Below, piece after piece: positions 1-64,000 of a stretch of DNA of 64,000 nucleotides (its first letter is position 1; each line of letters starts with the position of its first letter). The stretch covers positions 1,860,001-1,924,000 of the forward strand of contig NZ_CP045809.1 of NCBI RefSeq assembly GCF_025273675.1, given 5' to 3'. Source of the DNA: Gordonia pseudamarae. GTDB taxonomy: Bacteria; Actinomycetota; Actinomycetes; Mycobacteriales; Mycobacteriaceae. The translations under genes were made by a program, and so were the position numbers. A model generated the notes under the pieces. The model did not search any database. It was not told the origin of the DNA and was given only the letters and a program-made list of their open reading frames with translations.

Positions 1-2
1 AC

Positions 3-1763
3 CAGGATCTGATGGGTAACGATGAGCCACTCGACGAGGCCGTCGCCGACGCTCGGGCGGCGGGCCTGACGGTGGAGATGAACGGCATGGTCCCCGAGAC
101 CGCGGCCGCGCCGGTGGATGGCTATGCCGAGATCATCGGCATCGTGCTGGCGCTGTTGATCATGGTGCTCGCGTTCGGTTCGGTGGTGGCCGCCGGCCTG
201 CCGATCGTCTCCGCGATCGTCGGTCTCGTCGCCACCTCCGCCGGGGTCACGCTGTTGGCCACGGCGATGAAGGTCAGCCCGTCGGCGCCGATGGTGGCGA
301 GCATGGTCGGGCTCGGTGTGGGCATCGACTACGCGCTGCTGGTGGTGAACCGGCATGTGGAGTACCTGCGCGACGGGCACGGCGTGGTCGAGGCGGCCGC
401 CGGATCGGTTGCCGTCGCCGGTCGTTCGGCGGTGATCGCGGCGACGACGGTGCTGGTGTCGTTGATGGGCCTGCGGCTGGCGGGACTGCCCACCTATTCG
501 TCGTTCGGGTTCGCCACCGCGATCGCGGTGGTCGCGATGCTGGCCGCGACCCTCGTGGTGGTGCCCGCGCTGTGCTCGCTCGCCGGTGCACGGCTGACCC
601 CGCGCAAGGAACGCAAGGCCGAGGCGGCCCCGGTTGCCGCGACCGAGACATTCATCGGACGCTGGGCCGCGGCGGTCGGCCGTCGTCCGCTCGCCGCCGC
701 GTTGCTCGCGGTGATCGTGATGATCACCCTCGCCGCCCCGGCCGTCGCGATGCGGACCTGGCCGTCCGATGCCAGTGCGCAGTCCGGCGAGTTGACCACC
801 CGACGCGCCTACGATCTACTGGCCGCGGAATTCGGTCCGGGCGCCAACGCGGAGGTGCTGATCGTCGCCGAAACCTCCGGACCCGGAAAGGCCGATCCGG
901 CGGCGATGGTGTCGGCACTCGAACGGATCTCCCACCAACCCGGAGTGGTGGCGGTCAGCCCCCTGATGCCGTCCCCGGACAAGGCGATCGGCATCGCCGC
1001 GGTGACCATCGCCTATGGTCCGTCGGCCGAACAGACCGGTGACGTGCTCGCGGCGATCCGGGACCAGCTGCCCGACGGTGCTGTGCTGACCGGTGAAACC
1101 GCGTACTACAACGACATCTCCGACATGCTCGCCGTCCGGTTGTGGCTGGTGATCGGATTCGTCGTCGCCGCCTCGTTGATCCTGCTGACGATTGTGTTCC
1201 GGTCGGTGATCATCCCGATCAAGGCCGCCGTCATGAATCTGCTGTCGGTGGCGGCCGCCTACGGCGTCATCACCGCGGTCTTCCAGTGGGGCTGGGGGTC
1301 GTCCCTGTTGGGCGTGGATCAGCCCGTCGCGGTGTCGAGTTGGGTGCCGATCCTGATCTTCGCGATCCTGTTCGGACTGTCGATGGACTACGAGGTGTTC
1401 CTCCTCTCCCGGATCCGCGAGGAATGGCTCGACACAGGTGACCCGCACGGCAGCGTGATCAGCGGATTGGCCAAGACGGGCCGGGTCATCACGGTGGCGG
1501 CTGCGGTGATGGTGGCGGTGTTCCTGAGCTTCTCCACCGAGACCGACATCATGCTGAAGATGGCGGGCCTCGGAATGGCGGTCGCGGTCTTCCTCGACGC
1601 GACCGTGATCAGGATGGTGCTGGTGCCGGCGACGATGTCGCTGTTGGGCCGCTACAACTGGTGGCTGCCGGGCTGGCTGGATCGCCTTCTCCCACGGATC
1701 GACCTCGACGTGGCCGATGACGATCGGGAGAAGTCACCGACGCCGGCTTGTCCGGTGGGCTGA
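3..1763 (+). CDS. MMPL/RND-family membrane transporter, 3' part
   Basis: This is the C-terminal ~586 residues of an MMPL-type transporter; the reading frame is open to the window edge, so the true start lies upstream and the ATG at 12 is probably internal. There are two clusters of hydrophobic helices (about residues 40-215 and 375-555 of the visible part) separated by a soluble domain, which is the usual second-half RND layout. The motif GVGIDYALLVVNRH and its counterpart FGLSMDYEVFLLSRIREEW carry the Asp-Tyr pairs that relay protons in MmpL proteins. Actinobacterial MMPL proteins export lipids, siderophores or drugs; the substrate cannot be told from this fragment. The gene ends convergently with the SARP regulator, with a palindromic repeat between them. 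Confidence 0.9.
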   Translation, partial: QDLMGNDEPLDEAVADARAAGLTVEMNGMVPETAAAPVDGYAEIIGIVLALLIMVLAFGSVVAAGLPIVSAIVGLVATSAGVTLLATAMKVSPSAPMVASMVGLGVGIDYALLVVNRHVEYLRDGHGVVEAAAGSVAVAGRSAVIAATTVLVSLMGLRLAGLPTYSSFGFATAIAVVAMLAATLVVVPALCSLAGARLTPRKERKAEAAPVAATETFIGRWAAAVGRRPLAAALLAVIVMITLAAPAVAMRTWPSDASAQSGELTTRRAYDLLAAEFGPGANAEVLIVAETSGPGKADPAAMVSALERISHQPGVVAVSPLMPSPDKAIGIAAVTIAYGPSAEQTGDVLAAIRDQLPDGAVLTGETAYYNDISDMLAVRLWLVIGFVVAASLILLTIVFRSVIIPIKAAVMNLLSVAAAYGVITAVFQWGWGSSLLGVDQPVAVSSWVPILIFAILFGLSMDYEVFLLSRIREEWLDTGDPHGSVISGLAKTGRVITVAAAVMVAVFLSFSTETDIMLKMAGLGMAVAVFLDATVIRMVLVPATMSLLGRYNWWLPGWLDRLLPRIDLDVADDDREKSPTPACPVG

Positions 1764-1806
1764 GCCGACAGACTTAGAGTCCGATCGAGAACACTGCTAT
1801 CTCAAC

Positions 1807-1853
1807 GGGCTTCGAGGCTCGTCGCGTGTGCTCCTCGTACCTCGACCGGCGGA
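1807..1853. repeat. Dispersed palindromic repeat, copy 1 (half element)
   Basis: The stretch contains the blocks TTCGAGGCTCGTCGC, GCTCCTCGTACCTC and CGACCGGCGG. It matches the right half of the longer inverted repeat at 40154-40256, and related copies lie at 41564-41610 and 57187-57355. It sits between two convergent genes, like the other copies at gene 3' ends. It has no coding potential that I trust. Confidence 0.7.
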
Positions 1854-1916
1854 GGGCCTCAACCGGCGGGTTGGGTGCCGTGGCCGGGGGCGCCGCGATC
1901 GGCGGAGCCGGACTGG

Positions 1917-4900
1917 TCAGAATCCGAAGCGATCCCGCTCGCCGGCGAACCACCGCCGGACGGGCGGGATCCGCCATGTGTCCATCAGTCGTTCGGCGTC
2001 GTCGGCGTGCCGGGCGGCGAGTTCGAGGTCACCGGTCGCGGCCGCGGCCAGCGCCAGGAAGGCATCGACGGGGCCGATCGCGGTGCCCGCGCCGGCGTTG
2101 ACCGACCAGCCCGCCAGCGGCGCGAGCAAGCCGTAGGCGTGGACACCGAGCTCGGGCAGGTCCAGATGGGCGGCAATCTCACCCGCGGTTGCCCATTCGG
2201 CGAGCGAGTACCAATCCTGGGTGTTCAGTGGTGGATCCGGGGCATCGGCGAACGCCGCCCGGGCCTGCTCGGGCTGTCCGGCGCGGATGTGCAGCGCGGC
2301 CCGGAAACAGCCCACCGGGAGCACGTCGGCGGGTCCGCCGAGATATTGGGTCAGTGCGGGCAGTGTTCCGTCCCACAGGGCGACACCCAGCCGGATACCC
2401 ATAGCGGCCACCGGGGACTGGGCGAGCCGCACCCGGTGCTCCAGCTGGAAGTACTCGTCGGCCAGATCGCGTGCGCGGGCGAAATCGCCCGAGATGGCGC
2501 GCCAGGTCACCGCCGTCGACAGCACCACCATCACCAGGAAGGGGCGCCGCCGGCGGCGGGCATCGTCGAGGGCGATATCCAGCAGCGGCCACATCCGCTC
2601 GGGATGGCCGAGTTGGGCGTGGGCGTTGGCGCACAGCGATGTCGCCAGGATCCGGCTGTCCACATCGCCGACCCGGATCGCCAGTTCCCGGGCCCGCTCG
2701 AGCATGCTCAGCCGGGCGGCGGCATTGGTGGCCGACCACAACGCCTGCTGCCCGGCGAGATTGGCCGCCAGCTCCAGCCGGTCATCGCCCAGGTCGGTGG
2801 CTATGCCGGTGGCTGCCTCCACCAGCGCGCGCCGCCCGGCGGCCGGGGAGGTGTAGTAGGTCTCGTTGGCCAGCGCCAGCATCGCTTCGGCGCGCAACGC
2901 CGATTGCTCTCTCGTGCAGCCGGTTTCCGGAAGCAGGGCGAGCGCTTCGCGTAGCGCGTCGACGATCAGGTCGTTCTGTTCGCCCATGTCCACCGAGAAC
3001 CACGCCGACCCGCGCGAAGGGAGGACGCAGGCCCGGGCCAGACGGGCGCCGTCGCCGGAGCGCCGCGCGATCTCGACGGCCTCACCGAGCGGTTCGGCCA
3101 GCGCGGTCCAGTCGCCGCGTCGGCGATGACACTCGGCCAGTTCCAGCAACAGCTCGAACTCATCGTTTCGTTCCGGCGTCCGGTGCGCGCGCAGTGCCTT
3201 CAGCGCCGCGGTGTACAACTCGACGGACTCGTCGTCGGCGAATACCTCCGCCGCCTGCCGGGCTGCCGCCCGGGCGGCCCGCCACGCGCGGTCGCGGTGG
3301 TCCGGGCCTGCTGCCAGCCAATGGTGGGCGATCTCGCGGGCGCCGCCGTCGAGGTCGGTGAGGACCTGCCCGGCCCGGGCATGGGCGCGGGCGCGTCGTG
3401 TCGGCGGCAACGCGGCGTACACGTGGTCACGGACCAGTGCGTGGGCAAAGACGAACTCGCAGATGCCCTCCTCCCGGATCAGCCCGGCGGCGACGGCGGT
3501 GTCGAGCAGATCCAGGGTGCTGTCGGGGTCCTGCCCGCACATGTCGCAGAGAGCGGGCAGGGTGAATGCACGGCCGAGGACGGCGGCGGTCTGCAGGATC
3601 TGTGCGGTGTCGGCGCCGAGTCTGTCGATCCGCCGACCGATCACCTCGCCGACCGCGGTCGGCGGACGTGGTTCGGCCAGCAACTGTGACACACTGCCCG
3701 AATGTTGTGCCAGGCGGGCATATTCGACGACGAAGAACGGGTTGCCGTCGGTCCGGTCGGCCAGCTGGGCGGCGTCCGCATCGGACGCCACGCCGCCGGC
3801 GACACTGCGCATCACCTCGCCCACCGCGTCCGGGGTGAGGCCGTCGAGGTCGATGCGGGTGGCGTGGCGCCGCCCCAGTGATTCCGACAGTTCCGCCAGG
3901 CCGGCGGTGCCGTCGACACCGCGCCAGGTGAGCAGCACCGTGAGCTGGGCGTTGTCGCCGATCTCGCCGAGCAACTGCAGTACGCGCAGCGTCGACGGGT
4001 CGGCCCAGTGCAAGTCGTCGATGGCGATAAGTACCGGTCGGCCCGCGGACTCGGCCAGAACCGCCGCGACGATCTGCTCCCGCAGCCGGAACGCGGCGCC
4101 GTCGTCGGCGTGGCCGGGTGCGCTGACGGTCGGCAGCTCGCGACCCCACTGCGCCAGAATCTGCGTCCACGGCCACAGCGGTGGTGCGCCGTCGTCCTGG
4201 GAACACCGCGCCGAGCCGACGAGTGCCCCGTCGCGTACGACGGCACCCATCATCTCGGTCACCAGCCGTGACTTGCCGATGCCGGGTTCTCCGGTGATTA
4301 CCACGAATTCCGTCGATCCCGTCAGCGATCGTCGCCAGGCCGCCGACAGTACCGCCAGTTCGGCCGTCCGGCCCGCGGTGGGCCAGGGCAGTGGTGGCGA
4401 GACCTCGGCCCGTGACGGAACCGATAGCCGCGCGGGTGCCTCCGGAGCCGGGCCGCCGATGGTGGCGGGTGTCCAGGAGATGGACGAATCTTGTTGCAGG
4501 ATAGCTGATTGCAGCTCCCTGATGGCGGGTCCGGGGAGCAGGCCGAGTTCGTCGTCGAGCACCTTGCGTAGTTCGTCGATCACGGCCAGGGCTTCGGCCT
4601 GTCGCCCGCACCGGGCCAGTGCCGAGGCCCTGATCCGCCATAGGCTTTCGCGGAGCGGGTAGCGGGCGATCAGAGCTTCGGCGGAGGCCACCACCGCCGT
4701 GTGTCGGCCCAGGGCCGTCGACACGTCCAGGCGCAGTTCCTCACCAAGAGCGCGTAGTTCGTCCAGTCTGGTTCGTTCGGCCAATGCGACATCGCCCAGG
4801 TCGGCGTATGCCTCGCCGCGCCACAGCGACAGCGCGGCGGCCAGCTCGGAATCGAGTCGTTCCAGATTGTCGGCGGCCAGGCCCGCGAGGCCGTCGCGGC

Positions 4901-5249
4901 GCGCGTCGGCGGCGCCGATCACCGATTCGAAGATGTCGCCGTCGACGCTGCCGGGAGCGAGCTCAAGTGCGTAGCCGGGTGCCCGGGTGAGTAGTACGGC
5001 GGAGGGTTCGCGAGGCTTACGGTCCGGTTCGAGAGCGCGTCGCAGCCCGGATACATACGCCTGCAGCGTTGTCATCACCGAGGTAGGTGGTTTCTCACCC
5101 CACAGTTTCCCGATCAGCGAATCCACTGACACCGCATGGGGGCGGGCCAGTACCAGAGCGGCCAGCAGTGCCCTGGTTTTCGGTGTGCCCAGGTCGACGG
5201 GAACCCCGTCACGGGTCACCTCCAGATGGCCCAGGATTGCGAACTTCAC
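1917..5249 (-). CDS. SARP-family transcriptional regulator with AAA ATPase and TPR-like C-terminus
   Basis: A 1110-residue AfsR/LAL-like regulator. The N-terminus (about 1-90) is a winged-helix OmpR-type DNA-binding domain and is followed by a bacterial transcriptional activation domain (about 95-245). An NTPase domain follows with Walker A GEPGIGKSRLV and Walker B VLIAIDDLHWAD. The remaining ~600 residues are Ala/Leu-rich helical repeats typical of TPR-like sensor regions. I place the start at the GTG at 5249 (VKFAILGHLEV), because SARP proteins start there; an ATG at 5291 would add 14 unconserved residues. Such proteins usually activate secondary-metabolite or stress genes. No biosynthetic cluster is visible beside it, so the target is unknown. 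The ends face the MMPL gene. Confidence 0.9.
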   Translation of the reverse strand: MKFAILGHLEVTRDGVPVDLGTPKTRALLAALVLARPHAVSVDSLIGKLWGEKPPTSVMTTLQAYVSGLRRALEPDRKPREPSAVLLTRAPGYALELAPGSVDGDIFESVIGAADARRDGLAGLAADNLERLDSELAAALSLWRGEAYADLGDVALAERTRLDELRALGEELRLDVSTALGRHTAVVASAEALIARYPLRESLWRIRASALARCGRQAEALAVIDELRKVLDDELGLLPGPAIRELQSAILQQDSSISWTPATIGGPAPEAPARLSVPSRAEVSPPLPWPTAGRTAELAVLSAAWRRSLTGSTEFVVITGEPGIGKSRLVTEMMGAVVRDGALVGSARCSQDDGAPPLWPWTQILAQWGRELPTVSAPGHADDGAAFRLREQIVAAVLAESAGRPVLIAIDDLHWADPSTLRVLQLLGEIGDNAQLTVLLTWRGVDGTAGLAELSESLGRRHATRIDLDGLTPDAVGEVMRSVAGGVASDADAAQLADRTDGNPFFVVEYARLAQHSGSVSQLLAEPRPPTAVGEVIGRRIDRLGADTAQILQTAAVLGRAFTLPALCDMCGQDPDSTLDLLDTAVAAGLIREEGICEFVFAHALVRDHVYAALPPTRRARAHARAGQVLTDLDGGAREIAHHWLAAGPDHRDRAWRAARAAARQAAEVFADDESVELYTAALKALRAHRTPERNDEFELLLELAECHRRRGDWTALAEPLGEAVEIARRSGDGARLARACVLPSRGSAWFSVDMGEQNDLIVDALREALALLPETGCTREQSALRAEAMLALANETYYTSPAAGRRALVEAATGIATDLGDDRLELAANLAGQQALWSATNAAARLSMLERARELAIRVGDVDSRILATSLCANAHAQLGHPERMWPLLDIALDDARRRRRPFLVMVVLSTAVTWRAISGDFARARDLADEYFQLEHRVRLAQSPVAAMGIRLGVALWDGTLPALTQYLGGPADVLPVGCFRAALHIRAGQPEQARAAFADAPDPPLNTQDWYSLAEWATAGEIAAHLDLPELGVHAYGLLAPLAGWSVNAGAGTAIGPVDAFLALAAAATGDLELAARHADDAERLMDTWRIPPVRRWFAGERDRFGF

Positions 5250-5521
5250 CGGCCAAGGATAGTGCGGCGATCGGTCGGTCGTTGCTGCCACGGATTGATC
5301 GTGGGCACGCCGGCAGCTGTGAACGGAGACTGGTCTCGGGTCGCGGCGACGCGGTAGCGCAACTCGCCCACCGTTACCGAGCTGAGGTAAAGGGTTTCCG
5401 TGTGTCTACCTCCCCACCTGCTTGATAGCACGACTTCGATCTTGCCATCGACGCCTACTCTGGGGGCGAATTGACGTCATCGGAGAATGAGGGTTGCGAC
5501 CGGTAGTCGGTGGAGTGTCGG

Positions 5522-6766
5522 TTACGCGTCGTGGAGGGGGATGTATCGCGTGAGCTGGGTGACGTGATGGGGGCCGAGTTCGGCCGGCGAGGAGACCCCG
5601 AGCAAGGCCATGGTGCGTTCGATCTCGGTGCGCAGGATCTCGATGGTTTTGTCGACACCCTCGCGCCCGCCGGCCATCAGGCCGTAGAGGTAGGCGCGGC
5701 CGATGAGGGTGAAGTCGGCGCCGAGAGCCACCGAGGCGACGATGTCGGCGCCGTTCATGATCCCGGTGTCGATCATCACCGTGAAGTCCTCGCCGACGGC
5801 GGCCCGGACCTTGGGTAGCAGATGGAACGGGATGGGCGCCCGGTCGAGTTGTCGGCCACCGTGATTGGACAGCACGATGCCGTCGACGCCCACATCGCGC
5901 AGCCGCACCGAATCCGCCACGGTCTGTACGCCTTTGACGACGATCTTGCCCGGCCACAGCTCGCGGATGACGTCCAGGTCGGCGAAGCTGATGGTGGGAT
6001 CCATTGCCGCGTTGAGCAGCTCGCCGACGGTGCCGCCGGTGGAGCTGAGCGAGGCGAACTCCAGGGTGGGGGTGGTGAGGAAATCGATCCACCACCACGG
6101 CCGGGGGATGGCGTTGACGACGGTGCCGAGCGTGAGCTGCGGCGGGATGGAGAAGCCGTTGCGTTTGTCGCGCAGTCGCGCTCCGGCGATCGGGGTGTCG
6201 ACGGTGAACATCAACGTGTCGAAACCCGCGTCGGCGGCACGGCGGGCCAGATCGTAGGAGATCTGCCGCTCACGCATCACATACAGCTGAAACCAGTTTC
6301 GGCCTGCGGGATTTGCCGAACGCACGTCCTCGATCGAGGTGGTGCCGAGCGTGGACAGGGTGAACGGGATGCCCGCGGCACCGGCCGCGCCCGCGCCCGC
6401 CACTTCACCCTCGGTCTGCATCAGCCGGGTGAACCCGGTCGGTGCGATCCCGAAGGGCAGCGCGCTGCGGGCGCCAAGGATCTCGCAGGAGGTGTCGACG
6501 CTCGGGGCGGGCGACAGAATGCCGGGATGGAACTCGATGTCCTTGAACGCCTGCCGTGCCCGCCCCAGCGACAGCTCGCCCTCGGCGGCTCCGTCGGTGT
6601 AATCGAAGGCAGCCCTGGGCGTCCGGCGTTTGGCGATCGTGCGCAGGTCGTCGATGGTCAGTGCCTTGTCGAGCCTGCGCCTGCGGGCGTTCAGTTCGGG
6701 CTTCTTGAACCGCATGAGCTCGAGAAGTTCGGCAGGCTTGGGGAATTGACGTTGTACAGTGCTCAT
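5522..6766 (-). CDS. lldD: FMN-dependent L-lactate dehydrogenase (alpha-hydroxy-acid oxidase family)
   Basis: A 414-residue flavoenzyme that oxidises L-lactate (or a related 2-hydroxy acid) to the keto acid and passes electrons to the respiratory chain. Family hallmarks are the N-terminal [17 protein letters not shown], the FMN-contacting [13 protein letters not shown], and the active-site segment [15 protein letters not shown] with the catalytic His and substrate-binding Arg. [25 protein letters not shown] binds the FMN phosphate. Length and sequence agree best with mycobacterial LldD2. The ATG at 6766 is chosen because the family begins there; the frame continues upstream only through the glgB repeat tract on the same strand. 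It starts 2 nt after the glgB stop, so it is probably the last gene of glgE-glgB-lldD. Confidence 0.92.
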
Positions 6767-6768
6767 CG

Positions 6769-9114
6769 CTACGCGTCTATCCCTTCGCCGTGTGATTTCC
6801 CGTCGCTTCGCTCGCCCCGAGATTTCCCGTCGCTTCGCTCGCCCCGAGATTTCCCGTCGCTTCGCTCGCCCCGAGATTTCCCGTCGCTTCGCTCGCCCCG
6901 AGATTCCCGCATCAGCCAGATCGCCGAGTTGGCCGGGATGGTCACCGCCGCCGACACCGGCTGACCGTTCCACGACGGACCGTCGGCCACGACGCTGCCC
7001 ATGTTGCCGATGCCGCGACCGCTGTACGCCACCGAATCGGTGTTCAAGATCTCCGTCCACGTTCCGCCGGCGGGCAATCCGACGCGGTAGTCACCGCGGT
7101 CGCTGCCCGAGAAGTTGAACAGGCACGCCATCGCCGACCCGTCCGACCCGAATCGCAGGAAGGTGATCACGTTGTTGGCGGCGTCGTCGGCCTCGATCCA
7201 GGAGAAACCGTCGGGTGTCGAGTCCTGGCTGTACAGGGCGGGGCAGGCCCGGTAGATGCTGTTCAGGTCACCGACCAGGGCCGAGATGCCCGAATGCAGC
7301 TCGCCTTCCCAACCCTGCATCTGGTCCCAGTCCAGGCTCCGGTTGTCGGCCCACTCGCCGGACTGGCCGAACTCCTGGCCCATGAACAGCAGCTGTTTGC
7401 CCGGATGAGACCACATGTACGCCAGGAAGATCCGCACCCCGCACGCCTTGATGAAGGCGTCGCCGGGCATCCGGGTCCACAGCGTGCCCTTGCCGTGCAC
7501 CACCTCGTCGTGCGAGATGGGCAGTACGAAGCTCTCGCTCCAGGCATACATCAGCGAGAACGTCAGATCCTGGTGGTGAAAGCTGCGATGCACCTGCTCG
7601 CGGGTGAGATAGCCGAGTGTGTCGTGCATCCACCCCATGTTCCATTTGAGGGTGAAGCCGAGTCCGTCGGCATCGGTCATCCGGGTCACCCCCGGCCATG
7701 CGGTGGACTCCTCGGCGATGGTCACCACACCCGGGAAGTGTTTGTGCACTGTCGCATTGGTTTCCTGCAGAAACTGGACGGCCTCCAGGTTCTCGCGGCC
7801 GCCGTGGATGTTGGGCCGCCACTGCCCCGACGGCCGCGAATAGTCCAGGTACAGCATCGAGGCGACCGCGTCCACGCGCAGGCCGTCGATGTGGAACTCG
7901 CTGAACCAGAACAACGCGTTGGCCACCAGGAAGTTGCGCACCTCGTGCCTGCCGAAGTCGAAGACGTAGGTGCCCCAGTCGAGTTGCTCGCCCCGTAGCG
8001 GATCGGCATGCTCGTACAGCGCGGTGCCGTCGAACCGTGCCAGCGCCCAGTCGTCCTTGGGGAAATGCGCCGGAACCCAGTCCACGATCACCGCGATCCC
8101 GAGCGAGTGGAGATGGTCGATCAGATACCGCAGATCGTCGGGACTTCCGAAACGTGAGGTGGGGGCGTAGTACGAGGTGACCTGATAGCCCCACGACCCG
8201 CCGAACGGATGCTCGGCCACCGGCAGGAACTCGACGTGGGTGAATCCTTTCTCCACGACGTACGCGCCGAGTTGATCGGCGAGCTCACGGTAGCCCAGAC
8301 CCAGGCGCCACGAACCCAGATGCACCTCGTAGATGCTCATCGGCTGCTCGACGGGATTCGCCTCGGCGCGGCGGGAGAGCCAGTCGCCGTCGGTCCACAC
8401 ATACGTGGTCTCGTTGACGATCGAGGACGTGGCCGGGGGCGGATTGGTCTGACGTGCCATCGGATCGGCCTTGTCGCGGATGATGCCGTCGGCGCCGTGC
8501 ACCCGGAACTTGTAGCGCGTGCCGCCGCGCACATCGGGGACGAACACCTCCCACACGCCGCTGGAACCGATCATCCGCATCGGGTGGGCGCGGCCGCCCC
8601 AGTCGTCGAAATCACCGACGACCGCAACTCCCTTGGCATTGGGTGCCCACACCGCGAACGCGGTACCGGTGACCTCGCCGTCGGCGGTGACGTACGAGAC
8701 CACCCGCGCCCCCAACACCTCCCACAGGGTTTCGTGCCGGCCCTCGGCGAACAGGTGCACGTCCACGTCCCCGATGCTGGGCAGGAAACGGTAGCCGTCG
8801 GCCACCACGAATTCGTCGGCGCCGCCGGCGCCGTCGGGGTAGGTGATCCGGTAGCGATAGTCGGCGAGACCGGAGATCGGTACGGCCACCGAGAACAGGT
8901 CCCGGGCGGCGGGAGAAGGGTCGGCGGTCATCGGATAGTCGACGCCGCCGATCACCGCCGCCACCGACAGCGCGGTGGGCCGCAGCGTGCGCAGGATGGT
9001 ATACCCGTCGGCGGTCTCGTGCGCGCCGAGGAAGGCATGCGGGTCGGAATGGGTGAGGCTGCCGAGCTGATTCAGATCGTGCTGCGGTGCGCGGGCATCG
9101 GGTACGCCGGTCAT
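6769..9114 (-). CDS. glgB: 1,4-alpha-glucan branching enzyme GlgB with repetitive C-terminal tail
   Basis: The enzyme (781 residues) moves alpha-1,4 glucan segments to alpha-1,6 positions. With GlgE it builds the branched alpha-glucan of the mycobacterial capsule and glycogen. The order is an N-terminal beta-sandwich region, CBM48 ([19 protein letters not shown]), GH13 barrel and C-terminal beta domain. Catalytic motifs are [10 protein letters not shown] (nucleophile Asp, near residue 415), [10 protein letters not shown] (acid/base Glu) and [12 protein letters not shown]. Mycobacterial GlgB is ~731 residues. The extra length here comes from a tail after AIWLMRE made of four exact SRGERSDGK units plus SHGEGIDA, encoded by a 27-bp tandem repeat. 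The start lies 1 nt beyond the glgE stop, implying translational coupling. Confidence 0.96.
6794..6901 (-). repeat. Four perfect 27-bp tandem repeats inside the 3' end of glgB
   Basis: The units are 6794-6820, 6821-6847, 6848-6874 and 6875-6901, identical to one another. On the coding strand each contains GGGCGAGCGAAGCGACGGGA and encodes SRGERSDGK. As 27 bp is nine codons, gain or loss of units keeps the frame. A closely related ~23-bp copy lies in dinG at 12141-12163, translated in a different frame. Confidence 0.97.
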
Positions 9115-9115
9115 G

Positions 9116-11152
9116 TCAGCGCACCCGGTAGGAGAGCGCTTCGGCGGCGGCCGGCGCCAACGGGGGCAGGGACACGATGTGCGCCACGGCCTTCCACGGT
9201 TCGAGTTGGATGAAATTTGCTTGACCCCAATGGAATTCCTCTCCGCTTACCTCATCTCGGCCGGCGAACCGGTCCTGCCAGTCGAGACCGAGTGCCGGCA
9301 TGTCCAGCCACAGCGTGGAGGACTCGGTGCCGTACGGATTGAGGTTGATCACCACCACCACCCGGTCGCCGTTCACCGGGTCGACCTTCGAATAGGCGAT
9401 GAGTGCCGGGTTGTCGAGATGGTGAAAGGTGATGTTGCGCAACTGCTGTAGCGCCGGATGCCGCCTGCGGATCAGGTTGAGCGAGGTGATCCACGGTTCC
9501 AGTGACATGCCGTTGGAGGCGGCGGCCTTGTAGTCGCGCGGGCGCAGCTCGTACTTCTCGGAGTGCAGATACTCCTCGCTGCCGGCCTTGACCGCTACAT
9601 GCTCGTACAGTTCGTAGCCGCTGTACATGCCCCAGGTGGGGGCGAGCGTGGCGGCGAGCGCCGCCCGCAAGGCGAACATGCCGGGGCCGCCGTGCTGCAG
9701 GCTCTCGTGCAGGATGTCCGGGGTGTTCACGAACAGATTGGGGCGCGCCTCATCGGCGTGGTCGGCCAGTTCGCGGCCGAACTGCTCCAGCTCCCACTTG
9801 TGGGTCTTCCACGTGAAATACGTGTAGGACTGGGTGAATCCGAGCCGGGCCAGGCCGTACAGCCGGGCGGGCCGCGTGAACGCCTCGGCCAGGAACAGTA
9901 CCTCGGGATGGCGCTTTTTCACCTCGACGATCAGCCACTCCCAGAAGTTGGGTGGTTTGGTGTGCGGATTGTCGACCCGGAAGATCTTGACGTCCAACTT
10001 GATCCAGTGCAGTACCACGTCGAGTACGGCCTTGTAGATGCCGTTGCGGTCGTTGTCGAAATTGAGTGGATAGATGTCCTGGTACTTCTTGGGCGGATTC
10101 TCGGCGTAGGCGATGGTGCCGTCGGGCAACGTGGTGAACCATTCGGGATGCGCTGTGGCCCAGGGATGATCCGGCGCGCACTGCAACGCCAGATCCAGCG
10201 CCACCTCGAGATCGAGCTCGCGGGCCCGGCTCACGAAATAGGCGAAGTCCTCGACGGTGCCGAGTGCGGGATGGATGGCGTCGTGCCCGCCGTCGGCCGA
10301 ACCGATCGCCCACGGTGAGCCCACGTCGTCGGGTCCGGCGATGAGAGTGTTGTCGGGCCCCTTGCGGTTGACCTCGCCGACCGGATGGATCGGCGGCAGG
10401 TACACCACGTCGAAACCCATGCCGGCGATCCTCGGCAGTTCGTTGACGGCGGTCAGGAATGTGCCGTGGACGGGGTTGCCGTCGTTGTCCCAGCCACCCG
10501 TCGATCGCGGAAAGAACTCGTACCAGGAGCCGTACAGGGCACGGCGGCGGTCCACCCACACCCGGTACGTGCGGGATCTGGTGACCAGTTCCCGCACCGG
10601 GTGCCGGGTGAGCAGTTCGGCGATCTCCTCGCCGGTGCCCGGGCCCACCCGGTTCTCGACGCGCCGGCGCGGTGAGCGCAGGGCGTCGATCGCCGCGTTC
10701 ACCGTCTCGCGGGAATCGGCGGGCACCAGCTCGAGCGCGCGAGTCAGCACCCCCACACCGATCTCGATGTCGTTGGCGAGGTCGGCCGCGCCCTGGCCCG
10801 CGTCGAGCTTCTTGATCACGGCCGAACGCCACGTGGCGTACGGATCGCTCCAGGCGTCGATGCGGAAGCTCCAGAATCCCGGGGTGTCGGGGACGAACGC
10901 GCCGTTGAAGACATCGGGTTCGACCGAGGGGCGCATCGGGATGTCGCGACGCCGGCCGCGGGCGGGGCCTAGGACGTGCAGGGTGACGCCGATAGCGTCG
11001 TGCCCCTCGCGCCAGGCTGCGGCACTGATCGGAACAAGTTCGCCTACAACGGCTTTCGCTGGGTATAAACCAGCGGAAACCATCGGTGAGATGTCGTCGA
11101 TGCCCATCCGGCCGATCACACGGCCCCCTCTCGCGGCTGCTTGCGCTGACAC
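9116..11152 (-). CDS. glgE: Alpha-1,4-glucan:maltose-1-phosphate maltosyltransferase GlgE
   Basis: A 678-residue GH13_3 enzyme that extends alpha-glucan using maltose-1-phosphate. In M. tuberculosis its loss lets that sugar phosphate build up to toxic levels. The N-terminus ([21 protein letters not shown]) is the N-domain shared with mycobacterial GlgE. The barrel carries [18 protein letters not shown] (nucleophile Asp near residue 393), [10 protein letters not shown] (acid/base Glu near 421) and VNTPDILHE (third carboxylate). The length is near the ~700 of mycobacterial GlgE. The ATG at 11152 is kept; a later in-frame ATG (MGIDD) is possible. It is the first gene of the glgE-glgB-lldD run. 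M. tuberculosis has glgP next to glgE; no glgP is present here. Confidence 0.96.
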
Positions 11153-11216
11153 CTAACCGTAGGCGAAAACGATCGAGCTCTCAGCGCGATGGACACAGTC
11201 TCCCACTGTGTGGACA

Positions 11217-13421
11217 TCACACGGCACGTCCCGGCCCATCCGGTCGGGGCGGGCCGGCCAGTCGGCGCAGCGCCGCCCGGGTGACGGCAGGATCGGTGGT
11301 CCGCCAGAACGGGGGCAGCGAGGCCACCAGATATCCGCCGTAGCCGGCGGTCGCCAGCCGTGAATCGAGCACCGCCACCACCCCGCGGTCGGCGGTCGAG
11401 CGCAGCAGCCGGCCGGTGCCCTGGGCCAGGAGCAGCGCCGCGTGATTGGCCGCCACCGCCAGGAAGCCGTTGCCGCCGCGCGCGCTGACCGCCCGCTGAC
11501 GGGCCGTCATCAGCGGATCGTCCGGCCGCGGGAACGGGATCCGGTCGATCAGGACCAGACTCAGCGACGGGCCGGGCACATCGACGCCCTGCCACAGCGA
11601 CAACGTGCCGAACAGGCAGGTCTCCGGGTCGTCGGTGAAGCGCTTGACCAAGGTCGAGGTGGAGTCGTCGCCCTGGCACAGGATGGTGCGCGTGCTGTGC
11701 TCGCGCATGAACTCGGTGGCCTCGCGGGCGGCCCGCATCGAGGAGAACAGGCCCAGGGTCCGGCCACCGGCGGCGTCGATCAACTCGGCGATCTCGGTGC
11801 GCACCGGTTCGGAGAGCGCATCGCGGCCCGGCCGCGGCAGATGTTTGGCGACGTACAGGATCGCCGAACGCGGATAGTCGAACGGCGAACCGGCGTCGAG
11901 ACCGTTCCACCGCACCGACGACGTGTCCGAAGGCGGCGTCTTGCCGGTCGCGGTGACGTCGACCGCTGCCCCCGACGTACCGCCGCCGTGCGCGGGCAGC
12001 CCCCAGTTGACCGCGAGGGCGTCGAAGTTGCCGCCGATGGTGAGAGTGGCCGAGGTGAGGATCACGGTGGCACCGGCGAACAGGGTGCTGCGCAACAACC
12101 CGCCCACGCTGAGCGGGGCCATGCACAGCACGCGAGGTGACATATCCCGTCGCTCCGCTCGCCCGGTCCCACCGGTGCGGTTGATCGGTTCGGCGGTCAC
12201 CCACACCACGTCCCGGCGCTTGGACATGTCCTGTTCGTCGAACGCGCCGAGCAACCGGACCACGGCGTCGTGCGCGTTCTCCAGCGCGGTCAGCGCGGCC
12301 GAGCGGGCGGCCGCGCTGTCGACGTCCTGGTTGTCGGCGGATATCCCTCCGGCGCCCCGCACCGGCCCGATCGCCGTGTGGGCCTGCCACAGTCTGTCGC
12401 GCAACGACGCGAACACCGCGTCGCCGCCGGAGGGCATCGTTGTCCACTCGCCGGTGCGCACCTCGTCGAGGAACTCGCCGAATTGCTCACCGGCGCCCAG
12501 CAGCGCGTCCGTGGTCTCCTCATCGATGAGTTTGCCGCAGCGCCGGGCGATCAGGGCGATTGATGCCGCCGACAGTTCGTCGGTGGAGACCGAGGTGATG
12601 CGGTCGACCAACTCGTGTGCCTCGTCGACGACCACCACATCGTGCTCGGGCAGGATCGTCGCCGGGCTGAGGGCGTCGATGGCGAGCATCGCGTGATTGG
12701 TGACCACCAGATCGGCCTGCGCGGCTTTGCGACGGGCCAGTTCGGCGAAGCAGTCCTCGCCGTAGGAACAGTTCGTCGCGCCCAGGCACTCTCGCGCCGA
12801 TACGCTGACCTGCCGCCACCCGCGATCGGAGACGCCCGGGACCAGATCGTCGCGATCGCCGGTCTCGGTGTCCGAGCACCACTCGTGCAACCGCGCCACC
12901 TCCCGGCCGGTGCGGGAGATCTCGAACGGGTCGAACAGCTCGCCTCCGTTCTCCTCGGTCTGCGCGGTGTGAATCTTGTTCAGACACAGGTAGTTCGATC
13001 GGCCTTTGAGAATGGCGAAGGTTGGTTCGCGGCCGATCGGGCCCTTGAGGGCGGTCGCCAGTCGCGGCAGATCACGATCGATCAGCTGACGCTGCAAGGC
13101 GATGGTGGCCGTGGAGACGACCACGGTGTGACCGGATGTGACGGCATGCCGGATGGACGGGACCAGGTAGGCCAGCGACTTTCCGGTGCCGGTGCCCGCC
13201 TGCACCGCGAGGTGTTCGCCGGTGTCGATGGAGTGGGCCACCGCCGAGGCCATCCGCAGCTGACCGTCGCGCCGGGCCCCGCCGAGAGCGGCGACCGCGC
13301 TGTCGAGAAGGTCGGGAACCTCGGCAATCGTGTCGTCCGAGTCCCTGTTTCCCGAACCCCTCTTTCCCGAACTGCTGCCCCCCGACCGCGTGCGCACCGA
13401 GGAGTTCTCGAGCGGGCTCAC
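11217..13421 (-). CDS. dinG: ATP-dependent DNA helicase, DinG/XPD-like iron-sulfur family
   Basis: A 734-residue superfamily 2 helicase. Walker A is QAGTGTGKSLAYLVP and the DEAH box is VVVVDEAHELVD. Between them lie the cysteines expected for a 4Fe-4S cluster (in YLCLNK, then the CLGATNCSYGEDC segment), followed by VTNHAMLAID. C-terminal motifs include ILTSATL and LLLAQGTGRLLRS. DinG-type enzymes unwind R-loops, G-quadruplexes and repair intermediates. The start is a GTG at 13421 that overlaps the pncA stop as GTGA, indicating translational coupling. A low-complexity Ser/Gly/Arg stretch fills residues ~6-30. Near residues 420-427 the protein carries GRAERRD, encoded by a copy of the repeat expanded in glgB. 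Orthologue by context of Rv1329c. Confidence 0.93.
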   Translation of the reverse strand: MSPLENSSVRTRSGGSSSGKRGSGNRDSDDTIAEVPDLLDSAVAALGGARRDGQLRMASAVAHSIDTGEHLAVQAGTGTGKSLAYLVPSIRHAVTSGHTVVVSTATIALQRQLIDRDLPRLATALKGPIGREPTFAILKGRSNYLCLNKIHTAQTEENGGELFDPFEISRTGREVARLHEWCSDTETGDRDDLVPGVSDRGWRQVSVSARECLGATNCSYGEDCFAELARRKAAQADLVVTNHAMLAIDALSPATILPEHDVVVVDEAHELVDRITSVSTDELSAASIALIARRCGKLIDEETTDALLGAGEQFGEFLDEVRTGEWTTMPSGGDAVFASLRDRLWQAHTAIGPVRGAGGISADNQDVDSAAARSAALTALENAHDAVVRLLGAFDEQDMSKRRDVVWVTAEPINRTGGTGRAERRDMSPRVLCMAPLSVGGLLRSTLFAGATVILTSATLTIGGNFDALAVNWGLPAHGGGTSGAAVDVTATGKTPPSDTSSVRWNGLDAGSPFDYPRSAILYVAKHLPRPGRDALSEPVRTEIAELIDAAGGRTLGLFSSMRAAREATEFMREHSTRTILCQGDDSTSTLVKRFTDDPETCLFGTLSLWQGVDVPGPSLSLVLIDRIPFPRPDDPLMTARQRAVSARGGNGFLAVAANHAALLLAQGTGRLLRSTADRGVVAVLDSRLATAGYGGYLVASLPPFWRTTDPAVTRAALRRLAGPPRPDGPGRAV
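12141..12163 (-). repeat. Copy of the glgB 27-bp repeat motif embedded in dinG
   Basis: On the coding strand the stretch contains GGGCGAGCGGAGCGACGGGA followed by TAT. It differs from the glgB unit by one base over the 20-bp core. Here it is read as GRAERRDM, another frame from the glgB reading GERSDGK. Confidence 0.8.
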
Positions 13422-14011
13422 CCGGAGAACGCCGACGAGCCGTCGTAGAGCAGGTCGCCGTCGAGAACGACACCGGCATCGCGCATCCGCGCGAGCGCGT
13501 CCCGGCAGGTGGGGGCGGCCACGCCCGCGGTGAAGTTCAACAGCACGCGGGTGGACAGTCCCGCGGCCACCGCGTCGAGCGCCGTGGCGCGCACACAGTG
13601 ATCGGTGGCGATGCCGACGACGTCGACGGCGGTGATGTCGCGTGCGGCGAGCCAGTCGGCCAGGGACGTGCCGTCCTCGGCGGCACCCTCGAAGCCCGAG
13701 TAGGCGGCGCTGTAGTGCCCCTTGGCGAACACCTCGGCCACCGGGCCGGTGTCGAACGCGGGATGAAATCCCACCCCGTCGGTGCCGACGCGGCAGTGCG
13801 GGGGCCAGCTGTCGACGAAGTCGGGATTGTCGGAGAAGTGATCACCCGGGTCGATGTGGTAGTCGCGGGTGGCCACGACGGTGGCGTACTCGGGCAGCAG
13901 GCCGGTGATGGCCTCGGCGACGTCGGCGCCGCCGTTGACGCCCAGCGCGCCGCCCTCACAGAAGTCGTTCTGCACGTCGACGACGATCAGGGCGCGATCC
14001 TTGCGGGACAT
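13418..14011 (-). CDS. pncA: Nicotinamidase/pyrazinamidase
   Basis: A 197-residue isochorismatase-fold hydrolase that converts nicotinamide to nicotinate and would also activate pyrazinamide. The catalytic triad is visible: Asp12 in VVDVQNDFCEGG, Lys in FAKGHYS and the nucleophile Cys in GIATDHCVRATA. The metal ligands lie in TRDYHIDPGDHF. Its neighbour upstream is pncB, 9 nt away, and downstream dinG overlaps by 4 nt, so pncB-pncA-dinG reads as one operon. In M. tuberculosis pncA lies elsewhere (Rv2043c), while pncB1 and dinG are adjacent; here the two NAD-salvage enzymes are together. Confidence 0.95.
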   Translation of the reverse strand: MSRKDRALIVVDVQNDFCEGGALGVNGGADVAEAITGLLPEYATVVATRDYHIDPGDHFSDNPDFVDSWPPHCRVGTDGVGFHPAFDTGPVAEVFAKGHYSAAYSGFEGAAEDGTSLADWLAARDITAVDVVGIATDHCVRATALDAVAAGLSTRVLLNFTAGVAAPTCRDALARMRDAGVVLDGDLLYDGSSAFSG

Positions 14012-14020
14012 GCGGTTCTC

Positions 14021-15322
14021 CTAGAGCTCGTAGCGGGTCGGGATCGCGGGATCGCCGTGCGAGAGACCCAGCCCCTCCCAGGGCAGACTCACCAGCCCGT
14101 CGGCCAGGTGGGCCCGGCTGTCGGTGAGGGGCGGCAGGTCGTCGACCGGAGCACCGCCGCGCACCAGTGGAATCTGCAGCGGCCGTACCGAATGCCCGTC
14201 GCCGTCGGGTACCGGGGCACCGGCGTGGTACACCACCTCCTCGACCACGGTGCCGCTGGCGCGGGCGAGCCGGACCGCCGACTTGGCGCCACCCACCGAT
14301 GCCTTGTGACTGGCCCGCTTGGCCACCGGGATGCCGTCGACCTCCACCAGTTTGTAGACCATCCCGGCGGTCGGGGCGCCGCTGCCGGTGACCAGCGAGG
14401 TGCCCACCCCGTAAGTGTCGACCGGCTCGGCCCGCAGCGAGGCGATGGCGTATTCGTCGAGGTCGCCGGACACCACGATCTTCACGTCGGGGGCCCCGAG
14501 CGAATCGAGCTGGTCGCGTACCTGGCGGGCCAGCACGCCCAGATCGCCCGAATCGATGCGCACCGCGCCGAGCCCGGGACCGGCCACCTCGACGGCGTTG
14601 CGTACACCCTGGGTGATGTCGTAGGTGTCGACGAGCAGGGTCGTGTCGGTGCCCAGCGCCGCCACCTGCGCGGCGAACGCGGCCTTTTCGTCGGGGCCGT
14701 CGGCCCCGGCGAAGCCGAGGGTGAACGCGTGCGCGGCGGTGCCGGCGCTCGGCACGCCGAAGGTGCGGGCGGCCTCCAGGTTCGAGGTCGCCGCGACCCC
14801 CGCCAGATAGGCGGCGCGGGCGGAGGCGACGGCGGCCCGCTCATGGGTGCGCCTGCTGCCCATCTCGATGATCGGCCGCCTGGCCGCGGCGCTCACCATG
14901 CGAGCGGCGGCCGAGGCGATCGCCGAATCGTGGTTGAGGATCGACAGGACCAGGGTTTCGAGGATGACCGCCTCGGCGAAGGTGCCACGGACGGTCAGGA
15001 TGGGGGAGCCCGGAAAGTACAGCTCGCCCTCGCGGTAGCCGTCGATGTCACCGCCGAACCGGTACCCCCGCAACCAGGCGACGGTGTCCTCGTCGAGGAA
15101 CCGTGACACCTGCGCGATCTCGTCGTCGCCGAACCGGAAACGGGTCAGTTCCTCGATCAGACGCCCGGTGCCGGCCACGACCCCGTAGCGGCGGCCGTCG
15201 GGAAGACGACGGGCGAACACCTCGAACACACAGGAACGCGACGCCAGGGGCCCGCGCAGAGCGGCCGACACCATGGTCAGTTCATAGTGATCGGTCAGCA
15301 GGGCTGTGTTGTCGGGATTCAC
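14021..15322 (-). CDS. pncB: Nicotinate phosphoribosyltransferase
   Basis: A 433-residue enzyme joining nicotinate and PRPP to give nicotinate mononucleotide, the step after PncA in NAD salvage. The N-terminus [15 protein letters not shown] is the substrate-binding signature of the family. Further conserved blocks are [45 protein letters not shown] and [24 protein letters not shown]. It heads the pncB-pncA-dinG run. The start codon is only 19 nt from the ATG of the divergent clpS, so the two promoters must overlap. Confidence 0.95.
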
Positions 15323-15341
15323 AATCGCCTACCCTATTCGT

Positions 15342-15665
15342 ATGCATGCGGACAGATGGTGTGCGCACGAGGCTACCCCCGGTTCGGCGGCCGTAGCCGA
15401 TCCCGAGGTCGCCGATCCACAACTGGGAGTGGATCGTCCCTGGGTGACGATCGTGTGGGATGACCCGGTCAACCTGATGCGGTACGTGACGTTCGTGTTC
15501 CAGAAGGTCTTCGGGTACTCCGAGGCCCGCGCCAACGAGTTGATGCTGCAGGTGCACAACGAGGGCAAGGCCGTGGTGTCGGCGGGCGACCGCGACAAGA
15601 TGGAGACCGACGTGCGTAAGCTGCACGCGGCCGGCCTGTGGGCCACCATGCAGCGCGACACCTGA
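15342..15665 (+). CDS. clpS: ATP-dependent Clp protease adaptor ClpS
   Basis: A 107-residue adaptor that delivers N-degron substrates to ClpC/ClpA. The core [28 protein letters not shown] carries the DDPVN and the Met used to read the N-terminal residue; [21 protein letters not shown] is the ClpA/C-binding face. I use the ATG at 15342 (MHADRW); an in-frame ATG at 15306 would overlap the divergent pncB start. No Shine-Dalgarno is visible and the upstream space is only 19 nt, so a leaderless transcript is plausible. Equivalent to Rv1331. Confidence 0.93.
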
Positions 15666-15700
15666 CCGGGCGCCACGATCGGCCGCCTACCATGTGAGGT

Positions 15701-16285
15701 GTGCGCACCTGGAAACGTGAAGGTCGAGGGCGGTCCCGGCAGATCCGTGCGGTGTTCGAACCGCATGAGGCCGAATTGCTGCACTCGATGGTCACCTCGC
15801 TCGTGGAACTGCTCGGCGAACGGGAGTCGAGTGCACCGCCCGCCGACGAACTGGCCGCCCTGACCGGCATCCGTACCGGACACCGGGACGCGCCCGGGGA
15901 TGTGACCCTGGGCCGGTTGCTTCCGGACTTCCACCGCCCCGACCAGGAGCGGGAGCTGGCCGCTGACGTGGTCAACGGAGATCTCAACGCCGGCCTGCGC
16001 AGCGTGAACGAACCGATCATCATCGACGCGAAGCTGGCCGCGGCGAAGGTGGTGCTCGACTCGGTGCCCGCCGGCGGGGGTCCGGTCGTCCTCACCGACG
16101 AGGCTGCCGAACAGTGGCTCACCGCCCTCAATGATGTGCGCCTGGCGCTCGGGGCGATGCTCGGGATCACCGAGGACACCCCCGCCGAGTTGCCGCCGGA
16201 CCATCCGCATGCCGCGCACCTCGACGTCTATCACTGGTTGACGTACATGCAGGACAGCCTGGTCGCGGTAGTGATGTCGTCCTGA
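15701..16285 (+). CDS. DUF2017 family protein
   Basis: A 194-residue helical protein of unknown function that in mycobacteria always lies between clpS and mec (Rv1332 position). Recognised from IRAVFEPHEAELLHSMVTSLVELL at the start, the central DAKLAAAKVVLDS and the C-terminal HLDVYHWLTYMQDSLV. No catalytic motif or membrane segment is visible. The start is the GTG at 15701, 35 nt after clpS. Its constant position suggests a link to ClpS or to the sulfur genes behind it, but this is guesswork. Confidence 0.85.
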   Translation: MRTWKREGRGRSRQIRAVFEPHEAELLHSMVTSLVELLGERESSAPPADELAALTGIRTGHRDAPGDVTLGRLLPDFHRPDQERELAADVVNGDLNAGLRSVNEPIIIDAKLAAAKVVLDSVPAGGGPVVLTDEAAEQWLTALNDVRLALGAMLGITEDTPAELPPDHPHAAHLDVYHWLTYMQDSLVAVVMSS

Positions 16286-16338
16286 CCGGATCGGGCCGGC
16301 CGGGAATGCCCACCGGTGATCGGCGCGTTGACTCGGCC

Positions 16339-16788
16339 ATGGTGACTATCAGCCGCGCGCTGCTCGACCGGATGGTCGCCCACGCGCGCGCCGACCACCC
16401 GGACGAGGCGTGCGGCGTGATCGCGGGCCCCGAGGGTTCGGACCGTCCGGAACGGTTCATCCCGATGCTCAACGCCGAACGGTCGCCCACGTTCTACCGG
16501 TTCGACTCGGCCGAACAGCTCACGGTGTGGCGGGAGATGGACCGTGCCGACGAGGAGCCGGTGGTCATCTATCACTCGCACACCGCCACCGAGGCCTATC
16601 CGAGCCGCACCGACATCTCGTACGCCGGTGAACCGGCGGCGCACTACGTGCTGATCTCCACCCGTGATCCGCAGGTGGCGGAGATCCGGAGCTACCGCAT
16701 CGTCGACGGGGTGGTCACCGAGGAACTCGTCCAGATCATCGAGGAACCGGTTCAGATGGACGACGCCCGGCCGTCACAGCCGACCTGA
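16339..16788 (+). CDS. mec: CysO-cysteine peptidase Mec (JAMM/MPN+ metalloprotease)
   Basis: A 149-residue zinc peptidase that removes cysteine from the C-terminus of the CysO carrier, the last step of CysO-dependent cysteine synthesis. The JAMM signature is complete: H-S-H, seven residues, S, two residues, D (YHSHTATEAYPSRTD), with the upstream Glu in DEACGV. I place the start at the ATG at 16339 (MVTISRALLDRM); the longer frame from 16306 is not family-like. It is followed by cysO and cysM in the order known from Rv1334-Rv1336. Confidence 0.94.
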   Translation: MVTISRALLDRMVAHARADHPDEACGVIAGPEGSDRPERFIPMLNAERSPTFYRFDSAEQLTVWREMDRADEEPVVIYHSHTATEAYPSRTDISYAGEPAAHYVLISTRDPQVAEIRSYRIVDGVVTEELVQIIEEPVQMDDARPSQPT

Positions 16789-16844
16789 CGATCATCCCGC
16801 CACCGAATCGTCCACCACAGCAACCCCAGACGTCAGGAGAACCC

Positions 16845-18108
<1,264 letters not shown>

Positions 18109-18169
18109 CCGGCCGGCCGCAGAACAGTCTTCGATACAGTCTTCGATCACCGACGGGGGACGACACCAC

Positions 18170-18823
18170 GTGACCTATCCGATGCCGGCCGCTCCCACCG
18201 AGCAGCCGGGCAAGCCGCGCCCGCTGTGGTTGACGTCGGCGATCACGATGGCCGCGATCGCCGCGGTGCTGATCGTCATCGAACTGATCGATGTGCTGAC
18301 CCCTCACCACGACCTCGACGCGAACGGTATCGAACCCCGCGAACTGGGCGGTCTCGACGGCGTCCTGTGGTCGCCGTTCCTGCACGGCGACTGGTCGCAC
18401 CTGTTCGGCAATCTCGGTCCCGGCATGGTGCTGGGCTTCGTGCTGCTGATGGCGCGGCGGTTTCTGGCCGTCACCGCGATCGTCTGGGGGATCTCGGGGG
18501 TCGGGGTGTGGCTGACCGCACCCGCCTACTCGGTCACGATCGGGGCATCCGGCATCATCTTCGGCTGGCTGACGTACCTGCTGATCCGGGGCGTCTTCAA
18601 CCGCAACCTGCGGCAGATCCTCATCGGGCTCGTCGTGTTCGTGGTCTACGGCTCGATCCTGTGGGGGGTGCTGCCCACCGACGAGACGGTCTCGTGGCAG
18701 GGGCACCTGTTCGGCGCGATCGGCGGTGTGGCGGCCGCGTGGTACCTGGCGGCCCGTGACCGCGGCGAGGGTGGCCGCCCCGCGCCCGCCGCGCCCAACC
18801 CGTCGACCGGGGTGGGATTCTGA
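18170..18823 (+). CDS. Rhomboid family intramembrane serine protease
   Basis: A 217-residue membrane protein with six predicted helices. The catalytic Ser is in [12 protein letters not shown], the catalytic His in [11 protein letters not shown], and the [11 protein letters not shown] loop is the conserved L1/TM2 element. The start is the GTG at 18170, preceded at the right distance by GGGGGA; the longer open frame from 18053 overlaps cysM and is not conserved. Position matches Rv1337 between cysM and murI. The cysM-side link is gene order only; the substrate is unknown. Its stop overlaps the presumed CTG start of murI. Confidence 0.93.
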
Positions 18824-19623
18824 GTACCGACGCCACCGCGCCCATCGGGATCTTCGACTCCGGTGTCGGCGGACTCACCGTCGCACGCGCGATCATCGAC
18901 CTGCTGCCCGATGAGGACATCATCTACATCGGAGACACCGGCAACGGCCCGTACGGCGGGCTCACCATTCCCGAGATTCGTACCCACGCCCTCGCGATCG
19001 GCGACGACCTGGCCGGGCGCGGGGTCAAGGCCATCGTCATCGCCTGCAACACGGCGTCGGCGGCGTGTCTGCGCGATGCCCGGGAACGATACGCGCCGAT
19101 CCCGGTCATCGAGGTCATCCTGCCCGCGGTGCGGCGGGCGGTGGCGGCCACCAAGACCGGTCGCATCGGGGTGATCGGCACCGAGGCCACCATCTCCTCG
19201 CGTGCCTACCAGGATTCGTTCGCCGCGGCCCGGGATTCGGTCATCACCGCCGTCGCGTGCCCGCGTTTCGTCGACTTCGTCGAACGCGGCGTCACCAGCG
19301 GCCGGCAGATCCTGGGCCTGGCGCAGGGCTATCTCGAACCACTGCAGCAGGCCGACGTCGACACCGTGGTGCTCGGCTGCACCCACTATCCGTTGCTGTC
19401 CGGGGTTATCGCCCTGGCCATGGGGGACCAGGTGACCCTGGTATCGAGCGCGGAGGAGACCGCCAAGGATGTGTTCCGGGTGCTCACCGAGCGCGACATG
19501 CTCTCGCCGCACACCGGGCGCGAGGCGGTGCGGCTGTTCCAGGCGACCGGTGATCCCGAGTTATTCGCGCGGCTGTCGTCGCGCTTCCTGGGGCCCGCGG
19601 TGGGGCATGTCCAGCACCTTTGA
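18820..19623 (+). CDS. murI: Glutamate racemase MurI, with a non-canonical CTG start
   Basis: A 267-residue cofactor-independent racemase supplying D-glutamate for peptidoglycan. The family N-terminus [20 protein letters not shown] is in frame, and the two catalytic cysteines are present in [10 protein letters not shown] and [10 protein letters not shown]. No ATG, GTG or TTG occurs in this frame before a GTG at 19129, which would remove the first catalytic Cys and about 100 residues. The family start therefore maps to the CTG at 18820 ([10 protein letters not shown]), which overlaps the rhomboid stop as CTGA and follows GGGGTGGGA; ATT at 18817 is the only close alternative. The length agrees with the usual 265-271 residues. 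The gene is expected to be essential. Confidence 0.9.
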
Positions 19624-19689
19624 CCATGTCGCGGGACGTTATGGACTGATATACGCCGTCCCCGGTCGACGGCATGGCAAGGTGGTTGC

Positions 19690-20448
19690 ATGCGCTTAAC
19701 CGTGCTCGGATGTTCAGGGAGTGTGGGTGGCCCCGGCGCTGCGTGCTCGGGGTACCTGCTGCAACTCCCCGGTCAGCAGCCGGTGCTGATGGACTGTGGG
19801 CCGGGCGCGTTCGGTGAACTGCAACGGATCGTCAACCCGCGCGAGGTGGCCGTGGCGCTCAGCCATCTGCACGCCGATCACTGCATGGACCTGGCCGCGA
19901 TGTTGGTATGGCGGCGATACGCACCCGAACCGGCCACCTGCCGCACACCTCTGTGGGGGCCACCGGGCTGTCGTGAACGTATCGGCGCCGGATCGTCGGA
20001 GGTACCCGGCGAACTCGACGACATCACCGACACCTTCGACGTCCACGAATGGGGTGACGGCGAGGTGGAGCTGGGTGGTTTCGTCATCCGTCCCGTAGTC
20101 GTGGACCATGTACCCAATTCGTACGGTTTCCGGGTCACCGCCCCGGGCGGCACGGTGGTGGCCTACAGCGGCGACACCGCGCCGTGCGACGAGCTCATCG
20201 AGCTGGCCGCCGACGCCGACCTGTTTCTCTGCGAGGCGTCGTGGACGCACGCACCGTCCGAACGTCCGCCGCACCTGCATCTGTCGGGCATCGAAGCGGG
20301 GGAGGCGGCGACCAAGGCCAACGCCAAACTGCTGGCCATCACCCACATTCCGCCGTGGACGGCCAAGCAGGACATCTACGACGAGGTGCGCCAGACGTAC
20401 AGCGGCCGCATCGAGATGGTTTCGCAGGGACAGGTTTTCGAATTGTAG
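19690..20448 (+). CDS. MBL-fold cyclic nucleotide phosphodiesterase, Rv1339-like
   Basis: A 252-residue metallo-beta-lactamase-fold hydrolase. The zinc motif is [10 protein letters not shown], and further ligands are the His in [11 protein letters not shown], the Asp in [12 protein letters not shown] and the His in ITHIPPW. The Rv1339 orthologue is an atypical class II cAMP phosphodiesterase affecting cAMP level and antibiotic tolerance. Assignment here rests on the conserved place between murI and rph and the start [21 protein letters not shown]. The ATG at 19690 lies 66 nt after murI. Confidence 0.88.
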
Positions 20449-20509
20449 CGGTCCCGCCTGGCGGGTACCCGTCCCGGCCGGTTCATCCCGCCCGATAGAG
20501 TTGTCGATC

Positions 20510-21265
20510 GTGACGACACGAGCAGACGGCCGCGCCGACGACGAACTCCGCCCCATCACCTTCACCCGTGGATTCACCTCCCACCCGGCGGGTTCGGTGC
20601 TCGTCGAATTCGGCGGCACCCGGGTCCTGTGCACGGCGAGCGTCACCGAGGGGGTGCCGCGCTGGCGCAGGGGTTCGGGTCTGGGCTGGTTGACGGCCGA
20701 GTACGCGATGCTGCCGTCGTCGACCCATGAACGATCCTCGCGGGAGTCGGTACGCGGCAAGATCGGCGGCCGCACCCACGAGATCAGCCGCCTCGTCGGC
20801 CGTTCGCTGCGTGCCTGCATCGATCTGGCGGCGCTGGGGGAGAACACCATCGCCGTCGACTGCGATGTGCTGCAGGCCGACGGCGGCACCCGCACCGCGT
20901 CGGTCACCGGCGCGTATGTCGCGCTCGCCGACGCGGTCACCTGGCTGCGGGCGGCCGGACAACTCAGGGATCCGCAGCCGCTCTCGTGTGCGATCGCCGC
21001 GGTGAGCGTCGGCGTCGTCGACGGCCGGGTGCGTCTGGACCTGCCGTACGAGGAGGATTCGCGCGCCGAGGTCGACATGAACGTGGTGGCCACCGACGCG
21101 GGCACCCTCGTCGAGGTGCAGGGCACGGGGGAGGGGGCGACGTTCGCGCGCGCCACCTTGGACAAGCTGCTCGACATGGCCGAGATCGGCACCGGCGCCC
21201 TGTTCGAGGCGCAGCGACAGGCGCTGGCTCTGCCGTATCCGGGCGACCTGCCGGATGCCAGGTGA
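20510..21265 (+). CDS. rph: Ribonuclease PH
   Basis: A 251-residue phosphorolytic 3'-5' exoribonuclease that trims tRNA 3' ends. Conserved blocks are [68 protein letters not shown] and [20 protein letters not shown]. The Arg and Asp residues for phosphate and RNA binding lie in these. The GTG at 20510 ([11 protein letters not shown]) is chosen; the larger open frame from 20108 runs through the previous gene. It overlaps rdgB by 4 nt (GTGA). Confidence 0.95.
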
Positions 21266-21885
21266 CGACGATCCTGCTGGCGAGCCGCAACGCGAAGAAG
21301 CTCAAGGAATTGCGTCGCGTGGTGGCCGCGGCCGGGATCACCGGTCTTGAGGTGGTGGGTCTCGATGACGTGCCCGGGTACACCGAACTGCCCGAGGACG
21401 GCGCGACGTTCGAGGACAACGCACTGATCAAGGCACGCACCGGGGCCGCAGCCACCGGACTGCCGACCCTTGCCGACGATTCGGGGATCAGCGTCGACGC
21501 GCTCAACGGAATGCCCGGCGTGCTGTCGGCGCGGTGGAGCGGGACGCACGGGGACGACGCCGCCAACAACGCACTGTTGCTGGCACAGTTGTCCGACGTG
21601 CCCGACGATCGGCGTGGCGCGGCCTTCGTCTCGGCGTGCGCGCTGGTCCGGCCCGACGGCACCGACACCGTGGTGCGCGGTGAGTGGCGCGGCACGATGG
21701 CGCGAGAGGCACACGGCACGAACGGTTTCGGCTACGACCCGCTGTTCCTGCCCGCCGATGATCTGGCCGCCGGCCGGTCCTCGGCGGAGCTGAGCGCGGA
21801 GGAGAAGGACGCGCTCAGCCACCGCGGCAAGGCGCTGGCCGCCCTGGTCCCGGACCTGCGCGCTCTGGCGAACTCCACCGGCTGA
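21262..21885 (+). CDS. rdgB: dITP/XTP pyrophosphatase (RdgB/HAM1 family)
   Basis: A 207-residue house-cleaning enzyme that hydrolyses non-canonical purine triphosphates such as dITP and XTP to monophosphates. The N-terminus [20 protein letters not shown] contains the substrate-contact SRNxxK, followed by [28 protein letters not shown] and [14 protein letters not shown]. The start GTG at 21262 overlaps the rph stop, so the two are translationally coupled; the pair is conserved (Rv1340-Rv1341). Confidence 0.95.
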
Positions 21886-21942
21886 TCCCACGATCGCCGT
21901 CGCGCCGCCCCGCTGGTGCGGGCGTGTGTCGCGCGGGCAGGC

Positions 21943-22287
21943 TCAGATCCCGAACTGCTGCTTCACTTCTTTCGTCCGCTGATGTTCGACGAAGAACGAC
22001 AGGAACGGGATGGTGCCCGCGAGCGCGGTCCACACGATCTTTCCGGCCGGCCAGCGCACCTTGATGGCCAGATCGACGGCCATGATCAAGTACACGAAAT
22101 ACACCCAGCCGTGCACGATCGGCACGAAGTCGAGGGCGTCGACGTCGAACCCGTATTTGAGGGTGAGTTCGGCCACGAGCAGCAGCAGCCACAGGCCGGT
22201 GATCCAGGCGAGTACCCGGTAGCGCAGGAGTGCGCTCGTGACCGATGCGGTGGACGCGGTGGGCTTGCTGGTGCTGGTCTCGGACAC
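21943..22287 (-). CDS. DUF3817 integral membrane protein
   Basis: A 114-residue membrane protein with three predicted helices (LLRYRVLAWITGLWLLLLVAE, HGWVYFVYLIMAVDLAIKV and IVWTALAGTIPFLSFFVEH). The block FVPIVHGWVYFVYL is characteristic of DUF3817, and the place next to rdgB matches Rv1342c. The first ~18 residues are Ser/Thr-rich and likely cytoplasmic. Function unknown. The gene is convergent with rdgB across 57 nt. Confidence 0.85.
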   Translation of the reverse strand: MSETSTSKPTASTASVTSALLRYRVLAWITGLWLLLLVAELTLKYGFDVDALDFVPIVHGWVYFVYLIMAVDLAIKVRWPAGKIVWTALAGTIPFLSFFVEHQRTKEVKQQFGI

Positions 22288-22331
22288 GAAACAACTTCCT
22301 TGTCGGTGGAACGGCCTGCGGAACTGGCAGG

Positions 22332-22775
22332 TCAGCGAGCGGTGGTGTCGGAATCGTCGACGCCGCGGGAACCGGCCTCGGCCTGATGTAATTCAGCCAG
22401 ATACCGGTTGTATTCACGAAGTCCGGCGTCGGCGGCCGGATCAGTGGGGGCGAGCAGCGATTCGGCACTCGGAAAACTCTGCCGCTCGGGCAGGATGCCT
22501 TCGGGGATTTCGACGGCGCCCTTGCTGCGCGGGGACAGCTTGTCGACCTCGTCGGCGTTGTTCTCCAGGACCACGAACCGGCGGTAGGCGTAGATCACGG
22601 CCGCCGCGAACGCCGGCCACTGCAATGCGTAGCCGAGGTTCTGCGCGGTGCCCGCCGCCGACTCATAGCGCGACCACTGCCACCACGCCAGCGCCAGACA
22701 CGCCGTGGCGGCGATGACGACCAACGCGATCAATGCCGGCCGGTGCCGTGCGCGACCGGGACGAGCAGATTCCAT
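22332..22775 (-). CDS. Small membrane protein, LprD-like by position
   Basis: A 147-residue protein with two predicted helices (residues ~12-30, LIALVVIAATACLALAWWQW, and ~45-62) and a charged cytoplasmic tail. The tail carries LENNADEVDKLSPRSKGAVEIPEGILPE and an acidic, Gln/Arg-rich end. Gene order (after DUF3817) matches Rv1343c/LprD, but I see no obvious lipobox. The ATG at 22775 (MESARPG) is used; the frame extends upstream to 22835 without conservation and would run toward the tRNA-Leu promoter. Function unknown. Confidence 0.75.
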   Translation of the reverse strand: MESARPGRARHRPALIALVVIAATACLALAWWQWSRYESAAGTAQNLGYALQWPAFAAAVIYAYRRFVVLENNADEVDKLSPRSKGAVEIPEGILPERQSFPSAESLLAPTDPAADAGLREYNRYLAELHQAEAGSRGVDDSDTTAR

Positions 22776-22835
22776 ACCCCCGACGGTACCCGTACGACGC
22801 AGGTCACAGCCCACGCGGTACGCTTGTCCGCGCAC

Positions 22836-22920
<85 letters not shown>

Positions 22921-23308
22921 TGACATCCTTGCCCGGCCTCCGGCAGGTGTGCGCCCGCTGAGTTCGAATGCCATCGCGGAGGGCGCACCGTGAGCGGTTC
23001 AGGATGAATCGCGGGTAAGAGGTCGGGTTCCAGAAGTGCTACCTGACCCAATTGTTTTGTCTCTGGCCGAACGCGTTCCTGAAGCAGCGCCCGGGCAGCG
23101 TCCACGGTGATCGTATGGACCGTCCTCCACGTCAACGCCGGGGCAGCAGCCACCGCTGCCGCGCTCATCGTGTCGATCGCGATGCGCGGACAGGGACTTT
23201 GTGCCCTGGGCACAAAGTCGCGCCGATAATTCGTGTCTGGGGGCCGTTTTGCCGTCCCCGCGCAGCTCATAGTGTCAGAAGTCACATCCGGTAGGAAAGG
23301 TGACGACA
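22921..23308. other. Intergenic leader of the DUF3556 operon
   Basis: This 388-nt stretch lies between tRNA-Leu and the acyl-CoA ligase. The only structure I see is the 25-bp palindrome at 23195-23219 followed by GATAAT at 23225-23230, a reasonable -10 box. A weak minus-strand frame (to 22899) reads through the region, but it spans the tRNA and the operator and lacks family features. AGGAAAGG at 23293-23300 is the ribosome-binding site of the next gene. Confidence 0.6.
23195..23219. promoter_or_regulatory. Perfect 25-bp palindrome, candidate operator
   Basis: The arms GACTTTGTGCCC and GGGCACAAAGTC are exact reverse complements around a single T. It lies 5 nt upstream of GATAAT (23225-23230), so it would cover the -35 region of a promoter for the acyl-CoA ligase operon, whose first codon is 89 nt downstream. 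The operon's own PucR-type regulator is the obvious candidate ligand (inference). Confidence 0.7.
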
Positions 23309-24802
23309 GTGACACAGGGCACGTATTTCGCTTGGGAGCTGGCCTCCCGGGGTGACGCACCGTGCGTCCGCGACGACCGGCTGCAGTTGAGCTACGTGCA
23401 GTTCGCGCAGCGTGTCGACGCGGTGGCGCAGCAGCTGGCCGGGCTGGGCGTCGGGCCGGGGGACATGGTCGCGACGTTTCTGCCCAACCGCGCCGAATTG
23501 CTCATCACCCTGATGGCCGCCTGGCGGCTGCGGGCGGTGGCCACCCCGGTCAATCCGGGCTTCACCGACGCGGAGGCGGAATATCAGCTGGGCGATTCCG
23601 GCGCGAAGGTGGTCGTCGGCCAGGCGCCGGTCGGCGATCCGGCACGCATCTTCCTCGACGTCGACGATCTGGCGGTCCGGCCCACCGCACAGTGGACGCC
23701 GCCGACCCCGCCTACCGAAGCCGACGACGCCCTGCTGATCTACACCTCCGGCTCTACCGGGCGCCCGAAGGGGGTGCGCCTCGGGCACGATAATCTGCAT
23801 TTCTTCGGCCGCAGCGGGGGCGAGCACTTCCAGTGCGGCCCGGACACCCACGCCCTGCTGATTCTGCCGTTGTTCCACGTCAACGCCATCTGCGTCAGCT
23901 GCCTGACGCCGATCATGGCGGGCGGCCAGGTCAGCATCACCGGGCAGTTCTCGGTCAGCCGCTTCTTCGACGACGTGACGCGCCTGCGCCCGACGTTCTT
24001 CTCGGCCGTCCCCACCATCTACGCGCTGCTGGTCTCGCAGGCCGGCGGCGTCCCGCCGGGGGCGCTGGATTCCCTGCGGTACGCGATCTGCGGCGCGGCC
24101 CCGATCTCCCCGGAGCTCCTGGCGAAGACCGAGGAGACCTTCGGGGTTCCCATCGTCGAGGGCTACGGTCTCACTGAGGCCACCTGCGCATCGGCGTGCA
24201 ACCCGGTCGGCGGCGTGCGCAAACTCGGCACCGTCGGCCCGGCGCTGCCAGGCCAGCGCATCCGCATCGTCGACGCGAACGGCGATGACGCGCCGACGGG
24301 ACAGCGCGGCGAAGTCCTGATCGCCGGGCCGGCCGTGATGCGCGGCTACCTCAACCGCCCCGAGGCCACCGCCGAGACGATCGTCGACGGCTGGCTGCAC
24401 ACCGGTGACGTCGGGATCCTCGACGACGACGGCTACCTGCGCATCGTCGACCGGATCAAGGACATGATCATCCGCGGCGGCGAGAACATCTATCCCAAGG
24501 AGATCGAGGCCGCGCTGGCGACCAACCCGGCGGTCCTGGAATGCGCGGTGGTCGGCGCACCGGACCCGCTGCTGGGTGAAGTGCCCGTCGCCTTCGTCGT
24601 CGGCTACCCCGGCACCGACCTCACCGCGGACGACCTCGCCGAGTTCGTCGCACCGCAACTGACCAAGGTCAAGCGGCCCAGCGCGATCCACATCGTCGAC
24701 GCGCTGCCGCGCAATCCGGTCGGCAAGATCGACAAGCCCGGCCTGCGGCGGCAGACCGCGGCCGCCGGTCAGGTGCAGCCCGCCGGGGCCGCCCCGGCGT
24801 GA
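23309..24802 (+). CDS. AMP-forming acyl-CoA ligase, operon with DUF3556
   Basis: A 497-residue ANL-superfamily enzyme that activates a carboxylate through an acyl-AMP to its CoA thioester. The P-loop is LIYTSGSTGRPKG, and VEGYGLTEAT, HTGDVGILDDDGYLRIVDRIKDMI and RGGENIYPKEIEA are the A5, A7 and A8 motifs. The adenylation lysine is in NPVGKIDKPGL. It lacks transmembrane or extra domains and is shorter than FadD15, so it resembles medium-chain or aromatic acid ligases; the substrate is unknown. I favour the GTG at 23309, correctly spaced from AGGAAAGG; the GTG at 23300 overlaps that site. It is the first gene of the operon ending with the PucR regulator. Confidence 0.88.
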   Translation: MTQGTYFAWELASRGDAPCVRDDRLQLSYVQFAQRVDAVAQQLAGLGVGPGDMVATFLPNRAELLITLMAAWRLRAVATPVNPGFTDAEAEYQLGDSGAKVVVGQAPVGDPARIFLDVDDLAVRPTAQWTPPTPPTEADDALLIYTSGSTGRPKGVRLGHDNLHFFGRSGGEHFQCGPDTHALLILPLFHVNAICVSCLTPIMAGGQVSITGQFSVSRFFDDVTRLRPTFFSAVPTIYALLVSQAGGVPPGALDSLRYAICGAAPISPELLAKTEETFGVPIVEGYGLTEATCASACNPVGGVRKLGTVGPALPGQRIRIVDANGDDAPTGQRGEVLIAGPAVMRGYLNRPEATAETIVDGWLHTGDVGILDDDGYLRIVDRIKDMIIRGGENIYPKEIEAALATNPAVLECAVVGAPDPLLGEVPVAFVVGYPGTDLTADDLAEFVAPQLTKVKRPSAIHIVDALPRNPVGKIDKPGLRRQTAAAGQVQPAGAAPA

Positions 24803-24971
24803 GCCGGCGCCCGAGCGGCGCGCGCAGACACTTCCCGCACCCACCGGCCGCCGAGCACCACTCGGCGCGCTGCCCCCTACCCGAAACACGATCGAGCCGC
24901 TGCGCACAGCGCGCGCACCCCGATCGGCAAGCAACCCGCACGAGCGAACCCCCGAACAAAGGAGCTAGGCA

Positions 24972-26780
24972 ATGGGATTCAAAGAAGGGGACTTCCCGCC
25001 GGTGGACCCGGCGGCGTTCCGTGATCAACCTCTGCAGACGCGAGTCCGCCAGCTCGCGACGCACTGGGTCGACTACGGCTTCGGCACCCCGAAGATGGTG
25101 CACGTGATCTACCTGCTGAAGGTGGCCGTGCTGTACATCGTCGTCGGTGTCACCCTGGCCACAGTCACCTCCGGCCTGAACCCGCTGCAGGTCAGCGAGT
25201 GGTGGAACCAGCCGATCGTCTACCAGAAGCTGGTCCTGTGGACGATGCTCCTGGAAGCGATCGGGGTGGCCGGCTCGTGGGGCCCGCTGGCCGGCAAGTT
25301 CAGCCCGATGACCGGCGGTATCCTGTTCTGGCTGCGGCCGCAGACCATCCGGCTACCACCGTGGCCGGACACCGTACCCGGCACCAAGGGTGACTCGCGC
25401 ACCGTGTTCGACGTGGTCCTGTACGCCGCGATACTGGTGAACCTGCTGGTGGCGGTCTGCCTGCCCGGAAAGGACTCGGCGTCGTTCACCGAGGCGATGG
25501 CGGACTCACCGCCGGCGATCGACTCATCCCACGGACTCGTGAACCCGGCCGTTCTGTACTCGCTGCTGGTGCTCATGGCGGTGATGGGTCTGCGTGACAA
25601 GGTGATCTTCCTGGCCGCCCGCTCGGAGCAGTACCTGCCCGCGGTGATCTTCTTCGCCTTCCTGCCGTTCGTCGACATGATCGTCGCGCTGAAACTGCTG
25701 ATCGTGGTCGTCTGGATGGGCGCGGGCGTATCCAAGATCGGCCTGCACTTCACCAACGTGATCCCGCCGATGATCTCCAATGCGCCGTGGCTGACGATCA
25801 AGAGCCTCAAGCGCATGAACTACCGCAACTTCCCCGAAGACCTGCGGCCGTCGCGTGCGGCGACGTTCCAGGGGCACGTGCTGGGTACCGTCGTCGAGAT
25901 CGCAACTCCGCTGGTGCTGCTCTTCTCGGTCAACAAGTGGCTCACCCTGGCCGCCGTGATCCTGATGGTCTGCTTCCATCTGTTCATCTTCTCCGTCTTC
26001 CCGCTGGCTGTGCCGCTGGAGTGGAACATGCTGTTCGCCTTCGCGTCGGTGTTCCTGTTCTGTGGCTTCCCCGCGTGGGACGGGTTCGGCGTCGGCGACA
26101 TGAGCTCAGGCTGGTTGACCGCGGCGATCGTGATCGCGCTGCTGTTCTTCCCGGTGCTGGGCAATCTGCGGCCGGACCTGGTCTCGTTCCTGCCGTCCAT
26201 GCGCCAGTACGCCGGCAACTGGGCGTCGGCGATGTGGGCCTTCGCCCCGGGCGCCGAAGACAAACTGAACCAGCACATAGTCCGTCCGGCGAAGAACCAG
26301 ATCGATCAGCTGACCCCGGACTACGGCCCCGAGGCAGCCGAGATCACCATGGAACAGACCATCGCCTGGCGCGCCATGCACAGTCAGGGCCGCGGGCTGT
26401 ACTCGCTGCTGTACCGGGAACTCGGGGACCGTATCGACGAGTACACGATCCGCGAGGCGGAGTTCGCCTGCAACTCGCTGGTCGGCTTCAACTTCGGCGA
26501 CGGCCACATGCACAATTACCGTATGATCGAGGCCCTGCAGCGGCGCTGCAACTTCGCTCCCGGTGAGTTCACCGTGGTCTGGGTCGAGTCGCAGCCCATC
26601 GGCAAGAAGACACAGGAGTACATGGTGATCGACGCGGCTCAGGGCGTGATCGAACGCGGCACCTGGAATGTCGCGGACGCGGTCGCCGAGCAGCCGTGGC
26701 TGCCCAACGGCCCGATCCCGATGAACGTGACCTGGCGCAGCGCGAGCACGCCCGCCCGGGTGGGGGCACGTCAGTCATGA
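24972..26780 (+). CDS. DUF3556 polytopic membrane protein
   Basis: A 602-residue protein that I assign to DUF3556 from overall features and context. About nine hydrophobic segments occupy residues ~45-420. They include VVEIATPLVLLFSVNKW and a conserved-looking helix with a membrane-embedded His (MVCFHLFIFSVFPLAVPLEW, His near 336). A soluble C-terminal domain of ~180 residues follows (KNQIDQLTPDYGPEAAEITM; FNFGDGHMHNYRMIEALQRR). The His helix and layout recall the HTTM (vitamin K carboxylase-like) membrane fold, which is a guess. The ATG at 24972 has a perfect AAAGGAG. Its stop overlaps the next start as ATGA. Function unknown; it may be the membrane partner of the flavoenzyme behind it. Confidence 0.8.
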   Translation: MGFKEGDFPPVDPAAFRDQPLQTRVRQLATHWVDYGFGTPKMVHVIYLLKVAVLYIVVGVTLATVTSGLNPLQVSEWWNQPIVYQKLVLWTMLLEAIGVAGSWGPLAGKFSPMTGGILFWLRPQTIRLPPWPDTVPGTKGDSRTVFDVVLYAAILVNLLVAVCLPGKDSASFTEAMADSPPAIDSSHGLVNPAVLYSLLVLMAVMGLRDKVIFLAARSEQYLPAVIFFAFLPFVDMIVALKLLIVVVWMGAGVSKIGLHFTNVIPPMISNAPWLTIKSLKRMNYRNFPEDLRPSRAATFQGHVLGTVVEIATPLVLLFSVNKWLTLAAVILMVCFHLFIFSVFPLAVPLEWNMLFAFASVFLFCGFPAWDGFGVGDMSSGWLTAAIVIALLFFPVLGNLRPDLVSFLPSMRQYAGNWASAMWAFAPGAEDKLNQHIVRPAKNQIDQLTPDYGPEAAEITMEQTIAWRAMHSQGRGLYSLLYRELGDRIDEYTIREAEFACNSLVGFNFGDGHMHNYRMIEALQRRCNFAPGEFTVVWVESQPIGKKTQEYMVIDAAQGVIERGTWNVADAVAEQPWLPNGPIPMNVTWRSASTPARVGARQS

Positions 26781-28219
26781 CGACGGCCGTGGTGGTCGGC
26801 GGCGGTCCCAATGGGCTCGCCGCCGGCCTCCAGCTCGCGCGCAACGGCGTCGAGGTGACGGTCCTGGAAGCCAAGGATCGGATCGGCGGTGGTGCGCGGT
26901 CGGGTGAGCTGGAGGTTCCCGGCCTCATCCACGACTACTGCTCGGCCTTCCATCCGCTCGGCGTCGGCTCGCCGTTCTGGCAGACCGTCGGGCTCGACCG
27001 CTATGGCCTGCAGTGGGCGTGGCCGGAGATCGACTGCACCCATCCGCTCGACGATGGCGATGTCGGCGTGCTGTACCAGTCGATTGAGCAGACCGCCGCG
27101 GGTCTGGGTGTGGACGGACGGCGCTGGGAGCTGGCCTTCGGCGACGTGGTCCGGAACTTCGACACTCTGGCCCCGGACCTGATGCGGCCGATCGTCAACG
27201 TTCCCCGGCATCCGGTGCAGCTCGGAGCCTTCGGGCCGCGGGCGCTGCTGCCGGCCACCTGGCTGGCCCGGTGGTTCCGCACGGATGCGGCGCGGGCACT
27301 GTTCAGCGGGGTCGCGGCGCACGCCTTCACCCGGCTCGACGTTCCGCTGACCGCGGCGCTGGGCATCATGATCACCGCGAGCGGGCACCGCTTCGGCTGG
27401 CCGGTGGCCGTCGGCGGTTCGGGCGCCATCACCACGGCCGCGGCGGCGGCGCTGACGGATATGGGCGGCGCAATCGAAACCGGGCTGATGATCTCCGATC
27501 GGTCACAGATCCCGGATGCCGACTTGGTGCTGCTGGACCTGTCTGCCGCGCAGGTCCTGGCCCTGTACGGCGACCAGATGCCGGCGCGCATCGCGCGGGC
27601 CTACGGCCGCTACCGGATCGGGTCCTCGGCGTTCAAGGTCGATTTCGCGATCCGTGGGGACATTCCCTGGCGGAACGCCGAGTCCACCCGGGCGGGCACC
27701 GTGCACTTGGGCGGCACCGCCGCCGAGGTGGCGTACACCGAGAAGCAGCGTGCGGCCGGGATCCTGGTGGAGAACCCGTTTGTGCTGGTGGGGCAGCAGT
27801 ATCTGGCCGACCCGAGCCGTAGTAGCGGCGAGATCAATCCGATCTGGTCGTATGCGCACGTGCCGAAGGGCTTCGGCGGCGACGCCACCGAAGCCGTCAT
27901 CGGCCAGATCGAGCGATTCGCGCCCGGGTTCCGCGACCAGATCGTGGCGACCACGTCCACCGGGACCGTGGCCCTGGAGCAGTACAACCCCAACTATGCG
28001 GCCGGCGACATCATCGGCGGCGCCAACAACCGGCTGCAGACCGTCCTGCGGCCGCGGCTGGCGCTCGACCCGTACGCGACGGGCGTCGACGGCGTCTTCG
28101 TCTGCTCGCAGACGGCACCGCCGGGTGCGGGCATCCACGGGCTGTGCGGATTCCACGCCGCCAACTCGGCCCTGGCGTCGGTCGGAGTGCAACCGGATAT
28201 GACCGGCGGCCTGCGATGA
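26777..28219 (+). CDS. Phytoene-desaturase-like FAD-dependent oxidoreductase
   Basis: A 480-residue flavoprotein of the CrtI/amine-oxidase-like group. The N-terminal dinucleotide fold is AVVVGGGPNGLAAGLQLARNGVEVTVLEAKDRIGGGARS. The C-terminus ends with the FAD-contacting GVDGVFVCSQTAPPGAGIHGLCGFHAANSAL, as in CrtI-type enzymes. No carotenoid synthesis genes are nearby, so desaturation, saturation or isomerisation of another lipid is as likely. The ATG at 26777 overlaps the DUF3556 stop (ATGA) and its own stop overlaps the regulator start (ATGA): a fully coupled operon. Confidence 0.85.
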   Translation: MTTAVVVGGGPNGLAAGLQLARNGVEVTVLEAKDRIGGGARSGELEVPGLIHDYCSAFHPLGVGSPFWQTVGLDRYGLQWAWPEIDCTHPLDDGDVGVLYQSIEQTAAGLGVDGRRWELAFGDVVRNFDTLAPDLMRPIVNVPRHPVQLGAFGPRALLPATWLARWFRTDAARALFSGVAAHAFTRLDVPLTAALGIMITASGHRFGWPVAVGGSGAITTAAAAALTDMGGAIETGLMISDRSQIPDADLVLLDLSAAQVLALYGDQMPARIARAYGRYRIGSSAFKVDFAIRGDIPWRNAESTRAGTVHLGGTAAEVAYTEKQRAAGILVENPFVLVGQQYLADPSRSSGEINPIWSYAHVPKGFGGDATEAVIGQIERFAPGFRDQIVATTSTGTVALEQYNPNYAAGDIIGGANNRLQTVLRPRLALDPYATGVDGVFVCSQTAPPGAGIHGLCGFHAANSALASVGVQPDMTGGLR

Positions 28220-29487
28220 GCCGGCCGGCGGGCGAGGGCGTGGACCCCGAGCTGCTCGCGGTGGTCGAGGTCCTGGCCCGCCGGCTGCGCGACATCGAAG
28301 ACCGGATGGTCGACGACATGACGGCGCAGATGGCCGAGATCGACCACCTCGACGGCGATCCGGTCCTGGTGGACCTGTTGCACGCCAGCGTCGAAGGCAA
28401 CGTTACGACCATCAACCACATCCTGGCCAACAACATCCCGCTCGGGCATCTGCAGCCCACCACCGCGGCCGTCGAGTATGCCCTGCGCCTGGCTCAGCGG
28501 GAGGTGCCGTCGAACTCGCTGATGCGGGCCTACCGGATGGGCGAGTTCGAATACAACCGGCTCTGCCTGGACTTCCTCGAGGAGTTGGAGCTCGCGGAGG
28601 GGCTGTCGGTCCGGGTCGCCAGGTACGTCGCCACCGTCTTTTTCGACTACATCGAATGGATCACCCAGTACGTCTTTCAAGCCTACGAGAGCGAACGGGA
28701 ACGCTGGATCGGCGCCGAAGGCAACGTGCTCTCGTCCACGGTGAACCAACTGCTCGACGGCGACGATGAGCCCGACCCTTTCGAAACCGAGGCCTTCGAA
28801 GCGGAGACCGGATACCGGCTCGACCGCACCCACCTCGCGGCGATCCTGTGGTCGCAGGACTCCGCCGTCGGTCTCGCCGACATCGACCGGGCTGCAAGGT
28901 CTTTGGCCGTAGCCTTGCGGGCGGTGTCTGCTCCGGTCATCACCGCTGCCGACCGCAGCACCGTCTGGATGTGGATCCCGTTCGCCGGCACGCCGCCCCG
29001 GACCGACTCGGCGGCGACCGCCACCCAGGTGAGCCTTCCGCCGAACCTGCGCGTGGCGATCGGCCTTCCCGGCACCGGGGTGACCGGGTTCCGGCGTTCC
29101 TACCAGCAGGCCCGGTCCGCCTACGACGTCGCGTCCACGGTGCCGCGCGCCGAGCCGGTGGTGGTCGGATACGGCGACCGCGGCATCGCCGTCGTCTCCA
29201 TGATGGCGCGCGACCTGCCGTCGACTCGCGCGTGGATCTCCGATGTCCTCGGTCCGCTGGCGCAGGACACCCCGAATGCGCAGATCCTGCGGTCCACGCT
29301 GTCGGAGTTCCTCTCCAGCGGAGAGAGTCACGTCCGCACCGCCGAGCGGATGGTGCTGCACCGCAACACCGTCAAGTACCGCGTCGGTAAGGCGATGGCG
29401 GCGCTCCCGGATCGGCACGACCGGATGGATCTCGCGCTGGCACTCACCGTCTGCGAGTATCTGGGTGCGACGGTGCTGCAGTGCTAG
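28216..29487 (+). CDS. PucR/CdaR-type transcriptional regulator
   Basis: A 423-residue regulator. The N-terminal ~165 residues look like the RsbRD-type helical sensor found in actinobacterial PucR proteins (DDMTAQMAEIDHL; AYRMGEFEYNRLCLDFLEELE). The middle is a degenerate GGDEF-like domain (residues ~195-320), and the C-terminus (~345-423) is the PucR helix-turn-helix SGESHVRTAERMVLHRNTVKYRVGKAM. It is the last gene of the acyl-CoA ligase operon, overlapping the flavoenzyme stop, so it is probably an autoregulator responding to the pathway's substrate. The palindrome at 23195 is the likely site. Confidence 0.9.
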   Translation: MSRPAGEGVDPELLAVVEVLARRLRDIEDRMVDDMTAQMAEIDHLDGDPVLVDLLHASVEGNVTTINHILANNIPLGHLQPTTAAVEYALRLAQREVPSNSLMRAYRMGEFEYNRLCLDFLEELELAEGLSVRVARYVATVFFDYIEWITQYVFQAYESERERWIGAEGNVLSSTVNQLLDGDDEPDPFETEAFEAETGYRLDRTHLAAILWSQDSAVGLADIDRAARSLAVALRAVSAPVITAADRSTVWMWIPFAGTPPRTDSAATATQVSLPPNLRVAIGLPGTGVTGFRRSYQQARSAYDVASTVPRAEPVVVGYGDRGIAVVSMMARDLPSTRAWISDVLGPLAQDTPNAQILRSTLSEFLSSGESHVRTAERMVLHRNTVKYRVGKAMAALPDRHDRMDLALALTVCEYLGATVLQC

Positions 29488-29511
29488 GCGAAGGACTCCG
29501 GGCAGGAGGGA

Positions 29512-29597
29512 CTGCTGCGCGAGTAGGCGACAGGTTGTAGTCACGCCGCGAGAGCGGCGTTGTCGGTCATGATGCCGACCGGGCAGAACTCGGGTGG
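29512..29597 (-). pseudogene. IS3-family transposase 3'-end scar, copy 1
   Basis: On the minus strand a tail reading IMTDNAALAA-stop (stop at 29541-29543) is followed by a 29-nt non-coding end. The 32 bp at 29512-29543 match 60830-60861 at 27 positions, including TAGGCGACAG. Tails of this kind after LTPIEY are typical of IS3-family OrfB. Only the terminus remains; no inverted repeat partner is visible nearby. Confidence 0.6.
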
Positions 29598-29600
29598 TCG

Positions 29601-30077
29601 TCAGCGAACGGTGATGGTTCCGCCGCAGCTGGTGGCCGGGATCGACCAGAGGGCGTTGCGGTTGACGGTGTTGAGGGTGACGCGTACCTGGCCGGTGCCG
29701 ATGGTCTTGGTGGGGATAGTGAAGTTGTGTACGCCTTGGTAGGGCGGGCGGACGTGGTTGTGTGAGGTGAGGCTTCCGCGCTTGCCGGTGCGCGGATTGT
29801 GCCAGTCGAGCCGGGCGTCGGAGTCGTAGCCGACGCCGATCCAGTAGCTGGTGTAGTCGACGGCCAGATAGGTGGTACCCGCGTAGTCGGAGACGATCAC
29901 CCGCCGCGGAATGTACGGGAAGTCAACGATATTGGGGCTCAGGCCGAAGCAGGTACTGATCGGGTACTCGGCGCTGGCTGCCCGCGCCTGGCCCGGCCCC
30001 GTGGCGACGACCAGCCCGGCTGCTCCCAGGACGGCGACTGTGGCCGCGCAAACGCGTGTTCGTGTTGTTGGTGCCAT
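29601..30077 (-). CDS. Small secreted protein of unknown function
   Basis: A 158-residue exported protein. Its signal peptide is [21 protein letters not shown] with likely cleavage after ARA-ASA near residue 35. The mature part is rich in Tyr, Asn and Thr with alternating beta-like segments ([39 protein letters not shown]) and two cysteines, consistent with one disulfide in a beta sandwich. I recognise no family. The ATG at 30077 fits the signal peptide; the frame extends upstream to 30239 but without conservation. It is convergent with the pucR gene and divergent from ada. Confidence 0.75.
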
Positions 30078-30237
30078 GTCCGTGGTATCGGTCACATTCG
30101 ACACATTGTTACGTCCGCGAACAATCTCCCGATCCTCGGACCGATCCGCCCGCAGGGCGGCACGTCCGCCGCGCCTGACATCGCCGTGTCCGATTTCCGC
30201 CGGTGGTGTGCCGTCGGGGCGTGCCAGAGTGGAGGGC

Positions 30238-31695
30238 ATGAGCCCGGCATCGATGACCTTCGACGAGCGTTACGGTGCGGTCACCGCTCGTGACGGCCGG
30301 TTCGACGGGCAGTTCATCCTCGCAGTCCGCACCACCGGCATCTACTGCCGGCCCTCGTGCCCGGCACGCACACCGAAACCGTCGAATGTGGAGTTCTTCC
30401 CCACGAGTGCGGCCGCGCACGAGGCCGGTTACCGCGCCTGTAGGCGATGTCTGCCCGAGGCCGCACCGGGTTCGCCGGAATGGGATCTGCGCCACGACAC
30501 GGTAGGGCGGGCGATGCGGCTGATCGCCGACGGCGTCGTCGAACGTGACGGGGTGGGCGCCCTCGCCGCCCGGCTGGGATATTCGGTGCGGCACCTGAAC
30601 CGGATGCTCACCACCGAACTGGGCACCGGACCACTGGCACTGGCCCGCGCGCAGCGAGCTCACACCGCACGAATCCTGTTGACCGGCACCGATCTGGCGG
30701 TATCGGATATCGCGTTCGCGGCAGGGTTCGGCAGCATCCGGCAATGCAATGACACCATCCGGGAGATCTTCGCGATGACACCGACGCAGTTGCGGTCCCG
30801 AAGTCGCTCGGCGGCCACGACTCCCGGGGCGGTCGATCTGGTTCTGCCGGTTCGTCGGCCCTTCGATGCCCACGGGATCTTCCGGTGGATGGCCGACCGG
30901 TGCATCCCGGGCATGGAGGAGGCGAGTGCGGCGGGCTTCGCCCGTACCCTCCGGATGGCCGGCGGCACGGCGCGGTTCGAGGTGCGCGAGGACTCGGCGG
31001 GCCGACTGCGCCTGCGGGTCCACATCTGCGATCTGGCCGATCTCGGGCCGCTCGTCACCCGGGTACGCAGGATATTCGACCTCGACGCGGACCCGGTGGC
31101 CGTGGACCGCGCGCTCGGCGCGCACCCCGAGCTCGCATCGCTCGTGGCCGCCACCCCGGGGGTTCGGGTACCCGGGGCCGCCGATGCGCACGAGATGCTG
31201 ATCAGGGCGATGGTCGGGCAGCAGATCACCGTGGTGGCCGCCCGCATCGCGCTGACCCGGCTCGTGCGGGAACTCGGCGAGACCGTCGACGCGACCGACG
31301 GTGGCCCACATCTGCTGTTTCCGACGATGGCGGCGGTCGCCGAACACGGCCATGAGGTACTGCGCGGACCGGTCGCCCGGGTGCGGGCGATCACCGGGGT
31401 GGCCGCCGCCCTCGCCGGCGGCACCCTGACCCTGACCTCCGCCGACGACGGCGCCGAGCAGCGCGCCGAATTGCTCGCCAGAGCCGGGATAGGGCCGTGG
31501 ACCGCCGACTACGTCCGGATGCGGGTCCTCGGCGATCCCGACGTCCTGCTGCCCGGTGACAGTGCGGTCCGCGCGGGGGCGGGGGCCGTGGGCTTGCCGT
31601 CCGGTCCGCGAGAACTGACCCGGTGGTCGGTGCGTGTCGCACCGTGGCGCAGTTACCTCACCGCACACCTGTGGCGGGCGAACACACCGCCGTGA
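30238..31695 (+). CDS. alkA: Ada-AlkA fusion: methylphosphotriester sensor and 3-methyladenine glycosylase
   Basis: A 485-residue, three-part alkylation-response protein. Residues ~1-75 are the Ada zinc domain with Cys37, Cys41, Cys68 and Cys71 ([14 protein letters not shown]); Cys37 is the expected methyl acceptor. Residues ~85-185 are an AraC-type helix-turn-helix ([31 protein letters not shown]). From ~205 on is the AlkA glycosylase with helix-hairpin-helix [18 protein letters not shown] and the catalytic Asp in LLPGDSAVR. It lacks the Ada C-terminal methyltransferase, which is supplied by the separate ogt 82 nt downstream, as in M. tuberculosis. A start at the ATG 30238 is used; ATG 30253 (MTFDERYG) is equally likely. 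Confidence 0.93.
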
Positions 31696-31777
31696 CCCGT
31701 CTGCCCCGGTGCGCGGCATAGACATAGACACCCGACATAGACATCGACAGAAATAACAATTGTGACGAGGGAGATCA

Positions 31778-32293
31778 ATGACCGGCAGCAGCAGCAAGCA
31801 GGGAACGGTGCAGACCGTCGACACCCCCGACGGACCGTTCACACTGGTCGTCGACGACGAGGGCCGGGTCCTGGGATCGGGGTGGACCACCGACCGGCAG
31901 GCTGTGCTCGACCGTATCCACCGGGACATCAGGCCGGGCGCGGTACGTGAGGGGGTGACCGGTGCCGCGGACGATGTGGCCGCCTACTATGCGGGCGATG
32001 TCGCCGCCGCGATGGCGACGCCGGTCGCGCAGCGGGGGACGCAGCTTCAGCTGCGCGGGTGGGCGGCACTGCGTTCGATTCCGCCCGGGCAGCCGCTGAG
32101 CTACACCGAGTTCGCGGCGGTCGTCGGCAACCCGGGAGCGGTGCGCGCGGCGGCGTCGATCTGTGCCCGCAACGCGCCCGCGTTGTTCGTTCCCTGTCAT
32201 CGGGTGCTGCGCAGCGACGGCACGCTCGGCGGCTTCGCGTGGGGGACCCAGGTCAAGGATTCTCTGTTGCGGCGTGAACACGAGATCGGTTGA
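31778..32293 (+). CDS. ogt: Methylated-DNA-protein-cysteine methyltransferase
   Basis: A 171-residue suicide repair protein for O6-methylguanine. The acceptor cysteine is in FVPCHRVLRSDGTLGGFAWG, the Arg finger region is NPGAVRAAASICARNAP and the DNA-binding helix is LSYTEFAAVVG. GAGGGAGA gives a good ribosome-binding site. The 82-nt gap after ada-alkA holds two copies of GACATAGACA; whether ada and ogt are cotranscribed is unclear. Confidence 0.95.
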   Translation: MTGSSSKQGTVQTVDTPDGPFTLVVDDEGRVLGSGWTTDRQAVLDRIHRDIRPGAVREGVTGAADDVAAYYAGDVAAAMATPVAQRGTQLQLRGWAALRSIPPGQPLSYTEFAAVVGNPGAVRAAASICARNAPALFVPCHRVLRSDGTLGGFAWGTQVKDSLLRREHEIG

Positions 32294-32376
32294 TGAGGTT
32301 GAATGCTTGTGAGCAACAATGTTCGTGACCAGCACGGGCAGCATCGGCGAACCGGACCGGCGGGAGGCGGCGAACA

Positions 32377-33150
32377 GTGGCACCGCGCAAGCTCCGCCCC
32401 GGCGTCCGCATCGACGACCTCGTCCGCGTCGACGACCCCGATGATCCCGACGCCACCGAAACCTATTGGGGCCGTGCGTGGATGCATGTCACCAAGCACA
32501 ATCCCGACGAACCGTACCGGATTGCCAACGAACTGATCTGCGGTCGGCTCGCCGCCGCGCTCGGTCTGCCGGTTCTGCCGGGCGAGGTGGCCCGCGACCG
32601 GAACGGAACCATCTACTGGGCCGTTCCCGGGGTGCGATCGGACGGCGGAACCTCGGCGCCCCCGTCGAGTACCCACGACATCGCCATCGCCCAGCCGCAG
32701 GTGGTGGCCGGGATGATCGTCTTCGACGCGTGGGTCAACAACACCGGCCGGCACGCCGAGAGCGTGCTGTACGACGAGCGGCTCGGCATCTGGCTGGTCG
32801 ACCACGGGTATTCACTCGCCCGGCCGCGGGGGCACGCGTTTGCCGAGAAGCCCGACGACGAGGCGCTCATTCCGCTGCGCGGGCATGAGTTCGCCGACGA
32901 GGCCATCGACAAGGAACTGCTGCGGTTCTGGGAACAACGCGTGCAGGCGGTGTCGGCGCATGTGATCGGCCGGCCGCTGCTCGAAGCGAATCAACGCGGA
33001 CTGATCACGCAGCGACAACAGTCGTGGCTGGCGAAATATCTGCTGGCGCGCCGCGATCGGATCGTGAGTCTGGTGCCGTCGGCCGATACCCCCGCCGAAC
33101 CCGAGTTCACCCGGCCCGTGCTGCGGATCGTCCCCGACACACTGTTCTAG
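32377..33150 (+). CDS. HipA-like kinase-domain protein
   Basis: A 257-residue protein with features of the stand-alone HipA-like kinase family. The catalytic-loop segment FDAWVNNTGRHAESVLYD and the metal-binding segment WLVDHGYSLARP occupy the places of HxDxxxxN and DFG. An upstream Lys in WMHVTKHNPDEPYRIANELICGRLA may bind ATP. The usual catalytic Asp of the HRD motif is replaced here by a Trp-Val-Asn-Asn context, so activity should not be assumed. It starts with GTG behind GGGAGG and is followed 8 nt later by a small DUF3037-like gene; the two form a module. It is not a classic HipBA toxin-antitoxin pair, as no HipB-type DNA-binding protein is adjacent. Confidence 0.75.
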   Translation: MAPRKLRPGVRIDDLVRVDDPDDPDATETYWGRAWMHVTKHNPDEPYRIANELICGRLAAALGLPVLPGEVARDRNGTIYWAVPGVRSDGGTSAPPSSTHDIAIAQPQVVAGMIVFDAWVNNTGRHAESVLYDERLGIWLVDHGYSLARPRGHAFAEKPDDEALIPLRGHEFADEAIDKELLRFWEQRVQAVSAHVIGRPLLEANQRGLITQRQQSWLAKYLLARRDRIVSLVPSADTPAEPEFTRPVLRIVPDTLF

Positions 33151-33158
33151 GAGCCGCC

Positions 33159-33581
33159 ATGACGCAGATGGAATTTCCTCGGGTCGTGACCTGGTATCTC
33201 GTTCAGTACACACCCGACATGCGCCGCCGCGAACCCCGCAACGTCGGCCTCGTCGCCACCGACGGAGCGGGCTGGGTGGTGCGGATGGTCGGTGTGGACC
33301 CGCCTGGTACGAGCGGTGCGGGGACGATCGGTGTGGGGACGATTCAGGCAGGGGCGCTGCGCCGGCTCGGCCTGACCAAACCCGACTACGAACCGTGGGT
33401 GCGGTACTACACCGAGACCCTGGGCGAGGGGGGCATCGAGCGGGTGATCGCATCGCAGCGCCGGCGCCCCACCGAGTTCCGGGTGATCGCCGGCGGCGAG
33501 GAGGAGCTTCGGGGGAGCCTTGGCGCGCATGCGGATTCGCTGTTCGCCGAACTGGTTGCCGACGGTCTGCACGCGGTCTGA
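33159..33581 (+). CDS. DUF3037-like protein, partner of the HipA-like kinase
   Basis: A 140-residue protein. The opening VVTWYLVQYTPDMRRREPRNVGLVATDG follows the DUF3037 pattern of an aromatic YxxxQYxPD strand, a charged loop and N-hG-V. The remainder is charged with no membrane segment. The ATG at 33159 is 8 nt after the kinase stop with GGAG just upstream; the longer frame from 33024 lies inside the kinase gene. DUF3037 genes commonly pair with HipA-like kinases, so it may be substrate, regulator or antitoxin-like partner. The role is unproven. Confidence 0.75.
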   Translation: MTQMEFPRVVTWYLVQYTPDMRRREPRNVGLVATDGAGWVVRMVGVDPPGTSGAGTIGVGTIQAGALRRLGLTKPDYEPWVRYYTETLGEGGIERVIASQRRRPTEFRVIAGGEEELRGSLGAHADSLFAELVADGLHAV

Positions 33582-33761
33582 GCACCGGGCCCGACACCCT
33601 GCCACACCATCTCTTGTCGGGTTCGTCCGATATCGGCGCGGCCGCTGGCATCCGATGCGTCCGGCGTGTCGTTCGGCGGTGGTGGGTTCGGGGCCGGGCC
33701 GGGCGACAAGTCGTTTGTTCGGGGCCTTCTGCCAGTCCGTTCGCACTGTTAACCTCACAAG

Positions 33762-33780
33762 TTAGGTCTGCCTAACCTAG
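33762..33780 (+). promoter_or_regulatory. IdeR/DtxR-type iron box
   Basis: The 19-bp site TTAGGTCTGCCTAACCTAG matches the IdeR consensus TTAGGTTAGGCTAACCTAA at 15 of 19 positions, with the 3' half nearly perfect. It lies 15 nt upstream of the ABC-transporter start codon, where a bound repressor would block transcription. It predicts repression when Fe(II) is plentiful. Confidence 0.82.
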
Positions 33781-33795
33781 CGAAAGGGGTGTGTG

Positions 33796-34809
33796 ATGAT
33801 AGTGGAAGCGACCGGTCTGACCAAGACCTTCGCCTCGCGCACAGCGCCGGTAGAAGCGTTGCGCGGGATAGACCTGAGCGTTGCCGAGGGGGAGATCCTG
33901 GGGCTGCTGGGCCCCAACGGAGCGGGCAAGACAACCACGATCAACGTGCTCACCACGTTGCTTCGGCCCGACTCCGGGCAGGCGCGCGTCGCCGGCATCG
34001 ATGTACTGGCCGATCCCGCCGCGGTCCGGCCGCTGATCGGGTTGACGGGTCAGTTCGCCGCACTCGACGAGCAACTGACAGCCCGCGAGAACCTGGTGCT
34101 GTTCGGCCGCCTGTTCAAATTGGGTACCGAACGCGCCAAGGAACGGGCGGCGCAACTGCTCGACCAGTTCGACCTCGCCGACGCCGCTGACCGCCGCACC
34201 GTCACCTTCTCCGGCGGTATGCGCCGACGGCTCGACCTGGCGGCGTCGATGATCGGCGACCCGAAGGTGCTGTTTCTCGACGAGCCGACCACCGGCCTCG
34301 ACCCGCGAAGCCGGAACATGCTGTGGGAGATCGTGCAACGCCTGCGGGCCGACGGCATGACCATCATCCTCACCACCCAGTATCTGGCGGAGGCGGACGA
34401 GTTGGCCGACCGCATCGTGGTGATCGATCACGGATCGGTGATCGCCGAGGGAACCCCCGGCAAACTCAAGGAACTCGTCGGCGGATCGGTGTGCGAGGTG
34501 TCGATCACCGGCCCCGACCACGCCCGTGTGGTGCGGGCACTGGAAACACGGTGGACGGTCACGCACACGCCCGGCACCGTCAGCGTCCCGGCCCAGGGGC
34601 CGCAAACGTTGTTCGATGTGGTGCGCCTGCTCGACACGCATTCGGTGATCCCCGAGGACATCGGACTGCGTCACCCCACCCTCGACGACGTGTTCCTGGC
34701 CCTGACCGGAGACGTCGCCGGTGACGGCGAACCGGGGAGCGATCACGCCGACCGTGAGGGCGCGGACAGCGCACACGCGGATGCCGGCGACGCGGGGGCG
34801 CGGCGATGA
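33796..34809 (+). CDS. ABC exporter ATP-binding protein, DrrA-like, behind an iron box
   Basis: A 337-residue ATPase. Walker A is LLGPNGAGKTTTINVL, the signature FSGGMRRRLDLA, Walker B VLFLDEPTTGLDP, and the C-terminal DrrA-type extension follows residue ~235. It belongs to the DrrA/daunorubicin-resistance group that pairs with two membrane proteins, as here. The ATG at 33796 is favoured over the GTG at 33793 by the spacing from GAAAGGGG. An Ala/Asp/Glu-rich tail ends the protein. The IdeR box upstream suggests a role in iron stress, perhaps siderophore or metabolite export. Confidence 0.9.
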   Translation: MIVEATGLTKTFASRTAPVEALRGIDLSVAEGEILGLLGPNGAGKTTTINVLTTLLRPDSGQARVAGIDVLADPAAVRPLIGLTGQFAALDEQLTARENLVLFGRLFKLGTERAKERAAQLLDQFDLADAADRRTVTFSGGMRRRLDLAASMIGDPKVLFLDEPTTGLDPRSRNMLWEIVQRLRADGMTIILTTQYLAEADELADRIVVIDHGSVIAEGTPGKLKELVGGSVCEVSITGPDHARVVRALETRWTVTHTPGTVSVPAQGPQTLFDVVRLLDTHSVIPEDIGLRHPTLDDVFLALTGDVAGDGEPGSDHADREGADSAHADAGDAGARR

Positions 34810-35621
34810 CGACGGCAACCGCCGGGGAGAGCCGGACCGCCGAACGCACCACCCCGCAGCCGTCGCTGGTTACCGACTCGCTGGCGCTGGCGGGCCGGCA
34901 CCTGCGGATGATGTCGCGCAGACCGGCCTCCATCGTCGGAGCGCTCGTGCTGCCGGTGATCTTCGCGGTGCTGTTCCTCACCGTATTCGGGCGGGTGATG
35001 GACCGTGCCGGCATCGACTACGCACAGTTCATGGTGCCCGCGATCGTGTTGCAGTCGGTGTTCTTCTCCGGCATGTCCATTTCGATCTGGGCCGCCGAGG
35101 ACGCGACGTCGGGGATGATCGGCCGACTGCGGTCGATGCCCATCGCGCGGATGGCGCCCGCCATGGCGCTGCTGATCGGCGAGACGATCCGCACCGTCAT
35201 CGGTTCGCTGGTGCTCATCGTGGTGGGCTACATCGCCGGATTCCGTTTCGAGACAGGAATTGTCGGGTTCCTCGGATTCGTGGGACTGGTTGTGTGCGCG
35301 ACATTCGCGATCTGTCTGCCGTACCTGGTACTGGGTTACGGGCTCGGGAAGACCGAACCGGTGCAGGCCATCGGCAACCTGGTCTACTTTCCGTTGCTGC
35401 TGGTGTCGACGCTTTTTGTGCCCGCGCAGGCATATCCGGACTGGATGCGCCCGATCGTGGAGAATCAGCCGATCTCCCGGATCGGTGAGGCCCTGCGCGC
35501 GGCATCGACGCTCGGTATGGAGAACACCACCTCGACGGTGCTGATCGCGCTGGCCTGGTGTGCGGTCCTGACCGCGGTGTTCGCCGCATTCGTGCCCCGG
35601 GCCTTCGGAAAGGTGGGTTGA
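34806..35621 (+). CDS. ABC-2 type permease, DrrB-like, first subunit
   Basis: A 271-residue membrane protein with six predicted helices. It has the ABC-2 elements RPASIVGALVLPVIFAVLF and the cytoplasmic loop WAAEDATSGMIGRLRSMPIARMAPAMALLIGE, which contacts the ATPase. The ATG at 34806 overlaps the ATPase stop as ATGA. With the second permease 4 nt later it forms the membrane pair of the exporter. Confidence 0.9.
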   Translation: MTTATAGESRTAERTTPQPSLVTDSLALAGRHLRMMSRRPASIVGALVLPVIFAVLFLTVFGRVMDRAGIDYAQFMVPAIVLQSVFFSGMSISIWAAEDATSGMIGRLRSMPIARMAPAMALLIGETIRTVIGSLVLIVVGYIAGFRFETGIVGFLGFVGLVVCATFAICLPYLVLGYGLGKTEPVQAIGNLVYFPLLLVSTLFVPAQAYPDWMRPIVENQPISRIGEALRAASTLGMENTTSTVLIALAWCAVLTAVFAAFVPRAFGKVG

Positions 35622-35625
35622 GACG

Positions 35626-36381
35626 ATGACCACGGATGTACGGGTGATGACCCGACGCGGCCTGATCCTGATGCTGCGATCACCGATGACCGTCGCGATG
35701 GCCGCGATCATGCCGATCATTCTGCTCACCCTGATGTCGGTGTCGTTCGGCAAGATGGTCCTGCCCGGTGCGAGCGTCGGCGAGTACGTGCAGTACGCCG
35801 CACCCGTTTTCACCGTCATGGGTGTGGTATTCGGGGCGCTGTCGACGGCCATCGCCACTCAACAGGACCGGACCTCGGGGTTCGACGACAGACTCCGCGT
35901 CTCGCCGGTCTCGGCGGTCGCCCCGTTCGCCGGACGGATCTTCGCCGACGCCGCACGCAATATCGGGTCCGTGGTGGTGGTGACCGCGGTGGCGGTGGCC
36001 ATGGGCTTCCGCTTCGAGGCCGGGTTGTCCGGAGCCGTGCTCTACTTCGTGTTGCCGGTGATCTTCGGTTTCGGGATCGCCTGGATGATGGTGGCGATCG
36101 CCACCTACGTCGATTCCGCCGAGACGGCGGTCTCGAGCACCAATGCGCTGCTGTTGCTGCTGTCGTTCCTGTCAACCGGATTCGTCACGCTGCACGACCT
36201 GCCCGGCTGGGCGCAGCCGATCGCTTCCGCCAATCCGATATCGCATGTGGCACAAGCGATGCGCGGTGCCTCCTCGGGGGGTGACTACGCCGGTGACGTT
36301 GTCGTCACCATCGTGTGGGCCATCGGCCTGACCCTGGTGTGCGGCCTTCTCGCCGTTCGCGGTTACCGTCGTCGTCCATAG
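35626..36381 (+). CDS. ABC-2 type permease, DrrC-like, second subunit
   Basis: A 251-residue six-helix permease similar in layout to the preceding one. The intracellular coupling segment is ATQQDRTSGFDDRLRVSPVSAVAPFAGRIFADAARN. Two homologous permeases plus one ATPase make the DrrABC arrangement. The strong hairpin at 36423-36455 ends the operon. Confidence 0.9.
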   Translation: MTTDVRVMTRRGLILMLRSPMTVAMAAIMPIILLTLMSVSFGKMVLPGASVGEYVQYAAPVFTVMGVVFGALSTAIATQQDRTSGFDDRLRVSPVSAVAPFAGRIFADAARNIGSVVVVTAVAVAMGFRFEAGLSGAVLYFVLPVIFGFGIAWMMVAIATYVDSAETAVSSTNALLLLLSFLSTGFVTLHDLPGWAQPIASANPISHVAQAMRGASSGGDYAGDVVVTIVWAIGLTLVCGLLAVRGYRRRP

Positions 36382-36422
36382 GTGTGGCCTGAGTATCCTC
36401 TTCGAGGACCGATGCCGATAAA

Positions 36423-36455
36423 GAATCCCGGAATGCCGATGGCATTCCGGGATTC
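36423..36455. terminator. Bidirectional hairpin terminator
   Basis: The arms GAATCCCGGAATGCC and GGCATTCCGGGATTC form a perfect 15-bp stem with a three-base loop (GAT). It lies between the convergent exporter operon and the large secreted-protein gene and could serve both. No T-run follows on the plus strand. Confidence 0.85.
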
Positions 36456-36482
36456 CTGTCAGCTATCGAGGATCAGTGACGA

Positions 36483-38336
36483 TCAGGGGTGAACCCACGG
36501 CGGCAGATCATCGTCGGGGTTGGCCTTCTTCTTCGGAGTGGTGGTCGCGGCGGGTGCGGACCCGTCCTCGTCCGAAGCCGGCTTCGTGGTGGTGGTGGAG
36601 CTGGCGCGCTTGGTGGTGCCGGTGCGCTCCTCGTCGGCCTTCTCCTTGTTCTTGGCGATGTTCTCCTCGGCCTCGTCCGTGCGCTTGTGCGCCTCGGCGC
36701 CCAGACCCGAGCCGGTGGTGTCGTCGTCGGTGAAGCACATCGAACGAACCACGTTGTGGTAGGTGACCAAACCGTAGGTCAGCGGCAGGGTGGCAATCGT
36801 GGAGATGGTGCGGAAGGGGTCGAACTCCCAGGCTGGAGTACGCGGCAGCAGCCCTGACATCGTTGCGGCCTGACCGACATTCCGGAACAGCCACACAGAC
36901 AGCGCGTAGGTGTAATACACGCCGGTAAGGGATTTGGTGACGGTCAGCTTTGACAGTGGCACCTGCTGGCCGAGATTGTCGCCCTGCCCCGCGTTGTGGC
37001 CGAGGCCGAGCAGGACGTCGAGCCCCGCACCACCGAGGAACGGGATGAAGTTGCCGATCGTCGAGATCGCCGTCTCCGTGCCGGTGAAGTCCTGCTTGTC
37101 GGCGGGGATCAGGTTGTGCGGGATGTAGGAGCTGCGCAGGATGCCCTGAATCTGGCGGCCCTGTGCCGCGACGCGATTGCGGGCGGCGGCGTTCGGAGCG
37201 GACTCCTTGGCCTGGCGGATGGTGCGTTCGGTGATCTCGCCGAGGGTGTTGGCGCCCACCGGCCGGCAGCTGTTGTTGTCGGCCAGTGCCAGTTGCTTGG
37301 CGGTGCTGGTGATGATCGCCGGGAGCGGGATGTTGTAACGGATATGCTCGTGAGCCTTGCCCGCGTTCTCCTTCTGCTCCTCGGTGACCCGGGACACGCA
37401 CTGATTGAGCAGGGCATTGGTTGTCTGATTGAACAGAATATTCAACCCGGCATTGCCACCGGCGAAGAGGATATTCAGCAGAGTGTTGTAGCTTATGAAG
37501 CCTGCCAGGGCCGAGAGCGGGGTCCCGGTGAGCGGGCTGGTGGATTCGCTTACGGTGCCAGTATCGGGATCGGTGATCTGGCGTCCGTCACCGATGACCG
37601 GCGCGACGCCGATGGCGAACTGGATCGGCGACAGGACACCGACGAAGAAGTACAGCCACGCGGTCTCCACGGCCTGGCTCAACGTGATGTTGGCAACCGG
37701 GATGGCGTCGTTCTTCTTGCCGTCGCGGATCTTGAGCAGCTGACTGACGATGTACTGCGAGATCGGCGTCTTGTATTTGGTCGACGGATCGCGGTTGTCG
37801 GCGCCGAGGGTCAGCGGGTTGTCGGTGAGCGACAGCGTCGAGACGGTGATGTTCCTGAGGCTGCGCTGCAGGCCCTTCTGGTTCTGCTTGAGCGCTGCCT
37901 GTGCGGCCGGCGGCAACGACGGGCGCAGCGACTCGTAGATGGAGTCGAACACCACGCTCAGGGTGGTGAACTCGGCGCTGACGCAGGTGGTGTCCTCGTT
38001 CTTGGTCTCAGCGCTCTGGCGCAGCATCGGCCGCTGCTGCTTGGCGATGCGTTCCTGCCGGTGCTCGTAGGTTTCGGTGCGCGGGTTGTATCGCGGCGCC
38101 TTCTTCTTGGCATACGGCGAGACCAGCGGCTTGGGGGCGACGGCGGTGTTCGAGCTCGTGGTGTTCGAGCTCGTGGTGCCGGCGACGGGCGAGACGACGG
38201 GGGAGTCACTGATCACCGCTGCCGAACCGTTGGCGGTCGCGGTGACCGCCGCGAAGCTCGCCAGCGTGGCGACGGCAGTTGCCCGCACGATCACACGCTT
38301 TGTCTGACCCGAATTTCCGACACGCGCTGACTGCAC
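36483..38336 (-). CDS. Large secreted or membrane-associated protein of unknown function
   Basis: A 617-residue protein with a signal-like start (VIVRATAVATLASFAAVTATA, near residues 15-37), then a low-complexity Ser/Asn/Thr/Pro tract and a Lys-rich segment. The central 400 residues have several moderately hydrophobic stretches (WLYFFVGVLSPIQFAIGVAPVIG; FIPFLGGAGLDVLLGLGHNAG). The C-terminus is a charged, Lys/Glu and Thr-rich tail ending DDDLPPWVHP. Four cysteines (TTCVSAEF, LNQCVSR, NNSCRPVG and SMCFTDDD) could make two disulfides. I recognise no family. The GTG at 38336 is the only start before the signal region apart from a GTG near residue 16. It is divergent from the methyltransferase gene. 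Confidence 0.75.
   Translation of the reverse strand: MQSARVGNSGQTKRVIVRATAVATLASFAAVTATANGSAAVISDSPVVSPVAGTTSSNTTSSNTAVAPKPLVSPYAKKKAPRYNPRTETYEHRQERIAKQQRPMLRQSAETKNEDTTCVSAEFTTLSVVFDSIYESLRPSLPPAAQAALKQNQKGLQRSLRNITVSTLSLTDNPLTLGADNRDPSTKYKTPISQYIVSQLLKIRDGKKNDAIPVANITLSQAVETAWLYFFVGVLSPIQFAIGVAPVIGDGRQITDPDTGTVSESTSPLTGTPLSALAGFISYNTLLNILFAGGNAGLNILFNQTTNALLNQCVSRVTEEQKENAGKAHEHIRYNIPLPAIITSTAKQLALADNNSCRPVGANTLGEITERTIRQAKESAPNAAARNRVAAQGRQIQGILRSSYIPHNLIPADKQDFTGTETAISTIGNFIPFLGGAGLDVLLGLGHNAGQGDNLGQQVPLSKLTVTKSLTGVYYTYALSVWLFRNVGQAATMSGLLPRTPAWEFDPFRTISTIATLPLTYGLVTYHNVVRSMCFTDDDTTGSGLGAEAHKRTDEAEENIAKNKEKADEERTGTTKRASSTTTTKPASDEDGSAPAATTTPKKKANPDDDLPPWVHP
38146..38175 (-). repeat. Two 15-bp tandem repeats in the secreted-protein gene
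   Basis: Two exact copies of the 15-bp unit GTGTTCGAGCTCGTG encode part of the SSNTTSSNT tract after the signal peptide. Each contains the palindrome GAGCTC. It is an in-frame low-complexity expansion. Confidence 0.9.
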
Positions 38337-38600
38337 AGTTGCGCCCTACGCTTTCCATCGACTTTCCTGGCCCCCGCGAACATCGGGTGCCTATTTCGAG
38401 ACGGACGTTAGCATACCCTGAGTAAATCCCAAGACCGTCGGTAGAAGTGACGTGGCTAACAATCGATACTGGTGTTGCTGATGATAAACAAAGTTGCTGA
38501 TGTTGCTGTTGGGATTCTGATCAGGAGCCTCAGGCGCCGTCCGGGTCGCACCGGTCACCGCCCCCGTCGCGACACGCGGTGAGCCGCGCGGCCGATACTG

Positions 38601-40106
38601 ATGGGCATGGCGCACCCACTGCACGACACCGCCCTCATCGATGCACTCGGCACCGACCTGTGTTCGGCCGGCTACACCGGGACCGGGGTGGCCGGTCTGC
38701 TCGGCGACGACGCCCACGAGGCACTTGCCCGCGGCATCTGGTGGCCCGCGCTGCACGCCACCCGGCAGGCCGGATCGTCACCGCTGGCCACGCTCGTACG
38801 GCTGCTGCTGCTCGCCGGTGACGAACCGGTCGCCGACGTCGCCGCGGCACTGCCAGGCTGCGATATCGACGCGCTCGTCGACTGCGGGGTGATCACCGTC
38901 GACGGCACCCTGGCGCGCGCAGCCCTCGACATCCGCCCACATGCCGACGACACCCGCGACTACCTCGTCGTCTCCGATCTCGACGCCGCCACCCGCACCG
39001 GCCCGGTCCACCACGACCATGTGCTCGGGATCGGCGGTGCCTCGGTATCGCTGGCGCGGGCGATCATCCGAGAACCCGTCGGCAGTGCGCTCGACCTGGG
39101 CACCGGCTGCGGCATCCAGGCGCTGCACCTGGACGCCCACTGCACGCGCATCGTCGCCACCGATACCAACCCGCGGGCACTGGCGCTGGCCGCTGCGACG
39201 GCGCGACTCAACGGCATGTCGTGGGATCTGCGCGCGGGCAGCCTGTTCGATCCGGTCGCGGGTGAGACGTTCGATCTGATCGTCTCCAATCCGCCGTTCG
39301 TCGTCGGGGCGGGCGGCCAGGACTACATCTATCGCGACTCCGGGATGGCCGGGGACGGTGTGTGCGAGCGGCTCATCGGTGAGATCGCCGGTCACCTCAA
39401 TCCCGGCGGCATCGCCCAGATCCTTGCCAATTGGATCGTCCGCGAGAACGAACCCTGGGAGACCCGGGTGCGCGGCTGGCTCGCGGGCACCGGTCTCGAC
39501 GCGTGGGTGGTGCAGCGCGAACTGGCCGATCCCATCACCTACGTGTCGTTGTGGCTCTCGGATGCGGGGGAGAACCCCGACGATACGGCGCGGCGCGGCG
39601 CGGACTGGCTCGACTGGTTTCGCCGCGAACGGATCTCGGGAATCGGCATGGGGCTCATCACCCTTCGCGCACCCGGCACCGCCGAAAGGCGCGCTCCCGA
39701 CCAGGTGGTCGAGGAGATCACCGCCGCCGGTGAGGAGGTCACCGGTCACGAGGCCAGGGCGTTCTTGGACCGCCGCGCCTATCTGCGCGAGACCACCGAT
39801 GAACAGCTGCTCGCCGCGCGACTGTCCACCGCACCGGTCATACTCGAGCAACAGTCGCTACCCGGCGAGGACGGTTGGCAACAGGTCGGGGCGTCGGTGC
39901 GCCGGCCCGGCGGACCGGGCGCCGTCCTGGGCGTCGACGAGGTGTCGACGGCCCTGCTCGCCGGCTGTCGCGGCATCGTGCCGCTGGGCGCCCTCGTCGA
40001 TCTCCTCGCCGGATTTCACGACGTGGACGCCGACGCCCTCGCCCAGGCGGCGGTTCCCGTCGTGCGTGAAGCCATTGGTCGGGGGATCTTGTACGAGGTG
40101 AGGTAG
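38601..40106 (+). CDS. Class I SAM-dependent methyltransferase (NPPF type) with extra N- and C-terminal domains
   Basis: A 501-residue enzyme. The SAM pocket is ALDLGTGCGIQALHLDAHC (motif I) and IVATDTNPRALALAAATARLNG (motif II). The catalytic loop is LIVSNPPFVVG, whose NPPF implies methylation of a planar nitrogen on DNA, RNA or glutamine. The N-terminal ~150 residues and the C-terminal ~170 (LDRRAYLRETTDEQLLAARL onward) are not part of the core and look like substrate or regulatory domains seen in actinobacterial homologues. The substrate cannot be told. The ATG at 38601 is used; ATG 38607 is near. It is convergent with the PLP enzyme across a dispersed palindromic repeat. Confidence 0.85.
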   Translation: MGMAHPLHDTALIDALGTDLCSAGYTGTGVAGLLGDDAHEALARGIWWPALHATRQAGSSPLATLVRLLLLAGDEPVADVAAALPGCDIDALVDCGVITVDGTLARAALDIRPHADDTRDYLVVSDLDAATRTGPVHHDHVLGIGGASVSLARAIIREPVGSALDLGTGCGIQALHLDAHCTRIVATDTNPRALALAAATARLNGMSWDLRAGSLFDPVAGETFDLIVSNPPFVVGAGGQDYIYRDSGMAGDGVCERLIGEIAGHLNPGGIAQILANWIVRENEPWETRVRGWLAGTGLDAWVVQRELADPITYVSLWLSDAGENPDDTARRGADWLDWFRRERISGIGMGLITLRAPGTAERRAPDQVVEEITAAGEEVTGHEARAFLDRRAYLRETTDEQLLAARLSTAPVILEQQSLPGEDGWQQVGASVRRPGGPGAVLGVDEVSTALLAGCRGIVPLGALVDLLAGFHDVDADALAQAAVPVVREAIGRGILYEVR

Positions 40107-40153
40107 TCGAGGTCCGCCGCGCTCCCGGACCTGCTCCGAATGCGACCCCGTCG

Positions 40154-40256
40154 CCGGTTGAGGTGCGAGCTTGCGAGCCTCGAAACCCGCTGAGATGACA
40201 TTATTCTGTCGGGAGGTTTCGAGGCTCGTCGCCTGCGCTCCTCGCACCTCAACCGG
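40154..40256. repeat. Dispersed palindromic repeat, copy 2 (complete, nested inverted repeat)
   Basis: The outer arms CCGGTTGAGGTGCGAG (40154-40169) and CTCGCACCTCAACCGG (40241-40256) are exact reverse complements. The inner arms AGCCTCGAAACC (40176-40187) and GGTTTCGAGGCT (40215-40226) are too. The spacer carries no coding signal. Related elements are at 1807, 41564 and 57187-57355. It sits between convergent genes and may double as a transcription terminator. Confidence 0.9.
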
Positions 40257-40267
40257 CAGAAACGGCG

Positions 40268-41488
40268 TCAGCCGAACGTCTTGTCCAGCGCCTGGCGCAG
40301 GTCGGCGGCCAGATCGTCGGCGTCCTCCAGGCCGGTGGAGAACCGTAGGTGGCCGAATTCGCGGAACCCGTCGGGGTAGGCCGCGACCCGCGGACCCTCG
40401 GTGCCGACGTGCACGATCAGCGATTCGTCGTGGCCGAGCGACACCGCGGAGGTGATCACCGTGAGGTGGGAGACGAAACGGTTGTGCGTGGCCGGATCAC
40501 CGCGCAGCGCGAACGCCATCATGCCGCCGAAGCCGCGACCGCCCAATTGCCTTGCGGCCAGTTCATGTTGGGGATGGGACTCCAGGCCCGGATAACAGAC
40601 GTACGCGATCCGGTCGTCGGCCTCCAGCAGTCGGGCAAGGGTCATCGCCGACGCCTGGTGCTGGGCCAGCCGCAGCGGCAACGTGATCGACCCGCGGCTG
40701 ATCAGCCACGCGTTGAACGGGGAGATCACCCCGCCCACATCCACCATCGCCTCGGCCTTCACCTTCGAGACGTGTTCGGCGGCCCCGATCACCGCACCGC
40801 CCATCGCATCTCCGTGCCCGTTGATGTACTTGGTCAGCGAGTGGACCACGAGGTCGGCGCCGTCGGCCAGCGGCCGGTACAGCGGCGGGGGAGTGAACGT
40901 CGAGTCGATCACCAGCAAGGCGCCGGCGGTGTGGGCGATGTCGGCGAGTGCGGCCACATCGGCGACCTTGGTGGTGGGATTGGCGATCACCTCGGCGGTG
41001 ATCATCCTGGTGGCGGGCCGGACGGCCGCCCGCACCGCGTCGAGGTCGGTGATGTCGACGAACGTGGCCTCGATGCCGTACTTGCGGGGCAACAACTGCG
41101 TCCACAGTTTCCACGTCGCCTCGTAGGTGGTGTCGGAGACGATGATGTGATCGCCCGTCGCCAGGAACGTGAAATACACCGCGTGCAGCGCGGCCACCCC
41201 GGATGCGAGCGCGAGCGCATCCTCGCCACCTTCCAGGAGGGCCAGTTTGCGTTGCAGTGCAACCTGATTGGCGCCGGTGTTGCGGGTATAGATCAGATGG
41301 TCGGGATCTGACCAGTCGAGCTTTTCCGGCTCGGGCGGCAGGTGATACGAGTTGGCCATCGTGATCGGGGTCCGGATCGACGGACCGGCGGTGTCGTTGC
41401 CGCCGTGGACGCTGAGGGTCATGTCCCCGTAACTCGTGTCCCCGTAACTCGTGTCCCCGAAACTCGTGTCACCGTGCTGCGCGTTCAT
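40268..41488 (-). CDS. Cys/Met-metabolism PLP-dependent enzyme (trans-sulfuration family)
   Basis: A 406-residue fold-type I PLP enzyme of the cystathionine gamma-synthase/lyase group. The PLP lysine is in VVHSLTKYINGHGD, and the ring-stacking residues lie in the ALASGVAALHAVYFTFLATGD region. Others are the substrate-site YTRNTGANQVALQRKLALLE and the C-terminal LRFSTGLEDADDL. Exact activity (CGS, CGL or methionine gamma-lyase) is not resolvable. The first ~22 residues are a GDTSY/F repeat encoded by 15-bp tandem units; the conserved part begins at MTLSVHGGN, so the ATG at 41422 is a real alternative start. No other sulfur gene is adjacent. Confidence 0.85.
   Translation of the reverse strand: MNAQHGDTSFGDTSYGDTSYGDMTLSVHGGNDTAGPSIRTPITMANSYHLPPEPEKLDWSDPDHLIYTRNTGANQVALQRKLALLEGGEDALALASGVAALHAVYFTFLATGDHIIVSDTTYEATWKLWTQLLPRKYGIEATFVDITDLDAVRAAVRPATRMITAEVIANPTTKVADVAALADIAHTAGALLVIDSTFTPPPLYRPLADGADLVVHSLTKYINGHGDAMGGAVIGAAEHVSKVKAEAMVDVGGVISPFNAWLISRGSITLPLRLAQHQASAMTLARLLEADDRIAYVCYPGLESHPQHELAARQLGGRGFGGMMAFALRGDPATHNRFVSHLTVITSAVSLGHDESLIVHVGTEGPRVAAYPDGFREFGHLRFSTGLEDADDLAADLRQALDKTFG
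41423..41467 (-). repeat. Three 15-bp tandem repeats at the 5' end of the PLP enzyme gene
   Basis: Units at 41423-41437 and 41438-41452 are identical (GTCCCCGTAACTCGT on the plus strand); 41453-41467 differs by one base. They encode GDTSY/GDTSF, directly before the conserved MTLSVHGG. Unit number could vary without breaking the frame. Confidence 0.92.
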
Positions 41489-41563
41489 GCGTCGACGCTA
41501 CGACACGGTCTTGTCACCTGAGGGCTGAGGTCCGGGGAAAGGCGGGACGCACACCCGGTGGAG

Positions 41564-41610
41564 CCTCGAAACCCGGTGAGGCGACAGTGCCGTCTCACCG
41601 GGTTTCGAGG
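41564..41610. repeat. Dispersed palindromic repeat, copy 3, terminator-like
   Basis: The arms CCTCGAAACCCGGTGAG and CTCACCGGGTTTCGAGG are exact reverse complements (17 bp) around a 13-nt loop. The flanks (TACCTCGACCAGCGG to 41645) continue the family. It lies between the minus-strand fadD15-like gene and the PLP enzyme, 55 nt beyond the fadD15 stop, and can end its transcript. Confidence 0.85.
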
Positions 41611-41664
41611 TTCGCGGGCCCGCACCCCTTGGTACCTCGACCAGCGGAAGAGGCCCGTTGCGGG

Positions 41665-43449
41665 CTACGTGTACAGGTCGGCGATGGCGATCTTGTACGA
41701 GTCGTGGATCACGTTGCGCTTGAGCTTGAGCGTGGGCGTCAGCTCACCGGTCTCGATGGTGAAGTCGGTGTCGAGGACCGCGAACTTCTTGATGGCCTCG
41801 GCCTTGGACACCGTCTTGTTGGCGGAATCGACGGCCTCCTGCAATTCGGCGAGGATCTTCTCGTTGGTGCTCAGCGCACTCAGCGGGGTGTCGGCCGGCA
41901 ACTGGTGGCGTTCGAGCCAGCCGGGGATGACCTCCTGATCAAGGGTGATCAGTGCGGCGATGAACGGCTTCTTGTCGCCGACCACCAGGCACTGGCTCAC
42001 CAGCGGGTGGGCCCGGATGGTGTCTTCGAGCTGGGCCGGGGAGACGTTCTTGCCGGCCGCGGTGACGATGATCTCCTTCTTGCGGCCGGTAATGTACAGG
42101 AAGCCGTCGACGAGCTTGCCGATGTCCCCGGTGTGGAACCAGCCGTCCCGGATGGAATCGGCCGTGGCGTCCGGGTTCTGCCAGTAGCCGCCGAAAACCA
42201 TCGGGCCCCGGAGCAGGATCTCGCCGTCCTCGGCGATGGCCGCCGCGGCGCCGGGAACCGGTCGGCCGACAGAGCCGACGTGCTGGTCGGCGACGTTGTT
42301 GGCGGTGATGCCCGCGCTGGTCTCGGTGAGGCCGTAGGCCTCGTACACCGGGATACCGACGCCACGGAAGAAGTGACCGAGGCGCTCGCCGAGCGGTGCG
42401 CCGCCGGACACCGCGCCGATGCAGTTGCCGCCGAGCGCCGCGCGCAGCTTGCCGTAGACGAGCTTGTCGAACAGGGCGTGCTTGAGCTTGAGCACGAGCC
42501 CGGCCCCGCCGGTGTCGCGGGCCTTGCTGTACTCGATGGCCGTGACGGAGGCCTTCTCGAAGATGCTGCCCTTGCCGCCGTCGTACGCCTTCTGCTTGGC
42601 CGAGTTGTAGACCTTCTCGAACACACGCGGCACCGACAGCACATAGTGCGGCTTGAATTTGTCGAGATGGGCCACCAGGTTCGGGATGTCACTGGTATGA
42701 CCGAGGATCACCTTGTTCTCGATGCAGCCGACCTCGATGGCGCGGGCGAACACATGCGCCAGGGGAAGGAACAGAAGGGTGGTGTTTCCCTCGACCAGCC
42801 CCGGCCCCACCGAGTGGGCGCAGGCAGCGCTTTCGGCGAGCAGGTTGGCGTGGGTCAGTGCCACGCCCTTGGGGCGTCCGGTGGTGCCGGAGGTGTAGAT
42901 CAGCGTTGCCGGGTCACTGGCGGTGGTGCCGGCGTGGCGGGCGTCGAGTTCGGCGGCGTCGACGGAGTTGCCTCGCTCGGTGAGGGTCGCGAGTGCGCCC
43001 TCATCGATGACCAGGGTCTCGCCGAGGGCCGCCGCGCCCGCGATCACCTCCTGGTGCTGGATGCGATGCTTGGTCGCCTCGACGATCAGCAGTCGGGTGG
43101 CGGAGTCCTCGAGGATCCACTGGACCTGGTCGGGGGCGGACGTGTCGTAGATCGCCACGGTGACCGCGCCCGCGCGCCAGATGGCGTAGTCGACGACGGT
43201 CCACTCGTAGCGGGTCGAGGACAGCAACGCCACCCGGTCGCCGGGGTTGATTCCCGAGGCGATGATGCCCTTGGCGACCGCGTCCACCTCGTCGGCAAAG
43301 GTCTTGGCGGTGACGTCGACCCAATCGGAGCCCGACAGCTTGCGCAGCAGGACGGCGTCCGGGGTCTCGGCACGGTGACGCACCAGCGAGTCCACTGTCG
43401 TCGCCTTCTCGTCGACCGTGTAGTCGGACGGGGTCGAGTACTGATCCAT
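41665..43449 (-). CDS. Long-chain fatty-acid-CoA ligase, FadD15-like
   Basis: A 594-residue ANL-superfamily enzyme making acyl-CoA from long-chain fatty acids. The P-loop is LIYTSGTTGRPKG, and the other motifs are VYEAYGLTETSAG, GWFHTGDIGKLVDGFLYITGRKKEIIV and the C-terminal GELTPTLKLKRNVI with the adenylation Lys. Length (~600) and the VSPAQLEDTIRAHPLVSQCLVVGD block match mycobacterial FadD15. A near-perfect AAAGGAGAG precedes the ATG. The leader holds a 13-bp inverted repeat (43477-43513). It is divergent from the deaD helicase gene. Confidence 0.93.
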   Translation of the reverse strand: MDQYSTPSDYTVDEKATTVDSLVRHRAETPDAVLLRKLSGSDWVDVTAKTFADEVDAVAKGIIASGINPGDRVALLSSTRYEWTVVDYAIWRAGAVTVAIYDTSAPDQVQWILEDSATRLLIVEATKHRIQHQEVIAGAAALGETLVIDEGALATLTERGNSVDAAELDARHAGTTASDPATLIYTSGTTGRPKGVALTHANLLAESAACAHSVGPGLVEGNTTLLFLPLAHVFARAIEVGCIENKVILGHTSDIPNLVAHLDKFKPHYVLSVPRVFEKVYNSAKQKAYDGGKGSIFEKASVTAIEYSKARDTGGAGLVLKLKHALFDKLVYGKLRAALGGNCIGAVSGGAPLGERLGHFFRGVGIPVYEAYGLTETSAGITANNVADQHVGSVGRPVPGAAAAIAEDGEILLRGPMVFGGYWQNPDATADSIRDGWFHTGDIGKLVDGFLYITGRKKEIIVTAAGKNVSPAQLEDTIRAHPLVSQCLVVGDKKPFIAALITLDQEVIPGWLERHQLPADTPLSALSTNEKILAELQEAVDSANKTVSKAEAIKKFAVLDTDFTIETGELTPTLKLKRNVIHDSYKIAIADLYT

Positions 43450-43476
43450 ATCTCTCCTTTGTCGAACCTGCGGGGC

Positions 43477-43513
43477 TCTCGCCCCTGTTCGGAACGATCA
43501 AACAGGGGCGAGA
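43477..43513. promoter_or_regulatory. Inverted repeat in the fadD15-like leader
   Basis: The arms TCTCGCCCCTGTT and AACAGGGGCGAGA are exact reverse complements around an 11-nt loop, 28 nt upstream of the start codon. It could be an operator for a lipid-responsive regulator or a hairpin in the 5' leader. It is too close to be a terminator of any upstream gene on that strand. Confidence 0.65.
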
Positions 43514-43696
43514 CCAAACGGGCAATTCAGGCACATTCGAGGGCAGATTCGTCGCCGATATCCGCGTGAATGGCACCGAGCGTAGCAGCTGTGCGGTGAC
43601 ACCGATCACATGTGCTCACGGTGAACATCTCCGTTCGATTCTTCGGGACCGCCTGTTGCGCACTAGAGTGGTAGCGGTGAACGAGACTGGCCGGCG

Positions 43697-45523
43697 ATGA
43701 CACCCGAATCCGAATCCGAATCAACGTCCGCCGAGACGTACAGCGAACAGCAAACCGCCCACGGTGACGATACCGCCGGGGGTGGCTTCGGCGGCCTCGG
43801 CATCGATGACCGAGTGCTCGAGGCCATCTCCGATGTCGGCTACGAGTCGCCCTCGCCGATTCAGGCGGCGACGATCCCGATCCTGATGTCCGGTCGCGAC
43901 GTCGTCGGGCTGGCGCAGACCGGCACCGGCAAGACGGCGGCCTTCGCCATTCCCATCCTGTCGCGGCTCGATGACTCCGCGCGCAAGCCGCAGGCCCTGA
44001 TCCTGGCGCCGACCCGCGAGCTCGCGCTGCAGGTGGCCGAGGCATTCGGCAAGTACTCGGCCCATCTGCCCAAGGTGAAGGTGCTGCCCATCTACGGCGG
44101 GCAGAGCTACGTGGTCCAGCTCAACGGCCTCAAGCGCGGCGCACAGGTCATCGTCGGCACGCCGGGGCGCGTCATCGATCACCTCGACCGGGGTACCCTC
44201 GACATCTCCGAATTGGAGTTCCTGGTCCTCGATGAGGCCGACGAGATGCTCACGATGGGTTTCGCCGAGGATGTCGAACGCATTCTCGCCGACACGCCGG
44301 ACTCCAAGCAGGTCGCGTTGTTCTCCGCGACGATGCCGCGGGCCATTTCCCGGCTGGCGCAGCAGTACCTCAAGGATCCGCAGGAGATTACGGTCAAGGC
44401 CAAGACCGCGACCGCGTCCAACATCGCCCAGCGTTATCTGCAGGTCTCGCACCAGCGCAAACTCGATGCCCTGACCCGTTTCCTGGAGGTCGAGCAGTTC
44501 GACGCGATGATCGTGTTCGTCCGCACCAAACAGGCCACCGAGGAGTTGGCCGAGAAGCTGCGCTCGCGTGGATTCTCGGCGGTGGCGATCAACGGCGATC
44601 TGGCGCAGGCGCAGCGCGAACGCACCATCAACCAGCTCAAGAACGGCTCCATCGACATCTTGGTGGCCACCGATGTCGCGGCCCGCGGCCTGGACGTGGA
44701 CCGGATCTCGCATGTGGTCAACTACGACATCCCGCACGACACCGAGTCCTATGTGCACCGGATCGGCCGCACCGGGCGCGCGGGAAGGTCGGGCAACGCG
44801 CTGCTGTTCGTCTCGCCGCGTGAACGGCATCTGTTGCGGGCCATCGAGAAGGCCACACGTTCTACGCTCACCGAGATCGGGCTGCCCAGTGTGGAGGACG
44901 TCAACGCCCAACGCGTGGCGAAGTTCGCCGAGTCGATCACCGAAAACCTGAGCTCGGATCACCTGGATTTGTTCCGCAAGCTGATCGAGGACTACGCCCG
45001 CGACAACGATGTGACGATGGCCGACATCGCGGCGGCGCTCGCACTCGAAACCCGTGACGGCGGCTTCCTCATGGCACCCGACCCGCCGCAGCGCGAACGG
45101 GGCGAGCGCGGGGAGCGGCCCGAGCGTCGTGAGCGCGCGCCCAGGCGGCCCGGGGCCAATTTCGCCACCTACCGCATCGCGGTCGGCCGGGTTCACCGGG
45201 TGTCGCCGGGTGCGATCGTCGGGGCGATCGCCAACGAGGGCGGACTCACCAGAGGTGATTTCGGTAACATTTCCATCCGCGACGATTTCAGTCTCGTGGA
45301 GCTGCCCGACGATCTCGACTCCGAGACCTTGGCGTCACTCCGGCACACCAGGATCGGCAAGAACCCCATCGACATCCGCCGCGATCAGGGTCCGCCCCGA
45401 GCCCGTGGTGGTGCCAAACGTGCAGCTCAGGGTGCACGAGGGTACGGCCGTGACGGAGCCAGGCGATCGGACTCGTGGGGCAAACGCGGCAGCCCCAAGG
45501 TGGCCGGACACCCGCGCGGCTGA
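43697..45523 (+). CDS. deaD: DEAD-box ATP-dependent RNA helicase (DeaD/CsdA type)
   Basis: A 608-residue helicase. Motifs in order are Q (SPSPIQAATIP), I (AQTGTGKTAAF), Ia (PTRELALQVA), II (VLDEADEML), III (SATMP), IV-VI (IVFVRTKQATEELAEKL, ATDVAARGLDVDRI, HRIGRTGRAGR). A DbpA-like RNA-binding domain (FATYRIAVGRVHRVSPGAIVGAIANEGGL) and a basic Arg/Gly tail follow. It remodels mRNA and helps ribosome assembly at low temperature. The N-terminus has an SESESE tract from tandem GAATCC repeats. The ATG at 43697 is used. Confidence 0.95.
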   Translation: MTPESESESTSAETYSEQQTAHGDDTAGGGFGGLGIDDRVLEAISDVGYESPSPIQAATIPILMSGRDVVGLAQTGTGKTAAFAIPILSRLDDSARKPQALILAPTRELALQVAEAFGKYSAHLPKVKVLPIYGGQSYVVQLNGLKRGAQVIVGTPGRVIDHLDRGTLDISELEFLVLDEADEMLTMGFAEDVERILADTPDSKQVALFSATMPRAISRLAQQYLKDPQEITVKAKTATASNIAQRYLQVSHQRKLDALTRFLEVEQFDAMIVFVRTKQATEELAEKLRSRGFSAVAINGDLAQAQRERTINQLKNGSIDILVATDVAARGLDVDRISHVVNYDIPHDTESYVHRIGRTGRAGRSGNALLFVSPRERHLLRAIEKATRSTLTEIGLPSVEDVNAQRVAKFAESITENLSSDHLDLFRKLIEDYARDNDVTMADIAAALALETRDGGFLMAPDPPQRERGERGERPERRERAPRRPGANFATYRIAVGRVHRVSPGAIVGAIANEGGLTRGDFGNISIRDDFSLVELPDDLDSETLASLRHTRIGKNPIDIRRDQGPPRARGGAKRAAQGARGYGRDGARRSDSWGKRGSPKVAGHPRG

Positions 45524-45714
45524 TCGTGGCCGTGGCGTGACGCACAGTTGCCTACCCGTGGTGTGAGGTTTACCCGCTCGTCATGATATGGACATCGCCG
45601 CGTAGCATTGCTTCTTGGTAACGGGTCGCAATGGTGCACCGACATACCGGTCAGGCCGGGCAATGATGCCGGGTGCCATGCGAGCAGACGAAACAAGAAG
45701 CGGGTGAGTCACCA

Positions 45715-46053
45715 GTGTCAGTGGTGAATGCAATTTCAGCCAGAGAAGCAGTCGAGCACAGTCGGCAGGGCGATGCGGTCATCGTCGACGCGCGTCCTCA
45801 GGTGATGCGGCATCAGGGCAGCGTGCCCGGTGCGGTCGTCGTCGAGCCGGGTGATGTGCGGGCCGCCTTCAACCACACGCCGTCGGGTCGGTTCCCGGTG
45901 ATCTCCGATCACGATCGGGAGATCGCCGTGGTATCGGTCCGGTCGCAGGCTCCGGCAATCGCCGAGCAGATCGCTGATCTGGGTTACACCAATGTGCGCT
46001 ACGTCGATGGCGGCTACGGGGCACTGTCGACGTTCACCGGCACGTCCAACTGA
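45715..46053 (+). CDS. Rhodanese-like domain protein lacking the catalytic cysteine
   Basis: A 112-residue single-domain protein with the rhodanese fold: the N-terminal VIVDARPQVMRHQGSVPGAVVVEPGDVR, the central strand IAVVSVRSQ and the C-terminal YTNVRYVDGGYGAL. The active-site loop that should begin with Cys has VSVRSQAP instead, and the whole protein has no cysteine. It cannot be a sulfurtransferase by the normal mechanism and may be a binding or regulatory domain. The GTG at 45715 follows GGGTGAG; the longer frame from 45673 has no good signal. Confidence 0.8.
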   Translation: MSVVNAISAREAVEHSRQGDAVIVDARPQVMRHQGSVPGAVVVEPGDVRAAFNHTPSGRFPVISDHDREIAVVSVRSQAPAIAEQIADLGYTNVRYVDGGYGALSTFTGTSN

Positions 46054-46085
46054 CGTTCTCGCCCCGGCGATCGGGGTGGTCGTAC

Positions 46086-46131
46086 ACACGAGAGGAGCGA
46101 GCCGACACAGGTCGGCTCGCTCCTCTCGTGT
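46086..46131. terminator. Long bidirectional hairpin terminator
   Basis: The 21-bp arms are exact reverse complements around a four-base loop (ACAG, 46107-46110). The left arm begins ACACGAGAGGAGCGAG. It lies between the convergent rhodanese and sirtuin genes and is the most stable simple stem seen in the window. Confidence 0.9.
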
Positions 46132-46141
46132 ATTCGCCCGG

Positions 46142-46930
46142 TCAGTCGCCTACGGCGTCGAGCAAGGCTGGCAGTCCCACCGCCGCCGACATCCGTACGG
46201 ACTCGGTGACGTGGGGGCTGAGTGCGGATTCCTCGATGTTGAACTCGATCACCGGGGTCCCCCCGGCCAGTGCTCGTTCGGGCAATTCTGCTGCGGGATA
46301 GACGATTCCGCTGGTTCCCACGACCAGCACGAGGTCGCTGCCGGTGATCGCGTGCTCGGCGCGCCGCCAGGCATCGCGCGGTAGGCCCTCGCCGAACCAG
46401 ACGACTCCCGGACGGACCGATGACAGGCATTCGTGGCACGAGGGTGGTTCGATGCGCGGCGGCTCGGCATATGCGGTGATATCGAATCCGGCGGGGAGTC
46501 GGGTGCCGGTGCCGTGATATGGCGCCCGGCATGCTGTGCACCGGGGTTCGAACAGGCTGCCGTGCAGGTGGCTGATGACTTCGCTGCCCGCGCGCTCGTG
46601 CAGGTCGTCCACGTTCTGGGTCACCACCATGACAGCGCGGTGATCGGCCAGGGCGGCGATGGCGCGGTGCCCGGGGTTGGGCTGGGCCTCGCTGACGAGC
46701 TTCATCCGCCACAGATACCAGCCCCAGACGAGTGCCGGATCGTCTTCCCAGGCTTCCACCGTGGCCAGCGACGCCGGGTCGTAGCGTTCCCAGAGACCCG
46801 TCTGCGCATCGCGGAATGTGGGCACACCGCTTTCGGCGGACATGCCGGCACCGGAGAACACGGTGATCCAGTGTGCCCGGCGCACGAGGTCGATCACGTC
46901 GGTGGAGAGCGTTGCGGAGTTGCCTGACAT
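46142..46930 (-). CDS. cobB: NAD-dependent protein deacylase, class III sirtuin (SIRT5-like)
   Basis: A 262-residue sirtuin. NAD site: VFSGAGMSAESGVPTFRDA; catalytic site: TQNVDDLHERAGS and HLHGSLFEPRC. The zinc cysteines are CTAC and CHEC. The class III signature is present: GWYLWRMKL contains Y-x-x-R, used by SIRT5 and E. coli CobB to bind succinyl/malonyl-lysine, so desuccinylation is likely besides deacetylation. It removes NAD-linked acyl groups, plausibly from metabolic enzymes such as acyl-CoA ligases. The ATG at 46930 (MSGNSATL) is used, with AAGGTG upstream; a GTG at 46939 is possible. Confidence 0.92.
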   Translation of the reverse strand: MSGNSATLSTDVIDLVRRAHWITVFSGAGMSAESGVPTFRDAQTGLWERYDPASLATVEAWEDDPALVWGWYLWRMKLVSEAQPNPGHRAIAALADHRAVMVVTQNVDDLHERAGSEVISHLHGSLFEPRCTACRAPYHGTGTRLPAGFDITAYAEPPRIEPPSCHECLSSVRPGVVWFGEGLPRDAWRRAEHAITGSDLVLVVGTSGIVYPAAELPERALAGGTPVIEFNIEESALSPHVTESVRMSAAVGLPALLDAVGD

Positions 46931-47524
46931 GCTGAGCACCTTACGTCCCGGACGAATGCCGGGGCGAACTCTTTATCGGGTCGATGAGCGGTTATATCGG
47001 ACCGCCGTGCGATGCAGTGAACTGATTCACATAACAATTTCATAACGGCTTCGGGGGGGTGTCGCGCGAGGCGCACTCGGCGGCATTTGTGCAGGTACGG
47101 GCGTCGGTTCGGTGGGTCGGTTCGGCCGTGCGTGGACGGGCCGGAAGTTACCGACGGGGATACTCATGGGTATACCACTCGGTCACCCCAAAACATGAGG
47201 GAAACCTCACTTTCGTGTGTCATGATGGGTGCCACGTTCCTCGGTGGAAAGCGCGGACCGATCCCGGGTTGGTCATGTAATGCTTTGCGGCACTGATGTG
47301 TTCGATGAATTCGTGATGTGTTCGATGAATTCGAGGAACCGGTCGGCGCGTGGGACGATCTCGCGCCGCCGGCACGAGATGTCCCGCAACGACGCCACTC
47401 GACGATGACGCATGCCCGTATCGCGGCGAGCCCACCGCCGAACGCCTTTGCCGCGACCCGATCACCGATCCGAACCCCGATCACACAGCCCCGAAGATCA
47501 CACAGCCCCGAACGAGGAGAATCC
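46931..47524. other. Intergenic control region of fas
   Basis: This 594-nt gap separates the sirtuin and fas start codons. No convincing gene is present; short minus-strand frames to 47484 lack family features. It holds a perfect 20-bp tandem duplication (47294-47333). The strong GAGGAG ribosome-binding site of fas lies at 47514-47519. The window's plus strand is relatively AT-rich near 47030-47045, a possible promoter for one of the divergent genes. Confidence 0.6.
47294..47333 (+). repeat. Perfect 20-bp tandem duplication upstream of fas
   Basis: The unit TGATGTGTTCGATGAATTCG occurs at 47294-47313 and again at 47314-47333. Each unit contains TTCGATGAA, a TTC-N3-GAA palindrome that could bind a dimeric regulator. 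It lies ~190 nt before the fas start codon. Confidence 0.9.
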
Positions 47525-50500
47525 GTGACCGTCGATCACATCCGCACCGGCCAGCTGGGAGCCTCCACCGCTTCCCGAACCACCGGCACATTGATGGACC
47601 AGATCGCCGCCGGTGAACCGTACGCGATCAGTTTCGGCGGGCAAGGCTCACCGTGGCTGCCGACGCTGGCGGAACTGGTCGTCGACGCCGACCTCGAATA
47701 CCGGATCAGCAAGTACATCGACGCCGCGGAACGGCTGATCGCGCCCGTCGCCGACCGGCTCTCGATCGCCCGCCCCGACGGCTTCCATCCGCTCACCTGG
47801 GTCCGGGCCCACGACGCCGGCGACGACGTGCCCACCGACACCGCGCTGGCCGACGCGACGCTGTCGGTGCCGGGTGTGCTGCTCGCCCAGCTCGCCGCCG
47901 TCGACGCGCTTGCCAAGCAGGGTCTGGACACCGCGACGATCCCGCCCACATCGGTGGTCGGTCATTCGCAGGGCATCCTGGCCACCGAGGTGATCGCCAA
48001 CGACGGCGCCGGTGTGGGCGCAGGCGTGGTGCTGGCACTGGCCCAGCTGATCGGTGCGGCGGGCACCATCGTCGCGCGCCGCCGGGGCCTGGCCGCCACC
48101 TCCGACGGCACGCCGATGATGGCCATCGGGAACGCCGCCCCCGAACGGATCGACGCCATCCTGGCCGACTACCGCGCGGGCCTGTCCGAACGTGACCTCG
48201 GCACCGAGCCGGTCGTCGCCATCCGCAACGGCCGGACCGCCGTCATCGTGGCGGGCGCACCCCGCCACCTGAAGGCACTGCGTGCCCGCTGCGAGCAGAT
48301 CGCCGACGGCGAAGTCGACCAGCGCAAGCGTAAGCTCACCGGCGGCGCTCCGTTCGCACCCAAGTTCGACGCGCTGGTCGTGTCGCTGGCCTTCCACCAC
48401 CCGTCGATGGCCGAAGCGGTCGAGATGGTGGCCCAGTGGGCCGAGGAATGCGGTATCGATCGGGCCGTCGCCGCCCGCCTGGCCGCCGATGTCCTGGTCA
48501 ACCACGTGGACTGGGTGTCGATCATCGACGAGGTGATCGCCGGCGGCTCCCGGTGGATCCTCGATCTCGGCCCGGCCGATCTGGCAACGCGCCTGACCTC
48601 CGGTCTGGTGCGCGGTCAGGGTATCGGGCTGGTTCCGGCAGCACTGCGCGTCGGCCAGCGCAACCTCTTCAGCCCCGGTGGCATCCCCGAGATCGAGGCG
48701 CGCTGGTCGCAGTTCGATCCGCTCCTGGTGGAACTGCCCGACGGACGCACCGTGGTGGAGACCGCGTTCACCCGGCTCACCGGCCGCTCGCCGATGCTCC
48801 TCGCGGGAATGACGCCCACCACCGTCGACCCCGCGATCGTCGCGGCGGCGGCGAACGCCGGACACTGGGCCGAACTCGCCGGCGGTGGCCAGGTGACCGA
48901 GGAGATCTTCGCCCGCAACATCGCCACCCTCACCGACCTGCTGGAACCCGGTCGTGAGGCTCAGTTCAACGCCCTGTTCCTCGACCCGTACCTGTGGAAG
49001 TTGCAACTCGGCGGCAAGCGGATCGTGCAGAAGGCCCGTGCCCAGGGCGCCCCGCTCGACGGCGTGATCGTCTCGGCGGGCATTCCCGAACTCGACGACG
49101 CGGTCGCACTGGTCGACGAGTTCGTCGAGGCGGGCCTGCGCTACGTCGCGTTCAAACCGGGCACCGTCGAGCAGATCCGTGCGGTCGTCCGGATCGCGGC
49201 CGAGGTGCCGCACCACCCGGTCATCGTGCAGATCGAGGGCGGCCGCGCCGGTGGCCACCACTCCTGGGAAGACCTCGACGACCTGCTGCTGGCCACCTAC
49301 GGTGAACTCCGCGCCCGTCCCAACGTCGTGATCTGCGTCGGCGGCGGCATCGGCACGCCCGAGCGGGCCGCCGAGTACCTGACCGGCGTGTGGTCGGAGA
49401 ACCTCGGCTACCCCAAGATGCCGCTCGACGGCATCCTCATCGGCACCGCCGCGATGGCCACCAAGGAAGCCACCACATCGCCCGAGGTCAAACAACTGCT
49501 CGTCGACACCATCGGTTGTGACGAATGGATCGGCGCCGGTCACGAGAGTGCCGGTATGGCCTCCGGACGCAGCCAGCTCGGTGCCGACATCCACGAGGTC
49601 GACAATGCCGCCTCGCGATGCGGACGTCTGCTCGACGACGTGGCAGGCGACGCCGATGCCGTCGCCGAACGTCGCGATGAGATCGTCGAGGCCCTCGCAC
49701 ACACGGCCAAGCCGTACTTCGGTGATGTCGCCGACATGACCTACCGGCAGTGGCTCGACCGCTATGCGACCTTGGCCGTCGGTGGCGAGAGAGTCGACGG
49801 GGGCTCGGTCTGGGCCGATCAGCTGCCGTGGGCCGACATCACCTGGCAGACGCGATTCATCGACATGCTGCAGCGCACCGAGGCCCGGATGGCCCCCGCC
49901 GACCGCGGCGAGGTGCCCACGATGTTCGCCGGCACCGCGAGCACCGACGATCCACACGCCGCGATCGACGCCCTGGTCAGCGTGTATCCCGAGGCCGAGG
50001 TCGATATTCTGCATCCGGCGGATGTGGCGTTCTTCTTCGAGTTGTGCCGTACCCCCGGCAAACCGGTCAACTTCGTACCCGTCATCGACAAGGACGTGCG
50101 CCGTTGGTGGCGCAGCGATTCGCTGTGGCAGGCGCACGACGCCCGTTACTCGGCCGACGAGGTGTGCATCATCCCCGGCCCGGTGGCCGTCGCCGGTATC
50201 ACCCGGGTCGACGAGCCGGTAGGGGAACTGCTCGACCGGTTCGAGGCCCACGTGGCCGCCGATCTGGCCGCCGCCGGCGGTCAGGCGATCCCGGTCGACG
50301 GTCGTAAGCGGGCCGGTGTCGTCTCCGGTGAGGGCGCGGTTGCCGCGGTCCTGGAGGCCGACGACGTCGAATGGGCCGGTCGGATCGTGCCCAATCCGGT
50401 CACCGTGATCGGTGACCGCGGCCGCTGGGTCGTCGTCGATCCCGGCCGGGCCGAACACGCGCCCACCGGCGCCGTACTCGAACGGGCCGCCGAGGACCGC

Positions 50501-53500
50501 TTCGATCTCGTCGTGCCCGTGTCCGGCACCACGATCCGTATTCCGCTGCGCGTCACCGCGGCGATCGCCGACGGCGGCAGCCCGCTGATCGATGTCGCCG
50601 ACGCGTCCGCGGCGATGACCGAGATCCTGACCGTCGCGGCCGGCGGCTCGCTGGCCGAGGTCACCGACGGCGTAAGCACCACCGTCTTCTCCTGGAATCC
50701 CGACTCGGTCGCCGACCACGCGGCGGTCACCGGTTACACACTGCCCGCGCATCTGACCCCGACCACCCCGACGCAGCCGTTCGGTTTCGCCGTGCCCGAT
50801 ACCCTCGTCGGCGCGTGCTGGCCGTCGGTGTTCAGCGTGATCGGCGCGGCCCGCGCCGAATCGGGCGATCCCGTCGTGGAGGGTCTGCTCGACCTGGTAC
50901 ATCTCGACCACGCGATCGAGGTCGCCGGCCAGATCCCGACGGTCAGCGACGATCTGGACGTGACCGCTGCCCTACAGGGCGTGTACGACGCCGAGGTGGG
51001 CCGGGTCATCGAGGTGGGTGTCGACATCGCCGTCGCCGGCTCGCCGGTCGCGCGACTGGTCGAGCGTTTCGCCATCCGGGGCCGCCTCGGATCGGCCGAA
51101 CTGACCGACCCAGCACGGGCGGGCGGTGCCGCCGACGGCGAACAGCAGGCCACCCGCAAACTGCTGCGCGCGGCCACCATCACCGCACCCGGCCACATGG
51201 GCGGATTCGCGGCGGTGTCCGGTGACCGCAACCCCATCCATACCGACGCCATCGCGGCCCGCCTGGCGGGACTGGGCGATCCGATCGTGCACGGCATGTG
51301 GCTCTCGGCCGCCGCCCAGCAGGTGGTGACCGCCACCGACGCCAAGAACCCGATACCGTCGCCGCGGCCGCTGCTCGGCTGGACCGCCCGCTACCTGGGC
51401 ATGGTCCGCACCGGTGACACGATCGCCGTGCGCGTCGACCGGGTCGGACTCGACGCGGGCCGTGAGGTCGTCGAGGTCACCGCCAAGGTCGGCGACAACC
51501 TGGTGATGAGCGCGACCGGTGTACTCGCCGCCCCGCGCACTGTGTACGCATTCCCGGGACAGGGCATCCAGTCCAAGGGGATGGGTCTGGACGCCCGGTC
51601 CCGCTCCAAGGCCGCCCGCGACGTGTGGGACCGTGCCGACAAGCACACCCGTGCCGCGCTGGGCTTCTCGATCCTGGCCGTGGTGCGCGACAACCCGACC
51701 ACCCTGGTGGCCGGTGGCACCACTTACAACCACCCGGACGGCGTGCTGTACCTGACCCAGTTCACCCAGGTCGCGATGGCCACCCTCGGTGTCGCGCAGA
51801 TCGCCGAACTCAAGGAGTCCGGAGGCTTCGTCGACGGCGCCATCACCTGCGGCCACTCGGTGGGCGAGTACAACGCGCTCGCCGCCTGTGCCGGCGTTCT
51901 GCCGCTCGAAGCGGTGCTCGAAGTGGTGTTCCAGCGCGGCGAGGCCATGCATCACCTCGTTCCACGAGATGACAAGGGCCGCAGCGATTACCGGATGGCT
52001 GCCATCCGGCCCAGCCAGTTCGGGCTCGCTGACTCCGATGTCACCGCATTCGTCGATGACATGTCGGCGCGTACCGGTGAATTCCTGGAGGTGGTCAACC
52101 TCAACCTGCTCGGCTCGCAGTACGCGATCGCCGGTACTGTCCGCGGACTCGAGAGCCTCGAAGCCGAGATCGACCGTCGCCGTGCCGAATTCGGCGGAAA
52201 GCGGTCGTTCATCGTGGTACCGGGCATCGACGTACCGTTCCATTCGACCGTGCTGCGTGCCGGTGTGCCCGAGTTCCGGACCAAGCTCGACGAGCTTCTG
52301 CCCGCGCATATCGATCCGGAAATCCTTGTCGGACATTATATTCCGAACCTGGTGCCGCGACTGTTCTCGCTCGAACGCGACTTCGTGGCCGAGATCGCCG
52401 CGCTCGTCCCGTCCGCACCGCTCGACGACGTTCTCGCCGACTGGGACGGCTGGGCCGCCCGCCCGGGCGAACTGGTGCGTGTGGTGCTCATCGAGCTGCT
52501 GGCCTGGCAGTTCGCCAGCCCGGTCCGCTGGATCGAGACACAGGAACTGCTCTTCGCCCCGCGTGAACGGGACGGACTGGGCATCCAGCGGTTCATCGAG
52601 ATCGGTGTGAAGAGTGCGCCGACGCTGTCCGGTCTGGCCGGCAACACCCTCAAGCTCGACGACTACGCGCCCGCCACCGCAGAGGTGCTCAACCTCGAAC
52701 GCGACACCGCCGTCATCCTCGCGCAGGATGCCGGAGTGGAGCCCGAGGATGACGACGCCGTCGAGGCCGTTGCCGAAAGCGCCGATCAGGCAACCGAATC
52801 GGCACCTGCCGCGGCTGCCGCCCCGGCCCCGGCCGCACCTGTCGCCCCGGCCGGCGGTCCGCGTCCCGAGGACATCTCCTTCGGGCCGGCCGACGCCGTC
52901 CGGGCCGTGATCGCGATGTGGACCAAGATGGGTGTCGACCAGATCGGTGCCGCCGACACCATCGAGGCCCTGTGCGACGGTGTGTCCTCGCGCCGCAACC
53001 AGCTGCTGCTCGACATCGGCGGCGAACTGGGACTGGGCGCCATCGACGGTGCCGCCGAAGCCGACATGGTGGCGTTGTCGTCGACCGTGCAGACGCTGGC
53101 CCGCGGCTACCGTCCGCTCGGCGCGGTCCTCACCGACGCGGTGTCCGAACAGATCCGCAAGGTCATGGGCCCGCTGGGCAAACGCCAGTCCTACATCACC
53201 GACCGGGTGGAGAAGGTGTGGCAGCTCGGCCCCGGCTGGGGCCTGCACACCGTCGTCGCCCTGGCGATGGGTACCCGTGAAGGTGCGAGCGTGCGCGGCG
53301 GTGACCTCGGCAGCCTGCTCGACGGTCCGCTGTCCGGCGCCGACGCGCTGGACTCGCTGATCGACCGCGCCGTCGCCGCGGTCGGTGCCGACAAGGGCAT
53401 CGCCGTGGCCAAGCCCGCCGCCGAATCCGGTGGCGGGGCCACGGTGGACGCGGCCGCGCTCGGCGAGTTCGCCGAACAGATCACCGGCCGGTCCGGTGTC

Positions 53501-56500
53501 CTGGCGACCGCCGCACAGACCGTGCTGGCCAAGCTGGGCCTGACCGACACCGCCGGAACACCCGAGGTCGAGGAGAACCCGGACGCCGCGATTGCCGCGC
53601 TGGTCAGCGCCGAACTCGGTTCGGACTGGGCGCGCACCGTCGCACCCGCCTTCGACGAGCGCAAGGTCGTGCTCATCGACGACCGCTGGGCCACCAGTCG
53701 TGAGGATCTGGTGCGGCTGTGGCTGACCGACGCCGCCGATCTCGACGCCGACGCCGCCACCCGGTTCGCCGGGGCCGGTGAGGTCGTCGCCGAACACGCC
53801 ACCTGGTGGCAGGAGAAGGCGACGGCGGCGGGCAACGCGGAGCACGCACAGGTGTACGGCCGGATCGCCGAGGTCGCGCGTGCGGAGAGGGTCGGCGAGT
53901 ACGCCGACCAGATCGCCGTCGTCACCGGCGCCAGCAGGGGCTCCATCGCTGCGGCCGTCGTCGGTGGGCTGCTCGCCGGCGGTGCGACCGTCGTCGCCAC
54001 CACCTCGCGCCTCGACTCGGACCGGCTTGCCTTCTACAAGGAGCTGTACCGCACCCACGCGCGCTGCGGCGCCGCCCTGTGGGTCGCGCCGGCCAACATG
54101 GCCTCCTACTCCGATGTCGACGACCTGGTGTCGTGGATCGGTTCGGAGCAGACCGAGAACCTCGGCAGCACAACCGCCGTGGTCAAGCCCGCACTCAAGC
54201 CGACGATGCTGTTCCCGTTCGCCGCGCCGCGGGTTGCCGGTGACCTCACTGATGCCGGCGCGCGCGCCGAGCTGGAGATGAAGGTGCTGCTGTGGTCGGT
54301 GGAGCGGCTGATCGCCGCCCTGTCCGACATCAACGCCGACCACGACCTCGCGGCACGTCTGCACGTGGTGCTGCCCGGCTCGCCCAACCGCGGCATGTTC
54401 GGCGGTGACGGCGCCTACGGCGAGGCCAAGGCGGCCCTGGACGCAGTGGTGACCCGTTGGAACGTCGAAGACTCGTGGAAGCGCCGGACCACCCTGGCGC
54501 ACGCGCTGATCGGCTGGGTCCGTGGCACGGGTCTGATGGGCCACAATGATCCGCTGGTCGACGCCGTCGAAGAGGCAGGTGTGCGTACCTGGAGCACCGC
54601 CGAGATGGCGGCCAACCTGCTCGGCGTGTGCACGCCGGAGCAGCGGGCGCAGGCCGCGCAGGCTCCGATCGTCGCCGACTTCACCGGTGGACTCGACCCG
54701 GACGCCATCGATCTCAAGGCGCTGGCCGCGGCCGCACAGGCCGAGGCCGCCGAGGTCGAGGCGGACGAGGATTCCGCCGACACCGGTGCCGACACCGTCG
54801 CGGCGCTGCCCGCCCCGGCACGTGCCCGCGCATCGATGCGCCCGCAGTGGGCGCCGATCGAGGCCAAGCCCGAGGACCTGGTGGTGATCGTCGGTGCCGG
54901 CGAGCTCGGCCCGTACGGTTCGGCGCGAACCCGCTTCGAGATGGAGGTCGACGAGAAACTGTCGGCCGCGGGGGTGCTGGAACTGGCCTGGAACACAGGT
55001 CTGATCACCTGGGACAGCGCGCCCAAACCGGGCTGGTACGACACGGCCTCCGGTGACCCGGTGGCCGAATCCGAGATCGCCGACCGCTACCACGACGAGG
55101 TGGTCGAGCGGTGCGGTATCCGGCGCTACGCCGACGACGGCGCGATGGTGGACAACACCTCGCCGCTGCTGACCTCCGTGTTCCTCGACGAGGATCTCAC
55201 CTTCTCGGTGGGATCGGAGGCCGAGGCGCGTGCGTTTGCCGCCACCGCCCCCGACAAGACACGGGTACAGTTCGCCGCCGAATCCGGAGAATGGCAGGTC
55301 ACCAGACTCGCCGGCACCGAGATCCGCGTGCCCCGCCAGTTCGAGCTCAGCAGGACCGTCGGCGGTCAGATCCCGACAGGTTTCGACCCGACCCGTTGGG
55401 GCGTCACCCCCGACATGGTCGAATCCATCGACCGGGTTGCGCTGTGGAACCTCGTCGCCACCGTCGACGCGTTCCTGTCGTCGGGCTTCACCCCGGCCGA
55501 GTTGATGCGCTGGGTGCACCCCGGCCTGGTGGCCAACACCCAGGGCACCGGCATGGGCGGCATGACCTCGATGCGTGAGCTGTACATCAACACGCTGCTC
55601 GGTGAGGCCAAGGCCAACGACATCCTGCAGGAAGCGCTGCCCAATATCGTTGCCGCACATGTCGTACAGTCCTATATCGGCAGCTACGGCGCGATGATCC
55701 ACCCGGTCGCCGCCTGTGCCACCGCCGCGGTGTCGGTGGAGGAGGGCGTCGACAAGATCCGCCTCGGCAAGGCGCTGTTCGCGGTCGCCGGCGGGTTCGA
55801 CGACCTCGGTATCGAAGGCATCGTCGGCTTCGGTGACATGTCGGCCACCGCCGAATCGGCCGCGATGTCCGCCCGCGGCATCGATGAGCGCCGCTTCTCC
55901 CGCGCCAACGACCGGCGCCGGGGCGGGTTCGTCGAATCGCAGGGCGGTGGCACGATTCTGCTGGCCCGCGGTGACGTGGCCGCGCAGATGGGACTGCCCG
56001 TGCTCGGTGTGGTGGCCTGGGCGCAGAGCTTCGGCGACGGCGTGCACACCTCGATCCCGGCTCCGGGGCTGGGTGCGCTGGGTGCGGCCCGTGGCGGCCT
56101 GACCTCGCCGCTGGCCGGCGCGCTGGCCACCCTCGGAGTGAGCGCCGACGAGGTGGGCGTGATCTCCAAGCACGACACATCCACCCGCGCAAACGATCCC
56201 AACGAGTCCGAGCTGCACGAGCGGCTGGCCTCGGCGATCGGCCGCAGCGAAGGCGCACCGCTGTTCGTGGTCTCGCAGAAGTCGCTCACCGGTCACGCCA
56301 AGGGCGGCGCGGCGGCCTTCCAGCTGATCGGGCTGTGCCAGGTGCTGCGCGACGGAGTGATCCCGCCCAACCGCAGCCTCGACTGCGTCGACGAGAAGAT
56401 GCAGGAGTACCCGCACCTGGTGTGGGCGCGTGACACCCTGCACCTGGGTGAGCGCTTCCCGCTCAAGGCCGGTCTGCTCACCAGCCTCGGCTTCGGGCAT

Positions 56501-56779
56501 GTGTCCGGGCTGATCGCCGTGGTCCATCCGGAGGCGTTCGTGGCCACTCTCGATCCGGCTGTCGCCGACGACTACCGCGAGCGGGCCGCCGAACGCGAAC
56601 GGCTCGGCAACCAGCGCCTGCTGGATGCGATGTGCGGTGGCGAGGCCGCCTACACCCGGCCCTCGGGCCGCCGATTTGACGCCGACCGCGACGAGCACGA
56701 CGCGGAATCGGAACTGCTGCTCGATACTTCGGCACGCCTGGGTGCGTCGGGTGCGTACGGCGTAGGGTCGGTGCGATGA
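47525..56779 (+). CDS. fas: Type I fatty acid synthase (FAS-I), single multidomain polypeptide
   Basis: A 3084-residue megasynthase, as in mycobacteria (3069 in M. tuberculosis), making C16-C26 acyl-CoA primers for mycolic acids. Domain order: acetyltransferase (VVGHSQG, Ser148); enoyl reductase (from ~424, LLAGMTPTTVDPAIVAAAA); dehydratase hot-dog (GDRNPIHTD near 1232); malonyl/palmitoyl transferase (FPGQGIQ near 1341, GHSVGEY Ser near 1445); ACP (DGVSSRRNQ, phosphopantetheine Ser 1821 or 1822); ketoreductase (VVTGASRGSIAAAVVGG near 2131); ketosynthase (VAACATAAVS, Cys2731, with KHDTST and KSLTGHAKGG). An Ala/Pro-rich linker precedes the ACP. Start GTG 47525 has GAGGAG; the open frame extends upstream without conservation. 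It overlaps acpS by 4 nt. Confidence 0.98.
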   Translation: MTVDHIRTGQLGASTASRTTGTLMDQIAAGEPYAISFGGQGSPWLPTLAELVVDADLEYRISKYIDAAERLIAPVADRLSIARPDGFHPLTWVRAHDAGDDVPTDTALADATLSVPGVLLAQLAAVDALAKQGLDTATIPPTSVVGHSQGILATEVIANDGAGVGAGVVLALAQLIGAAGTIVARRRGLAATSDGTPMMAIGNAAPERIDAILADYRAGLSERDLGTEPVVAIRNGRTAVIVAGAPRHLKALRARCEQIADGEVDQRKRKLTGGAPFAPKFDALVVSLAFHHPSMAEAVEMVAQWAEECGIDRAVAARLAADVLVNHVDWVSIIDEVIAGGSRWILDLGPADLATRLTSGLVRGQGIGLVPAALRVGQRNLFSPGGIPEIEARWSQFDPLLVELPDGRTVVETAFTRLTGRSPMLLAGMTPTTVDPAIVAAAANAGHWAELAGGGQVTEEIFARNIATLTDLLEPGREAQFNALFLDPYLWKLQLGGKRIVQKARAQGAPLDGVIVSAGIPELDDAVALVDEFVEAGLRYVAFKPGTVEQIRAVVRIAAEVPHHPVIVQIEGGRAGGHHSWEDLDDLLLATYGELRARPNVVICVGGGIGTPERAAEYLTGVWSENLGYPKMPLDGILIGTAAMATKEATTSPEVKQLLVDTIGCDEWIGAGHESAGMASGRSQLGADIHEVDNAASRCGRLLDDVAGDADAVAERRDEIVEALAHTAKPYFGDVADMTYRQWLDRYATLAVGGERVDGGSVWADQLPWADITWQTRFIDMLQRTEARMAPADRGEVPTMFAGTASTDDPHAAIDALVSVYPEAEVDILHPADVAFFFELCRTPGKPVNFVPVIDKDVRRWWRSDSLWQAHDARYSADEVCIIPGPVAVAGITRVDEPVGELLDRFEAHVAADLAAAGGQAIPVDGRKRAGVVSGEGAVAAVLEADDVEWAGRIVPNPVTVIGDRGRWVVVDPGRAEHAPTGAVLERAAEDRFDLVVPVSGTTIRIPLRVTAAIADGGSPLIDVADASAAMTEILTVAAGGSLAEVTDGVSTTVFSWNPDSVADHAAVTGYTLPAHLTPTTPTQPFGFAVPDTLVGACWPSVFSVIGAARAESGDPVVEGLLDLVHLDHAIEVAGQIPTVSDDLDVTAALQGVYDAEVGRVIEVGVDIAVAGSPVARLVERFAIRGRLGSAELTDPARAGGAADGEQQATRKLLRAATITAPGHMGGFAAVSGDRNPIHTDAIAARLAGLGDPIVHGMWLSAAAQQVVTATDAKNPIPSPRPLLGWTARYLGMVRTGDTIAVRVDRVGLDAGREVVEVTAKVGDNLVMSATGVLAAPRTVYAFPGQGIQSKGMGLDARSRSKAARDVWDRADKHTRAALGFSILAVVRDNPTTLVAGGTTYNHPDGVLYLTQFTQVAMATLGVAQIAELKESGGFVDGAITCGHSVGEYNALAACAGVLPLEAVLEVVFQRGEAMHHLVPRDDKGRSDYRMAAIRPSQFGLADSDVTAFVDDMSARTGEFLEVVNLNLLGSQYAIAGTVRGLESLEAEIDRRRAEFGGKRSFIVVPGIDVPFHSTVLRAGVPEFRTKLDELLPAHIDPEILVGHYIPNLVPRLFSLERDFVAEIAALVPSAPLDDVLADWDGWAARPGELVRVVLIELLAWQFASPVRWIETQELLFAPRERDGLGIQRFIEIGVKSAPTLSGLAGNTLKLDDYAPATAEVLNLERDTAVILAQDAGVEPEDDDAVEAVAESADQATESAPAAAAAPAPAAPVAPAGGPRPEDISFGPADAVRAVIAMWTKMGVDQIGAADTIEALCDGVSSRRNQLLLDIGGELGLGAIDGAAEADMVALSSTVQTLARGYRPLGAVLTDAVSEQIRKVMGPLGKRQSYITDRVEKVWQLGPGWGLHTVVALAMGTREGASVRGGDLGSLLDGPLSGADALDSLIDRAVAAVGADKGIAVAKPAAESGGGATVDAAALGEFAEQITGRSGVLATAAQTVLAKLGLTDTAGTPEVEENPDAAIAALVSAELGSDWARTVAPAFDERKVVLIDDRWATSREDLVRLWLTDAADLDADAATRFAGAGEVVAEHATWWQEKATAAGNAEHAQVYGRIAEVARAERVGEYADQIAVVTGASRGSIAAAVVGGLLAGGATVVATTSRLDSDRLAFYKELYRTHARCGAALWVAPANMASYSDVDDLVSWIGSEQTENLGSTTAVVKPALKPTMLFPFAAPRVAGDLTDAGARAELEMKVLLWSVERLIAALSDINADHDLAARLHVVLPGSPNRGMFGGDGAYGEAKAALDAVVTRWNVEDSWKRRTTLAHALIGWVRGTGLMGHNDPLVDAVEEAGVRTWSTAEMAANLLGVCTPEQRAQAAQAPIVADFTGGLDPDAIDLKALAAAAQAEAAEVEADEDSADTGADTVAALPAPARARASMRPQWAPIEAKPEDLVVIVGAGELGPYGSARTRFEMEVDEKLSAAGVLELAWNTGLITWDSAPKPGWYDTASGDPVAESEIADRYHDEVVERCGIRRYADDGAMVDNTSPLLTSVFLDEDLTFSVGSEAEARAFAATAPDKTRVQFAAESGEWQVTRLAGTEIRVPRQFELSRTVGGQIPTGFDPTRWGVTPDMVESIDRVALWNLVATVDAFLSSGFTPAELMRWVHPGLVANTQGTGMGGMTSMRELYINTLLGEAKANDILQEALPNIVAAHVVQSYIGSYGAMIHPVAACATAAVSVEEGVDKIRLGKALFAVAGGFDDLGIEGIVGFGDMSATAESAAMSARGIDERRFSRANDRRRGGFVESQGGGTILLARGDVAAQMGLPVLGVVAWAQSFGDGVHTSIPAPGLGALGAARGGLTSPLAGALATLGVSADEVGVISKHDTSTRANDPNESELHERLASAIGRSEGAPLFVVSQKSLTGHAKGGAAAFQLIGLCQVLRDGVIPPNRSLDCVDEKMQEYPHLVWARDTLHLGERFPLKAGLLTSLGFGHVSGLIAVVHPEAFVATLDPAVADDYRERAAERERLGNQRLLDAMCGGEAAYTRPSGRRFDADRDEHDAESELLLDTSARLGASGAYGVGSVR

Positions 56780-57180
56780 GTGTGTTGGGCGTGGGGATCG
56801 ACATCGTGTCGGTCCCCGGCTTCAGGGAGCAACTGGCACAGGCCGGCACCACCTTCGGGGACCGGTTCACCACCCGCGAACGACGTGACGCGGGTGTGGG
56901 CACCGGCGACGACGCACTTCACCTGGCCGCCCGCTGGGCCGCCAAGGAGGCCGTGATCAAGGCCTGGTCGGTGAGCCGCTATGGCCGAAAGCCGTTGCTG
57001 CCGTTGATCCGGCACAGCGATATCGAGGTGGTCACCGATAACTGGGGCCGCCCGGCGATCCGGCTGGCCGGCGAGATCGCCGACCTGCTCCGCGACACTG
57101 TCGTGCACGTCTCGCTCACCCACGACGGTGATACCGCCGCCGCCGTCGCCATCCTCGAATCCGCGCCGATCGAGGACTGA
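56776..57180 (+). CDS. acpS: Holo-ACP synthase
   Basis: A 134-residue 4'-phosphopantetheinyl transferase that activates the FAS-I ACP. The family markers are VGIDIVSVPGF (metal Asp9), AARWAAKEAVIKAW (WxxKEAxxKA type) and VVHVSLTHDGDTAAAVAI. The ATG overlaps the fas stop (ATGA), a coupling that keeps carrier protein and its activating enzyme in step, as in Rv2524c-Rv2523c. A large hairpin follows the stop. Confidence 0.96.
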   Translation: MSVLGVGIDIVSVPGFREQLAQAGTTFGDRFTTRERRDAGVGTGDDALHLAARWAAKEAVIKAWSVSRYGRKPLLPLIRHSDIEVVTDNWGRPAIRLAGEIADLLRDTVVHVSLTHDGDTAAAVAILESAPIED

Positions 57181-57186
57181 CCCCCA

Positions 57187-57229
57187 CCCGGCCGGTTGAG
57201 GTGCGAAACTCGCGCCTCAACCGGCCGGG
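57187..57229. terminator. Hairpin after fas-acpS, member of the dispersed palindrome family
   Basis: The arms CCCGGCCGGTTGAGG and CCTCAACCGGCCGGG are exact reverse complements. The stem extends inward by four pairs (one G-U) to a five-base loop. It lies 6 nt after the acpS stop and contains the GGTTGAGG element shared with the other repeat copies. Confidence 0.85.
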
Positions 57230-57258
57230 TGTCTGTTGGTTGAGGTGGCCCGCCATTT

Positions 57259-57355
57259 GTTGGTTGAGGTGTGAGGAGCGTTAGCGACAAGCCTCGAAAC
57301 CTGGACCTCCGTTGGTTGCGGTGTGAGGAGCGTTGGCGACGAGCCTCGAAACCTG
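57259..57355. repeat. Dispersed palindromic repeat, copy 4 (two direct units)
   Basis: Two 45-bp units, 57259-57303 and 57311-57355, differ at three positions. Both contain GTGTGAGGAGCGTT and AGCCTCGAAACCTG, the reverse complement of the elements at 1807 and 40215. Together with the hairpin at 57187 it fills the 250-nt convergent gap between acpS and the TetR gene. Confidence 0.88.
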
Positions 57356-57430
57356 TTGAGACGACGTCATTCTCATACGAGAACTCGCGGCTCACACCCC
57401 AACCGTTCGGGGCTAGCCGGATCGCGCCGG

Positions 57431-58063
57431 TCAATCCACCCGGGCCACCGACTCTTCGAGCAGGAGGTAGCCGGCCAGCATCCGTTTGAGTTCGGCGACG
57501 ATCGCCTGGTGCTGCGTCACGTCCTGCACCGACAGGCTCAGCAGTGAGTAGGTGGTGTGTACCAGCACCTGCGACATCATTTCGCGGCGGCCCCGCTGCG
57601 ATGGGGTGAGCGGGGCGAGGGCACGGGCCACGAGCTCGGCCAGGAGCCGCTCGTTCTGGATGGCGGTCAGCCGTGTCGACGGCGTCGACTGGACCGCCAG
57701 CCACACCGCGCGGCGTGACGGGTCGGTGCGCCACAGGGCGGCCAGGTGGTCGAGGAACTTCTCCAGCAGGTGCGGCCAGTCCAGTGACGGCACCTCATCG
57801 GCGAACGCGGCCAGTTCATCGCGGACGGTGGCGGTGTCCTGCCGGTCGAGTTCGCACACGATCACGTACTTGTTGGCGAAGTACTGGTAGAGCGTGCCGA
57901 TCGGAACCTCGGCGCGGGTGGCGATCTCCTCACACGTGAGGGACTCGATTCCGACCTCGATCAGCAACTCGCGCGCCGCGCCCAGCATGGCCTGGAACTT
58001 GCGTTTGCTGCGTTCCTGGGCGGGCCGTTTGCGTGGAACGAGCAGCTCGGTGTCGTCGGGCAT
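57431..58063 (-). CDS. TetR-family transcriptional regulator
   Basis: A 210-residue repressor-type protein. The N-terminal helix-turn-helix is TCEEIATRAEVPIGTLYQYFANKYVIVCEL, preceded by a basic arm (PRKRPAQERSKRKFQAML). The C-terminal ligand domain has no recognisable specificity. The ATG at 58063 (MPDDTELL) is used; the frame extends upstream only as an overlap of bcp. It starts 11 nt after the bcp stop and is likely cotranscribed with it. The ligand is unknown. Confidence 0.88.
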   Translation of the reverse strand: MPDDTELLVPRKRPAQERSKRKFQAMLGAARELLIEVGIESLTCEEIATRAEVPIGTLYQYFANKYVIVCELDRQDTATVRDELAAFADEVPSLDWPHLLEKFLDHLAALWRTDPSRRAVWLAVQSTPSTRLTAIQNERLLAELVARALAPLTPSQRGRREMMSQVLVHTTYSLLSLSVQDVTQHQAIVAELKRMLAGYLLLEESVARVD

Positions 58064-58074
58064 CCGGCAGGGCG

Positions 58075-58548
58075 TCAGAGTGACAGATCGCGGCGCAGCT
58101 TGGCTACGTGTCCGGTGGCGCGCACATTGTACTGGGCGACCTCGATGGTGCCGTCCTCGTCGACGAGGAACGTGGAGCGGATCACCCCGTTGACCACCTT
58201 TCCGTACATCTTCTTCTCGCCGAACGCGCCCCACTCGGTGAGAACCTTCTTCTCCGGGTCGCTGAGCAGTGGGAAGGTCAGCTCGTCGCGTTCGACGAAC
58301 TTGGCGAGCTTGGCGGGTTTGTCGGGGGAGATGCCGATGACGGTGACGCCGGCGTCGTTGAGTTCGGCGAGGTTGTCGCGGAAGTCGCAGGCCTGCTTGG
58401 TGCATCCGGGCGTCATGGCGGCGGGGTAGAAGTAGATGATCACCTTGCGTCCGGAGTAGTCGGACAGCGAGACCGGGTTCTCATCGGCGTCGAGCAAGGT
58501 GAAGGCGGGTGCCTTGTCGCCGGGCGCCAACCGCGTCGTTTCAGCCAT
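58075..58548 (-). CDS. bcp: Thiol peroxidase of the Bcp/PrxQ family
   Basis: A 157-residue peroxiredoxin that reduces hydroperoxides. The peroxidatic Cys is in MTPGCTKQACDFRD and the resolving Cys is five residues later, the alpha2 arrangement of atypical two-Cys PrxQ. The fold begins LAPGDKAPAFTLLDADENPVSL and ends FLVDEDGTIEVAQYNVRATGHV. Gene order near fas-acpS (Rv2521) supports the assignment. Confidence 0.94.
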   Translation of the reverse strand: MAETTRLAPGDKAPAFTLLDADENPVSLSDYSGRKVIIYFYPAAMTPGCTKQACDFRDNLAELNDAGVTVIGISPDKPAKLAKFVERDELTFPLLSDPEKKVLTEWGAFGEKKMYGKVVNGVIRSTFLVDEDGTIEVAQYNVRATGHVAKLRRDLSL

Positions 58549-58684
58549 ACAGGCAGGTTAGTGCATGGACCGGCCGGTGGGTGTTCAGGTCGTGTCCGGC
58601 GGGTGGCCCTGCGCGGACCGGTCGATACCGTAGTCTGCACTATGACCTGATTACTGCACCTAGCAGCGCCTGGAGGACAACGAC

Positions 58685-58900
58685 GTGGCCGATACCGAAC
58701 GCATTGAGCAAGAGATCGCGGCGGCTCGCGAGGATCTGGCCAAGACCCTCGACGCACTGGCGGTGCGGGCCAACCCACAACGCCTGGCGGACGATGCCAA
58801 GACGCGCGCGCTGGCGGTACTCAACTCCCCGGCCGTCAAGTACACCCTCATCGGTGCCGGCGTCGTCGTGGGAATCGTGGTCGTCCGCAAGATCTTCTGA
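58685..58900 (+). CDS. DUF3618 small membrane protein
   Basis: A 71-residue protein: an amphipathic, acidic N-terminal helix (IEQEIAAAREDLAKTLDALAVRANP) followed by one C-terminal membrane span (YTLIGAGVVVGIVVVRKIF). The IExEIxxxRxxLxxTLDAL block defines DUF3618. It corresponds to Rv2520c by position. Function unknown; possibly a membrane-linked helical scaffold. The start is a GTG; a strong terminator follows. Confidence 0.9.
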   Translation: MADTERIEQEIAAAREDLAKTLDALAVRANPQRLADDAKTRALAVLNSPAVKYTLIGAGVVVGIVVVRKIF

Positions 58901-58913
58901 TCCCTCGGCCGAT

Positions 58914-58946
58914 AAGAATCCCCCCGGTTCTGACGGGGGGATTCTT
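58914..58946. terminator. Bidirectional hairpin terminator
   Basis: The arms AAGAATCCCCCCG and CGGGGGGATTCTT form a 13-bp stem with a seven-base loop. The flanks read T-rich on both strands (TTCTTT on the plus strand, TTCTTATC on the minus strand). It lies between the DUF3618 gene and the convergent phosphotransferase. Confidence 0.9.
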
Positions 58947-58950
58947 TGGT

Positions 58951-60015
58951 CTAGTGCGACATTCCGAGTAGTTCGAAGGGATCGAGATCTTCGATCTGGG
59001 CGCCGTATCGGTGGGTCATGGCGCGCACGACCTCGGACGGTTGCATCACGGTGGGAACACACATCCAGAAGAACCCGTGCAGACTGTGGCGACGGTATTC
59101 TTCCCACACCACGTCGTCGGTGAGGTGGGGGCCGCCGGCGGCCGCCAGAGCGTCACGGTAGAGGGTCAGCAGCGCGCGCTCGTGCGTGCGACGGTCGTCG
59201 GTGTCGAGTGCCGATCCGAGGAAGTATGCGACGTCGTGCGCCCATGGCGCCAGGCAGGCGGTCTGCCAGTCGAGGTAGGCGGTGCGGCCGCCGGGGATGC
59301 GGTAGAGCTGGCCGGTGTGGGCGTCGCCGTGATTGATGACGTGGGTGGCGGCGTCGTCGTATTCCCACAGCTTGGCGAATGCCGTACGAACGAATTCGCC
59401 GTCGCGCATGTGGTCCGGGAGTTCGGGTACCTCGTCGCGGCCGACGAGCGGGCCGAACATCTCGGGACCGAGCATGACCTGGAAGGCCTGCCGGGCCGCT
59501 TCGACGCCGACGGGCAGCCAATCGAAACGGCCGGGTTTGGTGTCCCAGGTCTCGCCGTGCAGACCGGCGAGCAGTTCAAGGGTTTCGGCGGCGGCGTCGA
59601 CTCCCCAGAGATTCACACCGTCACAGAATTCCGCGCCTCGCTGGGTGAGATCTTCCATGATGACGATGCCCTGCTCGGCCTCGCTGGCGGCATAAAACCC
59701 TCGCGGATGTTCGACGGTGAGTTCGGGTGACAGGTCGCGGAAGAATGCGCCCTCCAATTCGTAGGCGCTGCCCAGGCCGAAGGCGCGGCTGCGTTCGTCG
59801 AATCCGCCTTTGATACAGACATGCTCGGGGACGTTCTGGGAGTCGCCGTCGAATGCCAGTCGCGCGAAGACCTTTGTCGCCGAACCCCAGATGACGCGTT
59901 CGACTTCTACGTCGGTGACCCGGATTCCCGGCCGGTCGGTGGAGAGTGCTGCGGTGAACCAGTCGGCGGTGAGGTGCTCGACGGTCCGGGGGAGCGAGGC
60001 TTCAGCTGTCGTCAT
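58951..60015 (-). CDS. Phosphotransferase (APH/choline-kinase-like fold)
   Basis: A 354-residue kinase-like enzyme. The catalytic loop is VINHGDAHTGQLY (Brenner motif HGDxHxxN-like, with Gln in place of the Asn) and the metal-binding segment is AYLDWQTACLAPWAHDVAYFLG. The upstream Lys in HVCIKGGFDERS and Glu in VIMEDLTQRG complete the ATP site. The substrate may be a small alcohol or aminoglycoside-like compound; nothing nearby decides this. The ATG at 60015 (MTTAEASLPRT) is chosen; starts at 60030 or 60051 are possible. No obvious ribosome-binding site. Confidence 0.83.
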   Translation of the reverse strand: MTTAEASLPRTVEHLTADWFTAALSTDRPGIRVTDVEVERVIWGSATKVFARLAFDGDSQNVPEHVCIKGGFDERSRAFGLGSAYELEGAFFRDLSPELTVEHPRGFYAASEAEQGIVIMEDLTQRGAEFCDGVNLWGVDAAAETLELLAGLHGETWDTKPGRFDWLPVGVEAARQAFQVMLGPEMFGPLVGRDEVPELPDHMRDGEFVRTAFAKLWEYDDAATHVINHGDAHTGQLYRIPGGRTAYLDWQTACLAPWAHDVAYFLGSALDTDDRRTHERALLTLYRDALAAAGGPHLTDDVVWEEYRRHSLHGFFWMCVPTVMQPSEVVRAMTHRYGAQIEDLDPFELLGMSH

Positions 60016-60380
60016 GGAGTGACCGTACATAGTGTATGAATATGTTGTCAATCACAGTTGGACGACGATTGTGATGTGTTCGTATGGGCGCTGTGGAGGG
60101 GTGCCGAACGTGTCCTCGCCGGGCGTCGGGCCTCTCGCCGGAGTGACGATCGGAACTGTTCCGCGCCGCCGGCGGGGAGCGGGCGGCAAGTTCGTCGCCC
60201 GGCGGTGCGCGTCGGTTGTGGGGTGCGGCGGCAGCCGATGTGAATCTGGTCACCAACTGTGCGCCAGTTGTCTTCGCGCGGATCGGATTCGGCTGGTCGA
60301 AGACCCGTCGATATGTCTCTGACCAGGCGATTTCACATTCGAGCGCACATGCTGTTACTGTTCTCCAGGTGCAAGACCGA
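60016..60380. other. Intergenic stretch before tRNA-Lys
   Basis: 365 nt with no convincing gene. Small frames (60032-60322 and others) show no family features, no ribosome-binding sites and no consistent coding bias. It contains the promoters of the phosphotransferase and of tRNA-Lys. Confidence 0.55.
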
Positions 60381-60453
<73 letters not shown>

Positions 60454-60458
60454 CAAGA

Positions 60459-60495
60459 AAAGTCCCTCACCAGCGGAAATATGGTGAGGGACTTT
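60459..60495. terminator. Hairpin terminator of tRNA-Lys
   Basis: A 13-bp stem (AAAGTCCCTCACC with GGTGAGGGACTTT) with an 11-nt loop starts 6 nt after the tRNA and is followed by TTTCTCG. The AAA/TTT flanks give U-rich 3' ends. Confidence 0.9.
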
Positions 60496-60829
60496 CTCGT
60501 CCTATCCTAGGGGCGGTACTCCCGAACGTGCTCTCTAAAGGGTTCGGCGGGACGCTGCGGGACGGCGGTCGAGACACCCCTCGCTGGGCGGCCCATGGGC
60601 CGCCGCAGGGATGCGGTAGGCCGATGGATCGGATGATGTTCCGGCGACATGGCCGTCAGATTGAGTCGTTGACTGACATGGAAGGCCCTTGGCGGGGCGG
60701 TGTGAGCCGGTGAGGTTCGGAAGACGTGATGGAATAGGCGTTAATGCCTTTTGTTCTGCGCGGGAAGGCAGCGAAGATCAAGGAAAGAGCTGACCTGCGC
60801 AAACAGCGAGATGCCGACGGTGAGCGGGC

Positions 60830-60935
60830 CTGCTGCACGAATAGGCGACAGTGGGTAGTCATGCCGACTGATCGACGGTCGTGCTCATGATTGTCCGGTA
60901 TTCGATTGGCGTCAACCGGGCGCAGACGGCCTGTC
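60830..60935 (-). pseudogene. IS3-family transposase 3'-end scar, copy 2
   Basis: Minus-strand translation gives RLTPIEYRTIMSTTVDQSA followed by a stop at 60859-60861. LTPIEY plus a short tail is the usual end of IS3-family OrfB. The following 29 nt carry the likely terminal-repeat sequence, 27 of 32 identical to 29512-29543. Upstream of the fragment the frame loses similarity at the hairpin 60916-60944, so the rest of the element is gone. Confidence 0.7.
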
Positions 60936-60944
60936 TGCGCCCGG
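60916..60944. repeat. 12-bp perfect inverted repeat at the IS3 scar edge
   Basis: The arms CCGGGCGCAGAC and GTCTGCGCCCGG flank a five-base loop (GGCCT). It lies exactly where transposase similarity stops. It may be a terminator, or a junction left by a deletion or second insertion. Confidence 0.75.
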
Positions 60945-61032
60945 AGTCGGCTCGATCCCGGAACACCCGCGATCTGCAAGTGTCCCAGGGCGTTCCAGGA
61001 TTGGAGTCCAAGACGTCCCTCTGCAGCCCGTG

Positions 61033-61352
61033 TCAGGTGGGAAGACCGACGCGCCGGGCAGTGGTGGCCCAGAGACGGGCGAGGCGCTCGGGGGCGGTGG
61101 TGTGCGGAGCGGTCTCGACCTCGTCGCGGTTGGCGAAGTAGCGGCCGGTGACGCCCTCGAGCTCCGGAGCGGTGGCGGCCCAGTAGGGGGTGTCAGCGCC
61201 GTCCTCGGCGACGGGGATATCGTGTTCGGTAGCGCCGAACATAGCGAGGGCCTTTTCGGCGAGGCCGTCGATACCGCCCATGAGGCCGGTGCCGCCGATG
61301 ATGCCAGGGTGGACACCATTGACGGTGATGGCGGTGCCAGCGAGGCGCTCGG
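61033..61352 (-). pseudogene. Short-chain dehydrogenase, 3' part, cut by the IS982-family element
   Basis: This holds the last ~107 residues of an SDR: LAERLAGTAITVNGVHPGII, then TGRYFANRDEVETAP and the C-terminus TTARRVGLPT. The VNGVHPG motif is the typical end of the NAD(P) pocket. Joined to 62332-62881 across one CTAG it restores a continuous 870-nt, 289-codon frame. The break is at the CTAG target site of the insertion. Confidence 0.88.
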
Positions 61353-61356
61353 CTAG

Positions 61357-62331
61357 ATGGTTGATTCCTTGGACGCGGTCAGTGGTCGTACGCGATCAGG
61401 GATCGTTTGGTGGTGATGCCGGTGGTCCAGTTGTGCCAGATGCCGGCGGACATCGCCAGGAGGCGTTGACTCACTCGGGCGAACACTCCGTGGGTGGTCC
61501 GGCCGCCGTGTTTCTCCAGGCCGAGCTGCCCTTTGAGGGTCTGGTTGACCGATTCGATCCACTGCCGCACCCCGCCGAGGTTGCCGTTGCGGTAGGTCTC
61601 GTCCTTGCGGTCCGGGCGCAGCAACCGCAGGCCCATCGCGGCGGTTGTGGCAGCGAACGTCTTTCCGGAGAAGCCCTTGTCGGCGAGCAGCACCTGCCCG
61701 GAGCGGATGAGGTGGTGATCGCGTTCGAGCAGCGCGGTCACCACCTCGCGTTCACCGATCTTCGGATGCGCCAGGCACCACATGATCGGCATCCCGTCGC
61801 CGGCGCACACCAGATACAACTTCAAGCCCCAGTAGAAACGCGAGTGTGACGCGCAGTAGCCGTATCCGGCGTGCCCGGCCAGGCCGGACCGCTTGACCGT
61901 TTCCCTTGACATGCCACACGGAACCGGGGTGGCGTCGGTGATCCACAGGTCGTCGAACCACGACGGTGAGAGCCGTGCCACCGCCTGAATTGTCTTGCAC
62001 AGCAACCCTCGTGCCGCCCTGACACGCTTGTTGTAGTCGGACTGGCCCGGCAGATACGGGAACAGTGCGCGCAGTTGCTCGTTGCCGTGGACGTGCCGGA
62101 TCCAACGCCGTTCACTGTCGAACCCGAGCAACACCTGCGCTACCGCGAGCGTGAGCAGTTCGGCATCGGAGAGCAGCGGGCGCCGGCCGCGTCCCGAGCG
62201 GGGTTCGACGACGTGGTCGTCGATGAGGACATAGAGTTCAGTCAGGAGGGTTTCGAGTTCTTTCGTCACACATTGATCTTGAAGCCCTCCGCCTACCTCG
62301 TTGCCGACGGCACCTTCAAGGAATCAACCAT
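61357..62331 (-). mobile_element. Complete IS982-family insertion sequence inside an SDR gene
   Basis: A 975-bp element. Its ends are 15-bp perfect inverted repeats ATGGTTGATTCCTTG (61357-61371) and CAAGGAATCAACCAT (62317-62331). It is flanked by CTAG on both sides (61353-61356 and 62332-62335), a likely target duplication. It contains one intact transposase gene. Perfect ends and an uninterrupted gene suggest a recent insertion. Confidence 0.92.
61379..62269 (-). CDS. IS982-family transposase
   Basis: A 296-residue DDE transposase. The first catalytic Asp is in LWITDATPVPCGMSRETVKR, the second in GQVLLADKGFSGKTF and the Glu in GVRQWIESVNQTLKGQLGLEKHGGR. The TDATPVPC and SHSRFYWGLKLYLVC blocks are typical of the IS982 family in actinobacteria. 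It fills almost the whole element and is intact. Confidence 0.92.
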   Translation of the reverse strand: MTKELETLLTELYVLIDDHVVEPRSGRGRRPLLSDAELLTLAVAQVLLGFDSERRWIRHVHGNEQLRALFPYLPGQSDYNKRVRAARGLLCKTIQAVARLSPSWFDDLWITDATPVPCGMSRETVKRSGLAGHAGYGYCASHSRFYWGLKLYLVCAGDGMPIMWCLAHPKIGEREVVTALLERDHHLIRSGQVLLADKGFSGKTFAATTAAMGLRLLRPDRKDETYRNGNLGGVRQWIESVNQTLKGQLGLEKHGGRTTHGVFARVSQRLLAMSAGIWHNWTTGITTKRSLIAYDH

Positions 62332-62881
62332 CTAGGCCGGCTGCGAGCATGACGTCCATGTTTTTACTGTGCCCGTAGAGAGCGAAGGCGCGCAGGTCAT
62401 CATCCGGGAACAGCAGGTCAACATTCTGGTAGGTGAGGTCGTCGACGTCGACCACGAGGTTTGCAGACCCTGCAGGTTCGGCACCGAGGATGAGGTACCG
62501 GGCGGCGTGCTGCGGGAAGGCCTCGGCGAGGCGGCGCAGCAGCAGGTATGGCGCGATGTAGTTCACCGCGATGGTCAGCGGCACGCCAGCCGCGGCGCGC
62601 TGGTCGACGGGCGCGATGAGGGCGGCGTTGCTGATGACGACGTCGAGGGCTCCCTGGGCAACGAGGCGGTCGGCGAGCATACGAACCTGATCGAGGTCGC
62701 CGAAGTCAGCTTGCTCTGTGGTGATCTGCACAGTCGGGGCGATGCTCTGCAGCTTCGCGGCGGACGCGGCGAGGCGATCTGCGCTGCGTCCGACCAGGAC
62801 GACGTCGTGGCCGTCGCTAGCGAAGCGCTGCGCGAGCGCCTCGCCGATACCGCTGGTGGCGCCGGTGATGAGTGCCTTCAT
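62332..62881 (-). pseudogene. Short-chain dehydrogenase, 5' part, cut by the IS982-family element
   Basis: It encodes the N-terminal ~183 residues of an NAD(P)-dependent SDR. The cofactor motif is ALITGATSGIGEAL, the NNAG-like site is VVISNAALIAPV, and the catalytic Y-x-x-x-K is LYGHSKNMDV. The ATG at 62881 is preceded by AAGGAG at a good distance. Insertion at CTAG adds only ASP/Gly codons before a stop, truncating the protein. The gene is divergent from a TetR regulator with shared operators and is its likely target. Confidence 0.9.
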
Positions 62882-62904
62882 GATGGAGCTCCTTGCTCGT
62901 TCGG

Positions 62905-62929
62905 AATAGGTTGACGTTGTCAACCTATT
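62905..62929. promoter_or_regulatory. TetR operator 1 between the SDR and tetR genes
   Basis: Perfect 11-bp arms AATAGGTTGAC and GTCAACCTATT around GTT. It lies 23 nt upstream of the SDR start. The core TTGAC-N3-GTCAA recurs in operator 2. Confidence 0.85.
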
Positions 62930-62948
62930 GGCAACTGTAACATTCAAC

Positions 62949-62961
62949 TTGACCTTGTCAA
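62949..62961. promoter_or_regulatory. TetR operator 2
   Basis: The 13-bp site TTGACCTTGTCAA repeats the core of operator 1 with centre-to-centre spacing of 38 bp. It lies 20 nt before the tetR start, so the regulator could repress both genes. Confidence 0.72.
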
Positions 62962-62981
62962 CCACGCGAGCGGAGTAGCCC

Positions 62982-63548
62982 ATGAGCCCCGTTGATACCC
63001 GCAGCAAACTGCTTTATGCCGCACAGGAGCTCCTCGACGAGGGCGGGCCCGCAGCGGTGACGCTGCGCGAGGTCGGCCGGCGCAGCGGCGTCTCGCACAA
63101 CGCCCCGTACAAGCACTTCGACAGTAAGGAGCTCCTGCTAGCCGAACTTGCAGCGCTCGAACTCACTCACCTGCACGAGGCGCTGGCACGCGACCTTGAC
63201 GGCGGTGTCCCGCCGGTCGACGCGCTGGAACGCTCGATCGCTGAGCAGGTCACCCGCGCCGTCGCGTATCCGGAGCGCTATCGGCTGATCTATGGGCGTT
63301 GGGAGTCGACCGAAGTGCTCGATGGCGTCGCACTCGAATCTTCGGCCCTCATGGCTCGCACGGTCGCTGACGCACAGGCGACCGGCGCCATCGCCCCCGG
63401 CGAGCCTGAGAGGGTCTCCGCTCTGCTGCGCGCTATGGTGCGCGGGGCTGCCGAGCTTCAGAGCGCTGGGCATCTCGCCGCCGATGGAAAGGGGCGTGCT
63501 GATGCTGCCGACCTCGTCGGGGACCTACTGAGTCTACTCAGACGTTGA
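62982..63548 (+). CDS. TetR/AcrR-family regulator of the SDR gene
   Basis: A 188-residue protein. The helix-turn-helix is TLREVGRRSGVSHNAPYKHFDSKELLLAEL, and the C-terminal part resembles the WHG-type ligand domain. GGAG precedes the ATG by 6 nt. It is divergent from the SDR gene, with two operators in the 100-nt gap, which argues for local regulation. With the SDR broken, its remaining target may be itself. Confidence 0.9.
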   Translation: MSPVDTRSKLLYAAQELLDEGGPAAVTLREVGRRSGVSHNAPYKHFDSKELLLAELAALELTHLHEALARDLDGGVPPVDALERSIAEQVTRAVAYPERYRLIYGRWESTEVLDGVALESSALMARTVADAQATGAIAPGEPERVSALLRAMVRGAAELQSAGHLAADGKGRADAADLVGDLLSLLRR

Positions 63549-63579
63549 GGCCCGATGCTCAGCGTGTCATTTCCCCAGG

Positions 63580-64000
63580 GAACGCTGTCGATAGTCGGCT
63601 GGTGCCATCGCATACGCACGATGCTGACTCGGTAGAGCGCGGCGTTGGCCGGTCGGTTCCCACCGCGGTACAGGCGATGCCGATTGTTGGTCTTTCCTGA
63701 TCCGGCCGGGATCGGACAAGCGCCGCACATCTTGGCGAACGCTGCCTCGGACTTGATGCGGTTGGTGTTGTCGCCGGCGGTGATGAGCATCTGCGCCGCT
63801 GTGTCGTAGCCGACACCCACGGCCGCGACGAGCCGAGGCGCAGCAGACGCGGTGGGCGCCTTCAACGATGCGGCGTGAGCTTTTGGCCTCGTCATGCAGC
63901 GCCGGCCAGCGCTGCGCCATCGAGGACAACACGTGTCGCATCGCCGCGTCGGGGTCGGTCGGCACAACGACCGCTGGTGCACCACGACGGACGGGCGGCA
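63580..64000 (-). pseudogene. IS110-family transposase remnant, frameshifted, truncated by the window edge
   Basis: Minus-strand translation shows the C-terminal IS110 transposase domain: LVAAVGVGYDTAAQMLITAGDN, then SEAAFAKMCGACPIPAGSGKT, HRLYRGGNRPANAALYRV and VRMRW. The region just upstream (DPDAAMRHVLSSMAQRWPALHDEAK) continues in another frame, so a frameshift near 63880 breaks the gene. The normal end of the protein (~40 more residues) is missing next to tetR. It is not functional as seen. Confidence 0.85.

Follow-up and report, generated by a model that had tools for sequence, protein, structure and literature searches.

A recurrent four-gene actinobacterial unit that includes DUF3556, a membrane protein with the predicted fold of vitamin K-dependent gamma-carboxylase

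Here, we analysed a 64,000-nucleotide stretch of the Gordonia pseudamarae genome (contig NZ_CP045809.1, positions 1,860,001 to 1,924,000; hereafter, the window) and the relatives of a four-gene unit that it carries. The genes encode an ANL-superfamily acyl-CoA ligase (LIG), a membrane protein of the family DUF3556, a CrtI-like FAD-dependent oxidoreductase (CRT) and a PucR-type regulator (PUC); they travel together across genomes, they are preceded by an operator and a -10 element in a fixed architecture, and the structural model of DUF3556 best matches GGCX, the vitamin K-dependent gamma-carboxylase. The reading that we tentatively favour, at a little short of even chances, is that of a mobile, self-contained unit which acts on an exogenous carboxylic acid and in which DUF3556 uses quinone chemistry.

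All four open frames, claimed as an operon in an earlier note drawn up from the DNA alone, were recovered on the forward strand and identified by Pfam: LIG (23300..24802, 500 aa; AMP-binding, PF00501, 1.9e-88, and its C-terminal domain AMP-binding_C, PF13193, 3.8e-21), DUF3556 (24972..26780, 602 aa; PF12077, 1.1e-266), CRT (26777..28219, 480 aa; NAD_binding_8) and PUC (28216..29487, 423 aa; GGDEF_2, PF17853, 2.6e-17, and HTH_30, PF13556, 1.8e-9). LIG starts at the GTG at 23300, with an alternative GTG at 23309, and is separated from DUF3556 by 169 nt, whereas the last three genes overlap through ATGA at 26777-26780 and 28216-28219, as the earlier note had described. The ribosome-binding sites that it placed before the first two genes are likewise present, as AGGAAAG before GTG 23300 and AAAGGAG before ATG 24972. 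A tRNA-Leu gene lies at 22836-22920, about 380 nt before the ligase, and tRNA-Leu genes also occur within 6 kb of the cluster in three of the 12 loci scanned (L062, L068 and L075), so that they may mark an integration hotspot. Elsewhere in the window, type I fatty acid synthase domains are found in a frame of 3153 aa (47318-56779).

Among genomes of the window's kin, 36 of 61 encode DUF3556 (the own genome counted), as do 23 of 396 sampled from the phylum; in the 48 regions examined around its matches, again with the own genome, the operon type is accompanied by CRT and in most cases by LIG and PUC as well. Gene content was compared in 80 named loci, the best 80 of the 582 relatives listed, a sample that thus favours relatives of the window's copy. 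CRT, whose adjacency to DUF3556 across genomes the earlier note had singled out for counting, accompanies it in 75 of these 80 loci, PUC in 68 and LIG in 65, and with all four genes together in 60/80, chance adjacency can be rejected. Three of the five loci lacking CRT are on contigs that stop within 180 nt after DUF3556 (L113, L115 and L147) and a fourth (L104) is on a contig that stops inside a ligase; the fifth (L141), with about 1.66 kb downstream of DUF3556 and no CRT, may be a true exception to the pairing. The loci with all four genes show six gene orders among the same best 80 of 582, the commonest being PUC divergent from LIG-DUF3556-CRT (33 loci), followed by the window's LIG-DUF3556-CRT-PUC (15), with DUF3556-LIG-PUC-CRT and LIG divergent from PUC-DUF3556-CRT in 3 loci each. 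Because order is shuffled and content kept, the genes appear to be linked by function rather than by mere synteny. The reading frame of DUF3556 overlaps that of CRT in 51 of 73 loci from this set, 48 of them as ATGA, when the nearest in-frame ATG or GTG is taken as the start. Partial losses also occur: in one locus (L075) DUF3556 and CRT are mostly gone with LIG and PUC intact; another (L073) has an intact ligase and a broken DUF3556 with no CRT next to it.

Genera represented among the best 80 of 582 relatives include Gordonia, Rhodococcus, Nocardia, Mycobacterium/Mycolicibacterium, Streptomyces, Amycolatopsis, Microbacterium, Brevibacterium, Nocardioides, Knoellia, Tsukamurella and Paraconexibacter, and one locus is labelled as an Acidobacteria MAG. 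On the Rhodococcus opacus plasmid pR1CP1, all four genes sit between recombinase/transposase genes, and two Tsukamurella plasmids carry LIG-DUF3556-CRT adjoining a divergent helix-turn-helix regulator; one Tsukamurella plasmid (L160, 1-3138) has a mycofactocin gene cluster some 3 kb from the unit's regulator. In a tree of 52 DUF3556 proteins, 32 of the 33 operon rows form one clade (support 99/100), which also takes in a row of unknown context and in which the rows from Gordonia are interspersed among Rhodococcus, Nocardia, Knoellia and others; a single Gordonia genome (G024) holds three DUF3556-CRT copies and one solo copy. A separate clade (100/100) unites 8 solo rows and 7 of unknown context, with L066, the one operon row left over, as a sister of weak support (86/47). 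Members of the solo clade, such as L057, L056 and L042, mostly have no ligase, flavoenzyme or regulator beside them and are common in Gordonia and related genomes. The four-gene unit thus seems to have been passed among soil bacteria as a package.

A fifth partner was sought by clustering, for 78 named loci from the best 80 of 582 relatives, every frame of at least 150 aa that lies no more than 9 kb from DUF3556, with the four families masked. No family exceeded 14/78 loci; this commonest one consists of short-chain dehydrogenases, a very common family in general, the next reached 9 and the others at most 7, and we therefore take the unit to be self-contained. A Pfam scan of five neighbour representatives returned two short-chain dehydrogenases, one alpha/beta hydrolase and two proteins without a match; among these five, nothing pointed to carotenoid genes as recurrent neighbours of the unit. 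The contexts of CRT paralogues (20 regions) contain no DUF3556, LIG or PUC, save in L224, where a ligase lies some 5 kb off. The second CRT paralogue of the own genome (C1:4955207-4956640) also stands without the three partners; its locus has a small conserved protein in common with the similar loci L225, L226, L229, L234 and L236, which further have in common another CrtI-like gene.

Upstream of LIG, the perfect 25-bp palindrome reported in the earlier note was confirmed at 23195-23219 as GACTTTGTGCCC-T-GGGCACAAAGTC, a 12+1+12 inverted repeat with fully complementary arms, whose core is a TTTGT-N9-ACAAA site (23198-23216). Allowing up to 3 mismatches, its 23-bp core does not recur in the window, nor did 100 shuffles yield any copy, and the 5.15-Mb genome has just two perfect TTTGT-N9-ACAAA sites, the other being C1:3173958-3173976. 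Among loci from the best 80 of 582 relatives (one truncated locus left out), a site with up to 2 mismatches precedes the first gene in 56/79, against an expectation of 1.06 taken from the remaining sequence of these loci, a count that is partly circular because palindromes of the window and of some dozen of these loci had supplied the pattern beforehand; at up to 1 mismatch, the figures are 37/79 and 0.10, and for perfect sites 16/79 and 0.02. Split by first gene, the site (up to 2 mismatches) is found in 48 of 57 of these loci that begin with LIG and in 8 of 22 that begin with DUF3556; in divergently arranged loci, its usual place is the stretch between PUC and LIG. Three loci carry a different palindrome, GTGCACCGTGCAC, in its place, the Microbacterium loci counted have no TTTGT-N9-ACAAA site, and in 24 rows scored as solo type (L066 included) the 300 nt preceding DUF3556 contain none at up to 2 mismatches.

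Alignment of 57 upstream regions, those of the window and of the 56 loci with the site, places a TANNNT element at +63 from the operator centre in 42/57 and at +64 in 11/57 (loci from the best 80 of 582). The -10 spacing had played no part in choosing the sites. In the window, this likely -10 element is TAGTGT (23270..23275, forward strand). The GATAAT that the earlier note had pointed out by the palindrome does exist, at 23225-23230, but is unlikely to be a -10, since relatives keep TANNNT at the fixed position instead; L079 has GATAGT at that place, and the element is not kept in most of the other aligned loci shown. Information content across the 57 regions reveals a second conserved stretch between operator and -10 (23227..23251, forward strand; roughly +20 to +44 relative to the operator centre), which may comprise the -35 and a further contact for the regulator. 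The claim of self-regulation gains ground from the conserved site and the fixed -10 spacing: judged from these sequence patterns, PUC probably regulates the unit by acting at the palindrome. Such a site, whose centre lies some 75 nt before the start at a constant distance, would suit an activator.

Three of the proteins resemble known families, each with reservations. LIG possesses both Pfam domains of ANL acyl-CoA ligases, and its best solved relatives are feruloyl-CoA synthetase (8wev), the fatty-acyl-CoA ligase FadD13 (3r44) and oxalate-CoA ligase (5ie0), but it does not reach the cut-off of any of the 25 best among 108 NCBIfam families, and these matches do not predict its acid. The predicted fold of CRT is closest to a carotenoid desaturase, and it has both the fold and the FAD-binding N-terminus, with the FAD Rossmann motif, of CrtI/CrtD-type carotenoid desaturases (4rep, 4dgk), although it scores far below the NCBIfam crtI_fam cut-off (34.7 vs 238.1 bits). 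PUC has the GGDEF-like domain and C-terminal helix-turn-helix of PucR/CdaR-type regulators (37.7 bits against PF13556, cut-off 27), and reaches 101 bits against the NCBIfam Rv1453 family, whose equivalog cut-off is 600 bits. Its residues 1-185 have no Pfam match, and PF07905, which we take to be the N-terminal PucR domain, is not among its matches at E up to 0.001.

For DUF3556, to which the earlier note had assigned no known role, a lead now exists in the predicted fold. The AlphaFold2 model (pLDDT 90.4, pTM 0.91) retrieves GGCX as all of the top 14 Foldseek and top 16 VIA matches, and on the strength of this model DUF3556 is predicted to share the GGCX fold. At the sequence level, in contrast to members of the GGCX/HTTM family (PF05090), it lacks a Pfam HTTM match (0 of 21 rows at E up to 10), shows no significant profile similarity and has no recognisable counterpart of H160; it also has operon partners where GGCX has propeptide-bearing protein substrates. 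Profile comparison with GGCX, tried as sequence proof of homology, is at noise (hhalign probability <1%), with shuffles reaching the score in 56/150 and 9/150, a rough control in which some shuffles scored anomalously above 130. PMC12589487 describes K218 of human GGCX as the residue that deprotonates vitamin K hydroquinone and F286, F294, F299, H160 and V210 as lining the quinone pocket. The best local profile alignments, themselves non-significant, set DUF3556 K255 (codon 25734..25736, forward strand) on K218; K255 is invariant in 77/77 and 21/21 aligned rows, as are D209-K210, R217, E219, H259 and E350-W351-N352 in 77/77, and E219 falls at the His160 position in a by-eye alignment.

Given this architecture, we propose that PUC would bind TTTGT-N9-ACAAA some 75 nt ahead of the transcription start, sense the acid or a derivative of it and activate transcription, whereupon LIG would convert the acid to its CoA thioester. 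DUF3556, translationally coupled to CRT, could bind menaquinol in a GGCX-like pocket, with Lys255 playing the part of the base Lys218, and apply quinol/O2 chemistry or quinone redox to the acyl substrate, and CRT might desaturate or isomerise the same hydrophobic chain or swap electrons with the quinone of DUF3556; we infer the quinone, the substrate and the reaction of this membrane pair. The product would then enter general metabolism, as no specific extra gene family recurs widely beside the unit. The acyclic terpene (Atu/Liu) pathway offers a conceivable order of acid activation, desaturation and carboxylation for LIG, CRT and DUF3556. It uses biotin carboxylases and further CoA enzymes, whereas no such family was recognised as a recurrent neighbour of the unit (78 loci from the best 80 of 582). 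The boldest version, which we regard as a long shot, is that DUF3556 and CRT form a biotin-free machine, driven by menaquinol and O2, in which an activated small-molecule acid is deprotonated and carboxylated (or oxygenated), a vitamin-K-type chemistry of metabolites that has spread among actinobacteria as a mobile operon.

The main competing explanation retains the quinone and removes the catalysis: DUF3556 would be a dock for menaquinone that receives the electrons which CRT draws from an acyl or isoprenoid chain, much as plant phytoene desaturases use plastoquinone. The tight, ATGA-coupled pairing of the two genes, the quinone pocket that a GGCX fold would supply and the desaturase-like fold of CRT all suit such a dock, but it should not need many invariant charged residues, K255 and E219 included, and solo-clade proteins keep K255 without CRT beside them; we consider it unlikely, if not strongly so. 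Alternatively, the GGCX likeness could reflect no more than a shared helical-bundle arrangement, with DUF3556 as a transporter or scaffold for the acid, which strikes us as improbable.

A different purpose for the whole unit, that of a detoxification or resistance cassette induced by, and inactivating, a toxic acid or quinone-directed compound of competitors rather than serving growth, would agree with its stand-alone, self-regulated and mobile character and with the lack of a widely recurring downstream catabolic family (78 loci from the best 80 of 582). We rate it as rather unlikely, given that the ligase would make CoA thioesters, typical of catabolism or biosynthesis, and that the sole expression record is on a hydrocarbon polymer: PMC8556283 lists a DUF3556-like gene of R. 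opacus R7 as up on polyethylene (LogFC 5.5). The reading that we favour remains a unit acting on an exogenous acid, with DUF3556 using quinone chemistry.

Open-licence full texts mention DUF3556 in a single paper, and they yielded no description of the four-gene unit and nothing on PF12077 or on PucR combined with phytoene dehydrogenase; the titles and abstract openings of the HTTM/vitamin K literature disclosed no study of a bacterial function. Each protein of the unit has a known or likely fold, and the combination and the link to GGCX appear, to our knowledge, to be new. A family of unknown function is now tied to a precise structural relative, a three-gene context and a promoter, which makes its function testable. 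GGCX is a quinone-using membrane enzyme known mainly from protein modification in animals, and the human enzyme uses vitamin K to activate clotting factors; the predicted shape of DUF3556 suggests an unexplored vitamin-K-type reaction in bacteria. If such chemistry does operate on small acids in bacteria, it would offer a new way of activating C-H bonds adjacent to acids, with implications for the origin of GGCX.
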